Below are positions 1 through 64,000 of a DNA stretch of 64,000 nt, one piece after another. The position numbers were made by a program, and so were the translations under genes. Under the pieces are notes generated by a model. That model saw only the letters and a program-made list of their open reading frames with translations. It was not told the DNA's origin and ran no database searches. Origin of the DNA: a bacterium (lineage in GTDB: Bacteria; UBP15; UBA6099); the NCBI GenBank assembly GCA_029564595.1, contig JAKQPS010000082.1, positions 62,001-126,000 of the forward strand. The letters run 5' to 3'. The number at the start of each line of letters is the position of its first letter. The first letter of the stretch is position 1.

Positions 1-91
1 CGGCGGCGGCGAGAGCTGTCAATAAACACAAACTTGCCGCGAATTTTCTAATTTGCTCTTGGGCGTTAGGCAATTCACTTTTATCTTTCAT
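1..91 (-). CDS. Start of a truncated exported or membrane protein (partial)
   Basis: The minus strand has an ATG at 91-89 and stays open to the window edge, giving 30 residues. The first residues are charged and polar (MKDKSELPNAQEQIRKF), followed by a hydrophobic run rich in Ala and Leu (ASLCLLTALAAA). This looks like the start of a signal peptide or membrane anchor. No Shine-Dalgarno sequence is evident. The rest of the gene lies outside the window, so no family can be named. It could be a chance open frame, but the hydrophobic run directly after a charged segment favours a real gene. Confidence 0.4.
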   Translation of the reverse strand, partial: MKDKSELPNAQEQIRKFAASLCLLTALAAA

Positions 92-134
92 CAATATAAT
101 TATATCAAACTGAGGATATCTTAATACTAAACAA

Positions 135-165
135 ATTATAATTGCCGAAGCTTTTATAATAACAA
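135..165 (-). promoter_or_regulatory. Possible promoter for the truncated minus-strand gene
   Basis: In an AT-rich stretch, the minus strand reads TTGTTA at 165-160 and TATAAT at 140-135. The 19-base spacer is longer than ideal. It would drive the truncated frame at 91-1. The call rests only on the hexamers. Confidence 0.25.
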
Positions 166-221
166 CGAGAGAGCATTCATTTTGATACGGCGTGAAACAC
201 GCGTTCGGCTGAACAAAAAAC

Positions 222-2000
222 TCAGTTTTTGTATGCGCCTTTCATTTTTGAAGCCTCCATTCTCAACGACTCTTTAAGCATTGAAGCGCGAGGGTTGTCT
301 GGAGACAGCTTCAGAATGTTGTCGCATTCGATAATCGCCTCTTCGATTCTATCAGTGTAATGATACAAACCTATCAAATAGAATCTAGCAGCCAAATTGT
401 ATGGTTGGATGGTCAATCCGTGTTTGAAAGCTTCTTCCGCCTGTTCCGGCATGCCCGCGCGGAGATACACGACACCGAGATTGAAGTATGAATACTCGGA
501 ATTCGGGTTGAGCTGAGCCGAAGCGGATAAAAGCTTAATTGCCGTTTCAAGATTGCCTTCTCTGGCGGACACGATGCCGAGGTTGGTTATTGCCCTGTAC
601 AAGCTTCCGTATCTTTGGTCGGAGAGCGAGCCGTCTGACGCGATTCTAACAGCGAGGGTCAAGGCGCGTTTTGCGTCGTCCAGCCTGTCTGAATTCATGT
701 ACGCCACGCCCAGATTGACCAGCGCTTTTGCGGAGATCGGAGCGCATGATTGGGCGGTCTCCCAGAAAACGACTTCGTTGTCCCATGCCTTGTTGCGGTT
801 TTTTGTGGCGAATCCGGACGCGACGATTGAGATCACAAGAATAAAAGACACGAACAAACGCGACAAAGAAGGATAAGGGTTGTCTCCGGATAAGAGAAAT
901 GTTTTTAACGCAAAGGCGATGGCTAAAAGAAATCCCGGAACCGCGATGTAAAGATACCTCTCAGCCATAACCACTCCGATTGGGATAATATTGCTGACAG
1001 GCAGAAGGGCAAAAACAAACCATGCGACCGCGAATCCGGCGGCCTTTTCTTTTCTCATTATGACGGCGCAGCACGTGGCGAATGCAACTATTGACAACAA
1101 GGCCGACAGAGTAGACGCGTCGAAGATTCCGGGAGTTTCAGAAAAAGCGTGTTCGACGCATTGTTTGGCAGGCCACAGAATAATAGAGATATAGCCTGCC
1201 CATGCTTGTATCATGACAATGAAAGTCTGCGCCGCGCCTCCGCCGTGAAAAACATACGATTCTGCCGGCCCCTTCATGGGGCCGAAGCGTATTACCAGAT
1301 AAACGGCGGCAACGATGATGTAAGGAAGACAAAGTTTGATGGCAGAGATTATGCCTTTTGCATTTTTAACGAAATATACGTAAGCGAAGAAAATCGCCGG
1401 AGCCGCAACGGCTGTTTCTTTTGTAAAAACAGCGACAATAAAAGATATGACAGAAAGGGCCAGACAGGTCGAACGGCGGGCGATGTTTGTCGAATTAAAA
1501 GTGGATATGAGGAAGGAGAGAGAGAGCATAACAAACAACAGGCACAAGGGGTCTTCTATGAATGTGACGCAATTCAAGGCTTCGGTTTGTATGGGATGCA
1601 AAGCGAACAAAAGAGAAACCGCAGTGGCAAGCCAAGGCCTTCCAAGCGCGACGCATGCCAAGTGAAAAACCAGCATGGCATTGAATAGATGGACTGCGAG
1701 ATTGAAATAATGCCATCCGGCGGGTTGGCTGCCCCAGAGAGCATAATTAAGCATGTGAGACATCGTCGCGACGGGGCGAAAGCTGATTTCCGCTGTTTGA
1801 GAGAAATACTCGCGAGTGAATATCTTTGCAAAATTGTCCGGATTCTGAATGAAAAGATTCTGTTCGATAAGATGGACATCGTCCCATAGGAAAGGGTTGT
1901 CCAAAGCGCCGTTATAAACCGCGGCTATGCCGACAAAAAGAAACAGGGTTGTCAGCAATCTGTTGAACGGTGTTGATTGTTTATTGTAATCATTGTCCAT
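222..2000 (-). CDS. GT-C-like multipass membrane protein with C-terminal TPR repeats
   Basis: This 592-residue protein has about ten hydrophobic segments in residues 20-410, followed by tetratricopeptide repeats (about 420-580, e.g. the KALVNLGVAYMNSDRLDDAK block). An early luminal/periplasmic loop carries a WDD motif (FLWDDVHLIEQN). This is the layout of TMTC/PMT-like GT-C proteins, where the acidic pair in the first loop serves lipid-linked sugar transfer. It probably sits in the inner membrane as a protein or glycan glycosyltransferase, but the acceptor and donor are unknown. Its start overlaps the end of the upstream gene by 11 bases, so the two are likely translated from one mRNA. It is the third of three related proteins in a row. 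Confidence 0.75.
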   Translation of the reverse strand: MDNDYNKQSTPFNRLLTTLFLFVGIAAVYNGALDNPFLWDDVHLIEQNLFIQNPDNFAKIFTREYFSQTAEISFRPVATMSHMLNYALWGSQPAGWHYFNLAVHLFNAMLVFHLACVALGRPWLATAVSLLFALHPIQTEALNCVTFIEDPLCLLFVMLSLSFLISTFNSTNIARRSTCLALSVISFIVAVFTKETAVAAPAIFFAYVYFVKNAKGIISAIKLCLPYIIVAAVYLVIRFGPMKGPAESYVFHGGGAAQTFIVMIQAWAGYISIILWPAKQCVEHAFSETPGIFDASTLSALLSIVAFATCCAVIMRKEKAAGFAVAWFVFALLPVSNIIPIGVVMAERYLYIAVPGFLLAIAFALKTFLLSGDNPYPSLSRLFVSFILVISIVASGFATKNRNKAWDNEVVFWETAQSCAPISAKALVNLGVAYMNSDRLDDAKRALTLAVRIASDGSLSDQRYGSLYRAITNLGIVSAREGNLETAIKLLSASAQLNPNSEYSYFNLGVVYLRAGMPEQAEEAFKHGLTIQPYNLAARFYLIGLYHYTDRIEEAIIECDNILKLSPDNPRASMLKESLRMEASKMKGAYKN

Positions 2001-3882
2001 TTTGTTTGACGCGAGACAGGCTCTCGATGGTTAAGTGTAGAGAACGGACTTCGGGATGGTCCGGGAAAGCGTCGAGCGCCGGTTGAAGCGCGTTTGAGGC
2101 GGCTTCAATTCTTCCTGACATGAGAAGCGCGGCGCTCAAGCTGATTCTATTCTGTACGCTTGAAGGATTAAGCTCCACAGCCCTCCCGAAGCTCTCAATG
2201 GCTTCATTATAGTTTCGGCGTTTTATTTCCGCAATTCCGAGTCCGTGCCATGCTTTCTCATAATCGGGTCGCTCGGACACGGCCATCATAAACTGCTCGG
2301 ACGCCTGCCGATATTGTTTGTTTCTATTGAAGGCGGCTCCAAGATAGTAAGATGATTCCGAGGCGGAAGGCTCAAGGATAATCGCGCTGGACATGAAGAT
2401 GGCCGACATTGCCAGAAAACCGACGACGATGCCGACTGTTTCATCCGAGCGAAAACCGCGAGGGATGTCTCGCAGAATAAGCCACAAACCCGCCGCGATA
2501 ATGATTGTCAGAGGCGCGACTAATCCCGCATACAGTCCGTGAAGCAGCGTGTTCGGCTCGAAACCTCTTATCATCAAAGGAATTATGTAATGAAAAATGG
2601 GAGCCTGAAACAATTGAGGGACATGCGGGTCGATAGCGGAAGTCGTGAAATGATGCGCTATCGAGAACAGCCCGGCTCCTCCGGCGACGCCGAGAGTTAT
2701 TTCGGGCAGACGAAGCCATCCGACGCTGGCGAGAATGGCGAGAAAAGGCAAAGAGCCGACAAGAAAACGAGGTCCGGGAGAAAAACCGCCGTAAGGCTCA
2801 TAATATGAGGCATTGATCAACAGTCTTGCGAGGAAAAAAGAAACCATCAAAGCGCACGCGAGTCGGGGCAGTCCTTTGACTCGGAATAAGGCGACGGCTC
2901 CGGGTACGGCCAAAAGAATCAGGGGTTGTCCCCAGAGCAAACCCCTCTGAGGAGCCGCCACTAGTTTCGCCAGCGAGGCAAGATTTGGATAAGTCACTCC
3001 GCCGAGACCTTGCCCCATGCCTTTGCTGAAGTAAGGATGCGCTTCAAAAAAGTAACCTATCTTTAGCGGATGTCCGAACGCGGCGTTATTGTATGCGGCA
3101 AGCACAATTAACGGAATCGCTAAGCCTGCGAACAAAAACGCCCGCGATTTCCAAGATTTTGACGTCCAAAGCCATGTCAAAAAAAGGATGGCTCCGGGTG
3201 CAGCGCTAGGGTATTCGGATATTGCCGCGTATCCGATAAGAAATCCGCCGAGAGCGCAGATGAAAGGTTTTTCGTTATTGTGGTTGTCCGCTCTTAAAAG
3301 CCAGACACAAAAAGCTGCGGTCAGGAGTACGGCGCTGAACTGGTGGTCGTAGAAGAGGGTGGAGTAGGGGAAAGCGAGGGAGCCGAGAGCGTATGCGAAC
3401 AGCGGAAACACGGCTGAGCCGCCGGCGATTTTTTTCACAGCGGCTGCCATAAGCGGAATAACAATGGCGGACGGCAGAGAAATCAGAATAAGGATGAGCA
3501 AATAATTTGCCGCAGGGTCGCCCGGATGCCAAATGCGATTCGGGAAAAGCGTTTTTCCGGCGAATAAAAGCGGGGTCGCGGCGAGAGAGAGTCCGGGCGC
3601 TTTGTCGCAATAATAATGTCCGTCTTTGAAAGCCTTGTCGATTGTGTTTTCGTGGTATTCATCAATATTCAAATTGCCGCTTAACACAATTGAATAAGCC
3701 AGATCCAGCCGAGCGCTTTCATTGTCAAGAAACGACCTGTGGCTGATCATTGCAAACGCGACGAAGATAAAACATGAAATCAGCGTTATCGATATTCGCT
3801 CCGATTTAATAGAGCCGGCGAGTCGAACCGGAACGCCGTTCTGAACAGAAGGGCCGTCGCTTGTGCCTTCATTGTTTGTCAA
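1990..3882 (-). CDS. Polytopic GT-C-type glycosyltransferase-like protein with TPR tail
   Basis: This 630-residue protein has roughly ten to twelve membrane segments, then a TPR tail (about residues 515-620; YYLGAAFNRNKQYRQASEQF). The first loop has a long soluble segment containing the sequence FKDGHYYCDKAPGLSLAATP. A similar Gly-His-Tyr-Tyr...Asp-Lys-Ala-Pro-Gly signature is common in bacterial PMT/ArnT-like GT-C membrane proteins. It differs from its two neighbours in this loop but shares the membrane-plus-TPR plan. It overlaps the upstream gene by 14 bases and the downstream gene by 11, which points to translational coupling. The substrate is not predictable. The family assignment comes from topology and motif, not from a search. 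Confidence 0.7.
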   Translation of the reverse strand: MTNNEGTSDGPSVQNGVPVRLAGSIKSERISITLISCFIFVAFAMISHRSFLDNESARLDLAYSIVLSGNLNIDEYHENTIDKAFKDGHYYCDKAPGLSLAATPLLFAGKTLFPNRIWHPGDPAANYLLILILISLPSAIVIPLMAAAVKKIAGGSAVFPLFAYALGSLAFPYSTLFYDHQFSAVLLTAAFCVWLLRADNHNNEKPFICALGGFLIGYAAISEYPSAAPGAILFLTWLWTSKSWKSRAFLFAGLAIPLIVLAAYNNAAFGHPLKIGYFFEAHPYFSKGMGQGLGGVTYPNLASLAKLVAAPQRGLLWGQPLILLAVPGAVALFRVKGLPRLACALMVSFFLARLLINASYYEPYGGFSPGPRFLVGSLPFLAILASVGWLRLPEITLGVAGGAGLFSIAHHFTTSAIDPHVPQLFQAPIFHYIIPLMIRGFEPNTLLHGLYAGLVAPLTIIIAAGLWLILRDIPRGFRSDETVGIVVGFLAMSAIFMSSAIILEPSASESSYYLGAAFNRNKQYRQASEQFMMAVSERPDYEKAWHGLGIAEIKRRNYNEAIESFGRAVELNPSSVQNRISLSAALLMSGRIEAASNALQPALDAFPDHPEVRSLHLTIESLSRVKQNGQ

Positions 3883-5746
3883 GAAGTCGTCTCAGTTCCG
3901 CGGCGGCGCGGGCAGCATCGCCGTCTCTTCCGGTTTTTATGTATAACTGCAAGAGAATATGATAGGAAATCTCAATGTCAGGGTCAATGTCTACGCTTTT
4001 GAGAAGCGCCTTTTCAGCTTTGTCATAATCGCTGTTTTTGAAATATGCGTCTCCAAGCGCGGCGGCGTAAAGGGCCGAACCGGGATTCAGGTCGAAAGCT
4101 TTTTCAAGATGAGCGGCGTATTCCTCGCGCCTGTCAGGGAAATTCTCCGCCAAATATCTTGCCGTCACATATCTGGACAAAGCGTTTGTCGGGTCTGCTG
4201 ATATTGCGTTTTCAAGAATCTGCAAGCCCTCGTCGAAACGTCCCGATGCTGCCGCCATTTTTGCGAGATGGTATGACGGTTCCGCAAAGTCAGGTTTCTG
4301 GTTTATAGATTCTTTGAAAGAAGATTCGGCTTCGGCGTCGCGTCCGACAGCCTTTGATGCCAGACCGATGTTGTAATGCAGTTTTGAAAGATTGCGTTTT
4401 TCACCGAATAATCGCGCATTTTCATATAGTTCAAGCGCTTTATCTGGGTGTCCCGATTTCAGGAACGCGTTGCCCAAGTTCATGTGAGCGGTGGCGCTGC
4501 GGGGCGCGCATTCTATCGTGTCTCCCCAGAGCGAAAAATCGTTCTGCCACACCGAGGCTCGCGACACGGTCATAGAGAAGAAAACGACTATAGCAGATGA
4601 AACCAAGATATATTTTAATATCTTTATTTTTTTTGTTGAAATTATGGCGGCTGCCGCAATGCTCAATGAAATAGCGGGAGCGTACATGTATCTTTCAGCC
4701 ATTGCCGCTCCGAATGGTATGATGTTTGAAACCGGGAGCAACGAAACGACAAAAAAGATCATTGAAAATGCGATGACGCTTTGCTTTTTTCTTAAAGCGA
4801 AAGACATAGACACAAAAACGATGAGTCCCGCAACTGACAAAAACGCATAGAGAGAGCGAAGCGAAGTCAATGGTTCCACAACGTAGTCGGCGCATTGTCT
4901 AACGGGAGCGGCAAGAAGCCCCAAATACCGGCAAAAAACGCTGGACATTGTAAGGAATGTCGAATAAGGACTTCCTCCGATATATTCAGCCGCGCCTTCT
5001 GAATTGTTCATAAAGGTATAACGCAGAGCCAAGAAAAAAACGACGACGGCAAAAAATGGCAAGTAGTAACCGGCGCGCCGCTTTAAAAGAGAAAACAATT
5101 TCTCCTGCGGCGATGCGAGATACCAATCGTATGCGATGATGGCGACGGGGAATGAAGCCGCCATTTCTTTTGAAAACATCGACAATAAGAAGAAAAGCAG
5201 AGAAATTGACAGAGATTTCTTGCCGCCTCGTATGTGACAAGCGAAGGCGAGGAGATAGAAGAGCGCAAAAAGCAGTTCCTCTCTATTGGAGGCGAGAATG
5301 ACTGCCTCCGTATGAAGCGGATGGGCTAGGAAAAGAAGCGAACCGAGAAATGAAGGGGCGCGGCCCATCCGCATCGCCAGCAAGACCGAAAACAAGGCAA
5401 GCGAAGCGAATATATGCAATGCCGTGTTGAAAGCGTGATATCCGGCGGGATTGATTCCCCACAAAGCCCGATCAAAAAAGAAAGTAAGGGTGGGCACGGG
5501 CCTGTACGTTCGTTCGCCGAATCGGTCAAAGTATTCTCTCGAAAAAACATCTTTAGCGTAGCTAAAGCTTTCAAATGTCTGCGGGCGGAGGATTATGTCG
5601 TTATCGTCATATAGGAATGGGACGTCGAAGGTTCTGTGGTACAAGGCCGTCCCGGCAAATATGATAATCAAAGAGAGAGCCAAAACGGCGATGCGTTCTG
5701 AAACGGGTTTTTGCGCGATGTCTGTTTGTTCGACTGTATTTTGCAT
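3869..5746 (-). CDS. GT-C/TMTC-like membrane protein with long TPR domain
   Basis: This 625-residue protein is built like the gene at 222-2000. It has an N-terminal helix, a first loop with a YDD pair (DVPFLYDDNDIILRPQTF), about ten hydrophobic segments to residue 400, then at least five TPR units (about 410-615). The two proteins share the local order DD loop, REYF(D/S) motif and RPV(A/P)T motif, so they look like paralogues from a local duplication. The likely role is lipid-linked sugar transfer or organisation of an envelope glycan machine. The gene begins 34 bases after aroA on the same strand and probably belongs to that transcript. Confidence 0.72.
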   Translation of the reverse strand: MQNTVEQTDIAQKPVSERIAVLALSLIIIFAGTALYHRTFDVPFLYDDNDIILRPQTFESFSYAKDVFSREYFDRFGERTYRPVPTLTFFFDRALWGINPAGYHAFNTALHIFASLALFSVLLAMRMGRAPSFLGSLLFLAHPLHTEAVILASNREELLFALFYLLAFACHIRGGKKSLSISLLFFLLSMFSKEMAASFPVAIIAYDWYLASPQEKLFSLLKRRAGYYLPFFAVVVFFLALRYTFMNNSEGAAEYIGGSPYSTFLTMSSVFCRYLGLLAAPVRQCADYVVEPLTSLRSLYAFLSVAGLIVFVSMSFALRKKQSVIAFSMIFFVVSLLPVSNIIPFGAAMAERYMYAPAISLSIAAAAIISTKKIKILKYILVSSAIVVFFSMTVSRASVWQNDFSLWGDTIECAPRSATAHMNLGNAFLKSGHPDKALELYENARLFGEKRNLSKLHYNIGLASKAVGRDAEAESSFKESINQKPDFAEPSYHLAKMAAASGRFDEGLQILENAISADPTNALSRYVTARYLAENFPDRREEYAAHLEKAFDLNPGSALYAAALGDAYFKNSDYDKAEKALLKSVDIDPDIEISYHILLQLYIKTGRDGDAARAAAELRRLLDKQ

Positions 5747-5780
5747 AATAGTTTAAAAATATCGGAACAGAACCGCGGCG

Positions 5781-7055
5781 CTATTGTTCGATAGTAATGT
5801 CTGCGCCGCACTTGATCATCAAATCCGCGAAATTAGGAAAAGTCACGGCGACTGATTCAGCGGTGGAGATAATGGTCTCTCCTTCGGCGACAAGCCCTGC
5901 AAGAGCGAGGGCCATCACGACTCTGTGGTCGCTATGGCCGTCAACAGTCGCGCCTTTAAGGGCGCTCCCGCGAATAACCAGACCGTCCGGAAGTTCCTGA
6001 ATATCCGCGCCCATCTTTGACAGTTCCGACTTCATTACGGCGATGCGGTCGGTTTCTTTAATGCGCGCTTGTGGGACGTTGACAAGACGGGTCGTTCCGT
6101 CAGCGGCGCAGGCGGCGGCCGCTAAAGCGGGAAGGGCGTCGGGAGTGTCGTTCAGGTCGAACTCGGCTCCTTTCAAGCCTTTTCCTTGGATTGAAACGCC
6201 GCCTTCGACTTGAAGGGTTTCCGCTCCCATAGCGCTGAGGATGGAAAGAACGGCTTTGTCGCCTTGAACGTCGCTGAGATCAAGCCCGCCGAGAACGATT
6301 TCTGACTGAGTCATGGCGGCTCCTGCCGCAAAAAATGTGGCTGAAGAAAAATCGCCGGGAATTCTCTGCGTGAAACCCTTAACGCGCTGTCCTCCGTGGA
6401 TTCTGAAATAGGCGTACCCGTCGCGATCGAAAGAAAGCCCCAGCTTGTTCATCCACCAAAGTGTCATATCCACGTATGGTTTTTCAAGAAGCTCAACGAC
6501 CTCGATTTCGGTGTCTCCGTCCGCGAAGGGAGCGCACATTAAAAGGCTGGTGAGATACTGAGAGGAGAAAGCGCGCAAAGCGGTTTTTCCGCCTTTTATG
6601 GGACTAGTTATTCTAACAGGCGGACAGTTGTTTCCCGTGACGCAGGCTGCGTCCGAGCCTAGATTATTTAAGGCCGAAACCAGTTCCCCGACGGGTCTTT
6701 TCCTTACTTGAGCGTCGCCGGTAAGAGTGATGTCGCTGTTTTTGGCGATTGCCGCTGCCCCGATGCCGATGCTCATAGAAGTGCCGGAATTCAAAGTGTC
6801 TATTTCAGCCCGAACGCCTTTGATAGCGCCGTCAAGACCGTTGACTTTAATGTCTCCGCCGGAGAAGGATATTCCGGCGCCCAAGGATTTGCACACTGAT
6901 GTGGCAGCCGAAGTGTCAGCGGAATCGAGAGGCTGTCTTATCTGGCTCTCGCCGGCGGCAAGAGCGGCGAAAAATAAAGCTCTTATGGTGTGAGACTTTG
7001 AGCCGGGTATGTCCGCCGACCCTGAAAGCTTTGATTTCCTTACGATATATTTCAA
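5781..7055 (-). CDS. aroA: 3-phosphoshikimate 1-carboxyvinyltransferase (EPSP synthase)
   Basis: This protein would catalyse the sixth step of the shikimate pathway, joining phosphoenolpyruvate to shikimate-3-phosphate in the cytoplasm. Its 424 residues match the family. Visible motifs are PGSKSHTIRAL (Lys20, Arg25), LNSGTS, RKRPVGEL, FSSQYLTSLLM, NDTPDALPALA, KETDRIAVM and SDHRVVMALAL. Two places differ from the Escherichia coli enzyme. The Arg after the GTA-type loop is Ser (GTSMSIG), and the Lys411 equivalent is Val (SVAVTFPNF). The start is TTG at 7055-7053. A stop lies three codons upstream in frame, and GAGG sits four bases before the TTG. It heads an operon with three membrane proteins. 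Confidence 0.9.
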   Translation of the reverse strand: MKYIVRKSKLSGSADIPGSKSHTIRALFFAALAAGESQIRQPLDSADTSAATSVCKSLGAGISFSGGDIKVNGLDGAIKGVRAEIDTLNSGTSMSIGIGAAAIAKNSDITLTGDAQVRKRPVGELVSALNNLGSDAACVTGNNCPPVRITSPIKGGKTALRAFSSQYLTSLLMCAPFADGDTEIEVVELLEKPYVDMTLWWMNKLGLSFDRDGYAYFRIHGGQRVKGFTQRIPGDFSSATFFAAGAAMTQSEIVLGGLDLSDVQGDKAVLSILSAMGAETLQVEGGVSIQGKGLKGAEFDLNDTPDALPALAAAACAADGTTRLVNVPQARIKETDRIAVMKSELSKMGADIQELPDGLVIRGSALKGATVDGHSDHRVVMALALAGLVAEGETIISTAESVAVTFPNFADLMIKCGADITIEQ

Positions 7056-7184
7056 ATCGCCTCATTCATATGTCTTAAAAAGCGCCTAGGAGCGCTGAGC
7101 GAGACCATGCTGATAAGAGTAAAATATATTGTTTTTAACCATTTATGCAAGTTGCGCCCGGATGATGTCATTATGTTGAAGAGA

Positions 7185-7216
7185 TTGTCGATGCGACGAA
7201 GTCTTTATAATATAAT
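7185..7216 (+). promoter_or_regulatory. Probable sigma70-type promoter for the M48 protease gene
   Basis: TTGTCG at 7185-7190 is followed by overlapping -10 candidates: TATAAT at 7206-7211, TAATAT at 7208-7213 and a second TATAAT at 7211-7216. TAATAT gives a 17-base spacer. The region is much richer in AT than its flanks and lies 30-60 bases before the start codon. Confidence 0.45.
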
Positions 7217-7244
7217 AGAATAAAGCTGAACGGATGTGATGGCT

Positions 7245-7964
7245 ATGAAAAGACTTGCGGCTTATATGGCGATGATATTGAGCCTGTTTTGCGTCTCCGT
7301 CAATTCATTGGCGAAGGATAAACTTAGCGCGGAAGAAGAAAGAGCAAGGCAGCAAGTGGAACGGATATGCCTTTCGATGCAGCAGTATATGGAAAGGCCG
7401 GACAATTTGAAGAGCGTAAAACTTGATAAATCTCCGGAAATAAACGCGTACGCCGACAGCGACAACAATGTGACTTTTCTGATGGGAATGGTTGATTTCG
7501 TCAGGGACGAAAACGAACTGGCGGTTGTGTGCGGACACGAGTTGGCGCATCTGGCCGCAAAACATATCAGCAGGAGTCTTTTCACGCGGATAGTTTCTTC
7601 TGTGGCTGCAGACGCAATAGGAGGGTTTGCCGGCGATGTCGCCGGAACGGCGCTGTACTCCAAACAAAGCAGGAAGCATGAGAGAGAGGCGGACAGGCGA
7701 GGCCTGTTGTATATGTGGCAGGCTGGATACGATCCTAGAGCCGCATGGAAATTCTGGCAGTCTCTTGAAAATCAATACGAGCAGGGGAACGCGTCGATAT
7801 CGAAATATTTCGGCACGCACCCGGTGACTAGAGAGAGAGTGGAGAATTTCAAAGTGCTTCTTGTTCGCAATTGTTACGATTCGCCCGCGCTTTCTTATTG
7901 CGGCGAGATACTTGCGGATGAAGAGTTGTTAAAGGCCTTTAACGAATATGAAGAGAGAGACTGA
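7245..7964 (+). CDS. Exported M48-family zinc metalloprotease
   Basis: A peptidase M48 (Ste24/HtpX/BepA-like) protein with an N-terminal signal peptide (MKRLAAYMAMILSLFCVSV...). The zinc site HELAH lies near residue 100 in CGHELAHLAAKH. The third ligand is probably the Glu in READRRGLLYMWQAGYDP. A His near the C terminus (FGTHPVTRERVENF) matches the family signature. There is no TPR tail as in BepA, so this is the short periplasmic form, likely in envelope protein quality control. GTG at 7236 and ATG at 7239 are alternative starts in the same frame. ATG 7245 was chosen because it directly begins a standard signal sequence, but no ribosome site decides between them. Confidence 0.85.
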   Translation: MKRLAAYMAMILSLFCVSVNSLAKDKLSAEEERARQQVERICLSMQQYMERPDNLKSVKLDKSPEINAYADSDNNVTFLMGMVDFVRDENELAVVCGHELAHLAAKHISRSLFTRIVSSVAADAIGGFAGDVAGTALYSKQSRKHEREADRRGLLYMWQAGYDPRAAWKFWQSLENQYEQGNASISKYFGTHPVTRERVENFKVLLVRNCYDSPALSYCGEILADEELLKAFNEYEERD

Positions 7965-8000
7965 GCGACAGTCGGAAAACGGCTCATTACGGTAGACGTT

Positions 8001-9035
8001 TTGAAACGCAAACTGTTATTAATCGCAATATCGATATTGGCCGTAGCGGCAGTATCGTCGCCGTCAAAGGCAATGACCCAGATAAGCCAGTTCAACGAGG
8101 GCGAACTGGTGGAGCTTGAGCCTTTTCCATCGCTTGAGAAAAAGAACATCGATATCGCCGCTTTCAGAGGGAAGAAGAATGTGGTAATCGGCTTCTGGAT
8201 GCCGACGTGCGATTTGTGCGCGGAGCAGTTTCATTATGTGATAAAGTCCATGAAAGATGAAAAACGAGAAAAAGACACCGCATTTATAACAGTCGTTCCG
8301 ATGGGCGTTGAGAATGCCAACGTGGTAAAGCTTGCGATGGCGAAGCATAAGCTTTCCATACAAGTTATGTTCGACGCGGAGATGACGATATCGCGAAGAT
8401 TCGGCGCGTATTATGTCCCATCGTTCGCGATCATCGACAAGGAAGGGCGATTGGCTTCTCATGTGATGTATGACGCGATAAAGCCGACGCGGGATATCAG
8501 CCTTGTTCAGGCTTTGGATACGATCAGGAAAGGAAAGAGGATTCCGCAGATTCAGAAGTATCCTTATATCGAAAACGAAGAGTTGAGAAGCATGATAAAC
8601 GCTCCGGCTCCCGAGCTTAGCCTGTCGGATTCTTCGCCGGTGAAGGTTGCGATAGGGCAATATAAGGGGAAGGCTGCGATAGCGCTGCTATTCTGGCATC
8701 CTTATCAAACCACCGCTGAGAGGACGCTGAAGAATTTGACAAGCGCCGTGGAAAGCTTCAAAGAATCCGGCGGAGAAGTCGTGGCAATTGGAATATCTTC
8801 GATATACGGTCCGAGTCAGAAGGACGAGTTAAAAGCTATAAGAGAAGAACAGGGCGAGTCGATGATAATTTTGGAAGACGATGTCGTGAAGACCGGCGCT
8901 TCATACAAAGTTAAAACGATACCGACTGTATTCATAATCGATAAGCAAGGAACCATCGTAGACGTTATAGAGGGCGACAATCCCCGAGCCGGAGAACGGG
9001 CGCTGGCGGCGCTAGTGTCTTTTCAGCAAAAATAA
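8001..9035 (+). CDS. Exported tandem thioredoxin-fold (TlpA/AhpC-TSA-like) protein
   Basis: This 344-residue protein has a signal peptide (LLLIAISILAVAAVSSP) and two thioredoxin-like domains, roughly residues 40-180 and 205-340. Domain one has the redox motif in FWMPTCDLCAEQF and the cis-Pro region YVPSFAIIDKEG. Domain two has the matching fold cues (IALLFWHPYQ..., KTIPTVFIIDKQG) but lacks the CxxC pair, so it probably is not redox-active. The likely role is periplasmic thiol reduction or thiol-dependent binding, partner unknown. The start is TTG at 8001, which begins the signal peptide; no good upstream ATG exists. It follows the M48 gene by 36 bases, and the two are probably co-transcribed. 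Confidence 0.78.
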   Translation: MKRKLLLIAISILAVAAVSSPSKAMTQISQFNEGELVELEPFPSLEKKNIDIAAFRGKKNVVIGFWMPTCDLCAEQFHYVIKSMKDEKREKDTAFITVVPMGVENANVVKLAMAKHKLSIQVMFDAEMTISRRFGAYYVPSFAIIDKEGRLASHVMYDAIKPTRDISLVQALDTIRKGKRIPQIQKYPYIENEELRSMINAPAPELSLSDSSPVKVAIGQYKGKAAIALLFWHPYQTTAERTLKNLTSAVESFKESGGEVVAIGISSIYGPSQKDELKAIREEQGESMIILEDDVVKTGASYKVKTIPTVFIIDKQGTIVDVIEGDNPRAGERALAALVSFQQK

Positions 9036-9088
9036 GCAACAACGACAATCGCGGCTAAGCAAGGCGGCAGTCAATGGCTGAACTTGAG

Positions 9089-9145
9089 TTAAGCGCGCGC
9101 ATGGACTTTTTCAAATAAGTGACAACCGTCATGTTTAAGCGCGCG
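9089..9145 (+). repeat. Pair of 11-base direct repeats upstream of the riboswitch
   Basis: TTAAGCGCGCG occurs at 9089-9099 and again at 9135-9145, 46 bases apart start to start, in the otherwise gene-free stretch before the pilus operon. The core GCGCGC is palindromic. It could be an operator pair near the pilus promoter, but no clear -35/-10 pair was found beside it. Confidence 0.35.
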
Positions 9146-9150
9146 ATAAA

Positions 9151-9273
9151 CGGGAATAACATAGTCGAAGCCGAAAAGGCAAACCCGTCGAAAGACGGCG
9201 ACGCAAAGCTACGGGGCTAAAGCCGGAAGAAGAGAAGGACAAGGTCAAGCCCGCCGAGCTGCCGAAGTTTCCG
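9151..9273 (+). promoter_or_regulatory. Class I cyclic-di-GMP riboswitch (GEMM-I) controlling the Tad pilus operon
   Basis: The leader before the Flp pilin gene contains the GEMM-I core in order: GGCAAACC at 9178-9185, stem CCGTC/GACGG (9185-9189 with 9194-9198) closed by a GAAA tetraloop at 9190-9193, then GACGCAAAGC at 9200-9209, GGGGCTAA at 9213-9220, and the 3' element GAGCTGCCGA at 9256-9265. CGGG/GCCCG pairing (9212-9217 with 9249-9253) forms the second helix. The base before CAAACC is G (9179), as in cyclic-di-GMP binders; the cyclic-GAMP variant has A there. The outer P1 helix is the weak point. A possible pairing is 9151-9157 with 9267-9273, which leaves a longer single strand than usual. 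Confidence 0.88.
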
Positions 9274-9276
9274 AGA

Positions 9277-9337
9277 AGGCGAAACCGGAACGGGGGGTTT
9301 CGCCTGCGGAGCGCCGGGAATGATTGCAGGCGCTCCG
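9277..9337 (+). promoter_or_regulatory. Two hairpins after the aptamer: probable riboswitch expression platform
   Basis: Hairpin one is a perfect 10-bp stem, AGGCGAAACC (9277-9286) with GGTTTCGCCT (9296-9305). Hairpin two pairs 9307-9315 with 9329-9337 (9 bp around GGAGCGCC/GGCGCTCC). Neither is followed by a U run, so they are not standard intrinsic terminators. GTTTC at 9267-9271, at the 3' edge of the aptamer, could instead pair with GAAAC at 9281-9285 and break hairpin one. That gives a plausible ligand-dependent switch. Confidence 0.5.
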
Positions 9338-9389
9338 ACGAAAGGGGCGGAAACCAAGGACTTCGGCTCATCAGAAAGGGGTGATCAGA

Positions 9390-9563
9390 ATGCTCGCCTT
9401 GCTGAAGAGCCTGTGGAGTGATGAGCGTGGTCAGGGTCTTACGGAGTATGCGCTCATCATAGCGTTCGTGTCCGTGGTGATCATCGCGGTGCTGGTAATC
9501 TTCCGCGGTCAGATCGAAGCGGTGTTCACGAGCGCAGGCAACGAGCTGTCAAACCCGCACTAA
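9390..9563 (+). CDS. flp: Flp/Fap-type major pilin
   Basis: This 57-residue Flp prepilin is the structural subunit of the Tad pilus. A short positively charged leader ends at Gly in SDERGQGLTEYALII. Cleavage after the Gly before QGLTEY places Glu at +5 and Tyr at +6, the Flp hallmark, followed by a hydrophobic helix (AFVSVVIIAVLVIF). The start is ATG at 9390 behind AAGGGGTGA. An in-frame upstream start at 9324 would add an unsuitable charged extension overlapping the leader hairpins. It is the first gene after the cyclic-di-GMP riboswitch and is followed by a strong hairpin. Only one flp copy is visible here. Confidence 0.92.
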   Translation: MLALLKSLWSDERGQGLTEYALIIAFVSVVIIAVLVIFRGQIEAVFTSAGNELSNPH

Positions 9564-9575
9564 CGGGTGGAAAAA

Positions 9576-9601
9576 GGGCCGCCGGCTAAAACCGGCGGCC
9601 C
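9576..9601 (+). terminator. Strong hairpin between flp and tadV (attenuator or mRNA-end stabiliser)
   Basis: GGGCCGCCGG (9576-9585) pairs perfectly with CCGGCGGCCC (9592-9601) across a six-base loop. What follows (TGCTCGTTTTAG) is a poor U tract, so termination would be partial. Placed after the major pilin, it likely gives more flp mRNA than assembly-gene mRNA. Confidence 0.6.
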
Positions 9602-9629
9602 TGCTCGTTTTAGAACAGGAGTCCTTGTT

Positions 9630-10157
9630 ATGTGGCCTCTGACAATAAACATCGCGCTTGCGGTATTAGTCGCCGCCTCGGTGGCAACCGATATCAAACT
9701 GAGGAAAATTCATAATGCCGTGACAATGCCGGCAATCCTGTCGGGGTTGATATTGAACGCTCTCAACGATGGCGCGAGCGGAGCGATGTTTTCATTATAC
9801 GGAATACTATTGGCAACGGGCATGATGGCGTTGCCGTTCATTATGAAAGGAATCGGAGGCGGCGATCTGAAGATGCTTGCCGCGATAGGAGCGTTGAAAG
9901 GCCCTGAATTCGTATTCGTCGTTTTTGTGGCAGGAGGCATAATGGGAGGAATAATCGCCGCATTGTCGCTGAATACACGAGCAAAAAGAAAAGCTTCCAT
10001 AAATCAAATCAAAAACATGTGTCTTACGTTTGGGCAAGGGAGCGCGAGCGTTGCGCGAATAGACACGCAGGATTCGTCAAATGCCATTCCATACGCAGTG
10101 GCGATAGCCGCAGGAACGGCTGTGGCGATTCTTGTCGCGCCAATATCGTTGTTTTGA
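9630..10157 (+). CDS. tadV: Tad prepilin peptidase (A24 family)
   Basis: An inner-membrane aspartic prepilin peptidase (CpaA/TadV), which would cut the Flp and TadE-type leader peptides. In this 175-residue form the two catalytic Asp residues fit D21 (VATDIKLRKIHN) and D79 in the GxGD motif (GIGGGDLKML). Several membrane helices surround them, and the methyltransferase domain of the long PilD form is absent, as usual in Tad systems. ATG 9630 was chosen because AGGAGT precedes it and it begins at the first helix. A longer frame from 9567 would run through the inter-gene hairpin. It is the second gene of the pilus operon. Confidence 0.88.
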   Translation: MWPLTINIALAVLVAASVATDIKLRKIHNAVTMPAILSGLILNALNDGASGAMFSLYGILLATGMMALPFIMKGIGGGDLKMLAAIGALKGPEFVFVVFVAGGIMGGIIAALSLNTRAKRKASINQIKNMCLTFGQGSASVARIDTQDSSNAIPYAVAIAAGTAVAILVAPISLF

Positions 10158-10172
10158 TCGGGCGTGATACTT

Positions 10173-10601
10173 ATGAGAAGAAAAAATCAAAAAGGACAGG
10201 CGATCGTTGAGTTCGCGATTGTGCTGCCGGTAATACTGATCCTTCTTCTCGGAATGCTTGAATGGGGTTTTCTTATGTGGACGCAGACGACGTTTTCAAA
10301 CGCGGTCAGAGAGGGAGCGCGCGAAGCGGTGGTTATAAACGATTGGAGCGCTAACTATTCAACCAGAGAAAACGAGGTCAAGAACATAGTTATAAACAGA
10401 ATGGCGAGTCTTCCGGCCGCGCAGAAAGAAGACATCGCCGGAAGAATAACGATTGTTTTTGCGCCGAGCTTAGCGAACGCTCGTTCGATAAGAGTCGCGA
10501 TTTCGAATCAGCCGTATAGATCGATGGTCGGGTTTTCGAGATTCGGGATTCCTGAAACTCTGACGGTGTCATCCGAATTCAGATATGAAAGAGCCAACTG
10601 A
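10173..10601 (+). CDS. tadE: TadE-like pseudopilin
   Basis: A small TadE-family protein (142 residues from ATG 10173; GTG 10164 is an alternative start). It begins with a basic leader ending KGQAIVEFAIVLPVI, so prepilin peptidase cleavage after Gly would leave Glu at +5 and Phe at +6, the pseudopilin signature. One long hydrophobic helix follows, then a soluble domain of about 105 residues. In known Tad systems TadE is a minor pilin needed for pilus assembly. It lies 15 bases after tadV, and its end overlaps any longer start of the next gene. Confidence 0.85.
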   Translation: MRRKNQKGQAIVEFAIVLPVILILLLGMLEWGFLMWTQTTFSNAVREGAREAVVINDWSANYSTRENEVKNIVINRMASLPAAQKEDIAGRITIVFAPSLANARSIRVAISNQPYRSMVGFSRFGIPETLTVSSEFRYERAN

Positions 10602-10611
10602 GGCCGCTGAT

Positions 10612-11964
10612 ATGAAAAACGCGCAAGAAAAAGGACAGAGCCTCACGCTATATCTGGCGATGCTGGGAGTGATACTCGGCGCGGCAGCTTTGGCGTTCGA
10701 TCTGAGCCGCGCATACTCTCTCAAAGCGCGTATGCAGCACGCGGCGGACGCGGCGGCGCTGGCGGCCGCTTGGGAGCTTCCTTTTGAACAACTCGCCGGC
10801 GCGGTGGCCCAAGATTACGCGGCGAGAAACGGTTTCGCTCACGGCGTCGGAGATGTTGCCGTGAATTCATTCGTCCATCCGACGGTTTCTAACTGGTATG
10901 TCGTGGAAATCACCAATCAGACAGTTCATTTTCTAGCTCCAATAATCGGAAAGAGGAGAGCAACGGTAATGGTTTCCTCCACCGCTGAATACAACACCTT
11001 CGTGCCGATGGACATAAACGGAGGCGGCGAGTACGGCGCGAACGGAATTATGACGCTGTCAGTTTTCGGGCCTTACGCATACTACACATACGGAGACCCT
11101 TACAGCGCGAAATGGTTGAACAACGGCTCTGCGAATCCCGAATACAAATCAGGCGGATACAATTTCTCGATAAACGTCCCAAGCGACTACTATTCAAGAA
11201 ACGGGACGAACACCGTTAAGGTTGAGATATTCGATCCTGACACGTATAACAACGGAGGAGACGACGCGTATCCGGGAGTAAGAGTAGATGAAATCAGAAG
11301 CGCGCCGCCTAATCCTCATCCGCAGCCGAGCAACCGCAGGAACACCACCGTATATTCTCTTTATGCTCCGGACGACACGCCTAACGACTATTCGGACGAC
11401 GTTCTTATCGCCAGCGCAGAGTACGGGCCGGATGTAAGTTGGACGGACATGAAATGGGTTTCCCCTAGCGGTTTCTCTGTGAACATAAATGATTATGGAA
11501 CAGGAAACTACCGGCTGAACGTTACAAGCGCGAACGGTTCTAGCGAAAACGGCTTCAATCTGCGCGCAGGCCCTTCGGGAGCGACTTTCAATCCCGGCAA
11601 TGGGACAAGCATAAACGCCGTGGGGGCGTTGCCGATAAACTTCAACGACAAGGGAGTCGTGACGATTAGGCTGGGATATGTGAAGCCTGAGGCGGCGGGA
11701 GCGAAAATGCACATCGGCAACTTCGACACTGATGTCGGCTCAAAATCAATCATATATAGATGCGACACTCTTCAGGGCGAATGGCCGGGAAGTCTATCCA
11801 GCGACGGGAAATGGTCGTTCGACTCGATAGACATACCGTCAGCTTATGCGGGAGGCAACTGGACCGCGACATACACGGCGGGCCTTCAGGACACCTCCGT
11901 GTGGAGAATGTGGATTGAAGGAGTGGTGGAAGGGCAGCCCGGATTTGTCAGGCTCGTCAACTGA
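10612..11964 (+). CDS. tadG: TadG-like protein with N-terminal Tad domain
   Basis: A 450-residue protein starting with a pilin-like segment (KGQSLTLYLAMLGVILGAAA) in which the +5 Glu is replaced by Leu. The typical Tad-domain sequence follows (LKARMQHAADAAALAAAWEL). The remaining ~350 residues are polar and rich in Gly, Asn, Tyr and Ser, and look like beta-structured periplasmic or surface domains. ATG 10612 was preferred to ATG 10585 because TGAGG lies about eight bases upstream and it starts at the basic leader. TadG-type proteins join the envelope-spanning Tad machine. The C-terminal part matches no domain I can name. Confidence 0.75.
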   Translation: MKNAQEKGQSLTLYLAMLGVILGAAALAFDLSRAYSLKARMQHAADAAALAAAWELPFEQLAGAVAQDYAARNGFAHGVGDVAVNSFVHPTVSNWYVVEITNQTVHFLAPIIGKRRATVMVSSTAEYNTFVPMDINGGGEYGANGIMTLSVFGPYAYYTYGDPYSAKWLNNGSANPEYKSGGYNFSINVPSDYYSRNGTNTVKVEIFDPDTYNNGGDDAYPGVRVDEIRSAPPNPHPQPSNRRNTTVYSLYAPDDTPNDYSDDVLIASAEYGPDVSWTDMKWVSPSGFSVNINDYGTGNYRLNVTSANGSSENGFNLRAGPSGATFNPGNGTSINAVGALPINFNDKGVVTIRLGYVKPEAAGAKMHIGNFDTDVGSKSIIYRCDTLQGEWPGSLSSDGKWSFDSIDIPSAYAGGNWTATYTAGLQDTSVWRMWIEGVVEGQPGFVRLVN

Positions 11965-11979
11965 AAAGAGGAACAGACC

Positions 11980-12972
11980 ATGTTAAGAGACAAAAAAACA
12001 TTGTTAATATCTCTGGTTATAGGGTTGGCGGCGGCAGGCATATTCTTGGCCTATTCTAACAACTGGTTCAAAAAGCCTGCCACTGAGGAACTTGAAGGAA
12101 CGTCGAGCAACGCGATGAAAAAATGCGTCGTCGCCGCGACGGACATTGGAATACGTTCTCCGTTGACTGAGGAAATGCTCTTGGAAACCAGCGTTCCATC
12201 CGACGTGGCGCATCCGTTGTGCGTGGAATCGATGGAAACTGTAGTCGGCCGTATCGCCCGCGACAGACTTGTCAAAGGCCAATATATCCTTCAGCCCAAT
12301 ATCAGCGACATAAAAACGTCGTCCGAACTGAGTTTTGTTCTGGCCGAAGGCATGAGAGCGATAACTATCAGCGCTTCGGTCACTACCGCTGTGGGGAATA
12401 TGCTGCGACCGGGGGATTATGTGGACGTGATGGTGTTTTTTGACGATCAGACCGCAGGCGAAGGAGTGTCGTTTACTCTATTGCCGAAAACGCTGGTGTT
12501 AGCGACGGACACGATGATAGAGCAGGAGGAGCCGGCGGAAGGGCCGCTCGGCAAGGTAAGCGGCGCGACCGACAATATTAAAGGCTACCAGTCCGTCACT
12601 CTGGCGGCCGCTCCTGACGATTGCGCGAAACTGATATATGCCGAATCAGCGGGAAGGCTGAAACTCGCTCTCCATTCTCCGAGAGAAACGGAGATGCGGA
12701 CGGATATGAAGCATGTGGTTTTCGACGACATCGCTAAAGAGGCTGGTTTCAAGGCTAAGAAGAATAACGCCGACGCAAAGGCGACGGGAAGCGCTTCGTC
12801 AGGCACAAGCGCTGTCTCAAAGAAAGCTGAGCCGAAGGAAACGGTTTCCCCGGCTCTTGTAGCAACCGACGAAAGAAAAATTCAGATTACTCGCGGCGTC
12901 GAATCGACAGTCGTGAATGTTTCGGATGAATCCGGCTTCAAATATGCCGCAAAGAGAGGCGAACAAAAATGA
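11980..12972 (+). CDS. cpaB: Flp pilus assembly protein CpaB/RcpC (SAF domain)
   Basis: This 330-residue protein has one N-terminal membrane anchor (LLISLVIGLAAAGIFLAYS) and then a SAF/CpaB domain (about residues 45-110; AATDIGIRSPLTEEM, RIARDRLVKGQYIL). The RcpC region follows (EGMRAITISASVTTAVGNML, PGDYVDVMVFF). CpaB proteins act in the periplasm with the secretin. The C-terminal 80 residues are low complexity (Lys, Ala, Ser) and probably flexible. A clear AGAGGA ribosome site precedes ATG 11980. Its stop overlaps the start of cpaC in an ATGA arrangement, so the two are translationally coupled. Confidence 0.88.
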   Translation: MLRDKKTLLISLVIGLAAAGIFLAYSNNWFKKPATEELEGTSSNAMKKCVVAATDIGIRSPLTEEMLLETSVPSDVAHPLCVESMETVVGRIARDRLVKGQYILQPNISDIKTSSELSFVLAEGMRAITISASVTTAVGNMLRPGDYVDVMVFFDDQTAGEGVSFTLLPKTLVLATDTMIEQEEPAEGPLGKVSGATDNIKGYQSVTLAAAPDDCAKLIYAESAGRLKLALHSPRETEMRTDMKHVVFDDIAKEAGFKAKKNNADAKATGSASSGTSAVSKKAEPKETVSPALVATDERKIQITRGVESTVVNVSDESGFKYAAKRGEQK

Positions 12973-14297
12973 ACAGACGATATCTTGCCATCGGATTCGC
13001 GTTAGCGTTCTCGTGGATGTCGGCTTGCTTTGCGCAGGCCGCGGCAATAACGCTGGAATTGTACACGGGAGAGACGCAAATTGTGAAAGTTGAAGGCATC
13101 GAGCATGTCGCTGTCGGCAATCCAGAAGTGGCGGACGTTCAAATATTCAGCGGAAGGCCCGACAGCTTATTGTTGAACGCAAAGAAAGCCGGGATCACCA
13201 CTCTCACGATATGGAGCCGAGGCAACGCCTTGCCTGAAGAGTATGAAGTGAGGGTGTCTAGCGAATCATCGGAACTTGAACAGATGGTGTATCCGCTGAA
13301 GCATTACACTCTTGCCCGAACTCAGTACAACGAGTCGGTAAGCAGACTAAAAATCGAAACGGACGAAGAAAGCTTGGCGAGTCTCAAGGCGATGCTTTCT
13401 CCGATACTTGGAGAGAAAAGATTCCATATCGATGTTCCGAGAAACAGAGTGCTGATGCAGGGGAACAAGAGCGACTTGAACGCCGCGCGGATGATGCTTG
13501 ACGAAATCGACAGGCCGCTGAGGCAGGTGCTAATCGAAGCTAAAGTGATAGAAGTCACCAAAGACGACCTGAAGAGGCTAGGCGCGTCGCTGCTGGCGCA
13601 ACAGGGCGACGGCGCTCTGAACTCCGCCCTTTCCGGAAGCGACGACTCTTTCAATCTATCTTTCGACACGTTTACGGATCTTGCTAAAAGGTTCTCTATA
13701 ACAATCGACGCGCTGAGATCCGAAAACGTCGGAAGAACGTTGGTTAATCCTAAAATCGCTACGCTGGACGGAAAGACCGCATGGATACTCGCGGGAGAAA
13801 AACTCCCGGTGGCCTCCAGAGACAACGACAAAGGGCTTGTTTCTTTCACATACGTCAATACAGGGATCATACTGGCCGTGACTCCGAGGGTTGGACATGA
13901 CAGAACTATCACTCTGTGGATTAAGCCAGAAGTCAGCAACGTGTCGGGATGGGTCGGCGATCCCGAATCGTCCAGCAGCAACGCGGCCCCGATTATCAAT
14001 TCGCGGGAAGTGATGTCAGAGGTCAGAGTGGCGGACGGCGAAACCGTAATAATCGGCGGTCTCAACAGAGACGACAGCATAGAATACAAAAGCAGCGTTC
14101 CGCTGCTCGGAGACATCCCGCTCATCGGCAAAGCTTTCAAAAAGAAAAGAACTTCGAAAACCACCAGCGAACTGGTGATAGTCATCACGCCCAGAATTTT
14201 GGACGGGCCTGACGACGCGGCGTTCGCGGTTCCGACAGAAGAAACGACGCTTCAAAAAGTCGAATCGAGCGGCGAAGCGGAAGCCGAAATCTACTGA
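12969..14297 (+). CDS. cpaC: Outer-membrane secretin of the Tad pilus (CpaC/RcpA)
   Basis: This 442-residue protein has a signal peptide (LAIGFALAFSWMSACFAQA). An N-terminal pilus-secretin N domain follows (about 25-100; EGIEHVAVGNPEVADVQIF), then a BON-like region (about 110-180), then the secretin core. The core shows the standard elements ENVGRTLVNPKIATLDGK, VGHDRTITLWIKPEVS and VPLLGDIPLIGKAFK. It would form the outer-membrane gate for the Flp pilus and is the main evidence that the host is a diderm. No separate CpaD/RcpB lipoprotein gene is found in the operon. Confidence 0.93.
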   Translation: MNRRYLAIGFALAFSWMSACFAQAAAITLELYTGETQIVKVEGIEHVAVGNPEVADVQIFSGRPDSLLLNAKKAGITTLTIWSRGNALPEEYEVRVSSESSELEQMVYPLKHYTLARTQYNESVSRLKIETDEESLASLKAMLSPILGEKRFHIDVPRNRVLMQGNKSDLNAARMMLDEIDRPLRQVLIEAKVIEVTKDDLKRLGASLLAQQGDGALNSALSGSDDSFNLSFDTFTDLAKRFSITIDALRSENVGRTLVNPKIATLDGKTAWILAGEKLPVASRDNDKGLVSFTYVNTGIILAVTPRVGHDRTITLWIKPEVSNVSGWVGDPESSSSNAAPIINSREVMSEVRVADGETVIIGGLNRDDSIEYKSSVPLLGDIPLIGKAFKKKRTSKTTSELVIVITPRILDGPDDAAFAVPTEETTLQKVESSGEAEAEIY

Positions 14298-14311
14298 AAG
14301 GAGCTGGCGCA

Positions 14312-15553
14312 ATGGACAGGAAACTAATGGCGGCGGTGGTCAGTTCCAGAGCGTGGACGGATTTAAACGAATCTGTGGCCGCTTTCGACAATGTCGAGCT
14401 TCTGTCTCCTCTTCAGAATATGGAGGACTTGAAAAAAGCCGCGTCGCGGTCTTTGCTCGATATTGTCTTTATCGACATTGAGGAATTCAATCCCTCTCTT
14501 AACGGAAACGGCGTGAATTTCGACAAACTGGGCCTCTACGCTGTTTTTATCTCCCGACAGAATGATCCGATTCTCATGAAAGCCGCGATGAGAGCCGGCG
14601 GCAGGGACTTCATTGCCGGACAGGTCGGCAAAGAAGAAATTGGAGATTTGTTGAATAGAGCTAACGAGGGCAGAAAAATCGAAGTCGATTCGCATGGAAA
14701 AAAGAGTGAAGAACCTGAAACAGGCGGAGCTCCGGGGAAAGTAGTCACTTTTTTCAGCACGAAAGGGGGCGCCGGCAAAAGCGCGTTGGCTGTAAATTAC
14801 GCCATTTCATTGGCGCAGCGTGAAAACTGCCGCGTATGCCTTCTTGATCTCGACCTTCAATTCGGAGATTTGGCTTTGATTATGAATCTGAAGCCTCGCG
14901 CTTCAATTTCAGACCTTATTGCTTCAGGCTCGAAAATCGAAGATGAAATAGACTCTTATCTGCTCAAAAGAGACGAGAATGTGTTTCTGCTGGCGTCGCC
15001 TCAAAAGCCAGAAGAGAGCGAGTTGGTCACAGGCGAACACGTGAAAGCAATAGTAGAAGCGTTAACTGACAGGTTCAAATATATCATTATCGACACGGCC
15101 GCTTCGTTTCACGACGTGTCTCTCGCCGCTTTGGACAAAAGCGACGTCATTCATATAGTTCTCACGCCGATAATACTTGCTGTCAAAGATTTGAAAGGCA
15201 TGTTGGATGTGATGACGCGCTCTCTGGAATATCCGCCGGAGAAAATCAAGGTAATCCTCAACAGGTCCGACAGCCAGTCGGGCATAAGCGGGAATGACAT
15301 TGAGAAACTGTGCAAAAGAAAGATGGACTACAGCATCCCCAGCGACGGAAACGTGGTGGTTCCGTCCATAAACACCGGGATTCCAGCAGTGATTTCATAT
15401 CCGCGAAGCAAATTCTCAAAGGCGGTCAGAAAGATGGCGGAAGACGCCGGAGAAACCGCGCCTGTGGCCGTCGCCAAAACTTCAATCTTTAGCTTTTTGA
15501 AAATCGGAAACGCTAAAAACAAGAAGACTCTTATCAAAAATCTCGAATCGTGA
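14312..15553 (+). CDS. cpaE: TadZ/CpaE pilus-localisation ATPase
   Basis: This 413-residue protein has a receiver-like N domain (about residues 1-125), then a ParA/MinD-type ATPase domain. The deviant Walker A motif is FSTKGGAGKSALAVN (about 147-161), and Walker B is near VCLLDLDLQFGDLAL. In known Tad systems this protein places the pilus machine at the cell pole or membrane. The N-terminal receiver-like domain lacks a clear phosphorylatable Asp context, as usual for TadZ. The ribosome site AAAGGAG precedes ATG 14312, 14 bases after cpaC. Confidence 0.9.
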   Translation: MDRKLMAAVVSSRAWTDLNESVAAFDNVELLSPLQNMEDLKKAASRSLLDIVFIDIEEFNPSLNGNGVNFDKLGLYAVFISRQNDPILMKAAMRAGGRDFIAGQVGKEEIGDLLNRANEGRKIEVDSHGKKSEEPETGGAPGKVVTFFSTKGGAGKSALAVNYAISLAQRENCRVCLLDLDLQFGDLALIMNLKPRASISDLIASGSKIEDEIDSYLLKRDENVFLLASPQKPEESELVTGEHVKAIVEALTDRFKYIIIDTAASFHDVSLAALDKSDVIHIVLTPIILAVKDLKGMLDVMTRSLEYPPEKIKVILNRSDSQSGISGNDIEKLCKRKMDYSIPSDGNVVVPSINTGIPAVISYPRSKFSKAVRKMAEDAGETAPVAVAKTSIFSFLKIGNAKNKKTLIKNLES

Positions 15554-15589
15554 AACTAGTTAAGATGACATGCGGCGAGGGAGGCGGTT

Positions 15590-16951
15590 ATGGGACTTCT
15601 TGACAGAGTGAAGACGACAACTGAAAAAAGCGGGCCGTCACAACAACAGGCGGCCGCATCGGCTCAACTCGGCGCAAAAAAGAAGTCTGCGGCGATGACT
15701 GACATAAGAAAAAAAGCGTTGGAGTGTCTAATTGAAGAGCTTGGAGAAGAGATACTTTATGGAGACGTGCCTGAAGAAAGAGCGAGAAAGGCGATATTCA
15801 ACGCGCTGGAGAACGCGTTGGGCGAATCCGACTGCCTGATGACTAACGCCGACAGAGACGGACTGTTGGACGAACTTTGCAACGAAGTTATGGGGTTGGG
15901 GCCGATAGAGCCTTTGGTGAGAGACCCGGAAATATCGGAAATAATGGTCAACGGCCCCAAGAATGTGTATGTGGAAAGAAAAGGCAGAATCATTCGATCC
16001 GATATGGTGTTCAGAGACAACGCGCATGTGCTCAGAATCATAGAAAAGATTGTTTCCCCGATTGGCAGAAGAATAGACGAATCGTCTCCGATGGTGGACG
16101 CGCGGCTCAAAGACGGGTCGCGAGTGAACGCGGTTATAGCTCCGCTGTCTCTGGTAGGGCCGTGTCTGACTATTCGAAAGTTCTCTAAAGACCCGTTGCA
16201 GGTTGAGGATTTGATACGCTTCGGGACATTGACGGCCGAGACCGCCGCGCTCTTAAAAGCATGTGTCGAAGCGCGTATGAACATAATCGTATCGGGAGGA
16301 ACCGGCTCCGGAAAAACCACCACGCTGAACGTGCTTTCCTCGTTCATACCTTCGGACGAGCGCATTGTTACAATCGAGGACGCCGCCGAAATTCAATTAA
16401 GGCAGGAGCATGTCGTCACTCTGGAGAGCAGGCCCCCGAACATTGAGGGCAAGGGAACAATAAGCATCAGAGACCTCGTGAGGAACTGTCTCCGAATGAG
16501 GCCGGACCGGATAATCGTGGGCGAAGTCCGGGGCGGAGAGGCTTTGGACATGTTGCAGGCTATGAATACCGGCCACGACGGTTCGCTTACGACCGGCCAC
16601 TCGAACTCGCCGAGAGACATGCTTGCCAGATTGGAGACGATGGTTCTGATGGCCGGAATGGAACTTCCGTTGCGGGCTATCAGGGAACAGATATCCTCGG
16701 CGATAGATTTGATTATTCATCAGGAGCGGATGAGAGACGGAAAGAGAAGAATCACTCATATCACCGAGGTCGCGGGCATGGAAAATGAAATAATCACGTT
16801 GCAGGATATTTTTAAGTTCCAGCAGAAGGGCGTGGATGAAAACGGAGGCATAGTCGGAGAGTTCAAGGCGTTGGGAATAGTGCCGAAATTCGTGGAGAAG
16901 TTCAAAGTGAACGGAATAAAGCTGCCACTATCGGTATTTCACCAGAAATGA
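15590..16951 (+). CDS. cpaF: Tad pilus assembly/secretion ATPase CpaF/TadA
   Basis: A 453-residue PulE/VirB11-type hexameric ATPase that would power Flp pilus extension at the cytoplasmic face. It has an N-terminal helical domain (about 30-100), then the catalytic core. Walker A is SGGTGSGKTTTLNVLS (about residues 233-248). The Asp box is IVTIEDAAEIQL, Walker B lies in RPDRIIVGEVRGGEALDML, and the His box is MNTGHDGSLTTGHSNS. A strong GGGAGG site precedes the start. No second ATPase for retraction is seen in the operon, as expected for Tad. Confidence 0.94.
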   Translation: MGLLDRVKTTTEKSGPSQQQAAASAQLGAKKKSAAMTDIRKKALECLIEELGEEILYGDVPEERARKAIFNALENALGESDCLMTNADRDGLLDELCNEVMGLGPIEPLVRDPEISEIMVNGPKNVYVERKGRIIRSDMVFRDNAHVLRIIEKIVSPIGRRIDESSPMVDARLKDGSRVNAVIAPLSLVGPCLTIRKFSKDPLQVEDLIRFGTLTAETAALLKACVEARMNIIVSGGTGSGKTTTLNVLSSFIPSDERIVTIEDAAEIQLRQEHVVTLESRPPNIEGKGTISIRDLVRNCLRMRPDRIIVGEVRGGEALDMLQAMNTGHDGSLTTGHSNSPRDMLARLETMVLMAGMELPLRAIREQISSAIDLIIHQERMRDGKRRITHITEVAGMENEIITLQDIFKFQQKGVDENGGIVGEFKALGIVPKFVEKFKVNGIKLPLSVFHQK

Positions 16952-16960
16952 GGAAGGAAT

Positions 16961-17908
16961 ATGAGCGCGGCGCTAACCGCAATACTCGTGCTGGCGATAG
17001 GCGCGCTGAGCGCGCAGACGGCGATCGCTCTTGTCGCGGCGGGCAGGCGTAAAATGCTCAAGGACAGGCTTCGCGCCGCCTATGCCGAAGCCGCAACGCC
17101 TGAAAAAAAGAAAGAAATGAAGAGCCTTTTCGCGGCGATGGACGGAGCCATTCGCGGAATGAGTTTGACAAGCGCGGTGAAAAGAGAGTTGGCAAAAGCC
17201 AACTGGTCTTTGAAAGCGTCCGAGTTTTTGGTGATGGTTGCGATGTTCGCCGCGCTTCCGGCTATGCTTGTTCTACTTGCGTACGACAACGCTTCATTGG
17301 CTGTGATTGTGATGGCGGCGGGAGCGGTTTTTCCCATCATAATGCTCAAACGCAGGCAGGCGGCCAGAAAAAAAATGTTTGCGGGGCAATTGCTCGACGC
17401 GGTGACTCTGATATCAAACTCCTTGAAGTCAGGATACAGTTTCCTTCAATCGATAGACCTTGTGTCGCGGGAGCTTCCGGCTCCGGTTTCCGAAGAGTTT
17501 CAAAAGATGATTCAAGAAATCAAGCTTGGGATGTCGTTTGAGGAGACAGTTGAACGGCTTGTGTCGCGCGTTGAGAACGAAGACCTTGATCTTGTGATGA
17601 CATGCGTAAATATACAACGCGAAGTCGGCGGGAACCTTTCGGAAATACTAGACAAGATAGCGCACACTATAAGAGAGCGGGTAAGAATCAAAGGGCAGAT
17701 TCAAACTCTGACCGCGCAGGGCAGGTTGTCCGGCATGATTTTGAGCCTTATGCCTGTCGGGCTTGGCTTTTTCCTGTACGCGATCAATCCCGAATACATC
17801 TCGATGTTGTTCACAAGGCAGGTTGGCAGAACTCTTATAGTGGCCGCCGTGACGACGCAACTAATCGGCATATTCCTCATAAAGAAAATTATAAATATTA
17901 AGGTGTGA
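16961..17908 (+). CDS. tadB: Tad inner-membrane platform protein TadB
   Basis: This 315-residue protein has a GspF/T2SSF domain. N-terminal and central hydrophobic segments are followed by the conserved helical domain (about 145-270; LLDAVTLISNSLKSGYSFLQ, EFQKMIQEIKLGMSFEET), and membrane helices close the C terminus. TadB and TadC form the inner-membrane platform on which CpaF acts. It starts 9 bases after cpaF and ends 5 bases before the start of tadC. An AGGAAGGA ribosome site precedes it. Confidence 0.9.
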   Translation: MSAALTAILVLAIGALSAQTAIALVAAGRRKMLKDRLRAAYAEAATPEKKKEMKSLFAAMDGAIRGMSLTSAVKRELAKANWSLKASEFLVMVAMFAALPAMLVLLAYDNASLAVIVMAAGAVFPIIMLKRRQAARKKMFAGQLLDAVTLISNSLKSGYSFLQSIDLVSRELPAPVSEEFQKMIQEIKLGMSFEETVERLVSRVENEDLDLVMTCVNIQREVGGNLSEILDKIAHTIRERVRIKGQIQTLTAQGRLSGMILSLMPVGLGFFLYAINPEYISMLFTRQVGRTLIVAAVTTQLIGIFLIKKIINIKV

Positions 17909-17913
17909 ACGAC

Positions 17914-18834
17914 ATGAAAACGATTCTTGCTCTGATGATATTCGGTTCGATAGCCACGTTTGTGGCGAGCGCTCTGGATTCGAGGTCAAAGAAGAAATCA
18001 ATGGACGAGCGCGTAAAGGCTCTGGATACGACGCAGGACGGAATCTCGCTGGAAGAGATAGAGATGTCGAAATCTTTCTCTGAAAGAGTTCTGGTGCCTG
18101 TGTTTACAAAAATCGGCGGCGCTCTTGGCAATTACACCCCTAGCGGTTTTTTGGAACGCATCGAGAAGAAGTTGCTTTCCGCCGGTATGAAAAAGACCGA
18201 CCCGCTGGCATTTCTGGGATTGAAAGGAATCATTTCTGTCTGCGTTCTAATAGCAGCGTTGATTGTCGGGAGCATAATGAACATAGAACCCGGCGCGTTT
18301 GCGATGAACCTGCTGGCATTGCCGGCAATTTCATTTGTTCTTCCTGACATCTGGCTGAGTTCGGTGGGTAGAGCGCGCAAAACGGAGATAAATGACAGCC
18401 TTCCCGATCTGCTTGATTTATTAACCGTAAGCGTGGAGGCCGGTCTTGGGTTTGAACAGGCTCTGAAACACTCTTCAGAAAAAATGAAAGGTAAGATTTC
18501 TGATGAAGTGAAACGAATGCTTCAGGAAATGCGCGTAGGGAAAAAGAGGAGCGAAGCTCTTAGAGACATGTCGGACAGAGTGGAGATACCCGACCTTACA
18601 TCGTTTGCCGCGGCTATGATTCAGGCAGACCAACTGGGCGTCAGCGTCGCCGACGTCCTTCGCGTGCAGTCAGACGCGATGAGACAGAAACGCCGCCAGC
18701 GCGCCGAGGAAGCGGCTATGAAAGCTCCTCTCAAACTGCTGTTTCCCCTTGTGTTTTTCATATTCCCCACGCTGTTCATAATTCTATTAGGGCCGGCGTT
18801 CATAAGCATCATGGAGAATTTTCAATCGGGATGA
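17914..18834 (+). CDS. tadC: Tad inner-membrane platform protein TadC
   Basis: The second GspF/T2SSF platform protein, 306 residues. The domain is visible at DSLPDLLDLLTVSVEAGLGF and RMLQEMRVGKKRSEALRDMS, with hydrophobic helices on both sides and a closing helix (FFIFPTLFIILLGPAFISIM). ATG 17914 was chosen over the in-frame GTG 17905, which overlaps the tadB stop, because AAGGTG sits eight bases upstream. It is the last gene of the pilus operon. The next gene faces it on the other strand, 36 bases away, with no clear intrinsic terminator between them. Confidence 0.88.
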   Translation: MKTILALMIFGSIATFVASALDSRSKKKSMDERVKALDTTQDGISLEEIEMSKSFSERVLVPVFTKIGGALGNYTPSGFLERIEKKLLSAGMKKTDPLAFLGLKGIISVCVLIAALIVGSIMNIEPGAFAMNLLALPAISFVLPDIWLSSVGRARKTEINDSLPDLLDLLTVSVEAGLGFEQALKHSSEKMKGKISDEVKRMLQEMRVGKKRSEALRDMSDRVEIPDLTSFAAAMIQADQLGVSVADVLRVQSDAMRQKRRQRAEEAAMKAPLKLLFPLVFFIFPTLFIILLGPAFISIMENFQSG

Positions 18835-18870
18835 ACCGATAGATATTCGCGGAAGGGCGCTTCAATGGTT

Positions 18871-19302
18871 TTAGTTTTTTCGTTCTCTATCCGTTTTCAC
18901 TTCGCTCCTCTTGAGTTCAATTCGGATGAACTCTAAAAGGTCTTTAGACGAAAACGGCTTGGAGATATATCTTTTTGCGCCGAATAGGAATGAGGACAGT
19001 CTTGTGGGCAGATCCCTGCGCGCCGACACGATGATGATCGGAATATGTTTTTTTTCTTCATTTTCGCTTATCCGGCGGCATACTTCGTCTCCGGGAATGT
19101 CGGGGAGCATAAAATCCAACAGGATCAAGTCAGGGGTGGCTTTTTCGAGATAATTCAACGCTTCAGTCCCGTTGTAAGCGGCGACAGTTTCATATCCGGC
19201 GCTTTTCAAGATGTCTCTGGACATCACGTTCATGTCCGTATCATCTTCCACTACCAGAATCGTTTTATTATCAGATATTGTGGTTTTATCTGTTTCTTTC
19301 AT
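18871..19302 (-). CDS. Single-domain response regulator
   Basis: A 143-residue receiver domain with no output domain. Acidic pocket residues are E19/D20 (LVVEDDTDMN), the phosphorylation site is Asp63 (LILLDFMLPDIPG), the switch Ser is in IIIVSARRD, and the conserved Lys is 115 (YISKPFSSKDLLEF). A charged ~15-residue tail follows. Without an output domain it probably acts by protein contact. It converges on the pilus operon, so a role in pilus control is possible, but position is the only evidence. No histidine kinase lies nearby. Confidence 0.85.
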   Translation of the reverse strand: MKETDKTTISDNKTILVVEDDTDMNVMSRDILKSAGYETVAAYNGTEALNYLEKATPDLILLDFMLPDIPGDEVCRRISENEEKKHIPIIIVSARRDLPTRLSSFLFGAKRYISKPFSSKDLLEFIRIELKRSEVKTDRERKN

Positions 19303-19506
19303 TTATGCCGCTCTGTATTGTTCAACGATACGACACAGTGGCGCGCGGGCGTTTCGTTGATAAGTCTTTTCTTCCTTAACAGTTCAGACGCGAAATGCTA
19401 TCGATTAGTTAAATCTCAATTATCATCCATCTCTCAGAATCAAACTGCCGCTCTCGTTGTGTTTCGATGGTTGCAGAAAACCCAATCACAGTAAGAAGTC
19501 TTTCGC

Positions 19507-20124
19507 TTATTCAGACGCGGGTTCGGCGGTTTTTTTTGAGCGCGCCGCAGAACCGGTCGTCATGGGAACTCCCGCATACCAATCAAAAATGGGTTTCTCT
19601 CTTGTGTCGAAAGCTTCTAAAGGACTTTTTTTAGTTTCCGAAACGGTTTCGCTGTCGCCGGGCGCGTCTTTTGACTGTCTCTTGGGTTTCGAGTCTGATT
19701 TCATATCTTCGACTTCAGAGAGAGAAGATTTTTCGACGGTTGCCTGCACGATGCCAGTCGGGGTTTCAGATGTGATAATCGCGCTTAAACTTCTTATCTT
19801 CTCTTTTTCCCGGACGGTTTTCCTAATAACATCTCCCTCTCTAACAAAAAAATCGTCGCTTCGTTTCTCGATCAGGACAGCCATGTACGAAGATTCCATT
19901 TTAACTACTTTTCCGGTTGCGGCGACTTTTCCATAACTAAGAATTTCAACCGGTTCGCCGACGGTATAATCTTTGGAAAAATCCCCGATAGCAACGCAAA
20001 CCGAGTCTTTTCCCAATGCCGATATCGCCGCTAGCGATTCAGCGTCAGCTATTCTGGGAACAAATGATAGGGCAATTAGAATTAAGACCGCAGAAAAAAT
20101 ATGTCCGCAAAGAATTCTTCTCAT
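19507..20124 (-). CDS. Exported protein of unknown function
   Basis: I do not recognise this 205-residue protein. It has a clear signal peptide (ILCGHIFSAVLILIALSFVP...ADA). A ~90-residue folded part follows in which short beta strands alternate with Gly turns (VCVAIGDFSKDYTVGEPVEI, GKVAATGKVVKMESSYMAVL), possibly an SH3-like barrel. The C-terminal third is polar and probably disordered (rich in Lys, Ser, Asp), ending in a basic stretch. It lies 70 bases after the MEMO-AMMECR1 gene on the same strand and may share its transcript. The 204 bases between it and the response regulator hold no gene that I can support. Confidence 0.6.
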   Translation of the reverse strand: MRRILCGHIFSAVLILIALSFVPRIADAESLAAISALGKDSVCVAIGDFSKDYTVGEPVEILSYGKVAATGKVVKMESSYMAVLIEKRSDDFFVREGDVIRKTVREKEKIRSLSAIITSETPTGIVQATVEKSSLSEVEDMKSDSKPKRQSKDAPGDSETVSETKKSPLEAFDTREKPIFDWYAGVPMTTGSAARSKKTAEPASE

Positions 20125-20194
20125 AACGCCCCATTTAACATGAACAGTTTACATTCTTTGATAAGAACTTTAAAGACGAACGCAAAAATGAGCG

Positions 20195-21802
20195 TCATTC
20201 TCCAAAAACCTGAGCCGTATAAAGCAAAAACTTGCAGTTGTCTCGTTTCCAGCCGTCGGGAGGCAGCCCGGCTTTCATCGCTAGATGAGAGAGCATTTCA
20301 TCTCGGTTCCAGCCTTGTTCGGGAGCGACCTGCGGAAGGAATGTGGAAGCGTTCCATCCGCATTCCAGAATCACGCCGTGCTTGCCTATCTCTATATCCT
20401 TATAAGAAGACGCCGGAGCGGGCTGAGACAAAACAGAGATTTCGATGTGGATTGAGTCAAGTTCCTCGGGGCGGACAGGCGGGAATCTCGGATCCCGCGT
20501 GGCGGAAACGATAACTTGAGAGGCGGCAAGTTTGAATATCGGCGTGTCAGGCTCAAAATGTCCCATACATCCGCGAAGCTGTTCGTTTTTATTCAGCGTG
20601 ACGAACATGCCGCGTTTGACCCGCAACGCAGGGTTGGCGTCTTCAGGCTCGTATCCTACTCCTTTGCGAATAGTGGATTCAAGGGATTTCCTTGTTATCG
20701 CTAACAGTTCATTTTGTGATTTTTCGTCAAGTTCGCTCGCATTATCCATTTCCGGCATGACGTCCTCCTTTGTCGTATTGGTTGCCGAGCCGGGGTTGCC
20801 GTCTGATTTCTTCGGAGAAGGAATGGCGGGGTTTTCGTTGAAAAGAGCAGCGGACATATATCCCACAACGCCTTGGCCGGTGGCTCCGAAGGTGTCCTGC
20901 GAAGTGGCGTATTTCAATACGGCGGCTTTGTGGGAGCCGAGTTTTCTTGAAGCTCTTATGACTGCTTGAGCCGCGCCGTGCCCGCACATACGACGCCCCG
21001 TGGGATCTTCTTTCATGATTTCCGCGATGCCTTTTTCGTCCATTTCTTGAACTTTTTCAAGAAGCTCGCGGTCAAGCCTTTTTGCTTCGTTCTGAGGCCA
21101 GAAGTGAGACATATCAGAGCTTGCCACCATAAGAGCGTTTCTGCCTTCAAGGGCCTTGGCAAGGGCGTCCGCTAAAATATCGATGTTCGCTTTGGACTGA
21201 TTGCCCATTATCACTGGGACTAAGGAAAACTCCCCAAGAGCCGCTTGGAGAAAAGGCAATTGATTGTCCACAGAGTGCTCGTCTTTGAAAAGCGTTGGAT
21301 TGTGGCGGATGACCCCTTTTCCGGCAGCGACCAATGCGGAAGTCGTTTCAGCGTCGATAGGAATGTCGCCAAGCGGAGTGCGAAACGCGCCGCTTTCAAA
21401 CACTGCGATTCCGGGATCGTACACACCATGAGAAAATCCTACCACTATGACAGTGTCGTATTCTTTGCCCGCAATAGCTTTGTAACCGTGAGCCGCGACA
21501 GGCCCCGAGTAAATGAAACCGGCATGAGGAGAGATGAGAGATACTATCCGGCCTTTGATTTCAATCGGAGACGCGTCGGCGAGCATTCTATCGACCATGT
21601 CTCTCAGTTCCGCAGGGTTTCCCGTGAACCAGCGTCCGGCGCTTGTGCATGTAAAAACCGGGCCGGGCGATTGCGCGGCGGCTGTTTTTTTTGAAGTCTC
21701 ATTTGACGTCGCTTTTTGGGGGTTCTCGGCTTTGGCGCATCCCGCGCACGAAACAAACACGAACAGCGCCGCTGCCAGAATAGAGTAGATTCTGCGCGTC
21801 AT
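20195..21802 (-). CDS. Lipoprotein fusion of MEMO and AMMECR1 domains (AmmeMemoRadiSam B and A)
   Basis: This 535-residue protein has a lipoprotein signal (FVFVSCAGCAKAE; lipobox AGC). A MEMO1-family domain follows (about residues 50-330): SPHAGFIYSGP, VGFSHGVYDPG, DEHSVDNQLPFLQ and SSDMSHFWPQN carry the conserved His/Asp pocket, and RMCGHGA has the conserved Cys. After a Pro/Ser/Asn linker, the AMMECR1 domain (about 360-535) shows LRGCMGHFEPD, SATRDPRFPPVRPEEL, IEISVLSQP and GVILECGWNASTFLPQVAPE. Both families are usually cytosolic and separate. ATG 21802 was chosen because it sits one base after the upstream stop (TGA-C-ATG), with GGGGAG eight bases before it. The biochemical function is unknown. 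Confidence 0.87.
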   Translation of the reverse strand: MTRRIYSILAAALFVFVSCAGCAKAENPQKATSNETSKKTAAAQSPGPVFTCTSAGRWFTGNPAELRDMVDRMLADASPIEIKGRIVSLISPHAGFIYSGPVAAHGYKAIAGKEYDTVIVVGFSHGVYDPGIAVFESGAFRTPLGDIPIDAETTSALVAAGKGVIRHNPTLFKDEHSVDNQLPFLQAALGEFSLVPVIMGNQSKANIDILADALAKALEGRNALMVASSDMSHFWPQNEAKRLDRELLEKVQEMDEKGIAEIMKEDPTGRRMCGHGAAQAVIRASRKLGSHKAAVLKYATSQDTFGATGQGVVGYMSAALFNENPAIPSPKKSDGNPGSATNTTKEDVMPEMDNASELDEKSQNELLAITRKSLESTIRKGVGYEPEDANPALRVKRGMFVTLNKNEQLRGCMGHFEPDTPIFKLAASQVIVSATRDPRFPPVRPEELDSIHIEISVLSQPAPASSYKDIEIGKHGVILECGWNASTFLPQVAPEQGWNRDEMLSHLAMKAGLPPDGWKRDNCKFLLYTAQVFGE

Positions 21803-21803
21803 G

Positions 21804-22289
21804 TCAGCAACTCCCCGACGCTCCGCTTTCCGCTCTCTGTTTAATCCCATTAAGCAGCGCCTCGTTGTTTTCTCTAAAGATATTATCAATTATTTTTACC
21901 GCAAAAGGATGAAGCCTCAAAAGCGGGTGGTCCATCTCATAGTCCATGTCGATAGTCATTTCAGTGGAGTCTCCTACGGGCTTGAACGACCAAACGCCGC
22001 ACATTTGTTTGAAGTGGCCCCGGCCTTCGCGGGCGCATTGAAAGCGGCAACATTTGCAGTTGTCGTCCCAGCGGTCTTCTTGGATCCATGTCATAGAGCG
22101 CTTTTTTCGCACAGGCCGCGCTTCGGCGGTCCATTCGGCTTTTATATAATTGCCGTCTTCGGATGTTTCAAGAATCTTGATATTTTTTAGATTCGGAAAT
22201 AATTCGGGAAAAAGATGAGGCTGCCTTCCGAGGGCGTAAAGGGTTTCAAGTGGAGCTGATGACACTACCCGCGCCCTGATTTTGCCCAT
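21804..22289 (-). CDS. SRPBCC-fold (polyketide cyclase/RatA-like) protein
   Basis: A 161-residue START/SRPBCC-type helix-grip protein. The opening KIRARVVSSAPLETLYALGR and the PELFPNLKNIKILETSEDGN block fit the family, and STEMTIDMDYEMDHPLLRL forms the C-terminal sheet before the long helix (FAVKIIDNIFRENNEALLNG). The central insert has Cys-Arg-Phe-Gln-Cys and another Cys (NCKCCRFQC), four or five Cys close together, which is unusual and could bind metal. Such proteins bind lipids or hydrophobic ligands. A strong GAGGAGAG site precedes the ATG. It is translationally coupled to the MEMO-AMMECR1 lipoprotein. Confidence 0.7.
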   Translation of the reverse strand: MGKIRARVVSSAPLETLYALGRQPHLFPELFPNLKNIKILETSEDGNYIKAEWTAEARPVRKKRSMTWIQEDRWDDNCKCCRFQCAREGRGHFKQMCGVWSFKPVGDSTEMTIDMDYEMDHPLLRLHPFAVKIIDNIFRENNEALLNGIKQRAESGASGSC

Positions 22290-22490
22290 ATTGACTCTCC
22301 TCGAATAAGACTAGCTGAATAATTTTATCATACAATCCCGATGGCGCGCAAAAAAAGAGTTTTTGATTTTGATAAAGCTACATTTCAAAATCCACAAATA
22401 GTCTAAATATTTGAACTGACTTTCTGTGTGGCTGATAAATCGAGTTTAGTATAGAATAAATGCGTCATTCGAAAAATCGGAGGCGGATTC

Positions 22491-23333
22491 ATGGTACAGG
22501 TGGATATCTTCTGGTCATACGCGCTTGGAGCCGGATATGCGGTTGCCGCCGCAAGACAACTCAAAACGATGGAAGAAACAAAGAATGCGGGCGGCGATTC
22601 AGGAAGGGCGGGGGCTCCTTTCATAAACAAATATTTCGTATTCTCGCTTTTCTACGCCGCCGTTTTCTTCGCTCCCTCCGGGGTGTATCTGTTATGGCGA
22701 TTCACAAGCTGGGAAACCATGCATGTTTGGAACAGCAATATCAATCCGTTGCTGGTGGCGGTATTTGCGGTAACCAACGTCACGCAGAGCATACTCGGTT
22801 TCTGGATGGCGTGCCGCTGCATAAAAGCGGGAAGCGGATTCAGAGCGTATATACACATGACCGGGGCGTATTTTCTGATGTTTTTCATCTTAGTCCATGG
22901 ATGGGACGGATCAGGATACCGCCGGTTCTTTTCGGCCACGCCGGAAGAATATCAATCGTGGCAATCGGCGAATGTTGCTGAATGGTTTTCATCCGATGTG
23001 GCATTGACACTGTATATCATGGGAATATTTTTGATACCGGCCCTGCTTGTCGCGGTTTCAGGTTGGATAAAAAATGGTTGTGAAAGGGAGTCAAAAATCG
23101 ACGAGGAGGAAGCGGGCGAGATTGGCAGAACTCGAATTATGGCGCTCTTTCTCGTTTCTGTGTTCGTATGTTCGCTAGGTTCGGCGATTATTTGCAGTCT
23201 TTTGATACGCGCTACGGGATGGATTGTCGGGATAATTCTTTTTGCCGTGTTTGCTCGGTTGCTAATCTTGGGCAGACGGGCGGGTTTGTGCCGGATGGTG
23301 TATTCGGCAATGACGCTGGACAGACATGTGTAG
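22491..23333 (+). CDS. Multipass membrane protein of unknown function
   Basis: This 280-residue protein has about six or seven hydrophobic segments (around residues 45-65, 80-105, 120-140, 170-190, 220-240 and 245-265). I do not recognise the family. Features that could matter are a His-rich part of the membrane face (FRAYIHMTGAYFLMFFILVHG) followed by a Trp/Tyr-rich loop (WDGSGYRRFF), and a charged cytoplasmic loop near 195-215. His residues inside helices could bind metal or heme. A GGAGG site seven bases upstream supports the start. It is transcribed away from the SRPBCC gene across a 200-base gap that holds only AT-rich promoter-like sequence. Confidence 0.65.
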   Translation: MVQVDIFWSYALGAGYAVAAARQLKTMEETKNAGGDSGRAGAPFINKYFVFSLFYAAVFFAPSGVYLLWRFTSWETMHVWNSNINPLLVAVFAVTNVTQSILGFWMACRCIKAGSGFRAYIHMTGAYFLMFFILVHGWDGSGYRRFFSATPEEYQSWQSANVAEWFSSDVALTLYIMGIFLIPALLVAVSGWIKNGCERESKIDEEEAGEIGRTRIMALFLVSVFVCSLGSAIICSLLIRATGWIVGIILFAVFARLLILGRRAGLCRMVYSAMTLDRHV

Positions 23334-23350
23334 AATGATTCCGAAGCGTG

Positions 23351-23812
23351 TCAGATTCCGCTCAGGCGCAAGTCGATCAGCGCGCTGACTCCGACGCCTT
23401 CCACTCTGTTGAACTTCAACGGATTCATGCTGTCGCTGGGAACGAACACCTCTATGTCTAGATTCTTCTGGCCGAATTTCGTTTCAATCTGAACTAGAAC
23501 TTTGACTTTGTCCACAAGCTCCTTCGGGCCGACGACCTGTCCGGCTCCGACGCGAGTCCCGCTGCCGAAAGCTATTATCGGAACCACTTTGGTGTCGGCA
23601 TGCGCCGGAACGCCGTTGTTCAAAGTCACTGTGTTGATAAACTTGTCCAGTTCGTCGGAGAGAGCGTTGGTCAATAGAACCAGCGCCGCGCCCTTCAGCA
23701 CGTCTTGGACTTTGCCGCCGAGTTTAAGCCCGTATGATGTTTTCGACCATGCGGCTCCTATAACAACGCATACGACAAGAACCGCCAAAGCTGTTTTCAA
23801 GTTTTTTTTCAT
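23351..23812 (-). CDS. Small exported protein of unknown function
   Basis: A 153-residue protein with a signal peptide or single anchor (NLKTALAVLVVCVVIGAAWS). The mature part is hydrophobic and beta-rich. It contains a Gly-rich central piece (IIAFGSGTRVGAGQVVGP), a charged beta segment (DKVKVLVQIETKFGQKNLDI) and a closing strand (GVGVSALIDLRLSGI). The family is not recognised. ATG 23812 was chosen because GGAGG lies nine bases upstream; a longer frame starting at 23851 lacks a site. It converges with the membrane protein gene before it. Confidence 0.6.
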   Translation of the reverse strand: MKKNLKTALAVLVVCVVIGAAWSKTSYGLKLGGKVQDVLKGAALVLLTNALSDELDKFINTVTLNNGVPAHADTKVVPIIAFGSGTRVGAGQVVGPKELVDKVKVLVQIETKFGQKNLDIEVFVPSDSMNPLKFNRVEGVGVSALIDLRLSGI

Positions 23813-23970
23813 CGCCGAATTCCTCCAGAAAACTTTTTGAACGCGCGACATTACTTATATGGATAAAAAAGTCGCGATGCTTACAGGCTTATTATAAAAA
23901 TGAAAAGCGGCGCCGTCACTACCCAGATCGAAAGGGACAACAACCGGGATAGAAGCGAAAAAGAACAGGG

Positions 23971-24717
23971 CTATTTTGCTTTTCCCTGATTCGCCACCGC
24001 GTCCTGCGCGGCTTTGAGCTTTTCAGGGTCTCCGAGATAGTAATTTCTGATCGGCTTAAGGTTGTCGTCAAGCTCGTAAATCAGCGGAATTCCGGTCGGA
24101 ATATTCAATTTCAGTATGTCGGTTTCCGATACGTTGTCTAAGTATTTGACCAGAGCGCGAAGGCTGTTGCCGTGAGCCGCGATAATTACGCGTTTTCCGC
24201 TCTTTACAGCGGGAGCAATTTCGTCCAGCCAAAGAGGCATGAATCTCGCGACAGTGTCTTTAAGGCATTCTGTCGCAGGCAACAGCGCAGGGTCGATGTC
24301 TTTATATTTGCGGTCATTGGCGGGATGGCGGGGGTCGGAGTTTTCCAGCGGCGGCGGCGGGATGTCGTAGCTTCTTCTCCAGACAAGGACTTGTTCATCG
24401 CCGTGTTTCGCAGCGGTTTCCGCCTTGTTCAGGCCTTGCAGCCCTCCATAGTGTCTTTCATTCAGCCTCCACGACCTGTAGACGGGTATCCACATCAGAT
24501 CCATATCGTCCATCATTGTCCACAGCGTTCTTATCGCGCGTTTCAGAGTGGATGTGAAAGCGATATCGAACGACAACCCCTGTTCAGATAGCAGCCTTGC
24601 CGCCTCATGGGCTTCCGCCATGCCCTTTTCGGTCAGGTCCACATCCGTCCACCCTGTGAATCTATTCTCTCTGTTCCACTGGCTTTCGCCGTGCCGGATA
24701 AGCGTAAGTTTGAACAT
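23971..24717 (-). CDS. gpmA: 2,3-bisphosphoglycerate-dependent phosphoglycerate mutase
   Basis: A 248-residue histidine-phosphatase-superfamily mutase that would interconvert 3- and 2-phosphoglycerate in glycolysis. Diagnostic pieces are [18 protein letters not shown] (catalytic His and the RHG motif), [26 protein letters not shown] (active-site Glu), [12 protein letters not shown] and [16 protein letters not shown] (second His). The length matches the dPGM family. ATG 24717 was chosen because GAGGTG precedes it; the in-frame GTG at 24726 overlaps that site. It is probably transcribed alone. The next gene upstream on the same strand starts nearly 11 kb away. Confidence 0.95.
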
Positions 24718-24814
24718 CCGCGTCACCTCATATTAGGTCGATGTTAGAATCTCAAACAAATTCATAAATATGATAACATGGCTTGGAAGCCGTCTCAATC
24801 CTCGCGCGGCGTAA

Positions 24815-27800
24815 TTATTTGGTAAGAGTGAGAACGCAATTGGACAAAGCGCCTGCGTTTAACATGTAGCCGCGCCACGGAGATATAGACCCGCCGGTGT
24901 TAGGCTCAATCTTCACATATCCCGATCCGGCGACATAGTAATATACTGGAGGAAGAGAGATGGGAGAGCCGCCGCAGGAAATTGAAGCGTTCGCGTTTAT
25001 CCAAAGCGTCGATTGAGTGAATGGAGAAGCTATCATGTTCCATCCGGGCGTAAGCGGAGCGGAGCGGGATGAGCCGGAATACGTTGTTCCGCCGGACGTT
25101 GATATTGTTCCGAGTTCAGTTGCTGAATGAACCCAGTAAGCGGAGCCGATGTCCATGTAACCGCCGGAAGTGTGAAACCAAACGCCTGTGGAGCTTACTC
25201 TTGAAATTTGCGTGGAAGCGCCGGGCGCGGTAGCGATAATGGCGAACGCCATATTTTGTTTTGAGGCTCCGACAAGGTTCCAGCCTTCTCTTATGAAAAG
25301 TCCGGGAGGAGTCAGCGCGGCAGAAGCGCGCGCGCCGCTGGTTAGTCCCGCAGAGTAATTAAGCGCCCCATCGAAAGCGAACGCGGTGTAGTAATAGACC
25401 GGCCCTTCGGAAACTGAAGAATCTGTGTATGATTCTGCTGTTCCTTCATAAATTAAATCGCCGTCGAGGATATTCAGAGGGTAGTTGCCTTGTTTTCGGA
25501 GAATCTTCACCCCTTCAAAATCGGCGTCGCCCGGATTGGTCCAAGAGAGTGCAATCAAAGAATTTCCGGGTTGTGCCGAGAGGGAAGACACATCGTCAGG
25601 AGGTTCCACATCCGGGGTCTGGCCATTAGAGGAAACGACAGTGGACTCAAGTCCCGCGACGTCCACTGCTTTGACCGAGAAATAGTACATTTGCCCAAGA
25701 GAAAGAGTCAGACCGGATTTTGTCACTGATGTTGAAGCTCCGGCGGATGTCCATGAGACCACATCGGATGCTCCGGGGGATCTGCCGATTGCGTATTTGT
25801 ATGAAGCGATGCCCGACGCTGAATCTGCTGATTGTCCCCAGTTCGCGGAAAGCTGAGTCAGGGAGCCGCAGAAAGTGATGTCGGTCGCCAAGCCGTCATA
25901 TACGAAAGGAACAGGGGAGGGCGGGGTAAGATCGACCGTAAAACCGTCAGAAGACGCGACCGAAGACATCAGGCCGGAATTATTCTCCGCCTTGACCGAG
26001 AAATAGTATTTCTGTCCTTCTTGTAGAGATAGGCCGGTGAGAGTGGCTGATAGCGACAGAGCGTTGCTTGTCCATGCGGAAATATCATCATCGCCCGGCG
26101 AAGAGCCTACGGCCCTCCAGTATCTCACAACACCGGATTGAGGGTCTGACGAAGCGCTCCACCGAGCGGACAGGGATGTGGAAACGGAAGACCAGTCGAT
26201 ATCGTCTCCGCTCGCGCCGTCGGTCACTGTCGCTGGCGCCGCCGGAGGAGTCGCGTCGATTCTAATGCCGTCCGAGACTGTCGCGGATGATTCCAAACCC
26301 CAACCGTTAACGGCTTTAACGGAGAAATAATAAATGGCTCCGTCAGTCAGGGATAGGTCTTCCAGCAAAACGGAAACGTCAAGTCCGTTGTCAGTCCATC
26401 CGACGATATTTGTTGCTCCGGCGGAAGTTCCCACTGCGAATTTGTAGCTTGCTATTCCGCTTTCCGGGTCTGAGGATTCGCCCCAATTTGCCGATAATGT
26501 GGAGATCGACTGACTCCAATCCATATCCGCGCCTTCGCCGTCGTAAACGTAAGGAACGGCGGAGGGGGGAGTGAAATCCTCCGTATAAAGCGTCTGGCCG
26601 TTCGAGCATGTCATTGTGGAAGCAAGCCCGGCGTTATTCACTGCGCGCGCGCAGAAATAATAGGTGTGGCTGATAATGAGTGGAAGAGAATATCGGGTGA
26701 CGCTTGTGGCAGAGCCGATGGAGACCCACGGCACGATGTTCGCGGAGCCCGGAGAGGTTCCGACTGAATAAGTATATCTATTGAATCCGGACTCCGGGTC
26801 GGAACCTGTAGCCCAGTTTGCGGAGATTTGAGTCGGATCCGTAAAGATATCAATATCCGCGCCCAGCCCGTCATAGACATATTCGAGAGGCTCCGGCGGC
26901 GTGGTGTCCACAAAGTAATCCAAACGGTAATTTTGCGAGTCGGAGTGAGAGTTTTCGACAGAGTCCACGCAAGCGAAAAACAAGGAGAGAGGTCCCGGCG
27001 CGGATGTTGATGCCGTGCAGGTGTGAGTCGTGGTCAAAGCTGCCGAGCACTGGTTTTCAGGCGGCATGGCGTTGTATGACAGGTCGCTAAAAAACCACCG
27101 GCAGATAGATGTCTCATTGGTAGTGAAAGTGATAGGCGGAGCAGCCGACGTAAGGTAGCCGCCATCTGGAGGGGAGAAGGAGGAGGCAACCGGAGGCGTC
27201 AAGTCGACAGTGTATGACAGGAGCGTGTTGGATGCCACCGTGTCATTGTTGCCGAGAGCGTCTTCGCAAGCGATGTAAATCTCCGACGGGCCTTCCGCAA
27301 GCCCGAAGACTGAACACTCATGAGACACATCGTCGCCGCTCGCGCAACTGTGAATCATGTTGAGATATGAGAGATCGGTCGCCGCCCACCGGCATTCCGC
27401 GCTTTCATCCGTTGTAAAAGCGATGAGTGGAGCGATGGTCCCAATCTTCGCGCCGTCTGAAGGGACGAAACCGTATTTTTCGGGTGGCATGACATCGACG
27501 GTAATGCCGTCTGAACTTGTCGTTGTGGATAGCAATCCGGCTCTATTTTCGGTTCTAATTGACAAATAATAAGTCTGCGCGTGAGAAAGAGACAATCCTG
27601 AAAGGGAGACCGCGGTGTCGTTTCCCAGATAAGACCAAGAGACGATGTCGTCGTAACCGGGAGAAGTTCCGACCGCGCGCCAGTAACCTGACACTCCGCT
27701 TTCCGGGTCCGAAGCGGCGTTCCAGTTGGCGGATAGCGAGGTTAAAGAAGTAGTCCATTCAATATCTGCGCCCAACCCGTCGTTAACTGCGGCAACAGGG

Positions 27801-30800
27801 TTCGGCGGCGTAGTGTCCACAACAATGCCGTCAGAACTTGACGCAGCAGACAACAGCCCGGCCCCGTTTTCCGCTTTTATTGAAAAATAATATGTTTGGC
27901 CGTGAGATAGGGACAACCCAGACACGACGCTCGATATGCCGGAACCATTCGCTGCCCATGCGGATATATCGTCTGAGCCGGGAGATGTTCCGACAGCTCG
28001 CCGATAGGCGGTTATGCCAGTGTGCGGATCTGACGATGCAGTCCAGTTTGCTGACATAGATGTTGTTGAACTGGTGTAATCAATGTCGCTGGAAAGACCG
28101 TCATTTACGTCAGTCGGGGCTGATGGCGGCGATGCGTCTATTCTGACTCCGTCCGATGTCGCGGCGGTCGAAAGCAGTCCGACTCCGTTTACGGCTTTAA
28201 CTGAGAAATAATACATCTGTCCGTCGGTCAATGAGAGACTGGAAACTGTTGCGGATGTGGAATTCCCATTGTCGGTCCATGGCACGATGTTGTCGTTGCC
28301 TGAGGTGGTTCCAACAGCGAAACGGTAGCTGGAAACTCCCGAATGCGCGTCCGACGAAGCGCTCCAGTTTGCTGAAAGTTCGTCGGAGTCGGTTGAATAA
28401 TCGATGTCCGCGCCCGCGCCGTCGTAAACGTATGAAACAGTCGCCGGGGGAGATGAGTCCACAGTCTGGCCGTTTGAAGATGTCGGAGTGGAAAACAGCC
28501 CGGCGCCGTTCTCTGCTTGAACCGAAAAATAATATGTTTGGCCGTCGGCAAGAACGAGACTGGAAACAGTCGCCGAAGTCGAATCTCCATTGTCTGTCCA
28601 TGCGACGACGTCGGAGGCTCCGGGCGCGGTTCCTATGGCAAACCAGTAGCCGAGGATGCCTGAATGCGGGTCGGAAGAAGTTGTCCAGTTGGCAACAAGA
28701 GACGATGACGAAGTAGTCCAGTCGATATCCACGCCGGGGCCGTCATTAACGGTGGCGACGTCGGTTGGCGAGGATGTGTCCACGGTTTGGCCGTCTGAAT
28801 TCGTGGCGGTCGAGAGAAGCCCGGCCCCGTTTTCGGCTCTTACGGTGAAATAATACGTTTGGCCTTCAACGAGAACAAGGCCTGAATGAGTGACTGTGAG
28901 CGATGCGCCGTTATCCGTCCAGCCGGCGATATCCGTGTCGCCGGGGGCGGAGCCTATGGCATACCAATATCGAGATATTCCGCTTTCGGAGTCCGACGAT
29001 GCGGTCCAGTTCGCAGTCAACTCAGTAGTCGAACCGGCGAATTCCATGTCCGAATCGGGGCCGTCATTGACAGGTCCCGGCGCCGATGGCGCTGATGTGT
29101 CTATTGTTATCCCGTCGGAAACTTCTGTTGAGAAGAGACCCACGCCATTTTCCGCTCTGACGGAGACATAATACGTTTGACCGGATGAAAGCGATAAGCC
29201 TGTTTGTGTCATGGACGCGCTCAAAGCGTTGTCGGTCCAATCGACGATATCCGTCCCTCCGGGGGTTGCGCCTATGGCGAAAAGATATCTTGCCAGACCG
29301 GAGTGAAGGTCAGTAGCTGCGCTCCAGTTGGCGGACAATTCATCGGTGGAACTTGAATAGTCGATGTCCGCGCCTGAGCCGTCGTTGACGGGGGCGACGC
29401 TTGTGGGCGGGGAGGAGTCCACAGTTTGACCGTCGGAAGATGTAATGCCGGACAGCAACCCGGCTCCGTTCTCCGCTCTCGCGGAAAAGAAATAGGTCTG
29501 GCCGTCAGTCAAAGTTAGTCCGGAGCGCGTTACGGAAGTGTCCGTCCCGGTGTCAGTCCATGTCGAAATCTCGGTTCCGCCGGGCGTTGTTCCGATTGCG
29601 TGCCAATAACGGGCAATTCCGCTTTCAGGGTCCGATGACTCCGTCCAGTTGGCCTTGAGAGCTGAGGCGGAAGTTGTCCAGTCAATGTCCGCGCCTTCAC
29701 CGTCGTAAACATCGGCGATGTCGTCCGGGGGGGACAAATCGGGCTGAATTACCGCGGAGTCGCCGATTTCAGGCGTCCTGACTGAAGCGATATATATGGT
29801 TTCTCCTATCGCGGCTCCGAGTTGATTGAGGGACTGATCCGATGAAGTGTCGTGCAGCGTGGCGGTCCCTCTGTAAATACCTGAACCGGCAGCGGTTTCG
29901 GTCAGCGTTACGTATATCCCTGATGGAGAAGTGGAACTGCTGCGCGCGTGTATGACGGTCTGGTTGATAATCGCCGGGTCTCCGTTGTTCCCGACGAGTT
30001 GTATGAACAATGTCGCGCCCGGCCCGGTATCGCCGCCGAGGTCGGCCAAATACGACGAGTCCGACTTCAGCTTTAACGAAGAAGGCGACATCAGTCTGTC
30101 AACTCCCGCAGTCAGCTTGTATTGAGTGTTTATCGGGCATGCGGGCTCGCAGTTTGTCCCTGTATCATTAGCATTGCCGGAAAAATAGTTGTGTGTCGCG
30201 TTTGTGATATCTCCCGCCGTTTGCGAATAGAGGGCATAAGCGTCGCTGTCGATGAAGTTGTTCTCCTTGAGCGTGGCGTTTTTTCCAGCAGGCTCGAAGA
30301 AAAACCCGACGATTTCAATGCCTTCGAAACTGTTGGCGACAGCGGTGATATTGGATTTCGTGTAAATGCCGCCGTAAGAGTCGGCAAAAAGATTATTGCG
30401 TATAAGAGCTTCGCTGTAAGAATCAGTGAATATCCCGAAAGAACTGGTTTCTCTGAACTCGCAGAATTCAACAACGGGGCTTTTTCCGGTTATCATCAGC
30501 CCGTATTTTGCGTAAGAGAAATTAATATAGGCGATTTCGAGGACATCAAGAGCCGTGCCGAATATAAGGAGCGCTCCCCAGTCTCCCTGCGCAGGCGATT
30601 CAGCAAGAGATGTGAATACTATTGGATCGGCTTCGGTTCCGCTGGCGATTATTCCGCCCCCGTTGGAGACGATGATGTCGGCCAAATCCGACCACCCGTA
30701 ATCAGCATCGGCGACATGAGGAAAGAATTTGACGATGACTCCGGGCTCGATTGTGAGAGTGGCTCCGTCGGTTACGAAAATGTCTGTCGATGGACAATAC

Positions 30801-32635
30801 GGGTTGTTGGCAGGCGACCAGACGGTGTCGTGTTCGATGTCATTCACAAGAATTATGCCGTTTCCTGACACCGTCGCAGGCGAAGCCTCAGGATATAGCG
30901 GGTCTCCCGCTCCGCTTAAGACTCCTGTAATAGCGACCTCATAAGTCACACATTCGCTTAGCGCGGAAGTTGTTAGTCTTATCGTCATTCCGTCCGGCAT
31001 GGCAGTCGCCGCCGAAGGCTCTCCGATTCCGTTATTGACGTTGTAATTTGCGGGGTCGGCTGCTGTTAGGCTTGCGCTTATGTCGAGGTTGTACAGGATA
31101 TCAATTGAAGTCGGCCCCGACACAGTGGCTGAAACGACAGTGAAAAACGCGTCCGAAAAAGATACGTCAAGAGTCATCGAAGCGCCGGGAACGGAAATGT
31201 TATCGATAGTTATTCCTGTAGCAATCCCGTTGTATCTGTCGGAATTCGGCGTCGAGGCGGGCGACAACTCATCTCCGTCTGTGTAGTAGTCGCCGGCGTC
31301 CGCCGTTCCTCCTGCTTCAATCTCTTCCAACCCGTCGGCTTCCATCAGTCTCAGAAGCTTCCTGTCCGTGTATGAGTTGTCATAAAGAAAATTCGAGCCT
31401 TGTTCGTTTAATGTCGAATCCACATGCCATATCGTTAGGCCTTCTCCCGGGAAGTTTGAATCGTTTCCGTCCTGAGCGCGATTCTGGACGATAAAATATT
31501 CATAATAATCCTTCCCTAACGACGCTTCAGGCATGACGATAGCCGCGTCGGATGAATCGTGCGAGGCGGCAAGGGATATGCTGTTTGTTCCGGAAAAATA
31601 GACGTCGGGAGTTATCCAACCGAGCAGAAACTTGCTGAAGGCGTTGTGGTCGCCTTGGCTTGAGTCCATCATGTCGAGGCCGCCTACGCCGCCGTCGGGG
31701 CCTACGCTGTCGTCATAGTCGTAATAGTCCGGCAAGCCGAGCGCGTGTCCGGTTTCGTGAATCAAGGTTTTAGGGTTCAGTTTTGCCGGCGGATCTGGAA
31801 GCTCATAATAAGTCTCCCAGTTCCACGAAAAAACGTCCAGCATTTTTCCGTCAATCGTATAAGCATAGTCGGTAAAGGTCGATTTATAAGACCACCAGAA
31901 TCCGCCCCAGCCGCTATTCGGCCCGGCCCAGAGAAAAATTATATAATCAATCTTCCCGTCTCCATCGTTGTCGTATTGAGAAAAGTCATGGCCGAGCGAG
32001 TCGAAATAGTCCAACGCGTCTTTGATGAGTTCTCTGCGGTCAGCATTTGTCTCCGGGATGGAAGCGCGGGGAACTCCCGCGTCATACCATCCGAGGACAT
32101 TGCCGGTTATGGTTAATTGTCCGTATGAAGAACGGTCATAATAATTCGCGAGGCTCTCGTAAGGAAAAAAATCGCCTATGAGAACATCGCCGTCGCCGAA
32201 AACCACATCGTCAATTTCCGCAGGCGAGTATGTCGCCGGATAGTCGCTGAATTCCAATCCTATGACGGGAATCTTAACGACGCCTGTCGTAGGCAATCCT
32301 TTCCAAGCAGGAGGCGGAGCCATCGCTGATTTCTCAACAATCCCCTCGGCAGCCATCAGTTGATCCATTTTGTACATAGCGCGCTTTAAAAGTTCAGGGG
32401 ATATCTTATGATTTGAGATTTCTTTCATGAATTCGACGCGCGTTGAAAGAGAGCCGTCATTCTTGTAATCTGCGAGTTCGCCGGGAGCAGGGGGAGCGGA
32501 GCAAAACGCCGATTCAGAAAATGCTAACAGTATCGCGACGAAAGCCGCTTTGATAATCTTCAGGTTTAGTTTTGTTCTAATTTTTATCAACTCAATTAAT
32601 GATAATACAAAACATATATATATCCATTGTCTCAA
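24815..32635 (-). CDS. Giant secreted M6-family metalloprotease with beta-helix and repeat domains
   Basis: A 2606-residue secreted protein. After a signal-like region (AAFVAILLAFSESAFC) comes an M6 (immune-inhibitor-A-like) protease domain, about residues 100-500, with zinc motif HETGH at 293-297 (LIHETGHALGLPDYYD) and the downstream Met-turn region (GGLDMMDSSQGDHN). Residues about 600-830 look like a right-handed parallel beta-helix (repeated short strands, NNLFADSYGG type). Then come eleven ~107-residue repeats (about 970-2350), interrupted after the seventh by two Cys-containing Ig-like modules, then one standard FN3 domain and a ~160-residue C-terminal domain (REGWNLVGASKQ). The start is uncertain: TTG 32635 is the longest, TTG 32590 is possible, and neither has a good ribosome site. 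Confidence 0.82.
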   Translation of the reverse strand: MRQWIYICFVLSLIELIKIRTKLNLKIIKAAFVAILLAFSESAFCSAPPAPGELADYKNDGSLSTRVEFMKEISNHKISPELLKRAMYKMDQLMAAEGIVEKSAMAPPPAWKGLPTTGVVKIPVIGLEFSDYPATYSPAEIDDVVFGDGDVLIGDFFPYESLANYYDRSSYGQLTITGNVLGWYDAGVPRASIPETNADRRELIKDALDYFDSLGHDFSQYDNDGDGKIDYIIFLWAGPNSGWGGFWWSYKSTFTDYAYTIDGKMLDVFSWNWETYYELPDPPAKLNPKTLIHETGHALGLPDYYDYDDSVGPDGGVGGLDMMDSSQGDHNAFSKFLLGWITPDVYFSGTNSISLAASHDSSDAAIVMPEASLGKDYYEYFIVQNRAQDGNDSNFPGEGLTIWHVDSTLNEQGSNFLYDNSYTDRKLLRLMEADGLEEIEAGGTADAGDYYTDGDELSPASTPNSDRYNGIATGITIDNISVPGASMTLDVSFSDAFFTVVSATVSGPTSIDILYNLDISASLTAADPANYNVNNGIGEPSAATAMPDGMTIRLTTSALSECVTYEVAITGVLSGAGDPLYPEASPATVSGNGIILVNDIEHDTVWSPANNPYCPSTDIFVTDGATLTIEPGVIVKFFPHVADADYGWSDLADIIVSNGGGIIASGTEADPIVFTSLAESPAQGDWGALLIFGTALDVLEIAYINFSYAKYGLMITGKSPVVEFCEFRETSSFGIFTDSYSEALIRNNLFADSYGGIYTKSNITAVANSFEGIEIVGFFFEPAGKNATLKENNFIDSDAYALYSQTAGDITNATHNYFSGNANDTGTNCEPACPINTQYKLTAGVDRLMSPSSLKLKSDSSYLADLGGDTGPGATLFIQLVGNNGDPAIINQTVIHARSSSTSPSGIYVTLTETAAGSGIYRGTATLHDTSSDQSLNQLGAAIGETIYIASVRTPEIGDSAVIQPDLSPPDDIADVYDGEGADIDWTTSASALKANWTESSDPESGIARYWHAIGTTPGGTEISTWTDTGTDTSVTRSGLTLTDGQTYFFSARAENGAGLLSGITSSDGQTVDSSPPTSVAPVNDGSGADIDYSSSTDELSANWSAATDLHSGLARYLFAIGATPGGTDIVDWTDNALSASMTQTGLSLSSGQTYYVSVRAENGVGLFSTEVSDGITIDTSAPSAPGPVNDGPDSDMEFAGSTTELTANWTASSDSESGISRYWYAIGSAPGDTDIAGWTDNGASLTVTHSGLVLVEGQTYYFTVRAENGAGLLSTATNSDGQTVDTSSPTDVATVNDGPGVDIDWTTSSSSLVANWTTSSDPHSGILGYWFAIGTAPGASDVVAWTDNGDSTSATVSSLVLADGQTYYFSVQAENGAGLFSTPTSSNGQTVDSSPPATVSYVYDGAGADIDYSTDSDELSANWSASSDAHSGVSSYRFAVGTTSGNDNIVPWTDNGNSTSATVSSLSLTDGQMYYFSVKAVNGVGLLSTAATSDGVRIDASPPSAPTDVNDGLSSDIDYTSSTTSMSANWTASSDPHTGITAYRRAVGTSPGSDDISAWAANGSGISSVVSGLSLSHGQTYYFSIKAENGAGLLSAASSSDGIVVDTTPPNPVAAVNDGLGADIEWTTSLTSLSANWNAASDPESGVSGYWRAVGTSPGYDDIVSWSYLGNDTAVSLSGLSLSHAQTYYLSIRTENRAGLLSTTTSSDGITVDVMPPEKYGFVPSDGAKIGTIAPLIAFTTDESAECRWAATDLSYLNMIHSCASGDDVSHECSVFGLAEGPSEIYIACEDALGNNDTVASNTLLSYTVDLTPPVASSFSPPDGGYLTSAAPPITFTTNETSICRWFFSDLSYNAMPPENQCSAALTTTHTCTASTSAPGPLSLFFACVDSVENSHSDSQNYRLDYFVDTTPPEPLEYVYDGLGADIDIFTDPTQISANWATGSDPESGFNRYTYSVGTSPGSANIVPWVSIGSATSVTRYSLPLIISHTYYFCARAVNNAGLASTMTCSNGQTLYTEDFTPPSAVPYVYDGEGADMDWSQSISTLSANWGESSDPESGIASYKFAVGTSAGATNIVGWTDNGLDVSVLLEDLSLTDGAIYYFSVKAVNGWGLESSATVSDGIRIDATPPAAPATVTDGASGDDIDWSSVSTSLSARWSASSDPQSGVVRYWRAVGSSPGDDDISAWTSNALSLSATLTGLSLQEGQKYYFSVKAENNSGLMSSVASSDGFTVDLTPPSPVPFVYDGLATDITFCGSLTQLSANWGQSADSASGIASYKYAIGRSPGASDVVSWTSAGASTSVTKSGLTLSLGQMYYFSVKAVDVAGLESTVVSSNGQTPDVEPPDDVSSLSAQPGNSLIALSWTNPGDADFEGVKILRKQGNYPLNILDGDLIYEGTAESYTDSSVSEGPVYYYTAFAFDGALNYSAGLTSGARASAALTPPGLFIREGWNLVGASKQNMAFAIIATAPGASTQISRVSSTGVWFHTSGGYMDIGSAYWVHSATELGTISTSGGTTYSGSSRSAPLTPGWNMIASPFTQSTLWINANASISCGGSPISLPPVYYYVAGSGYVKIEPNTGGSISPWRGYMLNAGALSNCVLTLTK
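25590..29730 (-). repeat. Eleven ~107-residue (about 320-base) protein-domain repeats within the M6 protease
   Basis: Each unit carries the same landmarks: (Y/N)DGxGxDIDW at the start, SANW, SSDPESG, a (W/F)AIGTxPG piece, WTDNG, GQTYYFSVxAENGxGL, and a closing SSDGxTVDxxPP. Seven copies run from about 27500 to 29730. Two different Ig-like modules, each with Cys pairs, occupy about 26900-27500, and four more copies run from about 25590 to 26900. The DNA copies have diverged, so this is a coding repeat, not a CRISPR or satellite array. It probably forms a long stalk. Confidence 0.85.
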
Positions 32636-32703
32636 AATTGCTTGAAAATGTCAAAGAAGAGACAAAATGATGGCTCTAACAAAAAAAGAACCGCCGAAAT
32701 AGC

Positions 32704-32736
32704 AAAAAAAGCTCCGGATGGTTTATCCGGAGCTTT
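32704..32736 (-). terminator. Rho-independent terminator of the HMGS-like/thiolase operon
   Basis: Read on the minus strand, a perfect 12-bp stem (AAAGCTCCGGAT with ATCCGGAGCTTT; forward positions 32725-32736 and 32708-32719) encloses a five-base loop and runs straight into seven T residues. It lies 28 bases after the thiolase stop codon. Confidence 0.92.
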
Positions 32737-32763
32737 GATTTAGCATTTACTAATTGAGCGAGC

Positions 32764-33966
32764 TTATTTTCTTCCGAAAATGCCGACGCTGCAAACGCTC
32801 ATAGCCGGGAACCCGCCGAGGTTGTGAGTGAGAGCGAATTTCGGGTCCTTGATCTGCCTGTCTCCCGCGCGGCTAAGCAACTGGAGGTAGCATTCATAAA
32901 TCATGCGCAGTCCTGACGCGCCGATCGGATGCCCGAAGCATTTGAGACCTCCGTCAGGCTGACTTGGCATCTTTCCATCCAGATTGAAAAAGCCGGCGTC
33001 GATATCTTCTTTAGCTTTGCCGATTGGCGAAATCTGAAGGTCTTCGAAAGTCACCATTTCCGTTATTGAGAAGCAGTCGTGAAGCTCAAGCATCGAGATT
33101 TCTTCGCGAGGATTCTTGATCCCGGCTTCAGCGTAAGCTCTTCTTGAAGCTTCGCGGGTGGTTTTTACATAAGTGCCGTCCCAGTCCGTGTAAAGAAGCT
33201 CTTCTCCGGATGTGGCGGCGATCTGAAGCGCTTTCACCGTTATGAAGTCGTCGCCTTTAAGTTTCTTAGCGATTTCAGGAGTGGCGACTATAGCGCAGGC
33301 CGATCCGTCGGAGACTCCGCAACAGTCGAAAAGTCCGAGCGGCTCGGCGATTATCGGCGAGCGCATGACTTGTTCGACAGTGACTTCCCGGCGAAGGTGC
33401 GCTTTGGGGTTCTTCGCTCCGTTGGCATGGCTCTTAACGGAGATTTTAGCGAGCGCTTCTTTGCCTTCGTCGCGGGTCAGGCCGTATTTTTCGAAGTAAC
33501 GCGTGGCCATCATCGCGAAAGCTCCGGGAGCCGTGATGTTCGGCAGAAGCATTCGGTTTCTCGTGCCCATCGCTTGACCGAAATCCGGCAGGCCGCCGTA
33601 TCCGGTGTCTTTAAGTTTTTCCACGCCCATAGCAAGCGCGATGTCGCACGCGCCGGATGCCACAGCGTAAGCGGCTCCCCTGAATGATTCTGTTCCGCTG
33701 GCGCAGAAGTTCTCCACGCGCGTGCAGGGAATGAACGGGAGCTTTAGAGCGAGCGAACAAGGTATGGCGGACTTTCCGACGTTTACTTCGTCAAAACACA
33801 CGCCCATCCATGCCATTTCAATGTCTTTCGTTGATATTCCAGCGTCTTTCGTCGCTTCGCTAAATGAGTCCACCATCAGGTCTTCAGCGCTTTTGTCCCA
33901 CTGTTCGCCGAACTTGGTGCAACCCATGCCTATGATTGCGACTTTGTCTCGTATTCCTTCAGCCAT
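32764..33966 (-). CDS. Thiolase family protein (acetyl-CoA acetyltransferase-like)
   Basis: A 400-residue thiolase of the SCP-x/archaeal type. The nucleophile Cys lies in ENFCASGTESFRGAAYAV, the family motif GHPIGASGLRMIYECYL supplies the active-site His, and LELHDCFSITEM is the usual NEAF/HDCF region. It would make or cleave acetoacetyl-CoA or a related 3-ketoacyl-CoA. ATG 33966 follows the upstream stop by one base (TGA-G-ATG) with AAAGGAGG nine bases upstream, so it is coupled to the HMGS-like gene. In archaea a thiolase, an HMG-CoA synthase and a DUF35 protein form a channelling complex. The same three parts are present here as two genes. Confidence 0.86.
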   Translation of the reverse strand: MAEGIRDKVAIIGMGCTKFGEQWDKSAEDLMVDSFSEATKDAGISTKDIEMAWMGVCFDEVNVGKSAIPCSLALKLPFIPCTRVENFCASGTESFRGAAYAVASGACDIALAMGVEKLKDTGYGGLPDFGQAMGTRNRMLLPNITAPGAFAMMATRYFEKYGLTRDEGKEALAKISVKSHANGAKNPKAHLRREVTVEQVMRSPIIAEPLGLFDCCGVSDGSACAIVATPEIAKKLKGDDFITVKALQIAATSGEELLYTDWDGTYVKTTREASRRAYAEAGIKNPREEISMLELHDCFSITEMVTFEDLQISPIGKAKEDIDAGFFNLDGKMPSQPDGGLKCFGHPIGASGLRMIYECYLQLLSRAGDRQIKDPKFALTHNLGGFPAMSVCSVGIFGRK

Positions 33967-33967
33967 C

Positions 33968-35422
33968 TCAGTTCGCCTCCTTTCCAGCGGGCACGGCTTT
34001 CCATGAGTAGCCTGAAATGCCGCGTCCTTTGTCCACATATTTGCGCCGGAAGCTAAGCTCGACAGGCATGTTGACTTTCATATCTTTGACTTCGACGTCC
34101 GTGAAATCCATCCACAACCTGCCTCCGCCATCCATGTCCACCAGACCGTATATGGCCGGCGGGTCGAACGTGAACGCCAGCATGTCCGCGGTAAATGTGA
34201 AAAGCTTGCCTTTTTTATCCGCGAAAGAATAAGGCTCCATTTTGTCCTTGGCGTTGCAGGCCGGATTGGCGCAAATCCTCTGTGGCGGGAACTGCGGAGT
34301 CTTGCATTCCTTGCAGCGCGTTCCGACATACGCCATAATCGCTCGGCGGTCTTTCCAAAGAACGCTCAGCGCGGAAGCCGCGGGCGCCTCGCCGCGTATC
34401 CCTGTCTCGATGTCTTCTATTCCGCTGAAAACCTTGTATTTCTCATAGCTCGTAAGCTCTTTCCGGTTTGCCAGACACGCCTTGACAGCGCGGCGCGCGG
34501 GAAGCTTCGTTATCTCTTCCGTCGCTTGGAAAAGAAGAACGTCCGCTCCGCTTCCGAATCCGACGACCACAATCTGATCGCCCGGTTTGGCGTCTTCCAG
34601 AGCGGCGGCGAGCATAAGAACGGACAGAGCCGCTCCGCAGTCGCCGACCGTGTTCACCATTGATTCTTGGAATTTCTCAGGGGTGAGCATCATCTTCTTG
34701 CCCATTCCGCTCATGTCGGCGGGCAGGGCGATGCAGATTTTCGAGATGTTCGCCGGGTTTACCCCGTGCTTCGTCGCGGCTCCCATTATGGCTTCCGGAA
34801 GAATCTTCGAGATGCCGGCGTCGCGTATCCATCTCTCCTCCCAGTTGCGGTTGAACTTCTCTCCAGACGCTCTGCGCTGGTCCGCAAAATCATAAGAGAG
34901 AGAAAAAGAGCCTTTGAACTCGGCGATGACGTTTTCTGTCCCGAACAGCACGGCGGCGGCGGCGTCTCCGAACATGTGCTCGTAAGCTCCCCCGGGTTTG
35001 CCCAGCCTGCTGTCTGCGGCAAGCACAAGCGCTTGGTTCATTCTTCCGGCCTGAAGCGCGTCCAACGCTGAAATCATTGCGGTTGTCCCGGCTTTCAGTC
35101 CTCCCGTGATGTCAGCGGCGCTCACTTGCGACTTCAGATCGAGGGCGGTAGCCGCTATCGAAGCGTTCATCCTTTCGTCGTAAGGCAGCGTTGTAGACGC
35201 AAGGAAGAGCCCTCCTATCTTTCCACGGTCAAGTCCCGACACGCAGTTCGCTCCAGCGTTCACCGCCATCGACAAACTGTCTTCGTCGTGATTGCTTACG
35301 GCTTTTTCGCCCTTGGCGATGCCGTACGTGAAGGGCGAATACCATCCCATGGCTTGAAAAATAGACTGGCGTTGCAGCCTGTTCCACGGTATGTACGCCC
35401 CGTATGATGTGATGCCAATCAT
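33968..35422 (-). CDS. HMG-CoA-synthase/KAS III-like protein fused to a DUF35 zinc-ribbon OB domain
   Basis: The 484-residue protein has a thiolase-fold HMG-CoA-synthase-like region (about 1-320; MIGITSYGAYIPWNRLQR opening, GDAAAAVLFG, VVVGFGSGADVLLFQ). A DUF35 unit follows (about 365-484) with a four-Cys zinc ribbon (CKECKTPQFPPQRICANPAC) and an OB fold (YGLVDMDGGGRLWMDFTDV). Where HMG-CoA synthases have the acyl-accepting Cys, the sequence reads DITGGLKAGTTAMISAL with no Cys, so classical condensation looks unlikely. It may bind acyl-CoA or serve as a partner of the coupled thiolase. An AAAGGAG site nine bases upstream supports ATG 35422. Confidence 0.8.
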   Translation of the reverse strand: MIGITSYGAYIPWNRLQRQSIFQAMGWYSPFTYGIAKGEKAVSNHDEDSLSMAVNAGANCVSGLDRGKIGGLFLASTTLPYDERMNASIAATALDLKSQVSAADITGGLKAGTTAMISALDALQAGRMNQALVLAADSRLGKPGGAYEHMFGDAAAAVLFGTENVIAEFKGSFSLSYDFADQRRASGEKFNRNWEERWIRDAGISKILPEAIMGAATKHGVNPANISKICIALPADMSGMGKKMMLTPEKFQESMVNTVGDCGAALSVLMLAAALEDAKPGDQIVVVGFGSGADVLLFQATEEITKLPARRAVKACLANRKELTSYEKYKVFSGIEDIETGIRGEAPAASALSVLWKDRRAIMAYVGTRCKECKTPQFPPQRICANPACNAKDKMEPYSFADKKGKLFTFTADMLAFTFDPPAIYGLVDMDGGGRLWMDFTDVEVKDMKVNMPVELSFRRKYVDKGRGISGYSWKAVPAGKEAN

Positions 35423-35651
35423 ACAGTAACACTCCTTTCAGGGTGTATTTTCAATATATGCCGTTACGCGCTGCTAAACCTGATGAAATCCTTATGCGTA
35501 TTCGACAACGCATTGTATAACGCTCCGGCGCGGACAGTCAATGCGTGATTTTATTCACAATTGAACGGCATAACCGGGCGCGGAACGCTCATCCGGCGTT
35601 CTGCATGTAAGTTTTCAAGCCCCGTGTTCATTTAATATTGAAAAGTTGGAA

Positions 35652-35657
35652 TATAAT
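35652..35657 (+). promoter_or_regulatory. Probable -10 element upstream of the 5'-nucleotidase C-domain gene
   Basis: TATAAT lies 35 bases before the start codon in an AT-rich pocket of the 270-base gap. No good -35 hexamer at 17 bases was found. The rest of the gap (35423-35640) shows no gene. Confidence 0.35.
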
Positions 35658-35691
35658 ATAAGAAAGGCAGTAACGAGGGAGTGTGAAAACA

Positions 35692-36324
35692 ATGAAAAGA
35701 TTAGCCGTAGCGGCAATCCTGACATTGACGATGGCGGTCGCGTTTGCCTCTGACGAAGCCGATAAAAGAATAAATCCGTCTGAAACAGGCGCGACCTATA
35801 TAGGCGATGTCGTCGCGGACGCCATGCGCTCCGCGCTTGGGGCCGACATGGCTTTTATCAACGGAGCTTCTCTCGGATATGAAGCTCTCCCGGAGAAACT
35901 CGGCAAGGAAAATCTCAGCAAAGTAGTCCCATTCACTTCAGACGCGGTTGTGATGGTGAAAATGAAAGGCGATGCCATATTGAGCGCGCTGGAACAAAGC
36001 TGCTCCAGACTTCCACGCAGGTCTTCCACATTCCTTCAGGTTTCCGGCCTCGCTTTCACATGCGATGTTAACAAAGAACCGGGCAAACGAGTGTCAGCAG
36101 TGAAAATTGGCGCGTCCGCTCTCGAACCGAACAAAGAATACACGGTCGCCACGACGGAGTTTATAAGCAGCGGCGGCGGCGGATTGAAATCTTTCAAGGA
36201 TTCCAAGCCTGCCGGAGACGAGACGATGACCATAGGCGACATAGTTCTTGAAAATGCGAATTACGACGGAAAAAAGGCTGGAGCGCCTTCGTCGCGCATA
36301 AAATTAATCGATGAGAAGAAATAA
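35692..36324 (+). CDS. Stand-alone 5'-nucleotidase C-terminal domain protein, exported
   Basis: This 210-residue protein has a signal peptide (LAVAAILTLTMAVAFASD). The rest fits a 5'-nucleotidase C-terminal substrate-binding domain: TYIGDVVADAMRSALGADMA, INGASLGYEALPEKL (where the full enzymes have NGGxIR) and STFLQVSGLAFTCD. YTVATTEFISSGGGGLKSFK is the typical late motif. The metallophosphatase N-terminal domain of complete enzymes is absent, and the gene shows no sign of truncation. It may be a periplasmic nucleotide- or phosphoester-binding protein rather than a hydrolase. ATG 35692 has GAGGGAG upstream; GTG 35683 is too close to it. Confidence 0.72.
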   Translation: MKRLAVAAILTLTMAVAFASDEADKRINPSETGATYIGDVVADAMRSALGADMAFINGASLGYEALPEKLGKENLSKVVPFTSDAVVMVKMKGDAILSALEQSCSRLPRRSSTFLQVSGLAFTCDVNKEPGKRVSAVKIGASALEPNKEYTVATTEFISSGGGGLKSFKDSKPAGDETMTIGDIVLENANYDGKKAGAPSSRIKLIDEKK

Positions 36325-36333
36325 TCTATTAAA

Positions 36334-36356
36334 CCGAATCAGTCATTACGATTCGG
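36334..36356. terminator. Possible bidirectional hairpin between convergent genes
   Basis: CCGAATC (36334-36340) pairs with GATTCGG (36350-36356) across a nine-base loop, between the ends of two convergent genes. Neither side has a strong T run, so the terminator call is weak. Confidence 0.35.
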
Positions 36357-36362
36357 GAGAAA

Positions 36363-37235
36363 TCAATGTTTCTGTCTTCTGATGTGCTCTCGTAGAAAAG
36401 CGCGCTCGGCGCGTGTCAGCCGGTGAATTCCTTCCCTGTTAATCTTATCCAAGATCGCGTCAACTTTTTTCTGCGCCGATGCCGCGTCATAATAGTCGTC
36501 TCGCTCGGCCGGTTTGACTAGTTTCCCTGCGGCCCCTCCGACCGCTCTTGTTATCGTGGCCGGATTCCTGAGAAAAAGAAATCCGAACAACATGCCTCCC
36601 ACGTGAGCGGCATATGATATTCCGCCTCCTTGCATGAATATCAGGTAATATAGTTCAAAGAAACATAATCCTATCACGAAGTAGAGCGCCGGAACGGGGA
36701 ATACGAAGAACAGAAGAATCATCCTGTCCGGAAAAAGAAGGCCGAAAGCTAGCATAACGCCGAAAATCGCGCCTGACGCTCCTATAGTCGGCGCGCTCCA
36801 AAGCGACGCTGGAACCGTCATGGAAAGCGATTGTCCGATCGCAAACATTCCTGAATTGAACGCCAGCGAAAACAGTCCGGCTCCCAACCCGCAGAAGAAA
36901 TAAAATATGACGAAAACGCGAGTTCCCATCCGTCTTTCCACTTCGACCCCGAACATCCAGAGCATCAGCATGTTGAAGAATATGTGGAACAATCCCGAAT
37001 GAAGGAACATGTATGTCAGCGGCTGCCATATATGCAACCCGCCGAGACATAACTTGGGGGAGATTCCGAGACGAAGAATTATGAAGCTAAGGATGTCCGA
37101 ACCGTAAAACCTGTCAACTAGCCCTGCTATGCTTGTCAGAATAAAAACAGCGACATTGGCCGCCAGAATCGTTCGAACAGCCGGAGTTATGCCGCCGGGG
37201 CCGAATTGCACCTGCTTATAATAATAATTCTGCAT
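36363..37235 (-). CDS. Rhomboid-family intramembrane serine protease
   Basis: This 290-residue protein has six membrane segments. The catalytic Ser154 lies in TIGASGAIFGVML and His211 in YAAHVGGMLFGF. The HSGLFHIFFNMLMLW loop and the ERRMGTRVF piece complete the rhomboid signature. The C-terminal ~50 residues form the soluble helical extension seen in many bacterial rhomboids (VDAILDKINREGIHRLTRAE). It would cut membrane-anchored proteins; the substrates are unknown. The start is ATG 37235, only 2 bases after the NUDIX gene, so the two are probably co-transcribed. Confidence 0.9.
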   Translation of the reverse strand: MQNYYYKQVQFGPGGITPAVRTILAANVAVFILTSIAGLVDRFYGSDILSFIILRLGISPKLCLGGLHIWQPLTYMFLHSGLFHIFFNMLMLWMFGVEVERRMGTRVFVIFYFFCGLGAGLFSLAFNSGMFAIGQSLSMTVPASLWSAPTIGASGAIFGVMLAFGLLFPDRMILLFFVFPVPALYFVIGLCFFELYYLIFMQGGGISYAAHVGGMLFGFLFLRNPATITRAVGGAAGKLVKPAERDDYYDAASAQKKVDAILDKINREGIHRLTRAERAFLREHIRRQKH

Positions 37236-37237
37236 TT

Positions 37238-37849
37238 TTATTTGCCTTTAATCGCTTTGTAATTGTCCAGCGCGTCGAACGCTGCGCGGGTAAGCATCGC
37301 CCTGTAGATGAATCCACCCCATCTTGTCATCATCATCTTGTGGCATAACTCTCCCATCATTTCATCCCTCGTTATCAGTTTCACGCAGCAGATTTCCTTT
37401 GTGTCTCTCGGAGCCGGTTCACCCCCGTGGTCGTGTCCGAACATTACGTAAGATGTCCAGCCGCGCTCGTCTCCTTCAGGCCCTGTAAACACAACGTTCA
37501 CAATGAGAGGGAAACAATCTATTGAAACTTCAAGCCCGGTTTCTTCGAGCATTTCCCGCTTTACTCCCTGTTCAATCGTCTCGCCGGGGTTAAGACCGCC
37601 GCTGGGCGCGCGAAAGATGCCTGAGTCCTTGTACATAGGTTTTTGTATGCCGATGTAACCGCCGTCCCGCGCGATGAACATCGTCACATCGTGCGCTCTT
37701 CCGCCTTCCATGCTTCCGACGAGCATCTTGTGCTCGAAATCCTTCATCGCGATAGGATCAAGCGCAAGTCTCAGTGTGGGGCCGTATTTTCTTTCCATCT
37801 CCAAAAGGTCTTGTCTGTCTACGAACATTGTCTGAACCGCGCAATCCAT
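37238..37849 (-). CDS. NUDIX hydrolase
   Basis: A 203-residue NUDIX protein. The Nudix box GGLNPGETIEQGVKREMLEE continues TGLEV, so all metal-binding Glu residues are present. It would hydrolyse a nucleoside diphosphate linked to another group; the substrate is not predictable. About 60 extra residues precede the domain (LRLALDPIAMKDFEHKMLVG) and ~45 follow it, longer than the compact NUDIX at the end of the window. The ribosome site is weak, and Met at 37828 is an alternative start. It lies between the second MEMO gene and the rhomboid gene on one strand. Confidence 0.85.
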   Translation of the reverse strand: MDCAVQTMFVDRQDLLEMERKYGPTLRLALDPIAMKDFEHKMLVGSMEGGRAHDVTMFIARDGGYIGIQKPMYKDSGIFRAPSGGLNPGETIEQGVKREMLEETGLEVSIDCFPLIVNVVFTGPEGDERGWTSYVMFGHDHGGEPAPRDTKEICCVKLITRDEMMGELCHKMMMTRWGGFIYRAMLTRAAFDALDNYKAIKGK

Positions 37850-37897
37850 TGATGTGTCGCGACGCTAATTTCCGTAAACGCCGCGATGAAACTGAAT

Positions 37898-38755
37898 CTA
37901 GTATACGATACCGGCGTAACCCACGAAATCGACAGGCTCGCCGTAAGGCCTTACATCGTGGCTGGTGGTGTATTCAAGCAGAACTCCACGCCGCGCTCCG
38001 ATCTTTTCGGCAAAAGCGACAAGCGCAGAAATTGCTCCCGCTCCGCACGTGTTATGTCTGTCCCTCGCTTCTGAGACAATCGCCTCCGCGTTCATTCCGA
38101 CAGCCAGTTCAATCACACGTTTGTCGTTAACGTTTCGCACCCATTCCAACGCTTGCCGTCCTGTCCCTTTAGGCGCGAAACCGAATCTAGGCCCGTAATG
38201 GCTTAAATCGGCGCTGCCGATGGCTACGACGGAATCGTCATTGCGGGCGACATCCGCCACCGCCGCGCCGAGCGCGAATGCGTTTTCATGCGCGGGAACC
38301 AGTATCGGCGCGATACGCGCTTCCGGAAAAAGCCTTTTGATAAATGGGACCTGCACTTCGATTGAATGCTCGCCGTCGTGCGCCGAGGCGTTTTCTTTAA
38401 GTCCGTCCACTTGTTCCAGAAGACGAGACGAAAGAGCGGAGTCGATTTCTATGTCGCCGAAGGGCGTTTCCCAGAATCCTTCCGCCATCAGGGCAGGGGG
38501 GCCGAAATAACCGTGAGAAGCGCCGAATAGGATGAATGTTTTGGGATTTACATGTTTTTTTATTGCAGCGAACACCTTGCCCGCTGTCGGGCCGGAGTAA
38601 TCCCAGCCTGCGTGTGGAACTATTCCTGCACGGAAAACAACGTCTTTAACATCAATATCTGATACCGCGCAGTAATCTATCTTCTCCGCGCATTCTTCAT
38701 GGCCATAAGGATAAAAAAGACCTCTGACGACGCTCCCGCGCCGGTTAAGCGACAT
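37898..38755 (-). CDS. Second MEMO-family protein (AmmeMemoRadiSam system protein B), cytosolic
   Basis: This 285-residue stand-alone MEMO protein carries the family motifs: IVPHAGWDYSGPTAGKV, LFGASHGYFGPP, GEHSIEVQVPFIKRLF, IGSADLSHYGPRFG and NTCGAGAISAL. The metal-pocket His residues and the conserved Cys are all present. It has no signal peptide, unlike the lipoprotein fusion at 20195-21802, so the genome has one exported and one cytosolic MEMO. No radical SAM partner or stand-alone AMMECR1 gene is in the window. ATG 38755 was chosen because AGGAGG lies eight bases upstream. Confidence 0.87.
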   Translation of the reverse strand: MSLNRRGSVVRGLFYPYGHEECAEKIDYCAVSDIDVKDVVFRAGIVPHAGWDYSGPTAGKVFAAIKKHVNPKTFILFGASHGYFGPPALMAEGFWETPFGDIEIDSALSSRLLEQVDGLKENASAHDGEHSIEVQVPFIKRLFPEARIAPILVPAHENAFALGAAVADVARNDDSVVAIGSADLSHYGPRFGFAPKGTGRQALEWVRNVNDKRVIELAVGMNAEAIVSEARDRHNTCGAGAISALVAFAEKIGARRGVLLEYTTSHDVRPYGEPVDFVGYAGIVY

Positions 38756-38860
38756 TGCTCGAACCTCCTCTTGAGCCACTATCACGCTGAACTATTATAT
38801 ACATATTATTCTCATGTGTCATATCGCCCCAGTCGCTTCATTGTGCTAATATTCTCAGAC

Positions 38861-40993
38861 ATGGAATCATTAGTGACAATAATAACATTCTTAGCGATGA
38901 ACGCGTTGGCGTTCTCGGCGGCATGGCGGCTCGGCAAAGCCGGCGCGCGCGGATGGTTGGAAGCCGCGATTGGGACAGGCGTATTTTTTTTCGCGCTCAT
39001 CGTGACGTTGACAGCGGTTCTAGGATTTGTGGGCGCGGCGGGAAAATGGCCTTTCGCGACTGGCGCGGCGGTTGTATGGGCTGTTGTCTTGTTTGCTGTC
39101 AAACCTGTTTCTGTGAAATTCCCTAGTATCCCCATAAAAGTATTGCCTGTCTCAATAATGTGCGCTATTTCCATCCTCGCGATAGCGGGCATTTTTGTTT
39201 GGGACGTTGTGACTCCGCCTCCCGCCGGGGGCGACCCTTTTATTTACAATCTCACTTTCCCGGCGACATGGCTGAAGGCCGGTCGAATTGAATATGTGGC
39301 GTTGCCGTACGGCGCGCAAGCCGCAACTTACTATCCGCTTAATATGGAACTGTTCAACATGTGGCTACTGGCAGGGGCCGGAGGAGATATGGCCGCCAAT
39401 CTGGCCCAGCTTCCCACTCTGCTCCTGTGCGGGCTTGGCGTCGCGGGAATCGCCAGAGCGGCCGGAGTCGCGAAACCCGGCGCGCTGATAGGCGCGGCAT
39501 CGGCTATGCTTTCGCCGGGTCTTGTTCAGCAGGCAACCGTCGCCAGAGTCGATGTCGCTTTCGCGGCTTGGTTTGTGACAGCAATTTATTTCGCTTATAT
39601 TTGGGGTTCTAGCCGCTCGAATCGTCATCTGGCTCTTTTCGGCGTCTCATTGGGACTGCTCATCGGAACAAAATCCCTCGGAGCGGTTTATGCGATTATT
39701 CCCGGCGCGCTTTTTATATCTCAGCTAAAAGGAGGCGCATCGAGAATCTTTTCCGATTTAGTCAGAGTATCTATTCTTGCCGTCGTTTTCGGCGGTTTCT
39801 GGCACCTGAGAAACTGGCTCGCGACTGGCAATCCTTTTTTCCCTTTGAACGTGTCATTATTCGGAATCAATATCTTTCCGGGCGCATACGAAGGAAGCGC
39901 GATGAGGGCTTTCCACACTTCGGACACAGCCGAACTCGCTAAAATCGGAGGCCTTTTTATTGGATTCTGGTTGCAACAATATCTATTGCTGGGCGCGGTA
40001 GTCGCTGGTTTTGCGGTCCTGTTAAAAAACCGTCTATCTCGCAAGAAGCTCGCCTATCTGCTATTGACTCCATGGGCGACTCTTGCGCTTTTCTGGTTTG
40101 TTAACCCGCACAATAATCTGACTAACGGCAGGTTCATTTTTCCAGCCGTTCTGATGCTCGGATTCTGTGTCGCAGTCGCAATCAACGACGCCAAAGGAAT
40201 TGTTGGCAAAGCAATGGCATGGTTAGCCCCGGCGGCTGTCGTCGCCACCAGCTTCATCAAAGATTGCGATCACTTGCCGAGGCTGTTGAGGGATGTCGGC
40301 TCAGCGGCGGTCGGTATCGGCGGCGGCCTTCTAATTCCCGCTTCTGTAGCTATTGCGCTTTTATTAGGGGCGGTGGCCGCGGCGGCTCTAGCCCTCATCA
40401 TGCGGCGAAAAAGATTTATTGCTTTTGCGTCATGTTTCGCCGCGTTGGTTTTGCTCGTTTCAGCAATGACCGCCGCTCTCGATTGCCACAAAGAGCACAA
40501 ATACGATTGGCACGTTTTCTTCCCGGAGGGGAGGGCGTGGGCGCAACTTGAGCAGATGACCAAAGGCAGAAGCCTGAGGATAGCTTCGGCGGGCGGCGAA
40601 AGGGCATACGGCCTTTTCGGCGCGGATATGCGGCATAATGTGATGACTGTTAACATTGACGAACACCTTGACTGGCAGTTTCACGACTATTGGAAACAGG
40701 CTCGCATCGACGGCAAAGCCGACCCTAAGACTGCCGGAGAGAGACCTCAATGGCACAGAGAAGCCGGCGCTCCGAGCCTCTGGCTGAATAATCTTCAAGA
40801 AAAAAAGATCGATATTGTTTTTGCATCTGTTTTAGACCCGATATCGCGGTCTTTTATGGAGCATGACGACGCAGGGTTTCCGGTCGAGGTCGCGTGGGCG
40901 GATTCTATGCCTGATGATTTTAGAATGCTGTTCGCAAATTCCGTTTCGCGGATTTACGCTGTCAGGCCTGCGCCGGACATCGCGGACAATTGA
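38861..40993 (+). CDS. Multipass GT-C/PMT-like membrane glycosyltransferase
   Basis: This 710-residue protein has about eleven to thirteen membrane helices and a C-terminal soluble domain (about residues 560-705). The first large loop contains FVWDVVTPPPAGGDPFIYNL, a position where GT-C enzymes keep acidic catalytic residues. FWHLRNWLATGNPFFPLN is typical of bacterial dolichyl-phosphate-mannose-type transferase relatives. The enzyme would use a lipid-linked sugar donor at the outer face of the inner membrane. ATG 38861 begins at the first helix. An upstream in-frame start at 38699 would run into the opposite-strand MEMO gene. No clear ribosome site is visible. Confidence 0.72.
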   Translation: MESLVTIITFLAMNALAFSAAWRLGKAGARGWLEAAIGTGVFFFALIVTLTAVLGFVGAAGKWPFATGAAVVWAVVLFAVKPVSVKFPSIPIKVLPVSIMCAISILAIAGIFVWDVVTPPPAGGDPFIYNLTFPATWLKAGRIEYVALPYGAQAATYYPLNMELFNMWLLAGAGGDMAANLAQLPTLLLCGLGVAGIARAAGVAKPGALIGAASAMLSPGLVQQATVARVDVAFAAWFVTAIYFAYIWGSSRSNRHLALFGVSLGLLIGTKSLGAVYAIIPGALFISQLKGGASRIFSDLVRVSILAVVFGGFWHLRNWLATGNPFFPLNVSLFGINIFPGAYEGSAMRAFHTSDTAELAKIGGLFIGFWLQQYLLLGAVVAGFAVLLKNRLSRKKLAYLLLTPWATLALFWFVNPHNNLTNGRFIFPAVLMLGFCVAVAINDAKGIVGKAMAWLAPAAVVATSFIKDCDHLPRLLRDVGSAAVGIGGGLLIPASVAIALLLGAVAAAALALIMRRKRFIAFASCFAALVLLVSAMTAALDCHKEHKYDWHVFFPEGRAWAQLEQMTKGRSLRIASAGGERAYGLFGADMRHNVMTVNIDEHLDWQFHDYWKQARIDGKADPKTAGERPQWHREAGAPSLWLNNLQEKKIDIVFASVLDPISRSFMEHDDAGFPVEVAWADSMPDDFRMLFANSVSRIYAVRPAPDIADN

Positions 40994-41085
40994 CCGGCGC
41001 CAATGACATTAAATATACTTTAACTTGTTGCTATCGATTGTTTGATAGACATGCGCGCGCCGCGCGCAAATGAGGCGGCATACGA

Positions 41086-42759
41086 ATGGAAAGATATAAA
41101 AGAGAGTTGGCAAGGCTGCTAAAAGCGCGTTTCCCCTATATTCTTATACCCACGCCGGAGGAGCAGCGCGCTCTGGACATGATTTACGATGTGGCGGAAA
41201 ACGAGGAACTGGTCAGGACGCCTCGCGTCGTATATAAGTGGACTGCGACGCGCGGAATGGTCAAGGATGACCGGCCCGCCGACAAGGGCGACACCAAACA
41301 GCCTCTCCGCGCTCTTGAATTCATTGAAAACAACAAAGAAGCCGCTCTCTTCGTGTTGCTGGATTTCCATGTATATTTCGGCGGTTGCGGCAGAGCTTCC
41401 GACCATCAGATCGTAAGAAAACTAAGAGACATTGTCTTCAATCTCAAGCAGAATCCGAATCCTCAGAACGTCGTCTTGATTTCTCCTGTGTCCGAACTGC
41501 CTCTGGAGCTTCAGAAAGACGTGACGATAATGGATTTCGACCTTCCGTCAAAGGAAGAGCTTCTCGAACTGCTTCGGGATATGATTGCGGCAAATAGACA
41601 GACGGGAAGAATAGAAGTCGAGCTTGTCGCGGAGGACGAGGAACGCCTAGTGAACGCCGCCCTCGGACTTACCATGCAGGAGGCGGAAAACGCCTACGCG
41701 CGAGCTATGGTTGACGACGGACGTCTTGACGCGGACGATGTCGAGACCGTGTTGCAGGAGAAAAAACAGATAATTCTCAAGAGCCAGATTCTGGAATACA
41801 TCACCACCGACGTCACGATGAAAGATGTCGGCGGGCTGGAGAACCTTAAACGCTGGCTTGAAAAACGCGACAGGTCTTGGCTTGAGGAGGCCCGCAAGTA
41901 TTGTCTTCCTTCCCCCAAAGGAATACTCATAACAGGCGTGCCCGGATGCGGAAAAAGTCTGACCGCAAAAGCGGTCTCCGCCGCGTGGCAACTCCCAATT
42001 CTTCGCCTCGATGTGGGAAAGATATTCAGCGGACTTGTGGGAAGCAGCGAGGAAAACATTCGCCGCGCTCTGAAAACCGCAGAAGCGGTCGCTCCTTCCA
42101 TCCTCTGGATCGACGAGATTGAAAAAGGATTCGGCGGTTACACCTCTTCGGGAGACAGCGGGACGACTTCCAGAGTGTTCGCCACTTTTCTGACTTGGAT
42201 GCAGGAAAAAACCAAGCCCGTATTCGTCGTGGCCACCGCGAACAACATTCACATGCTTCCGCCCGAATTTATGCGCAAAGGTCGTTTCGATGAAATATTC
42301 TTTGTGGACCTGCCCACGAAAAGCGAACGCAAAGCCATTCTCGAAGTCCATCTCAGAAAAAGACTGAAACACAAGGAAATTCTTACAGGATTCAAGCTGG
42401 ACGCTCAGTTGATTGAAAAGATGGCCGATGAGACCGAGGGTTTCTCCGGAGCCGAAATCGAGCAGGCTGTCATCTCCGGTCTGTTTGAGGCTTTTGCCGA
42501 AAACAGAAGTCTTTCTTTCGACGACATTTTAAGGGCGGCTCGCAATACCGTTCCGTTGTCCGTGACGCAGGCAGAAGAGATACTAGCAATAAGGCAGTGG
42601 GCGAATGTCCGCGCGGTAGCCGCCACGCCGGCAGACGAGAGGGTCGAATATTCCAGCCCGGAACCCGGAGAGGAACCGCCGGGAGACACCGCCGGAGATT
42701 CGGACAAAACAAAAAAATCGCTGTTTTCAACTCGCGGCGGCAGGACAATTGACTTTTAA
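41086..42759 (+). CDS. Ycf46-like AAA ATPase
   Basis: This 557-residue protein has an N-terminal domain typical of Ycf46-type ATPases (about 1-235; [45 protein letters not shown]). A classical AAA module follows, with Walker A GVPGCGKS at 284-291, Walker [12 protein letters not shown] (341-351) and sensor/arginine-finger region [16 protein letters not shown] ~60-residue acidic Pro/Glu tail closes it. Ycf46 proteins have no firmly established biochemical role; a cyanobacterial one is linked to inorganic carbon use and photosynthesis. Here it is the first gene of a compact cassette with DUF1257- and DUF2997-like genes. Confidence 0.85.
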
Positions 42760-42807
42760 CAATCGCGGCGCATTGACCGCAGTTTATTGCGTTTTGGAGG
42801 CGGCATT

Positions 42808-43350
42808 ATGAGCACAGGAGTAGAAATCATACCTTTCTTCATAGTCATGTCTCTTTTTGCGGCGGCGACGGGCAAGACTATGGTCAACGGCATGGACCAC
42901 AGCGGAATTTGGAAATGGGATATGAATAAGCCTAAGAATAGAATAGGCGCAAAAACAGAACAATCAGTTCAACCAGAGATGAATAAGGCAAACAACAAGA
43001 CTTCCATCGACACCATTATGAATGACGAGGGCCTTTTACTGGCGGCTCTTGAAGACCTCGGACTCGACTTTATCAACGATGGCGGCAGCATAAAAATTTC
43101 AATCAATAACGTTGATGTCGCTTTTGCAAAGGACATGTCGGGAGCTTACTCCGCTGACTTCGAAGGCGGAGACGCAACGGCGGTGGCATCGCTGGTGGAG
43201 AATGTTTCCGAATTGTACAAACAGAAAGTCCAGCAAAAGGTTTACGACAATGTGATGTCGCGCGCTTCTGAAAACGGTCTTTCGCTCGAAAGCGAAAGAG
43301 TCGCCGCTGACAATTCAATAACATTGACTTTCGTTGTCAGGAGGGATTGA
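42808..43350 (+). CDS. DUF1257/Ycf35-like protein with N-terminal membrane-like segment
   Basis: This 180-residue protein has a hydrophobic start (VEIIPFFIVMSLFAAATG), then a linker, then a region that fits DUF1257 (Ycf35). It opens LLAALEDLGLDFINDG and ends LYKQKVQQKVYDNVMSRASE...ADNSITLTFVVRRD, as Ycf35 proteins do. The membrane-like N terminus is not usual for the family and may tether it. ATG 42808 follows GGAGG by seven bases; an upstream in-frame start at 42787 lacks a site. It begins 48 bases after the AAA ATPase gene. Function is unknown, and the family call comes from sequence pattern and context only. Confidence 0.65.
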   Translation: MSTGVEIIPFFIVMSLFAAATGKTMVNGMDHSGIWKWDMNKPKNRIGAKTEQSVQPEMNKANNKTSIDTIMNDEGLLLAALEDLGLDFINDGGSIKISINNVDVAFAKDMSGAYSADFEGGDATAVASLVENVSELYKQKVQQKVYDNVMSRASENGLSLESERVAADNSITLTFVVRRD

Positions 43351-43352
43351 CG

Positions 43353-43562
43353 ATGGAGGAGAAAATCACGATAAAAATTATGCCGGACGGAAGGGTGCTC
43401 GCTGAAACCGACGGCGTAAACGGCCCGAAATGCGTCGACTATATGAAACTTATAGAAGACATCGTTGAAGGCAAAATCGTCAAGGAATGGCGAAAACCCG
43501 AATTCGACGCCATCGATCAAGCCGTTTTGAACAACGCTCAGAACCAGAGGATTAAGGAATAG
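43353..43562 (+). CDS. DUF2997-like small protein
   Basis: This 69-residue protein matches the DUF2997 pattern. A beta strand (KITIKIMPDGRVLAETDG) precedes a conserved Lys-Cys (GPKCVDYMKLIEDIVEG), then comes a charged helical end. DUF2997 genes are commonly neighbours of DUF1257 genes, which supports the call. ATG 43353 was chosen over TTG 43347, which overlaps the previous stop, because AGGAGGG sits seven bases upstream. It lies 2 bases after the DUF1257-like gene and 4 bases before the zinc-ribbon gene, so the four genes form one tight cassette. Function is unknown. Confidence 0.7.
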   Translation: MEEKITIKIMPDGRVLAETDGVNGPKCVDYMKLIEDIVEGKIVKEWRKPEFDAIDQAVLNNAQNQRIKE

Positions 43563-43566
43563 AAGC

Positions 43567-44268
43567 ATGAAGTGTCCGATTTGCGAAGCCAACACAAAAC
43601 TGACCGACAGGTTTTGCCCCGCCTGCGGGGCATTTCTCCGAGGCAAGCGCTCCGGTTGCGATGAATCGAAAGATTTGAGGGTGGATATCAATAACGATTC
43701 GCTTGAACGAATTGAGAGGTTGCCCGGCATTTCACGGGAAAGAGCGGTCGCTTTAGTCAGAGAAAGAATGAACAGATCGGGCTTTATGAATCTTTCCGAA
43801 GTTATGTCATTTCTGAATCTTGATTCAAATGAGAAAATCGAATTTGGAAAAAGCGCCGTATGCCTGCCTGTCGGTGTCGAGATACCGAGCGAATGCGAGA
43901 AGACAGCCGCTCCTTCTCAAGCTGATGAATGGTCTGAGATGACTAAAAGGGAAGAGGCGAGAAAAAAGTCTTCTAAGACATCGCGTAAAGAAGAACGTCC
44001 AACTCCTGTTTCCGCGCGCAAAAAAGTTGATATTAACAGCGCGTCGGAGTCCGAAATCGCGGCTCTTCCCGCGCTTAACGCCATTATAGCGAAAAACATT
44101 GTGTCTGAAAGAGAAGCGCGCGGCGGTTTCTTGTCAATCGACGAACTGGCGCAAGCTGTCGGGCTGAAACAATTTATGATCGAATTGATATCTCCGATGG
44201 TAGAGTTCAAACCTATGGTTTCCAACAAGTCGGGAAGAAAGCTTAAAGGCAGAGTGGTTGATTATTAA
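43567..44268 (+). CDS. Zinc-ribbon protein with two helix-hairpin-helix (ComEA-like) domains
   Basis: This 233-residue protein has an N-terminal zinc ribbon (Cys3, Cys6, Cys17, Cys20; MKCPICEANTKLTDRFCPAC). A first HhH domain follows (about 36-90; VDINNDSLERIERLPGISRE), then a basic, probably disordered linker (about 108-150), and a second HhH domain (about 152-215; VDINSASESEIAALPALNAI). Both HhH units open with the VDIN(S/N)AS-type motif of ComEA-like proteins, which bind DNA or, in secretion relatives, protein. There is no signal peptide, so it acts in the cytoplasm. The joining of a zinc ribbon and two HhH units is unusual. It closes the Ycf46 cassette. Confidence 0.75.
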   Translation: MKCPICEANTKLTDRFCPACGAFLRGKRSGCDESKDLRVDINNDSLERIERLPGISRERAVALVRERMNRSGFMNLSEVMSFLNLDSNEKIEFGKSAVCLPVGVEIPSECEKTAAPSQADEWSEMTKREEARKKSSKTSRKEERPTPVSARKKVDINSASESEIAALPALNAIIAKNIVSEREARGGFLSIDELAQAVGLKQFMIELISPMVEFKPMVSNKSGRKLKGRVVDY

Positions 44269-44287
44269 CTCTTAGATATTGATTGTT

Positions 44288-45304
44288 TCAAATCAAATAT
44301 TTTTCCGGCGAAGAAAGAATGTCGAGCAAATGCGGTTCTACTAACGATCTGATTTTTTCATTTGCGTACCCTATCCATGAAACATCAGTGGTGGTGTCGA
44401 GGGGGCAATCAAGCGGCAAGCCGTCGCAACCTGTCACGACTGCCCCGGCTTCGCGGGCGATTAGTTCGCAGCAGAGATCATACGGATGAGCGCAAAGCAG
44501 GGCGGGACGCCCCTTAGCGGCAAGAATCGGAGATAAAGCCGCGCGGATATCGCAGACGAATCTGTCCTGTCCCGTGGCGAGCGCCGCAAGTTGGCCTCCG
44601 TTGCAGATATGCTGGTCTTCAAAATGAAACGACGGTCGTCCCGTCGCTTCCAATCTTGATTGCAACTCGTTCTCAATCGCCGTTATCTCTCTCTTTGCGC
44701 CCGGGAAAAATCTGTTGAATGTGGCGTATCCGTAGTGCAAGTCTTCCGCGCGCGACGGTGTCAGTTTTAAATTCGTCACTTTTCCGGAATCGATGTTGAA
44801 CCTTTCTCCGTGCGCCCCTTGTCCCTTCACGGCCCACATGATGTCTGATACATTCTGTTTTATGGGAGGTATCTCGGTTTGAACCGCTATACAAATGTTT
44901 TTCATAGAAAGAGCGGCAGAGGTTCCGCGCGCCGCCGCCGACAACAGCCATGCGCTGCGTTTCCCATACATCAGTCCGCGCGTGCCGTCCAGCGGATCCA
45001 TGATGACTGTATACTCGCAGTCGTTTCTCCGGCCCGAAGTAGAAAAAACAAGGTCTTCATCAGGCTTCCCTTCCATTATCAGCGCGAAAGGAGGCGTTTC
45101 CTTGGCTTGCCCGCAAAAATAATCAAGAATAATCTCCTCAATCGACGTGTCTATCTCATAGATGGTATCATCAGATGACTCCCGCGAGACAGCCGAGAGA
45201 TCTTCGATGGGCTTTCGAAGAGTTTTCTCCCTCATGGCGATACATACGCATGCTCCTAGATTCCTGAGCGCCCGGAGCATTCTTTCATCGCCGTTTGAAA
45301 TCAT
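44288..45304 (-). CDS. Inositol monophosphatase-superfamily protein
   Basis: This 338-residue member of the IMPase/FBPase superfamily is longer than the usual 260-270. The metal and phosphate motifs are YEIDTSIEEIILDYF (first Glu/Asp site), MDPLDGTRGLMYGKRSAWL (the DPLDGT hallmark) and HPYDLCCELIAREAGAVVTG (the WDxAA region, with Tyr in place of Trp). The insert around residues 180-260 is not typical. It would hydrolyse a sugar or inositol phosphate; the substrate is unknown. ATG 45304 follows GGAGG by four bases. A longer frame from 45367 overlaps that site. It diverges from mgtE. Confidence 0.8.
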   Translation of the reverse strand: MISNGDERMLRALRNLGACVCIAMREKTLRKPIEDLSAVSRESSDDTIYEIDTSIEEIILDYFCGQAKETPPFALIMEGKPDEDLVFSTSGRRNDCEYTVIMDPLDGTRGLMYGKRSAWLLSAAARGTSAALSMKNICIAVQTEIPPIKQNVSDIMWAVKGQGAHGERFNIDSGKVTNLKLTPSRAEDLHYGYATFNRFFPGAKREITAIENELQSRLEATGRPSFHFEDQHICNGGQLAALATGQDRFVCDIRAALSPILAAKGRPALLCAHPYDLCCELIAREAGAVVTGCDGLPLDCPLDTTTDVSWIGYANEKIRSLVEPHLLDILSSPEKYLI

Positions 45305-45395
45305 TATTCCTCCAGAACAAATTATCATAAAAAAGCCGGCGTTCAACAAGCCTGCATGGTCGGTCACGGCGACAAAAGGTATTTTTTTTCAAAAA

Positions 45396-45424
45396 TTGAC
45401 CCTTGCTGGCCTCTGACTTATAAT
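45396..45424 (+). promoter_or_regulatory. Consensus-like sigma70 promoter driving the mgtE leader
   Basis: TTGACC (45396-45401), a 17-base spacer, then TATAAT (45419-45424). This is the best promoter match in the window. Transcription would start near 45431, giving a ~270-base leader before the mgtE start codon. Confidence 0.8.
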
Positions 45425-45429
45425 GCAAC

Positions 45430-45702
45430 GCTAGGCTCATACGCCAAAATAAATGAGCGAAAAAGGAAATGGAAGATATCGGAAACAGTAGTCGCAGCGG
45501 CGGCGAAGACCACCCTCCTCCCCGTAGGAGATTCGTCGCTTCGGCTCTGACACAACTGAATACAATCGTGTGGAAGGGGGTGAAGGCTCGGTAAGCTGTC
45601 GCCCCGCCGCATAGCGGCTCTGTGATTTTCCTCGGTTCGCCTCTATCCTCTTCCGCATGAACATACTTGTTTGACCGGAACCGGCCGCGCCGGAGGTGTG
45701 CC
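45430..45702 (+). ncRNA. Long structured leader RNA upstream of mgtE (class unknown)
   Basis: The 270 bases after the promoter hold no gene and many complementary segments. GCTCAT pairs with ATGAGC (45435-45440, 45453-45458), GGAAGA with TCTTCC (45471-45476, 45649-45654, enclosing ~170 bases), CTCCT with AGGAG (45515-45519, 45526-45530), and GCCGC with GCGGC (45606-45610, 45614-45618). CCGGC with GCCGG (45681-45685, 45689-45693) covers part of the mgtE ribosome site. An mgtE leader suggests a magnesium-sensing RNA, but the M-box core could not be matched. It may also be an independent small RNA. Confidence 0.5.
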
Positions 45703-47049
45703 TTGCTGACAATTACAAAGAGAATTTCCTATATTCTTGCCACCGGTAACAAAACCCACCTAAAACAGTTTGTTTCATCTCACCATCCGGTTGACATCGC
45801 TGCCGCCATTACTCCTTTAAGACCCGAAGATATTCTAAACGTGATAGAAACGATAGGAAACCACAAGAGCCTTGAGATATTTGAGAATCTCGAGAAAGAC
45901 ACCCAGAAGGCTTGCTTGGAATACGCCGCGCCGGAAAGAGTCATAACTTTTTTTGACGCTCTTTCGACCGACGAACAGGCGGATCTCTTAAAACTGCTCT
46001 CTCCAGACCTGAAAACAAAGCTCCTTTCGCTGCTGGAAAAATCCGACCGCGAAGATTTGATGGGCCTTGTGAAGTACGAAGAAGACACAGCCGGCGCGCA
46101 CATGACGACGAATTTCTTTTCGATGCGTCCGGACGTAAGCGCAGGTCAGGCTCTAACCGAAATCAAGAAGAAACATGAAGAGGCTGAGACGATTTACTCT
46201 ATATATGTCACTGATTCGGAAGACCATCTCGTAGGCGTGGTATCCCTTAAAGACCTAGTGCTGGCTAATTCCGACGCGCCGATAGGCAGGTTAATGAATC
46301 CGAACGTGATTTCGGCTGTCGTGGACGAAGATGTCGAGATGGTGGCGCAGAAAATCGCAAAATACGACTTGTTCGCGGTTCCGGTGGTAAACGGCGTCAA
46401 GCAGATGAAGGGCATTATCACAGTCGATGACGTCATAGATATCGTCAGCCGAGAGGCGACCGAGGACATATACGCGTTGGGCGCCGCCGGCGCCCCTATT
46501 GATTATGTCGGATCAAGCGTTCTTCGCATCGCGCGCCAACGTCTTACTTGGTTGCTGGCCCTCGTATGCACTGGCTTCGTCACAGGCACTTTGTTGAAAC
46601 TCTACCAGAAAGAGCTTTCTCTGCACGTTCAATTGGCTTTCTTCATCCCGCTTCTTAACGGTTCCGCCGGCAACGCGGGCACTCAGGCCGCCACAGTAAT
46701 AGTTCGCGGGCTTGCCACCGGGGAATTGACCATCCCCATGGCTATGAACATTCTTTTCAAAGAGGTCCGCGTCGGCATGCTCGTAGGATCAGGCATGGGG
46801 ATTCTGGCCGCATTGTTCGTGTTTATCATCACTAAGGATTCGCATCTTGCCGCGACAGTGTTGGCGTCGATGATTCTGGTGGTGAGTTTCGCAAAAAGCC
46901 TTGGCGGCTTGCTTCCCGTGCTGTTCAAGAAAATGAACTTGGACCCCGCTCTCATGTCAGGGCCGCTCCTCGCAAGCGTTTCAGACATATTTTCAATAGT
47001 GACTTATCTCACGCTCGCCAAGCTTATTATTCCAACACTGCCGATTTAA
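45703..47049 (+). CDS. mgtE: Magnesium transporter MgtE
   Basis: This 448-residue MgtE-type Mg2+ channel has an N-terminal helical domain (about 15-125; LLKLLSPDLKTKLLSLLEKS) and the EEDTAGAHMTTNFFSMRPD joint before two CBS domains (YSIYVTDSEDHLVGVVSLKD; LFAVPVVNGVKQMKGIITVD). The pore region has five helices with PLLNGSAGNAGTQAATVIVR and SGPLLASVSDIFSIVTY. TTG 45703 was chosen because GGAGG lies six bases upstream. The longer frame from TTG 45667 would read through the ribosome-site hairpin. Translation may be controlled by that hairpin, since the stem takes in the first GG of the site. Confidence 0.93.
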   Translation: MLTITKRISYILATGNKTHLKQFVSSHHPVDIAAAITPLRPEDILNVIETIGNHKSLEIFENLEKDTQKACLEYAAPERVITFFDALSTDEQADLLKLLSPDLKTKLLSLLEKSDREDLMGLVKYEEDTAGAHMTTNFFSMRPDVSAGQALTEIKKKHEEAETIYSIYVTDSEDHLVGVVSLKDLVLANSDAPIGRLMNPNVISAVVDEDVEMVAQKIAKYDLFAVPVVNGVKQMKGIITVDDVIDIVSREATEDIYALGAAGAPIDYVGSSVLRIARQRLTWLLALVCTGFVTGTLLKLYQKELSLHVQLAFFIPLLNGSAGNAGTQAATVIVRGLATGELTIPMAMNILFKEVRVGMLVGSGMGILAALFVFIITKDSHLAATVLASMILVVSFAKSLGGLLPVLFKKMNLDPALMSGPLLASVSDIFSIVTYLTLAKLIIPTLPI

Positions 47050-47145
47050 TCAGTTGACATCATCAGATAATAAAGTAATATATAAAGTCAGCAATTTAAG
47101 GCCGTCTCGCGGCCAAAGCATTTTATAGCTGAAAAGGAGACGCTT

Positions 47146-48021
47146 ATGTCCGGCATTATCCCGAAATTTTTCGGCCAGTACCTGCTCGAAAAGGACCTTC
47201 TTACCAAAGACCAGCTCATAGATTCCATTAACTACCAGAAGTCAAAAATACTCAAACTCGGCGAGATTGCCCTTCAGTATGAATATCTCAGCGACAAACA
47301 AATCGCCAAAATCCACAACGAGCAGAAACGAACCGACATGCGCTTCGGCGACCTTGCCGTTCAAATGGGATTGCTCACCGCCGCCCAACTCGAAGAGATT
47401 ATCACGATTCAGAAAAACAACCATATTTATCTCGGCGAAGCGATCTGCGCCTGCGGCCACATGGACGAGGAAACGCTGGATCGCGAGCTGAATAATTTTA
47501 AGGAAGAGCAAAAGGCCGTTCCTCCCATCGAAGTCATGATCAAGGAAGACATTCCGGTTAAGGAACTGGTTGAGATTTCGGTGGACATGACAGAAAAGAT
47601 GATGCGCAGGCTTGGCGACATGATCTCCAAATCCGGGCAAATCAAAAGAGAAAAGGAATGTATTAAAAATCTCGGCGTGATCTCATACATGGAGTTCAAA
47701 GGCGACATCAATGCGCGCTATGTCCTGAACGTGTCATGGGATATCGGTTTTCAGATCGCAAAACGGACCTTCAAAAAAGACGATCTGCCCTATGACGAGG
47801 AACTTATCAAAGACACCGTTTCAGAATATGTCAACATTGTCTGCGGCAACATCAGGTCGAAAGTGCTGGAGACGGGAAAGAAGCTCGAGTTCCAGCCGCC
47901 AGTCACTATAACGGACAAGACAAGCGACTCGTTGGCGGTGAACAACAACGAATACGCGACCGTGATACCGGGATATACCCAGATAGGCAACTACGAACTG
48001 GCTGTGGTGACAAGGATATAA
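47146..48021 (+). CDS. MshEN-like domain fused to a CheX-type phosphatase domain
   Basis: In this 291-residue protein, residues 1-120 contain four repeats of the pattern (F/L)GxxLxxxGxLxxxQLxxxIxxQ. Examples are LGEIALQYEYLSDKQI and RFGDLAVQMGLLTAAQLEEI. This is the layout of the MshEN/GspE N-terminal domain, some of which bind cyclic-di-GMP. Residues about 130-291 fit the CheX/CheC family, with the phosphatase pair Glu227 and Asn230 in SEYVNIVCGNIRSK. It would remove phosphate from a CheY-like protein, possibly in response to cyclic-di-GMP (inference). The next gene, 45 bases downstream, encodes such a protein. A GGAGAC ribosome site precedes ATG 47146. Confidence 0.77.
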   Translation: MSGIIPKFFGQYLLEKDLLTKDQLIDSINYQKSKILKLGEIALQYEYLSDKQIAKIHNEQKRTDMRFGDLAVQMGLLTAAQLEEIITIQKNNHIYLGEAICACGHMDEETLDRELNNFKEEQKAVPPIEVMIKEDIPVKELVEISVDMTEKMMRRLGDMISKSGQIKREKECIKNLGVISYMEFKGDINARYVLNVSWDIGFQIAKRTFKKDDLPYDEELIKDTVSEYVNIVCGNIRSKVLETGKKLEFQPPVTITDKTSDSLAVNNNEYATVIPGYTQIGNYELAVVTRI

Positions 48022-48066
48022 TCGCGCCGGAGGGCGCGCCCTAACTGCCGGGAGGAGCCGAACACA

Positions 48067-48447
48067 ATGAGCGATACAAGAAAGATTCTTATTGCGGACG
48101 ACAGTCGCGTCGCCGCTCACTTGCTTGGCGAGATAATTGAAAGCATAGAAGGCTGCGAAATCGTCGATAATGCCACATCCGGCGAGCAGGCTATCGAGTA
48201 TTATGATAAATATATGCCTGATCTAGTCACGATGGACTTGTCCATGCCTGGCATCGGCGGCATGGAGGCCGTAAGACGCATTATCGAAAAGCATCCCGAC
48301 GCAAAAATCGTTGTCGTCAGCTCTCTCGGCGGCGCTCAGGATAAATTGCTCGAAGCGTTGGAAGCGGGCGCGCTAAGCGTCGTTTCAAAACCTTTCGACG
48401 AGGACAAAGCAATCTCGGTATTCAAAAAACTTCTCGGATTGAAGTAA
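48067..48447 (+). CDS. CheY-like response regulator
   Basis: A 126-residue single receiver domain: acidic pair D11/D12 (LIADDSRVA), phosphorylation site Asp57 (DLVTMDLSMPGIGG), switch Ser in VVVSSLGG, and Lys108 (VVSKPFDEDKA). It has no output domain, as expected for a CheY-type messenger. It directly follows the MshEN-CheX gene, behind a GGGAGGAG site, which suggests the two are partners and that the receiver is the substrate of the phosphatase. No kinase or methyl-accepting protein is in the window, so the input is unknown. Confidence 0.88.
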   Translation: MSDTRKILIADDSRVAAHLLGEIIESIEGCEIVDNATSGEQAIEYYDKYMPDLVTMDLSMPGIGGMEAVRRIIEKHPDAKIVVVSSLGGAQDKLLEALEAGALSVVSKPFDEDKAISVFKKLLGLK

Positions 48448-48522
48448 CGGCTTTTTGTTCGCTCTCAGCTTTTAGCGATGCTCTGATGAATATCAATTAT
48501 AATACTATTTCTGCATTGGTCT

Positions 48523-49227
48523 ATGACTATTAACCATATTAAAAAAGAATTGGAATCGCTCGGCGACCCGGCTATGGCGGCGCATTCTCAATCTTTCTTC
48601 AAAACCGGCCCCGGCGAATATGGCGAAGGAGACCTTTTTAGAGGCATTCGCGTTCCTCGTATTCGCGCAATCGCAAAAAAATTCAATTTCATCTCCTTAA
48701 ATCAAGCAACGGAACTGCTTAGCTCGGAATATCATGAAGACAGGTTTGCGGCTCTTTGTATCCTCATAGATATCTATAAAAAATCAGATGAGAAGATAAA
48801 AAAACAAATTTATACAGCCTATCTTGAGAATATGAAACATATAAACAATTGGGATCTAGTAGATGTTTCCGCGCCGAACATTGTGGGAGATTTCCTGATA
48901 GATAAGGATCGAAAACCGTTGTTCAAACTTGCGAAATCAAAGGATTTATGGGAGCGCCGCGTTTCCATAGTTTCAACTTTTGCTTTCATCAGACGATCCG
49001 ACCTTTCAGACACATACGCAATTGCCGAAATTCTGTTGCATGATTCCGAAGACCTTATTCACAAAGCCACAGGCTGGATGCTGAGAGAGGCTGGAAAGCG
49101 CGACATAGAATCCGAGGAGTTGTTTCTGAAGAAACATTGCAAAACGATGCCGAGGACAATGCTGCGATATGCTATCGAAAAATTCCCCAAAAACCAGAGA
49201 AAAAAAATATTGTCGGGAGATTTTTAG
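48523..49227 (+). CDS. AlkD-like DNA alkylation repair protein
   Basis: A 234-residue HEAT-like-repeat protein of the AlkC/AlkD DNA glycosylase family. The length fits AlkD. Family pieces are FFKTGPGEYGEGDLFRGIRV near the start, NNWDLVDVSAPNIVGDFL (with the catalytic-region Trp/Asp), WERRVSIVSTFAFIRR and IHKATGWMLREAGKRD. It would remove alkylated purines from DNA without base flipping. No good ribosome site precedes ATG 48523. It has its own AT-rich upstream region and seems not to be coupled to the response regulator. Confidence 0.88.
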   Translation: MTINHIKKELESLGDPAMAAHSQSFFKTGPGEYGEGDLFRGIRVPRIRAIAKKFNFISLNQATELLSSEYHEDRFAALCILIDIYKKSDEKIKKQIYTAYLENMKHINNWDLVDVSAPNIVGDFLIDKDRKPLFKLAKSKDLWERRVSIVSTFAFIRRSDLSDTYAIAEILLHDSEDLIHKATGWMLREAGKRDIESEELFLKKHCKTMPRTMLRYAIEKFPKNQRKKILSGDF

Positions 49228-49231
49228 TCCC

Positions 49232-49252
49232 ATATCCAGAAATGCTGGATAT
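49232..49252. terminator. Hairpin between convergent alkD-like and asnB genes
   Basis: ATATCCAG (49232-49239) pairs with CTGGATAT (49245-49252) across a five-base loop, in the 30 bases between two convergent stop codons. There is no T run on either strand, so efficiency is doubtful. Confidence 0.4.
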
Positions 49253-49257
49253 TAGGT

Positions 49258-51117
49258 TCATGTATATTTTTTCATCCAGCGCTCAACAAGCAAGAGCGAC
49301 CATATCAGCCATCCGTTATCAGATGAACCGCTAATGTGATTGTCGACCAGCCTGCGCAAAGCCATAGGTTCAAAATATTTCTCGCTTGCAAGCTCAGAAG
49401 CGCAAAGCGTCTTCTCAAGCAACGGGCGAAGCTCGTTTCTTAACCATATTCCGATAGGCAGATGAAAAGGCTGTTTTTTCCTGCGGACGGTTTCTAAAGG
49501 AAGCTTGTCAGACATTGCTTTTTTAAGAATATATTTGGTTACGCCGTTATTTATCTTCATGTTCATAGGAAGAGAGACGGCGAATTCCACGAGTTGGTGG
49601 TCCAGAAACGGTTCTCGCGCTTCCAGTCCCCATGCCATAGTCATCCGGTCTGTATAATTGAGGAAATCGTCAGGGAGGGTTGTTTTGAGTTCAAGGAAAC
49701 TTATCAAATCGTCAGTATTTGAAGGCAAATCGCAGCCGAATACGCTTGCGGCCAAATTGCCTAGAGAATTGCTTGAGCGCGCTGAATAAAAAGAATGTTT
49801 ATATAGTTTATTCTTCATGGATTCGTCAGCAACAGAAATCCATTCATAATAAATGTCGTTTTTTGAGGCGGAAGCTAATCTATTCAGTTTTGTGATGTTG
49901 TTTCTTAATCCGGCAGTAGAAGCAATAGCAACCGCCGCTTTACGGGCAAAGGGCGGCAGCATCTTGAAAGCGCGCACTATGTTCAATCTCTTTTGTCTCT
50001 GATAACCGCCTAATAATTCGTCGGCTCCGATGCCTGTCAGAGCGACTTTTATGTGAGGCGAGGAGAATTCCGATAAAAACCAAGTGTGAAGGCCTCCGCC
50101 GAAAGGTTCATCGAAATGATGAAGTATCCGGTCGATATTCTCCGATATGTCGAAGGCCGATGCGATGCGCTCATTTACTTTCGCGCCCAGAAAAGACGCG
50201 GAAACCCTAGAGGAATCTATTTCGCTGTATCCGGGCGCTTCCGAGCCGAATCCCAATGTGAATGTTTTAACTGTCGAACCGGAAATTTCGCGCATCGCCG
50301 CCAATACGGACGCGGAGTCGATGCCCCCGCTGAGGAACGCCCCTAACGGAACATCGCTTATCAATCTTCTTTGGACGGATTTATAAAAGAATTCTTTGAA
50401 CCTTTCCACCGCTTCTTTTTCGCCGATGTCTATGGGAGCGTCAGGAAATTTGATTTCCCAATAACGTTCGATGCTATGACTTTTGTTCTCTATAGTCATT
50501 AAATGGCCGGCGCTGAGCTTTCGAACGGATGAATATATTGTCGTATCGAACGGAAAATACTGGCAACTCAAATATGCGTCCAGAGCCGGCATGTCAATTT
50601 CAGGCGGGATATCGGTGGCGGCGCGCAAACACTTTATTTCAGAGCCGAAAAGGAATTCGTCTCCGCGCCGCGTCCAGTAAAGAGGCTTGACGCCCATTCT
50701 GTCTCTGATGAGAGTGAGTTTTCTGCGTTTTGCGTCCCAAACTGCTATAGCGAACATTCCAATAAGTTCATTAGCGAGCGCGGCTCCGTGTTCTTCATAA
50801 AGATGAACGATTACTTCTGTGTCGGACTTGGTTGAGAATGAGTGGCCTTTAGATTCAAGCGACGCGCGGAGTTCTACATAGTTGTAGATTTCGCCATTGA
50901 AAATCACTGAAACAGAGCCGTCTTCGGAAGAAACGGGCTGCGCGCCTGTTTCCAAGTCGATTATGGAGAGGCGCCGCATAGTCATGCCGAAAGAGCCGTC
51001 AATAAGAGTCCCGTCGTCGTCGGGGCCGCGGTGGCGAATGCTCTCACCCATGCGCGCAAGTCTATTTGGTTCTATCGGAGCGCCTGAGAAATTATATATT
51101 CCCGCGATTCCACACAT
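49258..51117 (-). CDS. asnB: Glutamine-hydrolysing asparagine synthase
   Basis: The 619-residue protein begins MCGIAGIYNFSG, so Cys2 is the glutaminase nucleophile. RHRGPDDDGTLIDGSFGM and VIFNGEIYNYVELR belong to the class II amidotransferase domain. The synthetase half has the PP-loop LGAFLSGGIDSASVLA and the motif LTGIGADELLGGYQR. It could make free asparagine. Members next to glycosyltransferase genes often amidate envelope glycans or peptides instead. Here a GT4 gene is divergent and next door, so the second option is open. Confidence 0.9.
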   Translation of the reverse strand: MCGIAGIYNFSGAPIEPNRLARMGESIRHRGPDDDGTLIDGSFGMTMRRLSIIDLETGAQPVSSEDGSVSVIFNGEIYNYVELRASLESKGHSFSTKSDTEVIVHLYEEHGAALANELIGMFAIAVWDAKRRKLTLIRDRMGVKPLYWTRRGDEFLFGSEIKCLRAATDIPPEIDMPALDAYLSCQYFPFDTTIYSSVRKLSAGHLMTIENKSHSIERYWEIKFPDAPIDIGEKEAVERFKEFFYKSVQRRLISDVPLGAFLSGGIDSASVLAAMREISGSTVKTFTLGFGSEAPGYSEIDSSRVSASFLGAKVNERIASAFDISENIDRILHHFDEPFGGGLHTWFLSEFSSPHIKVALTGIGADELLGGYQRQKRLNIVRAFKMLPPFARKAAVAIASTAGLRNNITKLNRLASASKNDIYYEWISVADESMKNKLYKHSFYSARSSNSLGNLAASVFGCDLPSNTDDLISFLELKTTLPDDFLNYTDRMTMAWGLEAREPFLDHQLVEFAVSLPMNMKINNGVTKYILKKAMSDKLPLETVRRKKQPFHLPIGIWLRNELRPLLEKTLCASELASEKYFEPMALRRLVDNHISGSSDNGWLIWSLLLVERWMKKYT

Positions 51118-51232
51118 CGATTCATCGCCGTATTCTAATAACGCGAGGCCGCTATGAGGCCGAAGCGTTGTTGTTTCGTAAATCGCATTATAAAATATAT
51201 GACGGTATTTTCCAAAGGTGTATAGTATTTAT

Positions 51233-52402
51233 ATGGGCAAGCCGGTCAGGACACTTTTCGTAACACACGCCGCTGAATTCGGCGGCGCGGAGCTTTCGCT
51301 ACTTGAGATTCTTGAACGGTTGGACCGAGATAGAATCGAGCCGGTTCTTGCGAGTTTTTCAGACGGCCCTCTTGTGGAGGCCGTGAAGGAATCAGGCATT
51401 GACGTCAGAGTAATTAATGGCGCGGACTCGTTTGTGAAGGCGAAGCGAGCAGAAATGGCGGAAGTGTTATCAAATGGTTCTGCTATTTTTAAAGCTATGG
51501 CAGCTATTCCAGCGGCTTTAGAATTGGCGAAATTTGTGAAAGAGAGAAGAGTTGACGTGGTTTATACGAACTCCAGCAAAGCTCATGTGTTGGGAGGCGT
51601 AGCTGGAAGGATGGCGAGCGCGCGTGTCGTATGGCATTTCAGAGATATATTTCCTCAAGCGATATTAAAAAAGTTTTTTGCAACATCCGCAAATATGCTG
51701 GCTGAAACGGTGATATGTAATTCTCGGGCGACATCCGCTCAATTTGAATCGCACAAAGATTGCAGGGTCGTTTACAACGGATTGCCGGTGGAGAAGGTCA
51801 AGGCGATTAGAGGAATGGTGGATGTCAGGAATGAGCTAGGATTGAATGAAGACGCGAGAATCATTGGAATGGCCGGAAGGCTACAAAGATGGAAAGGAGT
51901 TCATGTCTTCTTAGACGCGGCTGGGATCATAGCGAAAGGGTCGCCGAAGGCGAGATTTATTGTGGCGGGATCTCCGATATACGGAGATGAATCATATCTT
52001 TCTGAAATGATGGCGGCGGCTCGAGATCTGGGCATAGGCGAGAAAGTAGTATTTACCGGATTCAGGCAGGATATCTATGATATTGTAAATGCAATGGATG
52101 TATACGTGCATCCGTCCGAGACGCCTGAGCCGTTCGGGAGGGGTATAGTGGAAGCGATGATGCTGGGCAAGGCAGTGGTGGTTTCTGACGCCGGAGGGGC
52201 GGCGGAGATTGTTTTGGATGGCAATACAGGGTTTCTTGTTACGGCGGGAGATGCGAGAATGTTGGCTAAGCGCGCAATAGAGCTAAATGATAATCCGGAG
52301 AAATCAAGGAGCATGGGCGAAGCGGGAAAAAAACGAGCGCACGAGTTGTTTAACGCAATAAGGACTGTAGAGGCGGTATCCCGAGCGATCGAGAATTGTT
52401 AA
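51233..52402 (+). CDS. GT4-family glycosyltransferase
   Basis: A 389-residue GT-B enzyme. The N-terminal half opens FVTHAAEFGGAELSLLEILE, the usual Gly-rich acceptor loop. The C-terminal half has IIGMAGRLQRWKGVHVFLDA, FTGFRQDIYDIVNAMDVYVH and the EPFGRGIVEAMMLGKAVV donor-binding signature with the two Glu residues. It would transfer a sugar from a nucleotide donor onto a lipid-linked or cell-surface glycan. ATG 51233 begins the first beta strand; GTG 51218 overlaps the only ribosome-like AAAGG. It is divergent from asnB and converges on the phosphoesterase gene. Confidence 0.87.
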   Translation: MGKPVRTLFVTHAAEFGGAELSLLEILERLDRDRIEPVLASFSDGPLVEAVKESGIDVRVINGADSFVKAKRAEMAEVLSNGSAIFKAMAAIPAALELAKFVKERRVDVVYTNSSKAHVLGGVAGRMASARVVWHFRDIFPQAILKKFFATSANMLAETVICNSRATSAQFESHKDCRVVYNGLPVEKVKAIRGMVDVRNELGLNEDARIIGMAGRLQRWKGVHVFLDAAGIIAKGSPKARFIVAGSPIYGDESYLSEMMAAARDLGIGEKVVFTGFRQDIYDIVNAMDVYVHPSETPEPFGRGIVEAMMLGKAVVVSDAGGAAEIVLDGNTGFLVTAGDARMLAKRAIELNDNPEKSRSMGEAGKKRAHELFNAIRTVEAVSRAIENC

Positions 52403-52438
52403 CAATGTCGCAGATGCTTCAAATCGAAGATTTAATTG

Positions 52439-53668
52439 TCACAACTCAGCGATTTTCACTGTCTCGATGTCAGTAATTTTGCCATCTGAAACTTTGACCA
52501 AATAAATTGCCACCGGATGTCCGTCGGCAGGACGGCTGGCCGCTGTGGGCACGGTCACTATTTCGGTGTTTGCGTATCGTTCCCTGTAAATGCCGTGAAC
52601 ATGCCCGCAGAAGAAATAATCTATAGATTGCTTTTCAAAAAGCGATAGAAGCTCCAAGCGTCCTGTTTCAGTGAAAGGCACGATTTCGAACGGGCCGTTG
52701 ACGTCTTTGACGGTGTTGGTCGGATTGTGATGGCCTAAAGCGATTTTTAGTTTGGATGTTTGCTTCACTTCGGCAAACATCGCGTCCAAAGAGAGAAGCT
52801 GCTCGTCAGTCACATATCCGGAATCGACAACTTCTCCCAAGCCTCCGAAAATATTCCTCTTATCAGGGGAAGCATTATAAGTGTTCACTCCCAAGATTGC
52901 GGTATCTCCGTATGAGGCCGAATAATCAAGTACGCCAAAAGAGCGCGTCCATTGAGCCAGAGTGTCAAAATTGATTTTGCCCCCAGCTCCAGACGTATAG
53001 CCGTCATGATTGCCCGGCACTGTAAATGTGGGGAATTTCGCGGCGGATGTCAGCGCGTCCGCATAGTCAATTATTTCTTTCTTTGAGCGTGGCGGAAGAA
53101 AACTGAGATCACCGCAACATACGCAAAATTCAATCTGATTTTCATTTAGAATCTGTATTTCTTTCTTGAATGTTTCCTCTACGCTGAAGTCCTTAATCAT
53201 AGACGATATTCGCGGGTCTCCGAAATGCACGTCGGAGATGGCCCCGAAACAATAGTCGGTTTTGAATCGCTCAACGATTTTCACAGCGAGAGGTTGCTTT
53301 TCGAACCTTTTATTGGATCCCATGGAGACTTCGAGATACAAATCATACATTCCGGGGGGAGGGGGGACTGTTGGGATAAAATGACCGTTTTCAACAGAGA
53401 GAACAAACGGTTTTCCGCCGGGAGACGCAATCCATGCGCTGTCAATCGAGGCTCTCGCGCCAGAAGGAGAAAGCCTGAACGGAAACGACTGCCCGGAAAG
53501 CGCGATGGCCGGAGCCGCGAAAGAAGGTTGAATCACCGCGGAAGCGGCAAAAGCAGCTTCGCCGGATGAGGCGGAAAAAGCTATGCCCGGCAGAAATGCG
53601 ATTGAAACGGCGCTTGCCGCGGCAATCCCTGTTGATTTTATAAACTCTCTTCTCGTTATGAACTCCAT
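52439..53668 (-). CDS. Tat-exported calcineurin-like metallophosphoesterase
   Basis: This 409-residue protein begins with a twin-arginine signal (FITRREFIKSTGIAAASA). A ~100-residue beta domain follows, then a metallophosphoesterase domain with the full metal set: AISDVHFGDPR, CCGDLSFLPP, VPGNHDGYTS, ALGHHNPT and FCGHVHGIYR. It would hydrolyse a phosphoester in the periplasm after folding in the cytoplasm, which fits metal loading before export. The substrate is unknown. GGGAG lies seven bases before ATG 53668. It follows the GH38 gene by 145 bases on the same strand. Confidence 0.85.
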   Translation of the reverse strand: MEFITRREFIKSTGIAAASAVSIAFLPGIAFSASSGEAAFAASAVIQPSFAAPAIALSGQSFPFRLSPSGARASIDSAWIASPGGKPFVLSVENGHFIPTVPPPPGMYDLYLEVSMGSNKRFEKQPLAVKIVERFKTDYCFGAISDVHFGDPRISSMIKDFSVEETFKKEIQILNENQIEFCVCCGDLSFLPPRSKKEIIDYADALTSAAKFPTFTVPGNHDGYTSGAGGKINFDTLAQWTRSFGVLDYSASYGDTAILGVNTYNASPDKRNIFGGLGEVVDSGYVTDEQLLSLDAMFAEVKQTSKLKIALGHHNPTNTVKDVNGPFEIVPFTETGRLELLSLFEKQSIDYFFCGHVHGIYRERYANTEIVTVPTAASRPADGHPVAIYLVKVSDGKITDIETVKIAEL

Positions 53669-53813
53669 TATTTTGCTCCCAAGTTAGCATTCAACGCTGC
53701 GCACATGATGATAATAAAAAAAAAGCGGCTCTTCTACAAATGATATTTCCAAGCAATAACTTGCTACTGCTCAAATACTATTGTCGTAAAGAAAGTCTCC
53801 ACAATAAAGAGTA

Positions 53814-56800
53814 TCATTTCAATATCGTTATATTCACCGGATCGGAATATGTGTAATCGCCATCGCTCATGAGTTTCAGCACGAACCAGAAGCTGCCGCT
53901 TAAAGCTTTTTCATCAGCCTTGACGTTGACAGGGAATACGGATTCGTCAGACGCGGCGACTTCATAGGACGCTCTGAAAGGGGATAAACTCAACTGTAAT
54001 GTGGAAGGCGATTCGCTCCATGTGCCTATTGGAGAAACGACGATTGCTTCGCCGGTTATCTTTTGAGACGAAGGATTGGAAATTTTAATGTCGATGTTTT
54101 TCTCTTCGCCGGGGCTGACGACGATGGATTCGGGCGCTGAAATAGTCGGTTTATCAATTTCACCCACATGAAGGGAGGCATAGAATCGCTGTTCTTCATC
54201 CGTGTAGATAGCTCTGATAATTCCACCTTTTGAGTTTTCAGCGGGCGTCACGATAATATCTTTAATTAAAAAAGCTCCGGGTTCCAAATCGTAACTAATC
54301 GCTGATGGTTCAACGCTCCAGCCTTCCGGAGCCAGCAACTCGATATTTCCCTTAGCCGATGAATCCGTGTATGAGCTTGCCACTTTGAGTTTGGCGGAGA
54401 TGGTCGAGGCCGACTCAACGCTAACAGGATCAAAGCTCACAGTGAGAGGTTGGTATCCGAGCGGAGCCACGTTGTCATTGTGTCTCCAATATGCGGAATA
54501 TACTGGTTGAACCGGTTCGGTTTCTCTTCCGATTCCGGCGTTCTTGCCTGAAGGCAAATCAATGTCCATAACAAAAGTTTCTATCGCTCTGGGTTTGATG
54601 ATGGACGAGACAATGTTGTTCTCAATGGAAAGCTTGCCGGTCTTGTTTTCTCTCATATCAGCGAGATGGGCGGCTTTGAAAGAGAATCGAGAGGAAAGTT
54701 TGAAAGGAGCATCCGAATGAGAGTTGTTATACGCCCTTACAGCCAACGAGGGTTGTTTCCCGATTCGGGAGTAAACAGGAATCGAGTTGTCGGATGCTTT
54801 TACGGCGGAAACGATGACCGATTCCGGTTCAACGCTGAAGAACGACGCGCCCGAAGCAGGCAGAACGGCTTGTGGAGAGGATGCCGCAGGCTTCAAGACC
54901 GCCAATAGAGGACGATTAAATCCAAGCGCGGTTTGCTCAATGTTTTTAGTTTCGAAATCGCCTTCGCCGGTCGCGACAGCGTATCTGAATCTGTGGTTCC
55001 AGTCTTCTTTTGAGAAAGTCCTGCTGAAAGCCTCTCCTCCGGGTCTTCCTGTGGCGCTTCTGAGGAGTTGGAGAGCGATTGACCCGTCGTGCTCAAAACG
55101 ATATCCGTTGGAGCCGTTGTTGATAAGAGCAAAAGTGGCTGGTTTCAACGCGATATCCGGTACCGGCGACAACAGCATATCGTCTGAAAAATCGGCGCTG
55201 TTTTCAGACATGACGCTATTGAGAAGGTTCTCAGACGCTTCCGGGTCGGAAAATATTCTCTTCCCGATAAGCCAAATAGGCCTATCTCCGTCGAACAGAA
55301 CCGCCATGCCTCTTCTGTTCACTGTGTGAAGAGCGGAGTTGAGATTAGAACCGAGCTTATCGACTAAAGGCTCGAAAGCTTCAGGGTCGCCGATATAAAT
55401 AACCGAGTCTGTTGTAAGGTCTTCTTGCTGACTTTCAAAGAAGGTAACGCTTGGCGTTCCTCTTTTTATAAGAGCGGAAGCAAGGTTTTTGAGAAACTTT
55501 TGAGCTTCAGGCTCGTCTCTATTAACTACAATCGCGGGAACTCCCAGAGGGACAGATTTTCCGGAGGCTCTTAGATTGAACGAGGTTGACCATCCGGCCC
55601 ACATGTCGGCGGGGAACTCTTCGCCGCGTTTTCTGGACAAAGGAGCGAATCTCTCGCCGTAGACCGGAGTAAGCCCTTCGTGGCCTGAAACCGGGAAAAG
55701 CAATTTGAAGAGCTTGTTCTCTCCATTGAAGTCATGCACATAAGTGGTAAAATCAATTCTGGGAACGCCTTTTTGCATATCGATGCGCTGCACGAGAGAA
55801 AAGCCGTCATGGCCGCTTCTTGATTCAATTCTTGTAAAAGCATTTCCACTAGTCACGCTGACGACAGCGGGAGAGTCGGTTGTGAGAAGTTTTGTGGAGT
55901 TTTCAGGGATATTGATTCTCCACAAGTCTCCTTTGTCCTCGTAAACGGCTATTGAATTCATAAGCGCGCCGGAGGACTCTGACGCGCGGTTTGTTCCTGT
56001 GGCCTTATCCACAAGCTTCACGATTCCTCCGCCGCGTTTAGGATCGACCTCGACCGAATAGAATTCGTTTTCGATTGAGGTTGCGCTTTGGGCAACGGAC
56101 AAAGTGGATTCGGCTCCGCCGCGCGACGCGCGGAAGACGGAATATCCGAAAGCCGGTATGTCTTTTGCAGTGAATCTCAGCTTATAAGCGCCGCTCGATG
56201 GAAAAACGTCAAAGGGAACATCCGCGCCATCAATGGTTTTAATCGAATTTACAGGAGAGGAAACAGTCATCTCGACAATGTCAGTTCTAGGGAAAGAGAG
56301 AGTATTGAACACAACCGCGATGTCTTCGTTGTCGGACGCAGAGACATTGATCGAAGACGCGATATATTCCAACGCGTCGTCTCGGACTTCCTTTGAAAGA
56401 GATAAAGATTCGCGCCACCCGTAAAGAATATCAAGGTATGAAAGTTCGTTAGTGGTTCCCGGAATAGAGTCATGATGCTCGTTGTACATAAGCTCTCGGA
56501 TGGCTTTATCGAGCGCGCGTGCGGGATGTTTCGCTCCAAGGAGGTTTGCGACTGTTGAAAGATATTCAGCGTCTAGGAACGTCGTCTCAGCTTCGCGGTT
56601 GGCGATCTTCAAGTCCGTTCTGGAAGAGTAGCAACCGGTAAAAACAGGGTTCAAGTCTTTAGTTGTGAATCTCTGATTCAGCTTGTCATCCTTTAACTGA
56701 AGAGCCACATCGTTGAAGTACGCGCTGGGCAATGAGAATCGAAGCGCTGGATAAATATATTTTGAATTCCAATACCTTGTCAGCATGCCAAGCATTGGGA

Positions 56801-57908
56801 CAGGAGGCATGAAATCGTCGCCGATAGGAAGAAAAAAAGATTTCGCGCTGTGGATGTCGCGAAGAGCGGCGAATGTGTCGGGAAGAACTTCGCGCTCCAT
56901 CAATTCGAACAATTCCATAGTCGCGTCTTCGCGTTTATCAAGCTTGACGCGGCCTGAAAATACTTTGCCGAGGTCTTCTTTCATGTCTAGGTCGAAAGAA
57001 ATAATTTCAGAGCCATCGGGAGCCATCCAGAAGAACTGGCGCGGGAATCCAATGGGGCCGCCGCGCAGAAATGTGAAAGAATCGAATCCGCTCTTGCGAA
57101 GAATCTGCGCGAACTGGGGAGTATGCCCGAAGTTGTCTATCTGCCATGCTGCGGTCGCGCCTCCCCCTTTGATAACAGAGTCCATATATAGTTTGCCGTA
57201 ATATAAGTTGCGTATCAGACCCTCGCCGAACACGCTGCTCTCGTCGGGTTGAATGTATGAGCCTCCGACAAGTTCAAGCTGTTTGCGGGAAATCAGGTCG
57301 CGCAAAGTGGCCCTGTCTTCGGGATATGTGTCCCAAAATGGTTTCAGATAAGGTATTTGTTCTAATACGAACGAATAGGTGATATCTACGCGGGCCGCGT
57401 TGATATATTGTTTTATAAGATCGAGAGCGACAAGAGCATAGCCGCGTTGTCCGTCCTTGTGAATCCAGACAGTGTCGTAATGAAAATGAGTGGCAAGGTG
57501 AATGCGCCGCCAGTCCGGAGGAATCCTATCGATGGAGACCTTCCAATCATAGGACTCATCTTCGATAGAAGCATTTATCGAGAAGTCAGCCGTTCCGGAG
57601 CCGCCTGCGGGAAGAGCAGCAATTAATGCGCGGGCGAAAGCTGAAGCTCCCGGTTCTAAAGAAGAGATGGTTTCATTCCGCGGTTCGTCCATTAAAGAGC
57701 TGGAAATGGATATGGCAATATCTTTTACCGGCTCGCTTGAGTTGTTTTTGAATTTGAATGATATCACCTCTCGCGGTCTTTCTTTAGAGCCTGAGAACAT
57801 GCCGGTGGAAAAGGCGCGTTCCAACTCCAGAGAGGCGAACGCCTGCGACTGAACCGACAACGCGACGATTGCCGCAAGAGCAATTAACAATGATTTAATA
57901 AAACGCAT
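53814..57908 (-). CDS. Exported GH38-type alpha-mannosidase
   Basis: This 1364-residue protein has a signal peptide (SLLIALAAIVALSVQSQA). The GH38 catalytic domain begins near residue 135: ATHFHYDTVW carries zinc ligands His143 and Asp145, and ATAAWQIDNFGHTPQFAQIL holds nucleophile Asp258. NEHHDSIPGTTNELSYLDI supplies the later His and the central three-helix-domain joint. The beta-sandwich domains follow. A ~450-residue C-terminal part with Ig-like/NPCBM-like beta modules makes it longer than most family members. It would cut alpha-mannosides in the periplasm or outside the cell. Specificity is not known. Confidence 0.85.
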   Translation of the reverse strand: MRFIKSLLIALAAIVALSVQSQAFASLELERAFSTGMFSGSKERPREVISFKFKNNSSEPVKDIAISISSSLMDEPRNETISSLEPGASAFARALIAALPAGGSGTADFSINASIEDESYDWKVSIDRIPPDWRRIHLATHFHYDTVWIHKDGQRGYALVALDLIKQYINAARVDITYSFVLEQIPYLKPFWDTYPEDRATLRDLISRKQLELVGGSYIQPDESSVFGEGLIRNLYYGKLYMDSVIKGGGATAAWQIDNFGHTPQFAQILRKSGFDSFTFLRGGPIGFPRQFFWMAPDGSEIISFDLDMKEDLGKVFSGRVKLDKREDATMELFELMEREVLPDTFAALRDIHSAKSFFLPIGDDFMPPVPMLGMLTRYWNSKYIYPALRFSLPSAYFNDVALQLKDDKLNQRFTTKDLNPVFTGCYSSRTDLKIANREAETTFLDAEYLSTVANLLGAKHPARALDKAIRELMYNEHHDSIPGTTNELSYLDILYGWRESLSLSKEVRDDALEYIASSINVSASDNEDIAVVFNTLSFPRTDIVEMTVSSPVNSIKTIDGADVPFDVFPSSGAYKLRFTAKDIPAFGYSVFRASRGGAESTLSVAQSATSIENEFYSVEVDPKRGGGIVKLVDKATGTNRASESSGALMNSIAVYEDKGDLWRINIPENSTKLLTTDSPAVVSVTSGNAFTRIESRSGHDGFSLVQRIDMQKGVPRIDFTTYVHDFNGENKLFKLLFPVSGHEGLTPVYGERFAPLSRKRGEEFPADMWAGWSTSFNLRASGKSVPLGVPAIVVNRDEPEAQKFLKNLASALIKRGTPSVTFFESQQEDLTTDSVIYIGDPEAFEPLVDKLGSNLNSALHTVNRRGMAVLFDGDRPIWLIGKRIFSDPEASENLLNSVMSENSADFSDDMLLSPVPDIALKPATFALINNGSNGYRFEHDGSIALQLLRSATGRPGGEAFSRTFSKEDWNHRFRYAVATGEGDFETKNIEQTALGFNRPLLAVLKPAASSPQAVLPASGASFFSVEPESVIVSAVKASDNSIPVYSRIGKQPSLAVRAYNNSHSDAPFKLSSRFSFKAAHLADMRENKTGKLSIENNIVSSIIKPRAIETFVMDIDLPSGKNAGIGRETEPVQPVYSAYWRHNDNVAPLGYQPLTVSFDPVSVESASTISAKLKVASSYTDSSAKGNIELLAPEGWSVEPSAISYDLEPGAFLIKDIIVTPAENSKGGIIRAIYTDEEQRFYASLHVGEIDKPTISAPESIVVSPGEEKNIDIKISNPSSQKITGEAIVVSPIGTWSESPSTLQLSLSPFRASYEVAASDESVFPVNVKADEKALSGSFWFVLKLMSDGDYTYSDPVNITILK

Positions 57909-57940
57909 AAGTCCCCCGATGCGGCGGCGTCAATTCTCAA

Positions 57941-58669
57941 TCAACCAGAGCCGCGCTTTTTTATAATATAGCTCTCATATTCCTCGAATTCTTCTTTGGT
58001 TCCCACGTCGGACGTAAACCCCGTCACAGGCATCGCTCCCACGCGCTTGCCGCTTTCAACAAGCATGTTGACGGCTGTGGGAAGTTCGTATTCGCCTCTT
58101 GGACTTTTTTCAAGTCTTCGCACTTCATCGAAAATGACAGGAGTGAATATGAACAGGCCGCGATTGTTCCATTTTGTTGTCGATTCTCCTTGCGGAGGTT
58201 TCTCGATTAATTTTGTCACGATGTCGCCGTCAACGTAAACCGCCGCGCCCGCGTACGGGTCGTCCACTTCGTTCAACGTTATGGAAGCGTCGAATCCGCC
58301 TCGACTATGAAAATCGGCTAGAGCAGAGTAGTTTTCATGGTCAACCAGAACGTCGCCGAAACCGAGCATGAAGTCGCCGCCGTTTAGTTCTTTTTCGGCG
58401 AGCATCAGAGCGTGGCCGGTCCCGAGAAGCTCTTTCTGTTCAAGCCAAGCAAGGCGCATCCCGGAATATTCCGAGCCGTAGTGGTTCCGCATAGCGTCTC
58501 CGAGATACCCGACCACAATGAACAGATCGTTCACGCCGGCAGCGGCGAATCCGTCGAGAATGTAATTAAGGATCGGCTGTCCGGCCATATTCAGCAAAGG
58601 TTTCGGCTTGTCGTCCGTCCACGGGCGCAGGCGGGTTCCTCTCCCAGCGGCAAGTATAATGCCTTTCAT
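57941..58669 (-). CDS. Sugar nucleotidyltransferase
   Basis: This 242-residue protein of the NTP-transferase family (GlmU/ManC/RmlA type) opens MKGIILAAGRGTRLRPWTDD, the GxGxRL nucleotide loop followed by the conserved Lys (KPKPLLNMAG). The metal Asp lies in MLGFGDVLVDHEN, and IEKPPQGES is a further family motif. It would turn a sugar-1-phosphate into an NDP-sugar. Its ATG shares a base with the stop of the GHMP kinase gene (TAATG), so the two proteins likely act in sequence: kinase, then nucleotidyltransferase. The length and pairing recall HddA/HddC of heptose activation, but the sugar cannot be named. Confidence 0.85.
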   Translation of the reverse strand: MKGIILAAGRGTRLRPWTDDKPKPLLNMAGQPILNYILDGFAAAGVNDLFIVVGYLGDAMRNHYGSEYSGMRLAWLEQKELLGTGHALMLAEKELNGGDFMLGFGDVLVDHENYSALADFHSRGGFDASITLNEVDDPYAGAAVYVDGDIVTKLIEKPPQGESTTKWNNRGLFIFTPVIFDEVRRLEKSPRGEYELPTAVNMLVESGKRVGAMPVTGFTSDVGTKEEFEEYESYIIKKRGSG

Positions 58670-59739
58670 TAAATGTCCTCCCTGAAACCGTTGTCGATAA
58701 AAACGCGTCTAGGTTTTCCTCCCGCTTCTGAGATTGCCTGTTCCACATTGTCGGCGCAATCAGCGCTAGTGTATGCGAACATGCAACCTCCTCCGCCAGA
58801 GCCGTTTATTTTGGCTCCCCATGCTCCGGCGAAAACAGCGGAATCTACCATTCTGTCAATTTTCTCCGTCGACACTCCTATCAACCCGCTTAAATTCCGA
58901 TGCTGCTTCGTCATCAAAGCTCCGAGCGAATCCGGCGCAACATTGTTTTTGCGCAGCATTTCGATGGCTTCTTTTGCTATGTCTCTGTTGTCAATATTCC
59001 CGAGCGCCGAGTTTACTGCTTCTATCGGAGCGTCCCGAAGCGCCTCGCGGGCGGTCTCGGCTGATATTATATTCCATTCGGCGGACGGCATGCTTTTTCT
59101 AATCAAATCCATAGCGAGCGACGCGTTCTTTTTTGCCGCTCCCAGAATTCCTGTGGTGTTTTTAGGTTGAAGCGAGTCGCCTAGAACAAACAAGCCTTCG
59201 AGAGGCGTTTTTAGTTGAAAAGCGCGCGCGTTTCCCGATGTCTCGATAATCAGCAGCCCGCCTATGGCGGACGCGTAATGATCCATCATGCCGCCGGGTT
59301 CGCCGAACTCCAGAACTTCCGCTCTGTGAGCGAGCCGGGCGCAGTCGGCAGAGGCAAGCGCGGGGCCTACAGTGGCGATTCGGCTCAGCAGCCCTATCCA
59401 TGCCACAAGCATCGCCGACGAGCTTGAGCATCCTTTTCCGATTGGGATGTCGCTTCTGAAAACTATGTCGCGCCCTTTTTTAAATTTGTATCCTTCTCTT
59501 AGAAGGATGTTGACCCCGCTGAGCAGGTAGTCCCGGTTTGATGAATATTTCAACTGCGTTATAGGTTCAAAAGAAATTTCAGAGTCGATATCGGGCAGGC
59601 CGACGCGAAAAACCGAGTCTCCGTTTTCGACCGCCTCGAAACGGGCGCGAACATCAACAGCCGCCGCTACGACAGGCAAACCGAGATAGTCCTGATGTTC
59701 CCCGAAGAGGCATATTCTGCCGGGAGAAGAAACCTTCAT
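58669..59739 (-). CDS. GHMP-family sugar kinase
   Basis: A 356-residue GHMP kinase. SSPGRICLFGEHQDYLGLPV is the substrate-binding motif of sugar kinases (compare GEHTDY in galactokinase). IPIGKGCSSSSAMLVAWI is the Gly/Ser-rich ATP loop, and INGSGGGGCMFAYT is the C-terminal motif 3. The GEHQDY form points to a hexose, heptose or acetamido-sugar 1-kinase rather than a mevalonate-type enzyme. ATG 59739 was chosen because the motif starts a few residues later and GGAG precedes it; TTG 59757 would add six residues. It overlaps the nucleotidyltransferase by one base and probably forms a salvage pair with it. Confidence 0.87.
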   Translation of the reverse strand: MKVSSPGRICLFGEHQDYLGLPVVAAAVDVRARFEAVENGDSVFRVGLPDIDSEISFEPITQLKYSSNRDYLLSGVNILLREGYKFKKGRDIVFRSDIPIGKGCSSSSAMLVAWIGLLSRIATVGPALASADCARLAHRAEVLEFGEPGGMMDHYASAIGGLLIIETSGNARAFQLKTPLEGLFVLGDSLQPKNTTGILGAAKKNASLAMDLIRKSMPSAEWNIISAETAREALRDAPIEAVNSALGNIDNRDIAKEAIEMLRKNNVAPDSLGALMTKQHRNLSGLIGVSTEKIDRMVDSAVFAGAWGAKINGSGGGGCMFAYTSADCADNVEQAISEAGGKPRRVFIDNGFREDI

Positions 59740-59836
59740 CGCGCGAGCGCTCCGCAAAAAGCCTTTGTCAGACGTTAAAGATTATAACGCATCGCGTCTG
59801 TTATCGCTAAACAATATGCACCGCGCGGGGGCTTAA

Positions 59837-62350
59837 TCACTCGTCGACATGCAGCTTCTCTTCATATCGCACGCCGCTTTTATTCGAAGCAAGCTTGAAT
59901 GTCGGCGCGTCAATCTCGAAACTGAACGGCAACAGCGGTTTCGGTTCAGCGGGGGAGAGCGAAGGCTCGACTCCGCAGAGCCTTATCAGGGACGCCACAT
60001 ATCCGGCGTGAAGATTCAGGTTCATAACCGGAAAATCGGTGGTGGGCGTGGGAATGTGGAAATATGTTTCTCTAGGTCTTTCCGCGTAGTCGGCATTGTA
60101 TGAATCCGGCCCGCTCCAAATTCCGTACCAGATATCGGGATCGACCGTTGCTTTCATAGCCATAGAGTTCTTCCTGAAAACGCGCCACGCTTTTTCCGGG
60201 TCTTTTCGTCCAATTCCCCATGCAAGGAGATAGTTTATGGCGAACCACACGCCTCCGTTCACATCCCACCCTTTGGCGAAGGTGTTGAAAAGAGCGTTTT
60301 TCGGAGGGTAGAGAACGAATTGCCCGAAAGCGGCAGGCGCGTCAAGTATGTCGAATATGTTTTTGACAACGCTGGCGGATATGTCGTCGGGAAGGACGCC
60401 GCTGATGAGAAGCCATACGTGATGCTCTAGAAAAAGTTCGCTGTCGCCTATCGGCGCTCCTTTTCCATCGAAACCCCGAAAGAACCACTTTCCGTTGTAA
60501 CAATCGAGCATCGCAATCTTCAGAGAGGCGGCCGTCTCGCGAAGTATTTTCGCTCTTGCGGGATCGAAATGATCGAGCAGATCGGCGACTCTCGGCAAAA
60601 CATAAAGAGCCATTGCGGTGTTGAAAGAGCTTTCCCCGTTTTTGACGAATTTCGCCCTGTCTTTCACAAAGAAAGAAATGCCGTCGCTCCAATCGCCGTC
60701 TCCGACTCTTATCAGACCATGTTCGCCTATCCCGATTTTATTATGAATGTAATCGACAGAGAGTTTGACGCGGTCGAGCGCGGATGATTCGCCTGACTTG
60801 CGAGGATAAAAAGGGACGACTCTGTCAAGGAAGTCGAAGTCGCGCGTAAAAAACACATAATCCGTTATCGCCCACAGAAGAAAAAGCTGCAAGTCGCTCG
60901 GCGATGAATGTACGACTGCTCCGGCGTTACAACCATAGCCGTGCGCCGCATATTTGATTTCTCCTTCGGAAGACACCATTCTCAGGCAATACTCCAAGAG
61001 TTCAGAGGCTCTCCGCGGAGAAAGATATATGAGGGCCTGATTGAAAAGAACTAAATCTCTTACCGCGCCGCGAAGCCCGTGAACGTATTCGTAAGCTCCG
61101 CCTTGAGGGAGATAATGATTCTCATAGTAATCATCATACAAGAGAGAGCCGCGAGTTTGACATGAATGCCAAGACAATTCTCGCGAAGCCCATTTCTCTT
61201 CGTCTGGAATATCGGGGATTGAAAACGCCGGCAGCCGAGGCGACCAGAGATCGGCGTTATACGAGAGTAGATCGCCTGATGAATCCGAAATATTTGAATA
61301 TTGTTCACAAAGCTCAAGCGCCGCGTCCCGTTTTCCGTATCCGAAAAGAACGACTAATCTTTCGGATTCGCCGGGATCAAGGGATACGTTTTGCCCGGCG
61401 CAAAGACATGGATGCTTTGAAGAGTCAGACGAGCCTCTTTTCAGTTTGTCTCTGAAATTGCATTCAGAATCAAGCAGTTGTTTGGCGTCGGTTATGAAAA
61501 AGTCAGGCTCCCCGTGAACGACTGATATGAATAGCGGTTCAGGATAATAGTTTCTTGAAGAAACGGCGGATATTGAAGGGCGGCTGAACCTTGAATATGA
61601 AGGAATCACAGCCGCAATGTTGGAATCGAAAAAAACCGAGTCGAAATTAAAAAGACTTGAGAATCGCGCCCTGCGTTCTTCTATATCAAAAGCCTTTGTC
61701 AGTCCGAAAGCAGAAACTGCGGACATGAGAATCTTTCCAATTGCATTGTGGGCGTAATGCTTCCTGTCGGCAGAGACACACAAAGGAGTAAAAATCATGT
61801 ATTTTAAGTTTATGCCGAAAAAGGAGAGAATCGAAGAATCCGCAGGAGCGTCCCCGGCGTTGGTGACGATGATTTCGGCAAGCAGAACCGGGTCGTCTCC
61901 GAACGGGGCTATTATGCGACAATCGATTGAAAACTGCGACAAGCGGGAGATTTTTCTGAAATAGCCCGTCCCGAATATTCTTCTGTAACCCCTGTCAACT
62001 TCCCCTTTTTCATATAAGTCGCTATGCATTCCCGTCGAATCATTGACTAGCGTTATCCCGCCGCCGGGGCAAAGGCGGGACTGATTCCGATGATTCAGCC
62101 ACTGCAAACCTCTGGAAGATTCTATCGCTTCGACATAACCGTAGTTAGTTGCGATTACATTAAAACGGTCGTTGCCGAATTGATGCCAGTGCAATCTTGA
62201 CGGCCCTTTGGTTGTGAAATATGAGGCGCTCGGATCGGAATCCTGATCGCAATCATATTCGTATGCTGGCAACCCGTTTTCGTCATTAAACCAATGGCCG
62301 AAAGCGCCGTCAGGGAATAACTTGATTTGTTTCTCAGTTCTTTTTTTCAT
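59837..62350 (-). CDS. GH94-like glycoside phosphorylase
   Basis: A large (837-residue) cellobiose/chitobiose-phosphorylase-like enzyme. The N-terminal beta-sandwich includes DGAFGHWFNDENGLPAYEYD. The (alpha/alpha)6 barrel carries the GH94 markers: YEYVHGLRGAVRDLVLFNQA and the acid Asp in RVGDGDWSDGISF (near residue 550). It lacks a signal peptide, so it works in the cytoplasm and would release a sugar-1-phosphate by phosphorolysis. That product could feed the nucleotidyltransferase downstream. ATG 62350 was chosen over TTG 62377, but neither has a strong ribosome site. The linkage specificity is unknown. Confidence 0.8.
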   Translation of the reverse strand: MKKRTEKQIKLFPDGAFGHWFNDENGLPAYEYDCDQDSDPSASYFTTKGPSRLHWHQFGNDRFNVIATNYGYVEAIESSRGLQWLNHRNQSRLCPGGGITLVNDSTGMHSDLYEKGEVDRGYRRIFGTGYFRKISRLSQFSIDCRIIAPFGDDPVLLAEIIVTNAGDAPADSSILSFFGINLKYMIFTPLCVSADRKHYAHNAIGKILMSAVSAFGLTKAFDIEERRARFSSLFNFDSVFFDSNIAAVIPSYSRFSRPSISAVSSRNYYPEPLFISVVHGEPDFFITDAKQLLDSECNFRDKLKRGSSDSSKHPCLCAGQNVSLDPGESERLVVLFGYGKRDAALELCEQYSNISDSSGDLLSYNADLWSPRLPAFSIPDIPDEEKWASRELSWHSCQTRGSLLYDDYYENHYLPQGGAYEYVHGLRGAVRDLVLFNQALIYLSPRRASELLEYCLRMVSSEGEIKYAAHGYGCNAGAVVHSSPSDLQLFLLWAITDYVFFTRDFDFLDRVVPFYPRKSGESSALDRVKLSVDYIHNKIGIGEHGLIRVGDGDWSDGISFFVKDRAKFVKNGESSFNTAMALYVLPRVADLLDHFDPARAKILRETAASLKIAMLDCYNGKWFFRGFDGKGAPIGDSELFLEHHVWLLISGVLPDDISASVVKNIFDILDAPAAFGQFVLYPPKNALFNTFAKGWDVNGGVWFAINYLLAWGIGRKDPEKAWRVFRKNSMAMKATVDPDIWYGIWSGPDSYNADYAERPRETYFHIPTPTTDFPVMNLNLHAGYVASLIRLCGVEPSLSPAEPKPLLPFSFEIDAPTFKLASNKSGVRYEEKLHVDE

Positions 62351-62384
62351 GCGGGGTTCCCAACACAAGAATGTCAAAACCGGA

Positions 62385-62801
62385 TCAAAGCATCCCGATT
62401 TTTTTCGCCGCGTCTATTGCGTCGTTAAGGATAAAGGCGTGGTCAAAAGCAAGTTCGGGGTCGTCTTCAGGCCCCAGAATTCGCACATCGTCGGCGTCGT
62501 CGGCAGCTTTCATTTCCCCGCCGGTTGGGATCGCAAGATAGACGACGGTTACGGTATGGCCTCTGGGGTCTCTGTTAGGGTCTGAATAGACGCCGAGCAG
62601 AGCGGCAAGGTCAACCTCTAGGCCGGTTTCTTCAAGAGCTTCTCTTCGCGCCGCGTCCTCGACTTTTTCCCCGATTTCGACAAAACCGCCGGGCAAAGCC
62701 CACATTCCTTTGTAAGGTTCGCGGCCCCTTTTGATCAACACGATTTTTCCTTCTTTGATAATTACGACGTCTGCGGTCAAAGACGGGCTTTTTGGTTTCA
62801 T
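62385..62801 (-). CDS. NUDIX hydrolase (ADP-ribose pyrophosphatase-like)
   Basis: This 138-residue compact NUDIX protein has the complete box GGFVEIGEKVEDAARREALE followed by ETGLEV. SPSLTADVVIIKEGKIVLIK precedes it and YSDPNRDPRGHTVTVVYLAI follows; the latter, with the YSDPNRDPR piece, is common in ADP-ribose or nucleoside-diphosphate-sugar members. It would hydrolyse a nucleoside diphosphate derivative. It sits 34 bases before the GH94-like gene on the same strand. ATG 62801 is preferred; GTG 62819 is an alternative start. Confidence 0.88.
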   Translation of the reverse strand: MKPKSPSLTADVVIIKEGKIVLIKRGREPYKGMWALPGGFVEIGEKVEDAARREALEETGLEVDLAALLGVYSDPNRDPRGHTVTVVYLAIPTGGEMKAADDADDVRILGPEDDPELAFDHAFILNDAIDAAKKIGML

Positions 62802-62828
62802 ATCTCTTTCGCCTTCCACATTGTCTAT

Positions 62829-62834
62829 TATAAT
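62829..62834 (+). promoter_or_regulatory. Possible -10 element for the phosphodiester glycosidase gene
   Basis: TATAAT lies 17 bases before the start codon, between two divergent genes. No convincing -35 hexamer was found. Its closeness to the ribosome site leaves a very short leader. Confidence 0.3.
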
Positions 62835-62850
62835 AAGTCAGGATTGAATT

Positions 62851-63981
62851 ATGACGCGGCGAATTGGCAATTTCAACTGTGTGGCGGTGTGCGCCTTAAC
62901 ATTGTGTCTTTTATGTTCTGCCGCCGGCGCTGCATCGGCGGCGGAGTTCAGAACCCTCGAAAAGTGGGATAGAAGTCTATCAACAGGCGTATCATACACT
63001 CAGTATAGAATGACGATAAACGGTTTGCCTCTCAGAGCGCACGTGTTGTCCGTCTCTCTGGCGCATCCTGACGTTTATGTCAGACCGATGCTCGCCAACA
63101 ACCGATTGGACTCGCTTGAAACGGTGCCTTCAATGGCGAGGCGAGAGGGAGCGCGGGCGGCAATCAACGGTTCTTTCTTCAACAGGAGCTCCAAAGACCC
63201 TTTCCCCGTAGGTTTCATTATGATAGACGGAAGAACGTTGTATTTTTCTCATTTGCACAGGAGCGCTTTCGGCTTGACGGACAAGAATATTCCTTTGTTC
63301 GGATATCCGAAGACTCAAGGGATTGTGTATGTCGAGAAGACCGGAGAATATTTTTATCTTTGGGGGATGAACCGAAGGAGAAGAGAAAACGAAGCGCTTG
63401 CGTACACTCCGGAATTCGGAACGACTACCGGAACAAACGAATTCGGCGTCGAAACGGTTGTTTCAGGCTCAAAGGTGGTCGCCATAAACAACGGGAATTC
63501 ACAGATTCCTTCGGACGGTTTCGTGGTTTCGCTGCATGGAGACAGCAAGCGTCTAGCCCCAAAATTCCAAGTGGGGGATCGCGTTTCGCTGTTTTTTCTG
63601 GTGGAGCCTTCTTGGTTAAAAGTGAATAACGCGTTGACGGGAGGGCCTTTGCTCGTACGCGGCGGGCGGCCGGTTGTAGACGAATCTACTGATGAAAAAC
63701 TCCGACAAGGCACATCGAGCCGGATTCCTATTACAGCAGTCGGCAGCACGGCGGACGGCTATCTTCTTCTTGTGGTTGTTGACGGCAGACAGAAGAAATA
63801 CAGCGTCGGTGTCACCTATTCTGAAATGGCTGATTTTATGAGGTCAATTGGAGCCGTCAACGCGATCGGCATGGATGGGGGCGGCTCAAGCGTCATGGTG
63901 ATTGACGGCGAAATTAAGAATAGACCGAGCGACGGCTCAAGCAGGCCGGTCGCGAACGGCATTGGTGTTTTTTTTAGGTAA
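62851..63981 (+). CDS. Exported NAGPA-type phosphodiester glycosidase domain protein
   Basis: This 376-residue protein has a signal peptide (VAVCALTLCLLCSAAGAASA). The NAGPA/DUF2233 domain fills the rest: VPSMARREGARAAINGSFFN, SSRIPITAVGSTADGYLLLV, and the hallmark end VNAIGMDGGGSSVMVIDG with RPVANGIGVFF. The family includes the enzyme that removes GlcNAc from phosphodiester-linked glycans, and bacterial members act on cell-wall or exopolysaccharide phosphodiesters. It fits the glycan-processing theme of this end of the window. AGGA lies eight bases before ATG 62851. The gene ends 19 bases before the window edge. Confidence 0.88.
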   Translation: MTRRIGNFNCVAVCALTLCLLCSAAGAASAAEFRTLEKWDRSLSTGVSYTQYRMTINGLPLRAHVLSVSLAHPDVYVRPMLANNRLDSLETVPSMARREGARAAINGSFFNRSSKDPFPVGFIMIDGRTLYFSHLHRSAFGLTDKNIPLFGYPKTQGIVYVEKTGEYFYLWGMNRRRRENEALAYTPEFGTTTGTNEFGVETVVSGSKVVAINNGNSQIPSDGFVVSLHGDSKRLAPKFQVGDRVSLFFLVEPSWLKVNNALTGGPLLVRGGRPVVDESTDEKLRQGTSSRIPITAVGSTADGYLLLVVVDGRQKKYSVGVTYSEMADFMRSIGAVNAIGMDGGGSSVMVIDGEIKNRPSDGSSRPVANGIGVFFR

Positions 63982-64000
63982 AAAAACGGAGGGCGGACTA

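Follow-up and report, generated by a model that had tools for sequence, protein, structure and literature searches.

A p97-like ATPase cassette from a widespread, apparently undescribed bacterial system in which the ATPase and its variable partners end in a common C-terminal tail

Four adjacent genes in the window (the whole 64-kb stretch of DNA analysed here) represent one instance of a widespread, five-part bacterial system that is apparently undescribed in the open-access literature. The system combines a p97-like ATPase, a DUF1257 protein, a DUF2997 protein, one or more variable partners that end like the ATPase in a common C-terminal tail and, in most cases, a radical-SAM protein of the NrdG/PFL-activase type. 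We propose that the tail is a docking code recognised by a common reader, and that whatever the partners gathered in this way hold is remodelled; we put the probability of this reading at about one half. The sequences themselves show the tail code and the make-up of five parts. The four open reading frames are present as a previous sequence-only reading had described them, tightly spaced with gaps of 48, 2 and 4 bases; that reading overlooked two features, the common tail and the radical-SAM component. The features of the locus are the following:

41086-42759, + strand: Ycf46-type AAA+ ATPase, 557 aa, with a PF00004 match
42733-42756, + strand: C-terminal tail of the ATPase, RGGRTIDF, of the type found in 47 of 51 HhH-cassette ATPases
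42808-43350, + strand: DUF1257 (Ycf35-like) protein, 180 aa from the ATG, with a short hydrophobic N terminus
43353-43562, + strand: DUF2997 protein, 69 aa, with a PF11211 match
43567-44268, + strand: zinc-ribbon/HhH partner protein, 233 aa, with a zinc ribbon, two ComEA-like HhH units and the tail
43567-43632, + strand: zinc ribbon of the partner, CPIC...CPAC (Zn_ribbon_3/DZR, E 0.002-0.003, under the curated cut-off)
44017-44196, + strand: second HhH unit of the partner, residues 151-210, the best HHH_3 stretch
44245-44265, + strand: C-terminal tail of the partner, KGRVVDY, an ATPase-type tail found in 71 of 74 HhH partners

Scanning contigs with the ATPase, we recovered 80 loci (best identity, 61%), and in about 50 of these the ORF maps show the ATPase gene accompanied by those for DUF1257, DUF2997 and the HhH protein. 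These cassette loci belong to Bacillota, Actinomycetota, Bacteroidota, Fusobacteriota, Armatimonadota, Melainabacteria and a betaproteobacterium. Such a spread over many phyla bears out the earlier proposal of a conserved, apparently undescribed AAA system. That an HhH gene might never lie beside ycf46 in other genomes, an outcome named as fatal to that proposal, was checked in the same loci, where it stands together with the genes for Ycf46, DUF1257 and DUF2997. Contrary to the emphasis of that reading on chloroplasts and cyanobacteria, the set does not belong mainly to these: ATPase homologues up to 61% identical are found with the same partners in Bacillota, Actinomycetota, Bacteroidota and other groups. 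A quick ML tree joined the cassette ATPases, including the one from the source genome, in one group of 59 rows spanning the cassette phyla (SH-aLRT 99), with the source ATPase on a long end branch. Within the source phylum, six of the seven genomes gave some ATPase match. The only other ATPase of the same kind lies in a congener (G006), with 99% identity over 394 residues before being cut by the contig end; a short contig of another congener encodes a 35% relative, and all other matches are stretches of approximately 180-250 residues of other AAA proteins. Among these seven genomes, DUF2997 was found in the source genome only.

On Paenarthrobacter and Rhodococcus plasmids the genes of the set are annotated one after another, the DUF1257-like one as hypothetical. 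Cyanobacteria and red-algal plastids have the same three protein families (Ycf46, Ycf35 or DUF1257, and DUF2997), but the cyanobacterial plasmid homologues that we read come without the strict tail, an annotated HhH partner or a linked radical-SAM gene. Knowledge of these families is mostly plastid and cyanobacterial, and the open-access papers that we read assign them no function: a review of Synechocystis ferredoxins (PMC4284462) lists a DUF2997-ycf35-fed7 gene cluster, and passages of a red-algal plastid paper name no function for ycf35 or ycf46 (PMC5940233). We found no description of the system in that literature, where DUF2997, DUF1257 or ycf46 never appeared together with radical SAM. 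On a Pseudanabaena plasmid (L115:1577-7521), GrpE and Hsp70-family genes lie beside those for DUF1257, DUF2997 and the ATPase.

The ATPase matches PF00004 (AAA) in Pfam with an E-value of 2.5e-30, and its model (mean pLDDT 86) matches the p97/Cdc48 fold over 540-580 columns. It is composed of a degenerate first AAA domain (approximately residues 1-235) and an active-type second one (approximately residues 240-510). In the second domain, Walker A (G284-S291), Walker B (D343-E344), N386, R397 and R400 are kept in the 59 aligned homologues; having both Walker motifs, sensor 1 and the arginine finger throughout, this domain qualifies as AAA+. The first domain occupies its position in the fold with no recognisable P-loop, so the protein does not qualify as a p97 with two active tiers. 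Our best model is a two-tier p97-like ring, its first tier without a P-loop, which would dock the tail-bearing partners by way of a common reader. It resembles p97/VCP and Cdc48 in the two-tier AAA architecture and the catalytic residues of the second domain, but differs from them in that first tier and in having no p97-type N domain, and the cassette partners are unrelated to the Ufd1-Npl4 pair of p97/Cdc48.

The partner protein gave an HHH_3 match in two stretches (E 5e-20, 71.7 bits against a cut-off of 27) and a match of 7e-4 to the solved structure of ComEA. Its zinc ribbon scored under the cut-off (E 0.002, 17.9 bits against 27), with the four cysteines (CPIC...CPAC) present. A zinc-ribbon/HhH protein had been put forward as the companion of Ycf46: the HhH part recurs in the 50 or so loci, whereas the zinc ribbon is peculiar to the source genome, no other HhH row of the fetched loci having a pair of CxxC motifs within the first 120 residues. 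The source-genome partner has no predicted transmembrane segment. A simple hydropathy count gave at least one such segment in 66 of the 75 HhH rows, among which the source-genome partner is counted twice (L001 and L002). We read this partner as a variant on a common core. Tail-bearing partners of other builds include TM-Mrr, TM-only, TPR-HhH, GYF-HhH and tandem HhH proteins, and one locus (L037:2311-7353) carries seven tandem HhH-type genes, all tail-ended, upstream of a single ATPase. HHH_3 units are common to ComEA and the partner; unlike ComEA, the partner has no predicted transmembrane segment here, other membrane segments elsewhere, and a tail at its end. HhH domains may bind protein instead of DNA, and DNA contact by the HhH partners is an expectation from the family.

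The tail common to the ATPase and the HhH partner has the consensus R-x-[ILV]-[DE]-[hydrophobic]-COOH, represented here by RGGRTIDF and KGRVVDY, and reads R-G-G-R-T-[IL]-D-F position by position in the ATPase and [GE]-R-x-[VIL]-D-[LFIYV] in the partner. In HhH-type loci, 47 of the 51 ATPases and 71 of the 74 HhH proteins carry it, whereas among 2218 other ORFs of 100 aa or more it is found in 8, all of them in loci fetched for an ATPase of the same family. Those of the eight that were read include three Mrr-type membrane proteins (one by Pfam, two by eye) and three membrane proteins without a recognised HhH. The tail was absent from DUF1257 (0/94 rows), DUF2997 (0/58) and the radical-SAM protein (0/50). 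One could argue, from the patchy occurrence of the system and the uncharacterised state of every single family, that these are co-located but functionally separate genes whose tails are similar by accident; this we find hardly credible, as it is contradicted by the contrast in tail frequency, by the co-occurrence described below and by the conservation of the gene sets across phyla.

The ATPase tail sits behind a variable linker of 20-35 aa and is disordered in the AlphaFold monomer model (residues 527-557), as expected for a short linear motif. In Paenibacillus polymyxa M1, divergent tails are found together on the ATPase and two membrane-like neighbours (YRRISH, SRVIHF and KRVIRL). Two observations count against our proposal: this type of tail turns up away from DUF2997 and DUF1257, on a Treponema plasmid (GVRKLEM) and in a Mycobacterium phage (VRVLDL), and ATPases accompanied by DUF2997 on cyanobacterial plasmids and in Rhizobium phages have no tail. 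The Treponema plasmid (L114:5366-9590) carries a radical-SAM gene and the tailed ATPase directly upstream of an annotated phage baseplate assembly protein V. In a Rhizobium phage with ATPase, DUF1257 and DUF2997 (L126:4947-8269), the intervening gene ends in RRAVKL, and the corresponding gene of a related plasmid (L124) ends in RRRALDL.

We also searched ten genomes, including the source genome and G006, with a degenerate nucleotide pattern encoding G-R-x-[hydrophobic]-D-[FY]-stop, outside which tails ending in Leu, Ile or Val fall. The pattern gave 33 matches, against 17 for its reversed version. The match at L142 is a cassette ATPase, and one in the source genome (C86:13766) was disregarded because it has AGC (Ser) as its second codon. 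None of the eight extra-cassette matches that we traced ends a plausible gene (frames of 3-32 codons, or TGG replacing the stop). A role as a genome-wide substrate tag is unsupported by these eight matches of the Phe/Tyr-ending pattern. There is an indication that the tail may be private to the cassette.

A short C-terminal motif docking an AAA ATPase to its partner is known from proteasomal ATPases, namely the HbYX motif. Motif and tail are alike in being short C-terminal motifs of an AAA ATPase, docking being the function of HbYX; unlike HbYX, the tail has a different sequence and is common to partner proteins, and there is no proteasome gene in the cassette. In our proposal, the tail would be a docking code for a single receptor belonging to the constant core, namely the ATPase ring, DUF1257 or DUF2997; the radical-SAM protein is a further candidate for the reader. 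The ATPase and the variable partners would assemble on one platform by means of the tail, and ATP hydrolysis would remodel whatever the partner holds. The HhH partners and the occasional tailed membrane Mrr-type nucleases might perhaps bring the machine to DNA, and the radical-SAM protein could conceivably mature a core component. In its boldest form, which we hold tentatively and at slightly less than even odds, the cassette would be a new class of AAA machine in which a private C-terminal tail code assembles variable, mostly membrane-bound partners and a radical-SAM enzyme helps to install or read the code, making a self-contained combination of tag, reader and motor. The tail ties Ycf46, DUF1257 and DUF2997 to definite partner proteins in Bacillus-, Clostridium- and Arthrobacter-group hosts, and its five to eight residues offer a simple experimental handle.

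Beside most cassettes there is a gene of approximately 200 aa for a radical-SAM protein closest to NrdG and PFL-activase. With TIGR02491 (NrdG) it scored 101-125 bits, below the equivalog cut-off of 126.1 in all six proteins scanned. It is like NrdG and the pyruvate formate-lyase activating enzyme, its best solved relative, in the CxxxCxxC core, but is cassette-linked, and no glycyl-radical enzyme was seen among the cassette genes. We surveyed co-occurrence in 300 genomes of one order (Bacillales-type), drawn around a Sutcliffiella genome, and found the ATPase (at least 48% identity), DUF2997 and the radical-SAM protein in an identical set of 14. Fisher tests that included every ATPase and radical-SAM match and ignored kinship gave 1e-21 to 1e-23. 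One further genome had a weak, interrupted radical-SAM match, and two others had a lone ATPase homologue of 41-42% identity. Thirteen of the 14 ATPases (at least 61%) are tailed, while the remaining one (48%) and both lone homologues are not. This near-exact co-occurrence makes a post-translational modification directly testable.

In the source genome (G000, 97% complete) we did not find the radical-SAM protein, with both tails intact. In G006 its gene lies unlinked on another contig, between a xerC-like gene and a 2-oxoacid-oxidoreductase-like operon; at the matching spot the sequence of the source genome departs to a thyX-like gene (all names by eye), and a DNA search of this genome found neither the radical-SAM gene nor the xerC-like neighbour. 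Either an assembly gap or a real loss could explain this.

The target of PFL-activase and NrdG is modified in a short segment with a glycine, close to its C terminus. The tail could be the substrate motif of the related radical-SAM protein, which would modify the tails of both ATPase and partner. That the enzyme shares its 14 of 300 genomes with the ATPase and DUF2997 would fit, as would its unlinked presence in two tailed genomes without a local copy and the loss or degradation of the tail in two RGGR-clade ATPases (L054 and L055) from genomes without a close copy of the enzyme. We nevertheless regard this as unlikely: the enzyme was not found in the source genome despite its two intact tails, nor in two Omnitrophota genomes whose ATPases end in RKLEL/RKLEF, and it also accompanies tail-less ATPases (G253 and L086). 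Moreover, the Gly at position -6 of the partner tail is unconserved (41 G and 26 E of 74), which makes glycyl-radical chemistry on the tail unlikely. Across ATPase rows, tail presence is significantly associated with DUF2997 and with the radical-SAM gene, an association that is confounded and in which some DUF1257 calls are spurious frames inside the ATPase; since the tail correlates with both, the two are not separated.

An HMM search, the check suggested by the sequence-only reading, gave a divided answer. DUF2997 was confirmed well over the Pfam cut-off (PF11211, E 1e-10, 41.7 bits against 24.1), while the DUF1257/Ycf35-like protein stayed under it (PF06868, E 0.075, 13.7 bits against a curated 22.2). 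Aligning 23 cassette relatives of the latter with nine DUF1257 proteins from phages, plasmids, Omnitrophota and an archaeon in hhalign recovered the relationship (probability 97.7%, E 2.2e-12, 105 columns), and because of this profile-profile match the family assignment stands, as a distant one. The membrane-like N terminus ascribed to this protein is present as a short hydrophobic stretch, modelled at low confidence; it has an MS-x4-LIP-type start with Ser2 invariant and Pro9 nearly invariant among relatives. The core, approximately residues 61-180, is confident (pLDDT around 95), and a fold search with it gave no solved structure below E 0.001.

In DUF2997, G24 and C27 of an internal G-x-x-C are invariant in 26 diverse members, from phages to archaea. 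The suggestion of a ubiquitin- or Pup-like modifier is unsupported: the C termini are freely variable with no conserved Gly-Gly end, on which ground we rejected a conjugated modifier, and the invariant part is the internal motif. That motif might instead be where the radical-SAM protein matures DUF2997, or the target might be another core protein, with the tail only holding the parts together. Such a role would agree with the invariance of both residues and with the co-occurrence of DUF2997 and the enzyme in 14 of 14 genomes of one order, but cyanobacterial and phage DUF2997 proteins keep the G and the C without a linked radical-SAM gene, and we consider it improbable.

Similarly improbable, in our opinion, is a conflict (anti-phage or anti-plasmid) system with the HhH or nuclease partners as variable effectors. 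Its patchy distribution (14 of 300 genomes), the copies on plasmids, the variable and multiplied partners and the occasional tailed membrane Mrr-type nucleases speak for it. PADLOC, on the other hand, returned nothing beyond AAA similarity, chiefly to IetA; this concerned the ATPase only, with no match for the other three proteins, and the IetA and IetS pair of IetAS was not found. Besides, phages themselves carry related ATPases with DUF1257 and DUF2997.

Elsewhere in the same 64 kb, we observed a stand-alone Memo protein (37898-38785, - strand) and a Memo-AMMECR1 fusion (20195-21889, - strand), together with a c-di-GMP-I riboswitch (9168-9266, + strand, 69 bits). The region 24815-32635 (- strand) encodes a protein of 2606 aa that matches fn3, beta-helix and M6-peptidase models and probably is a large protein of the cell surface.
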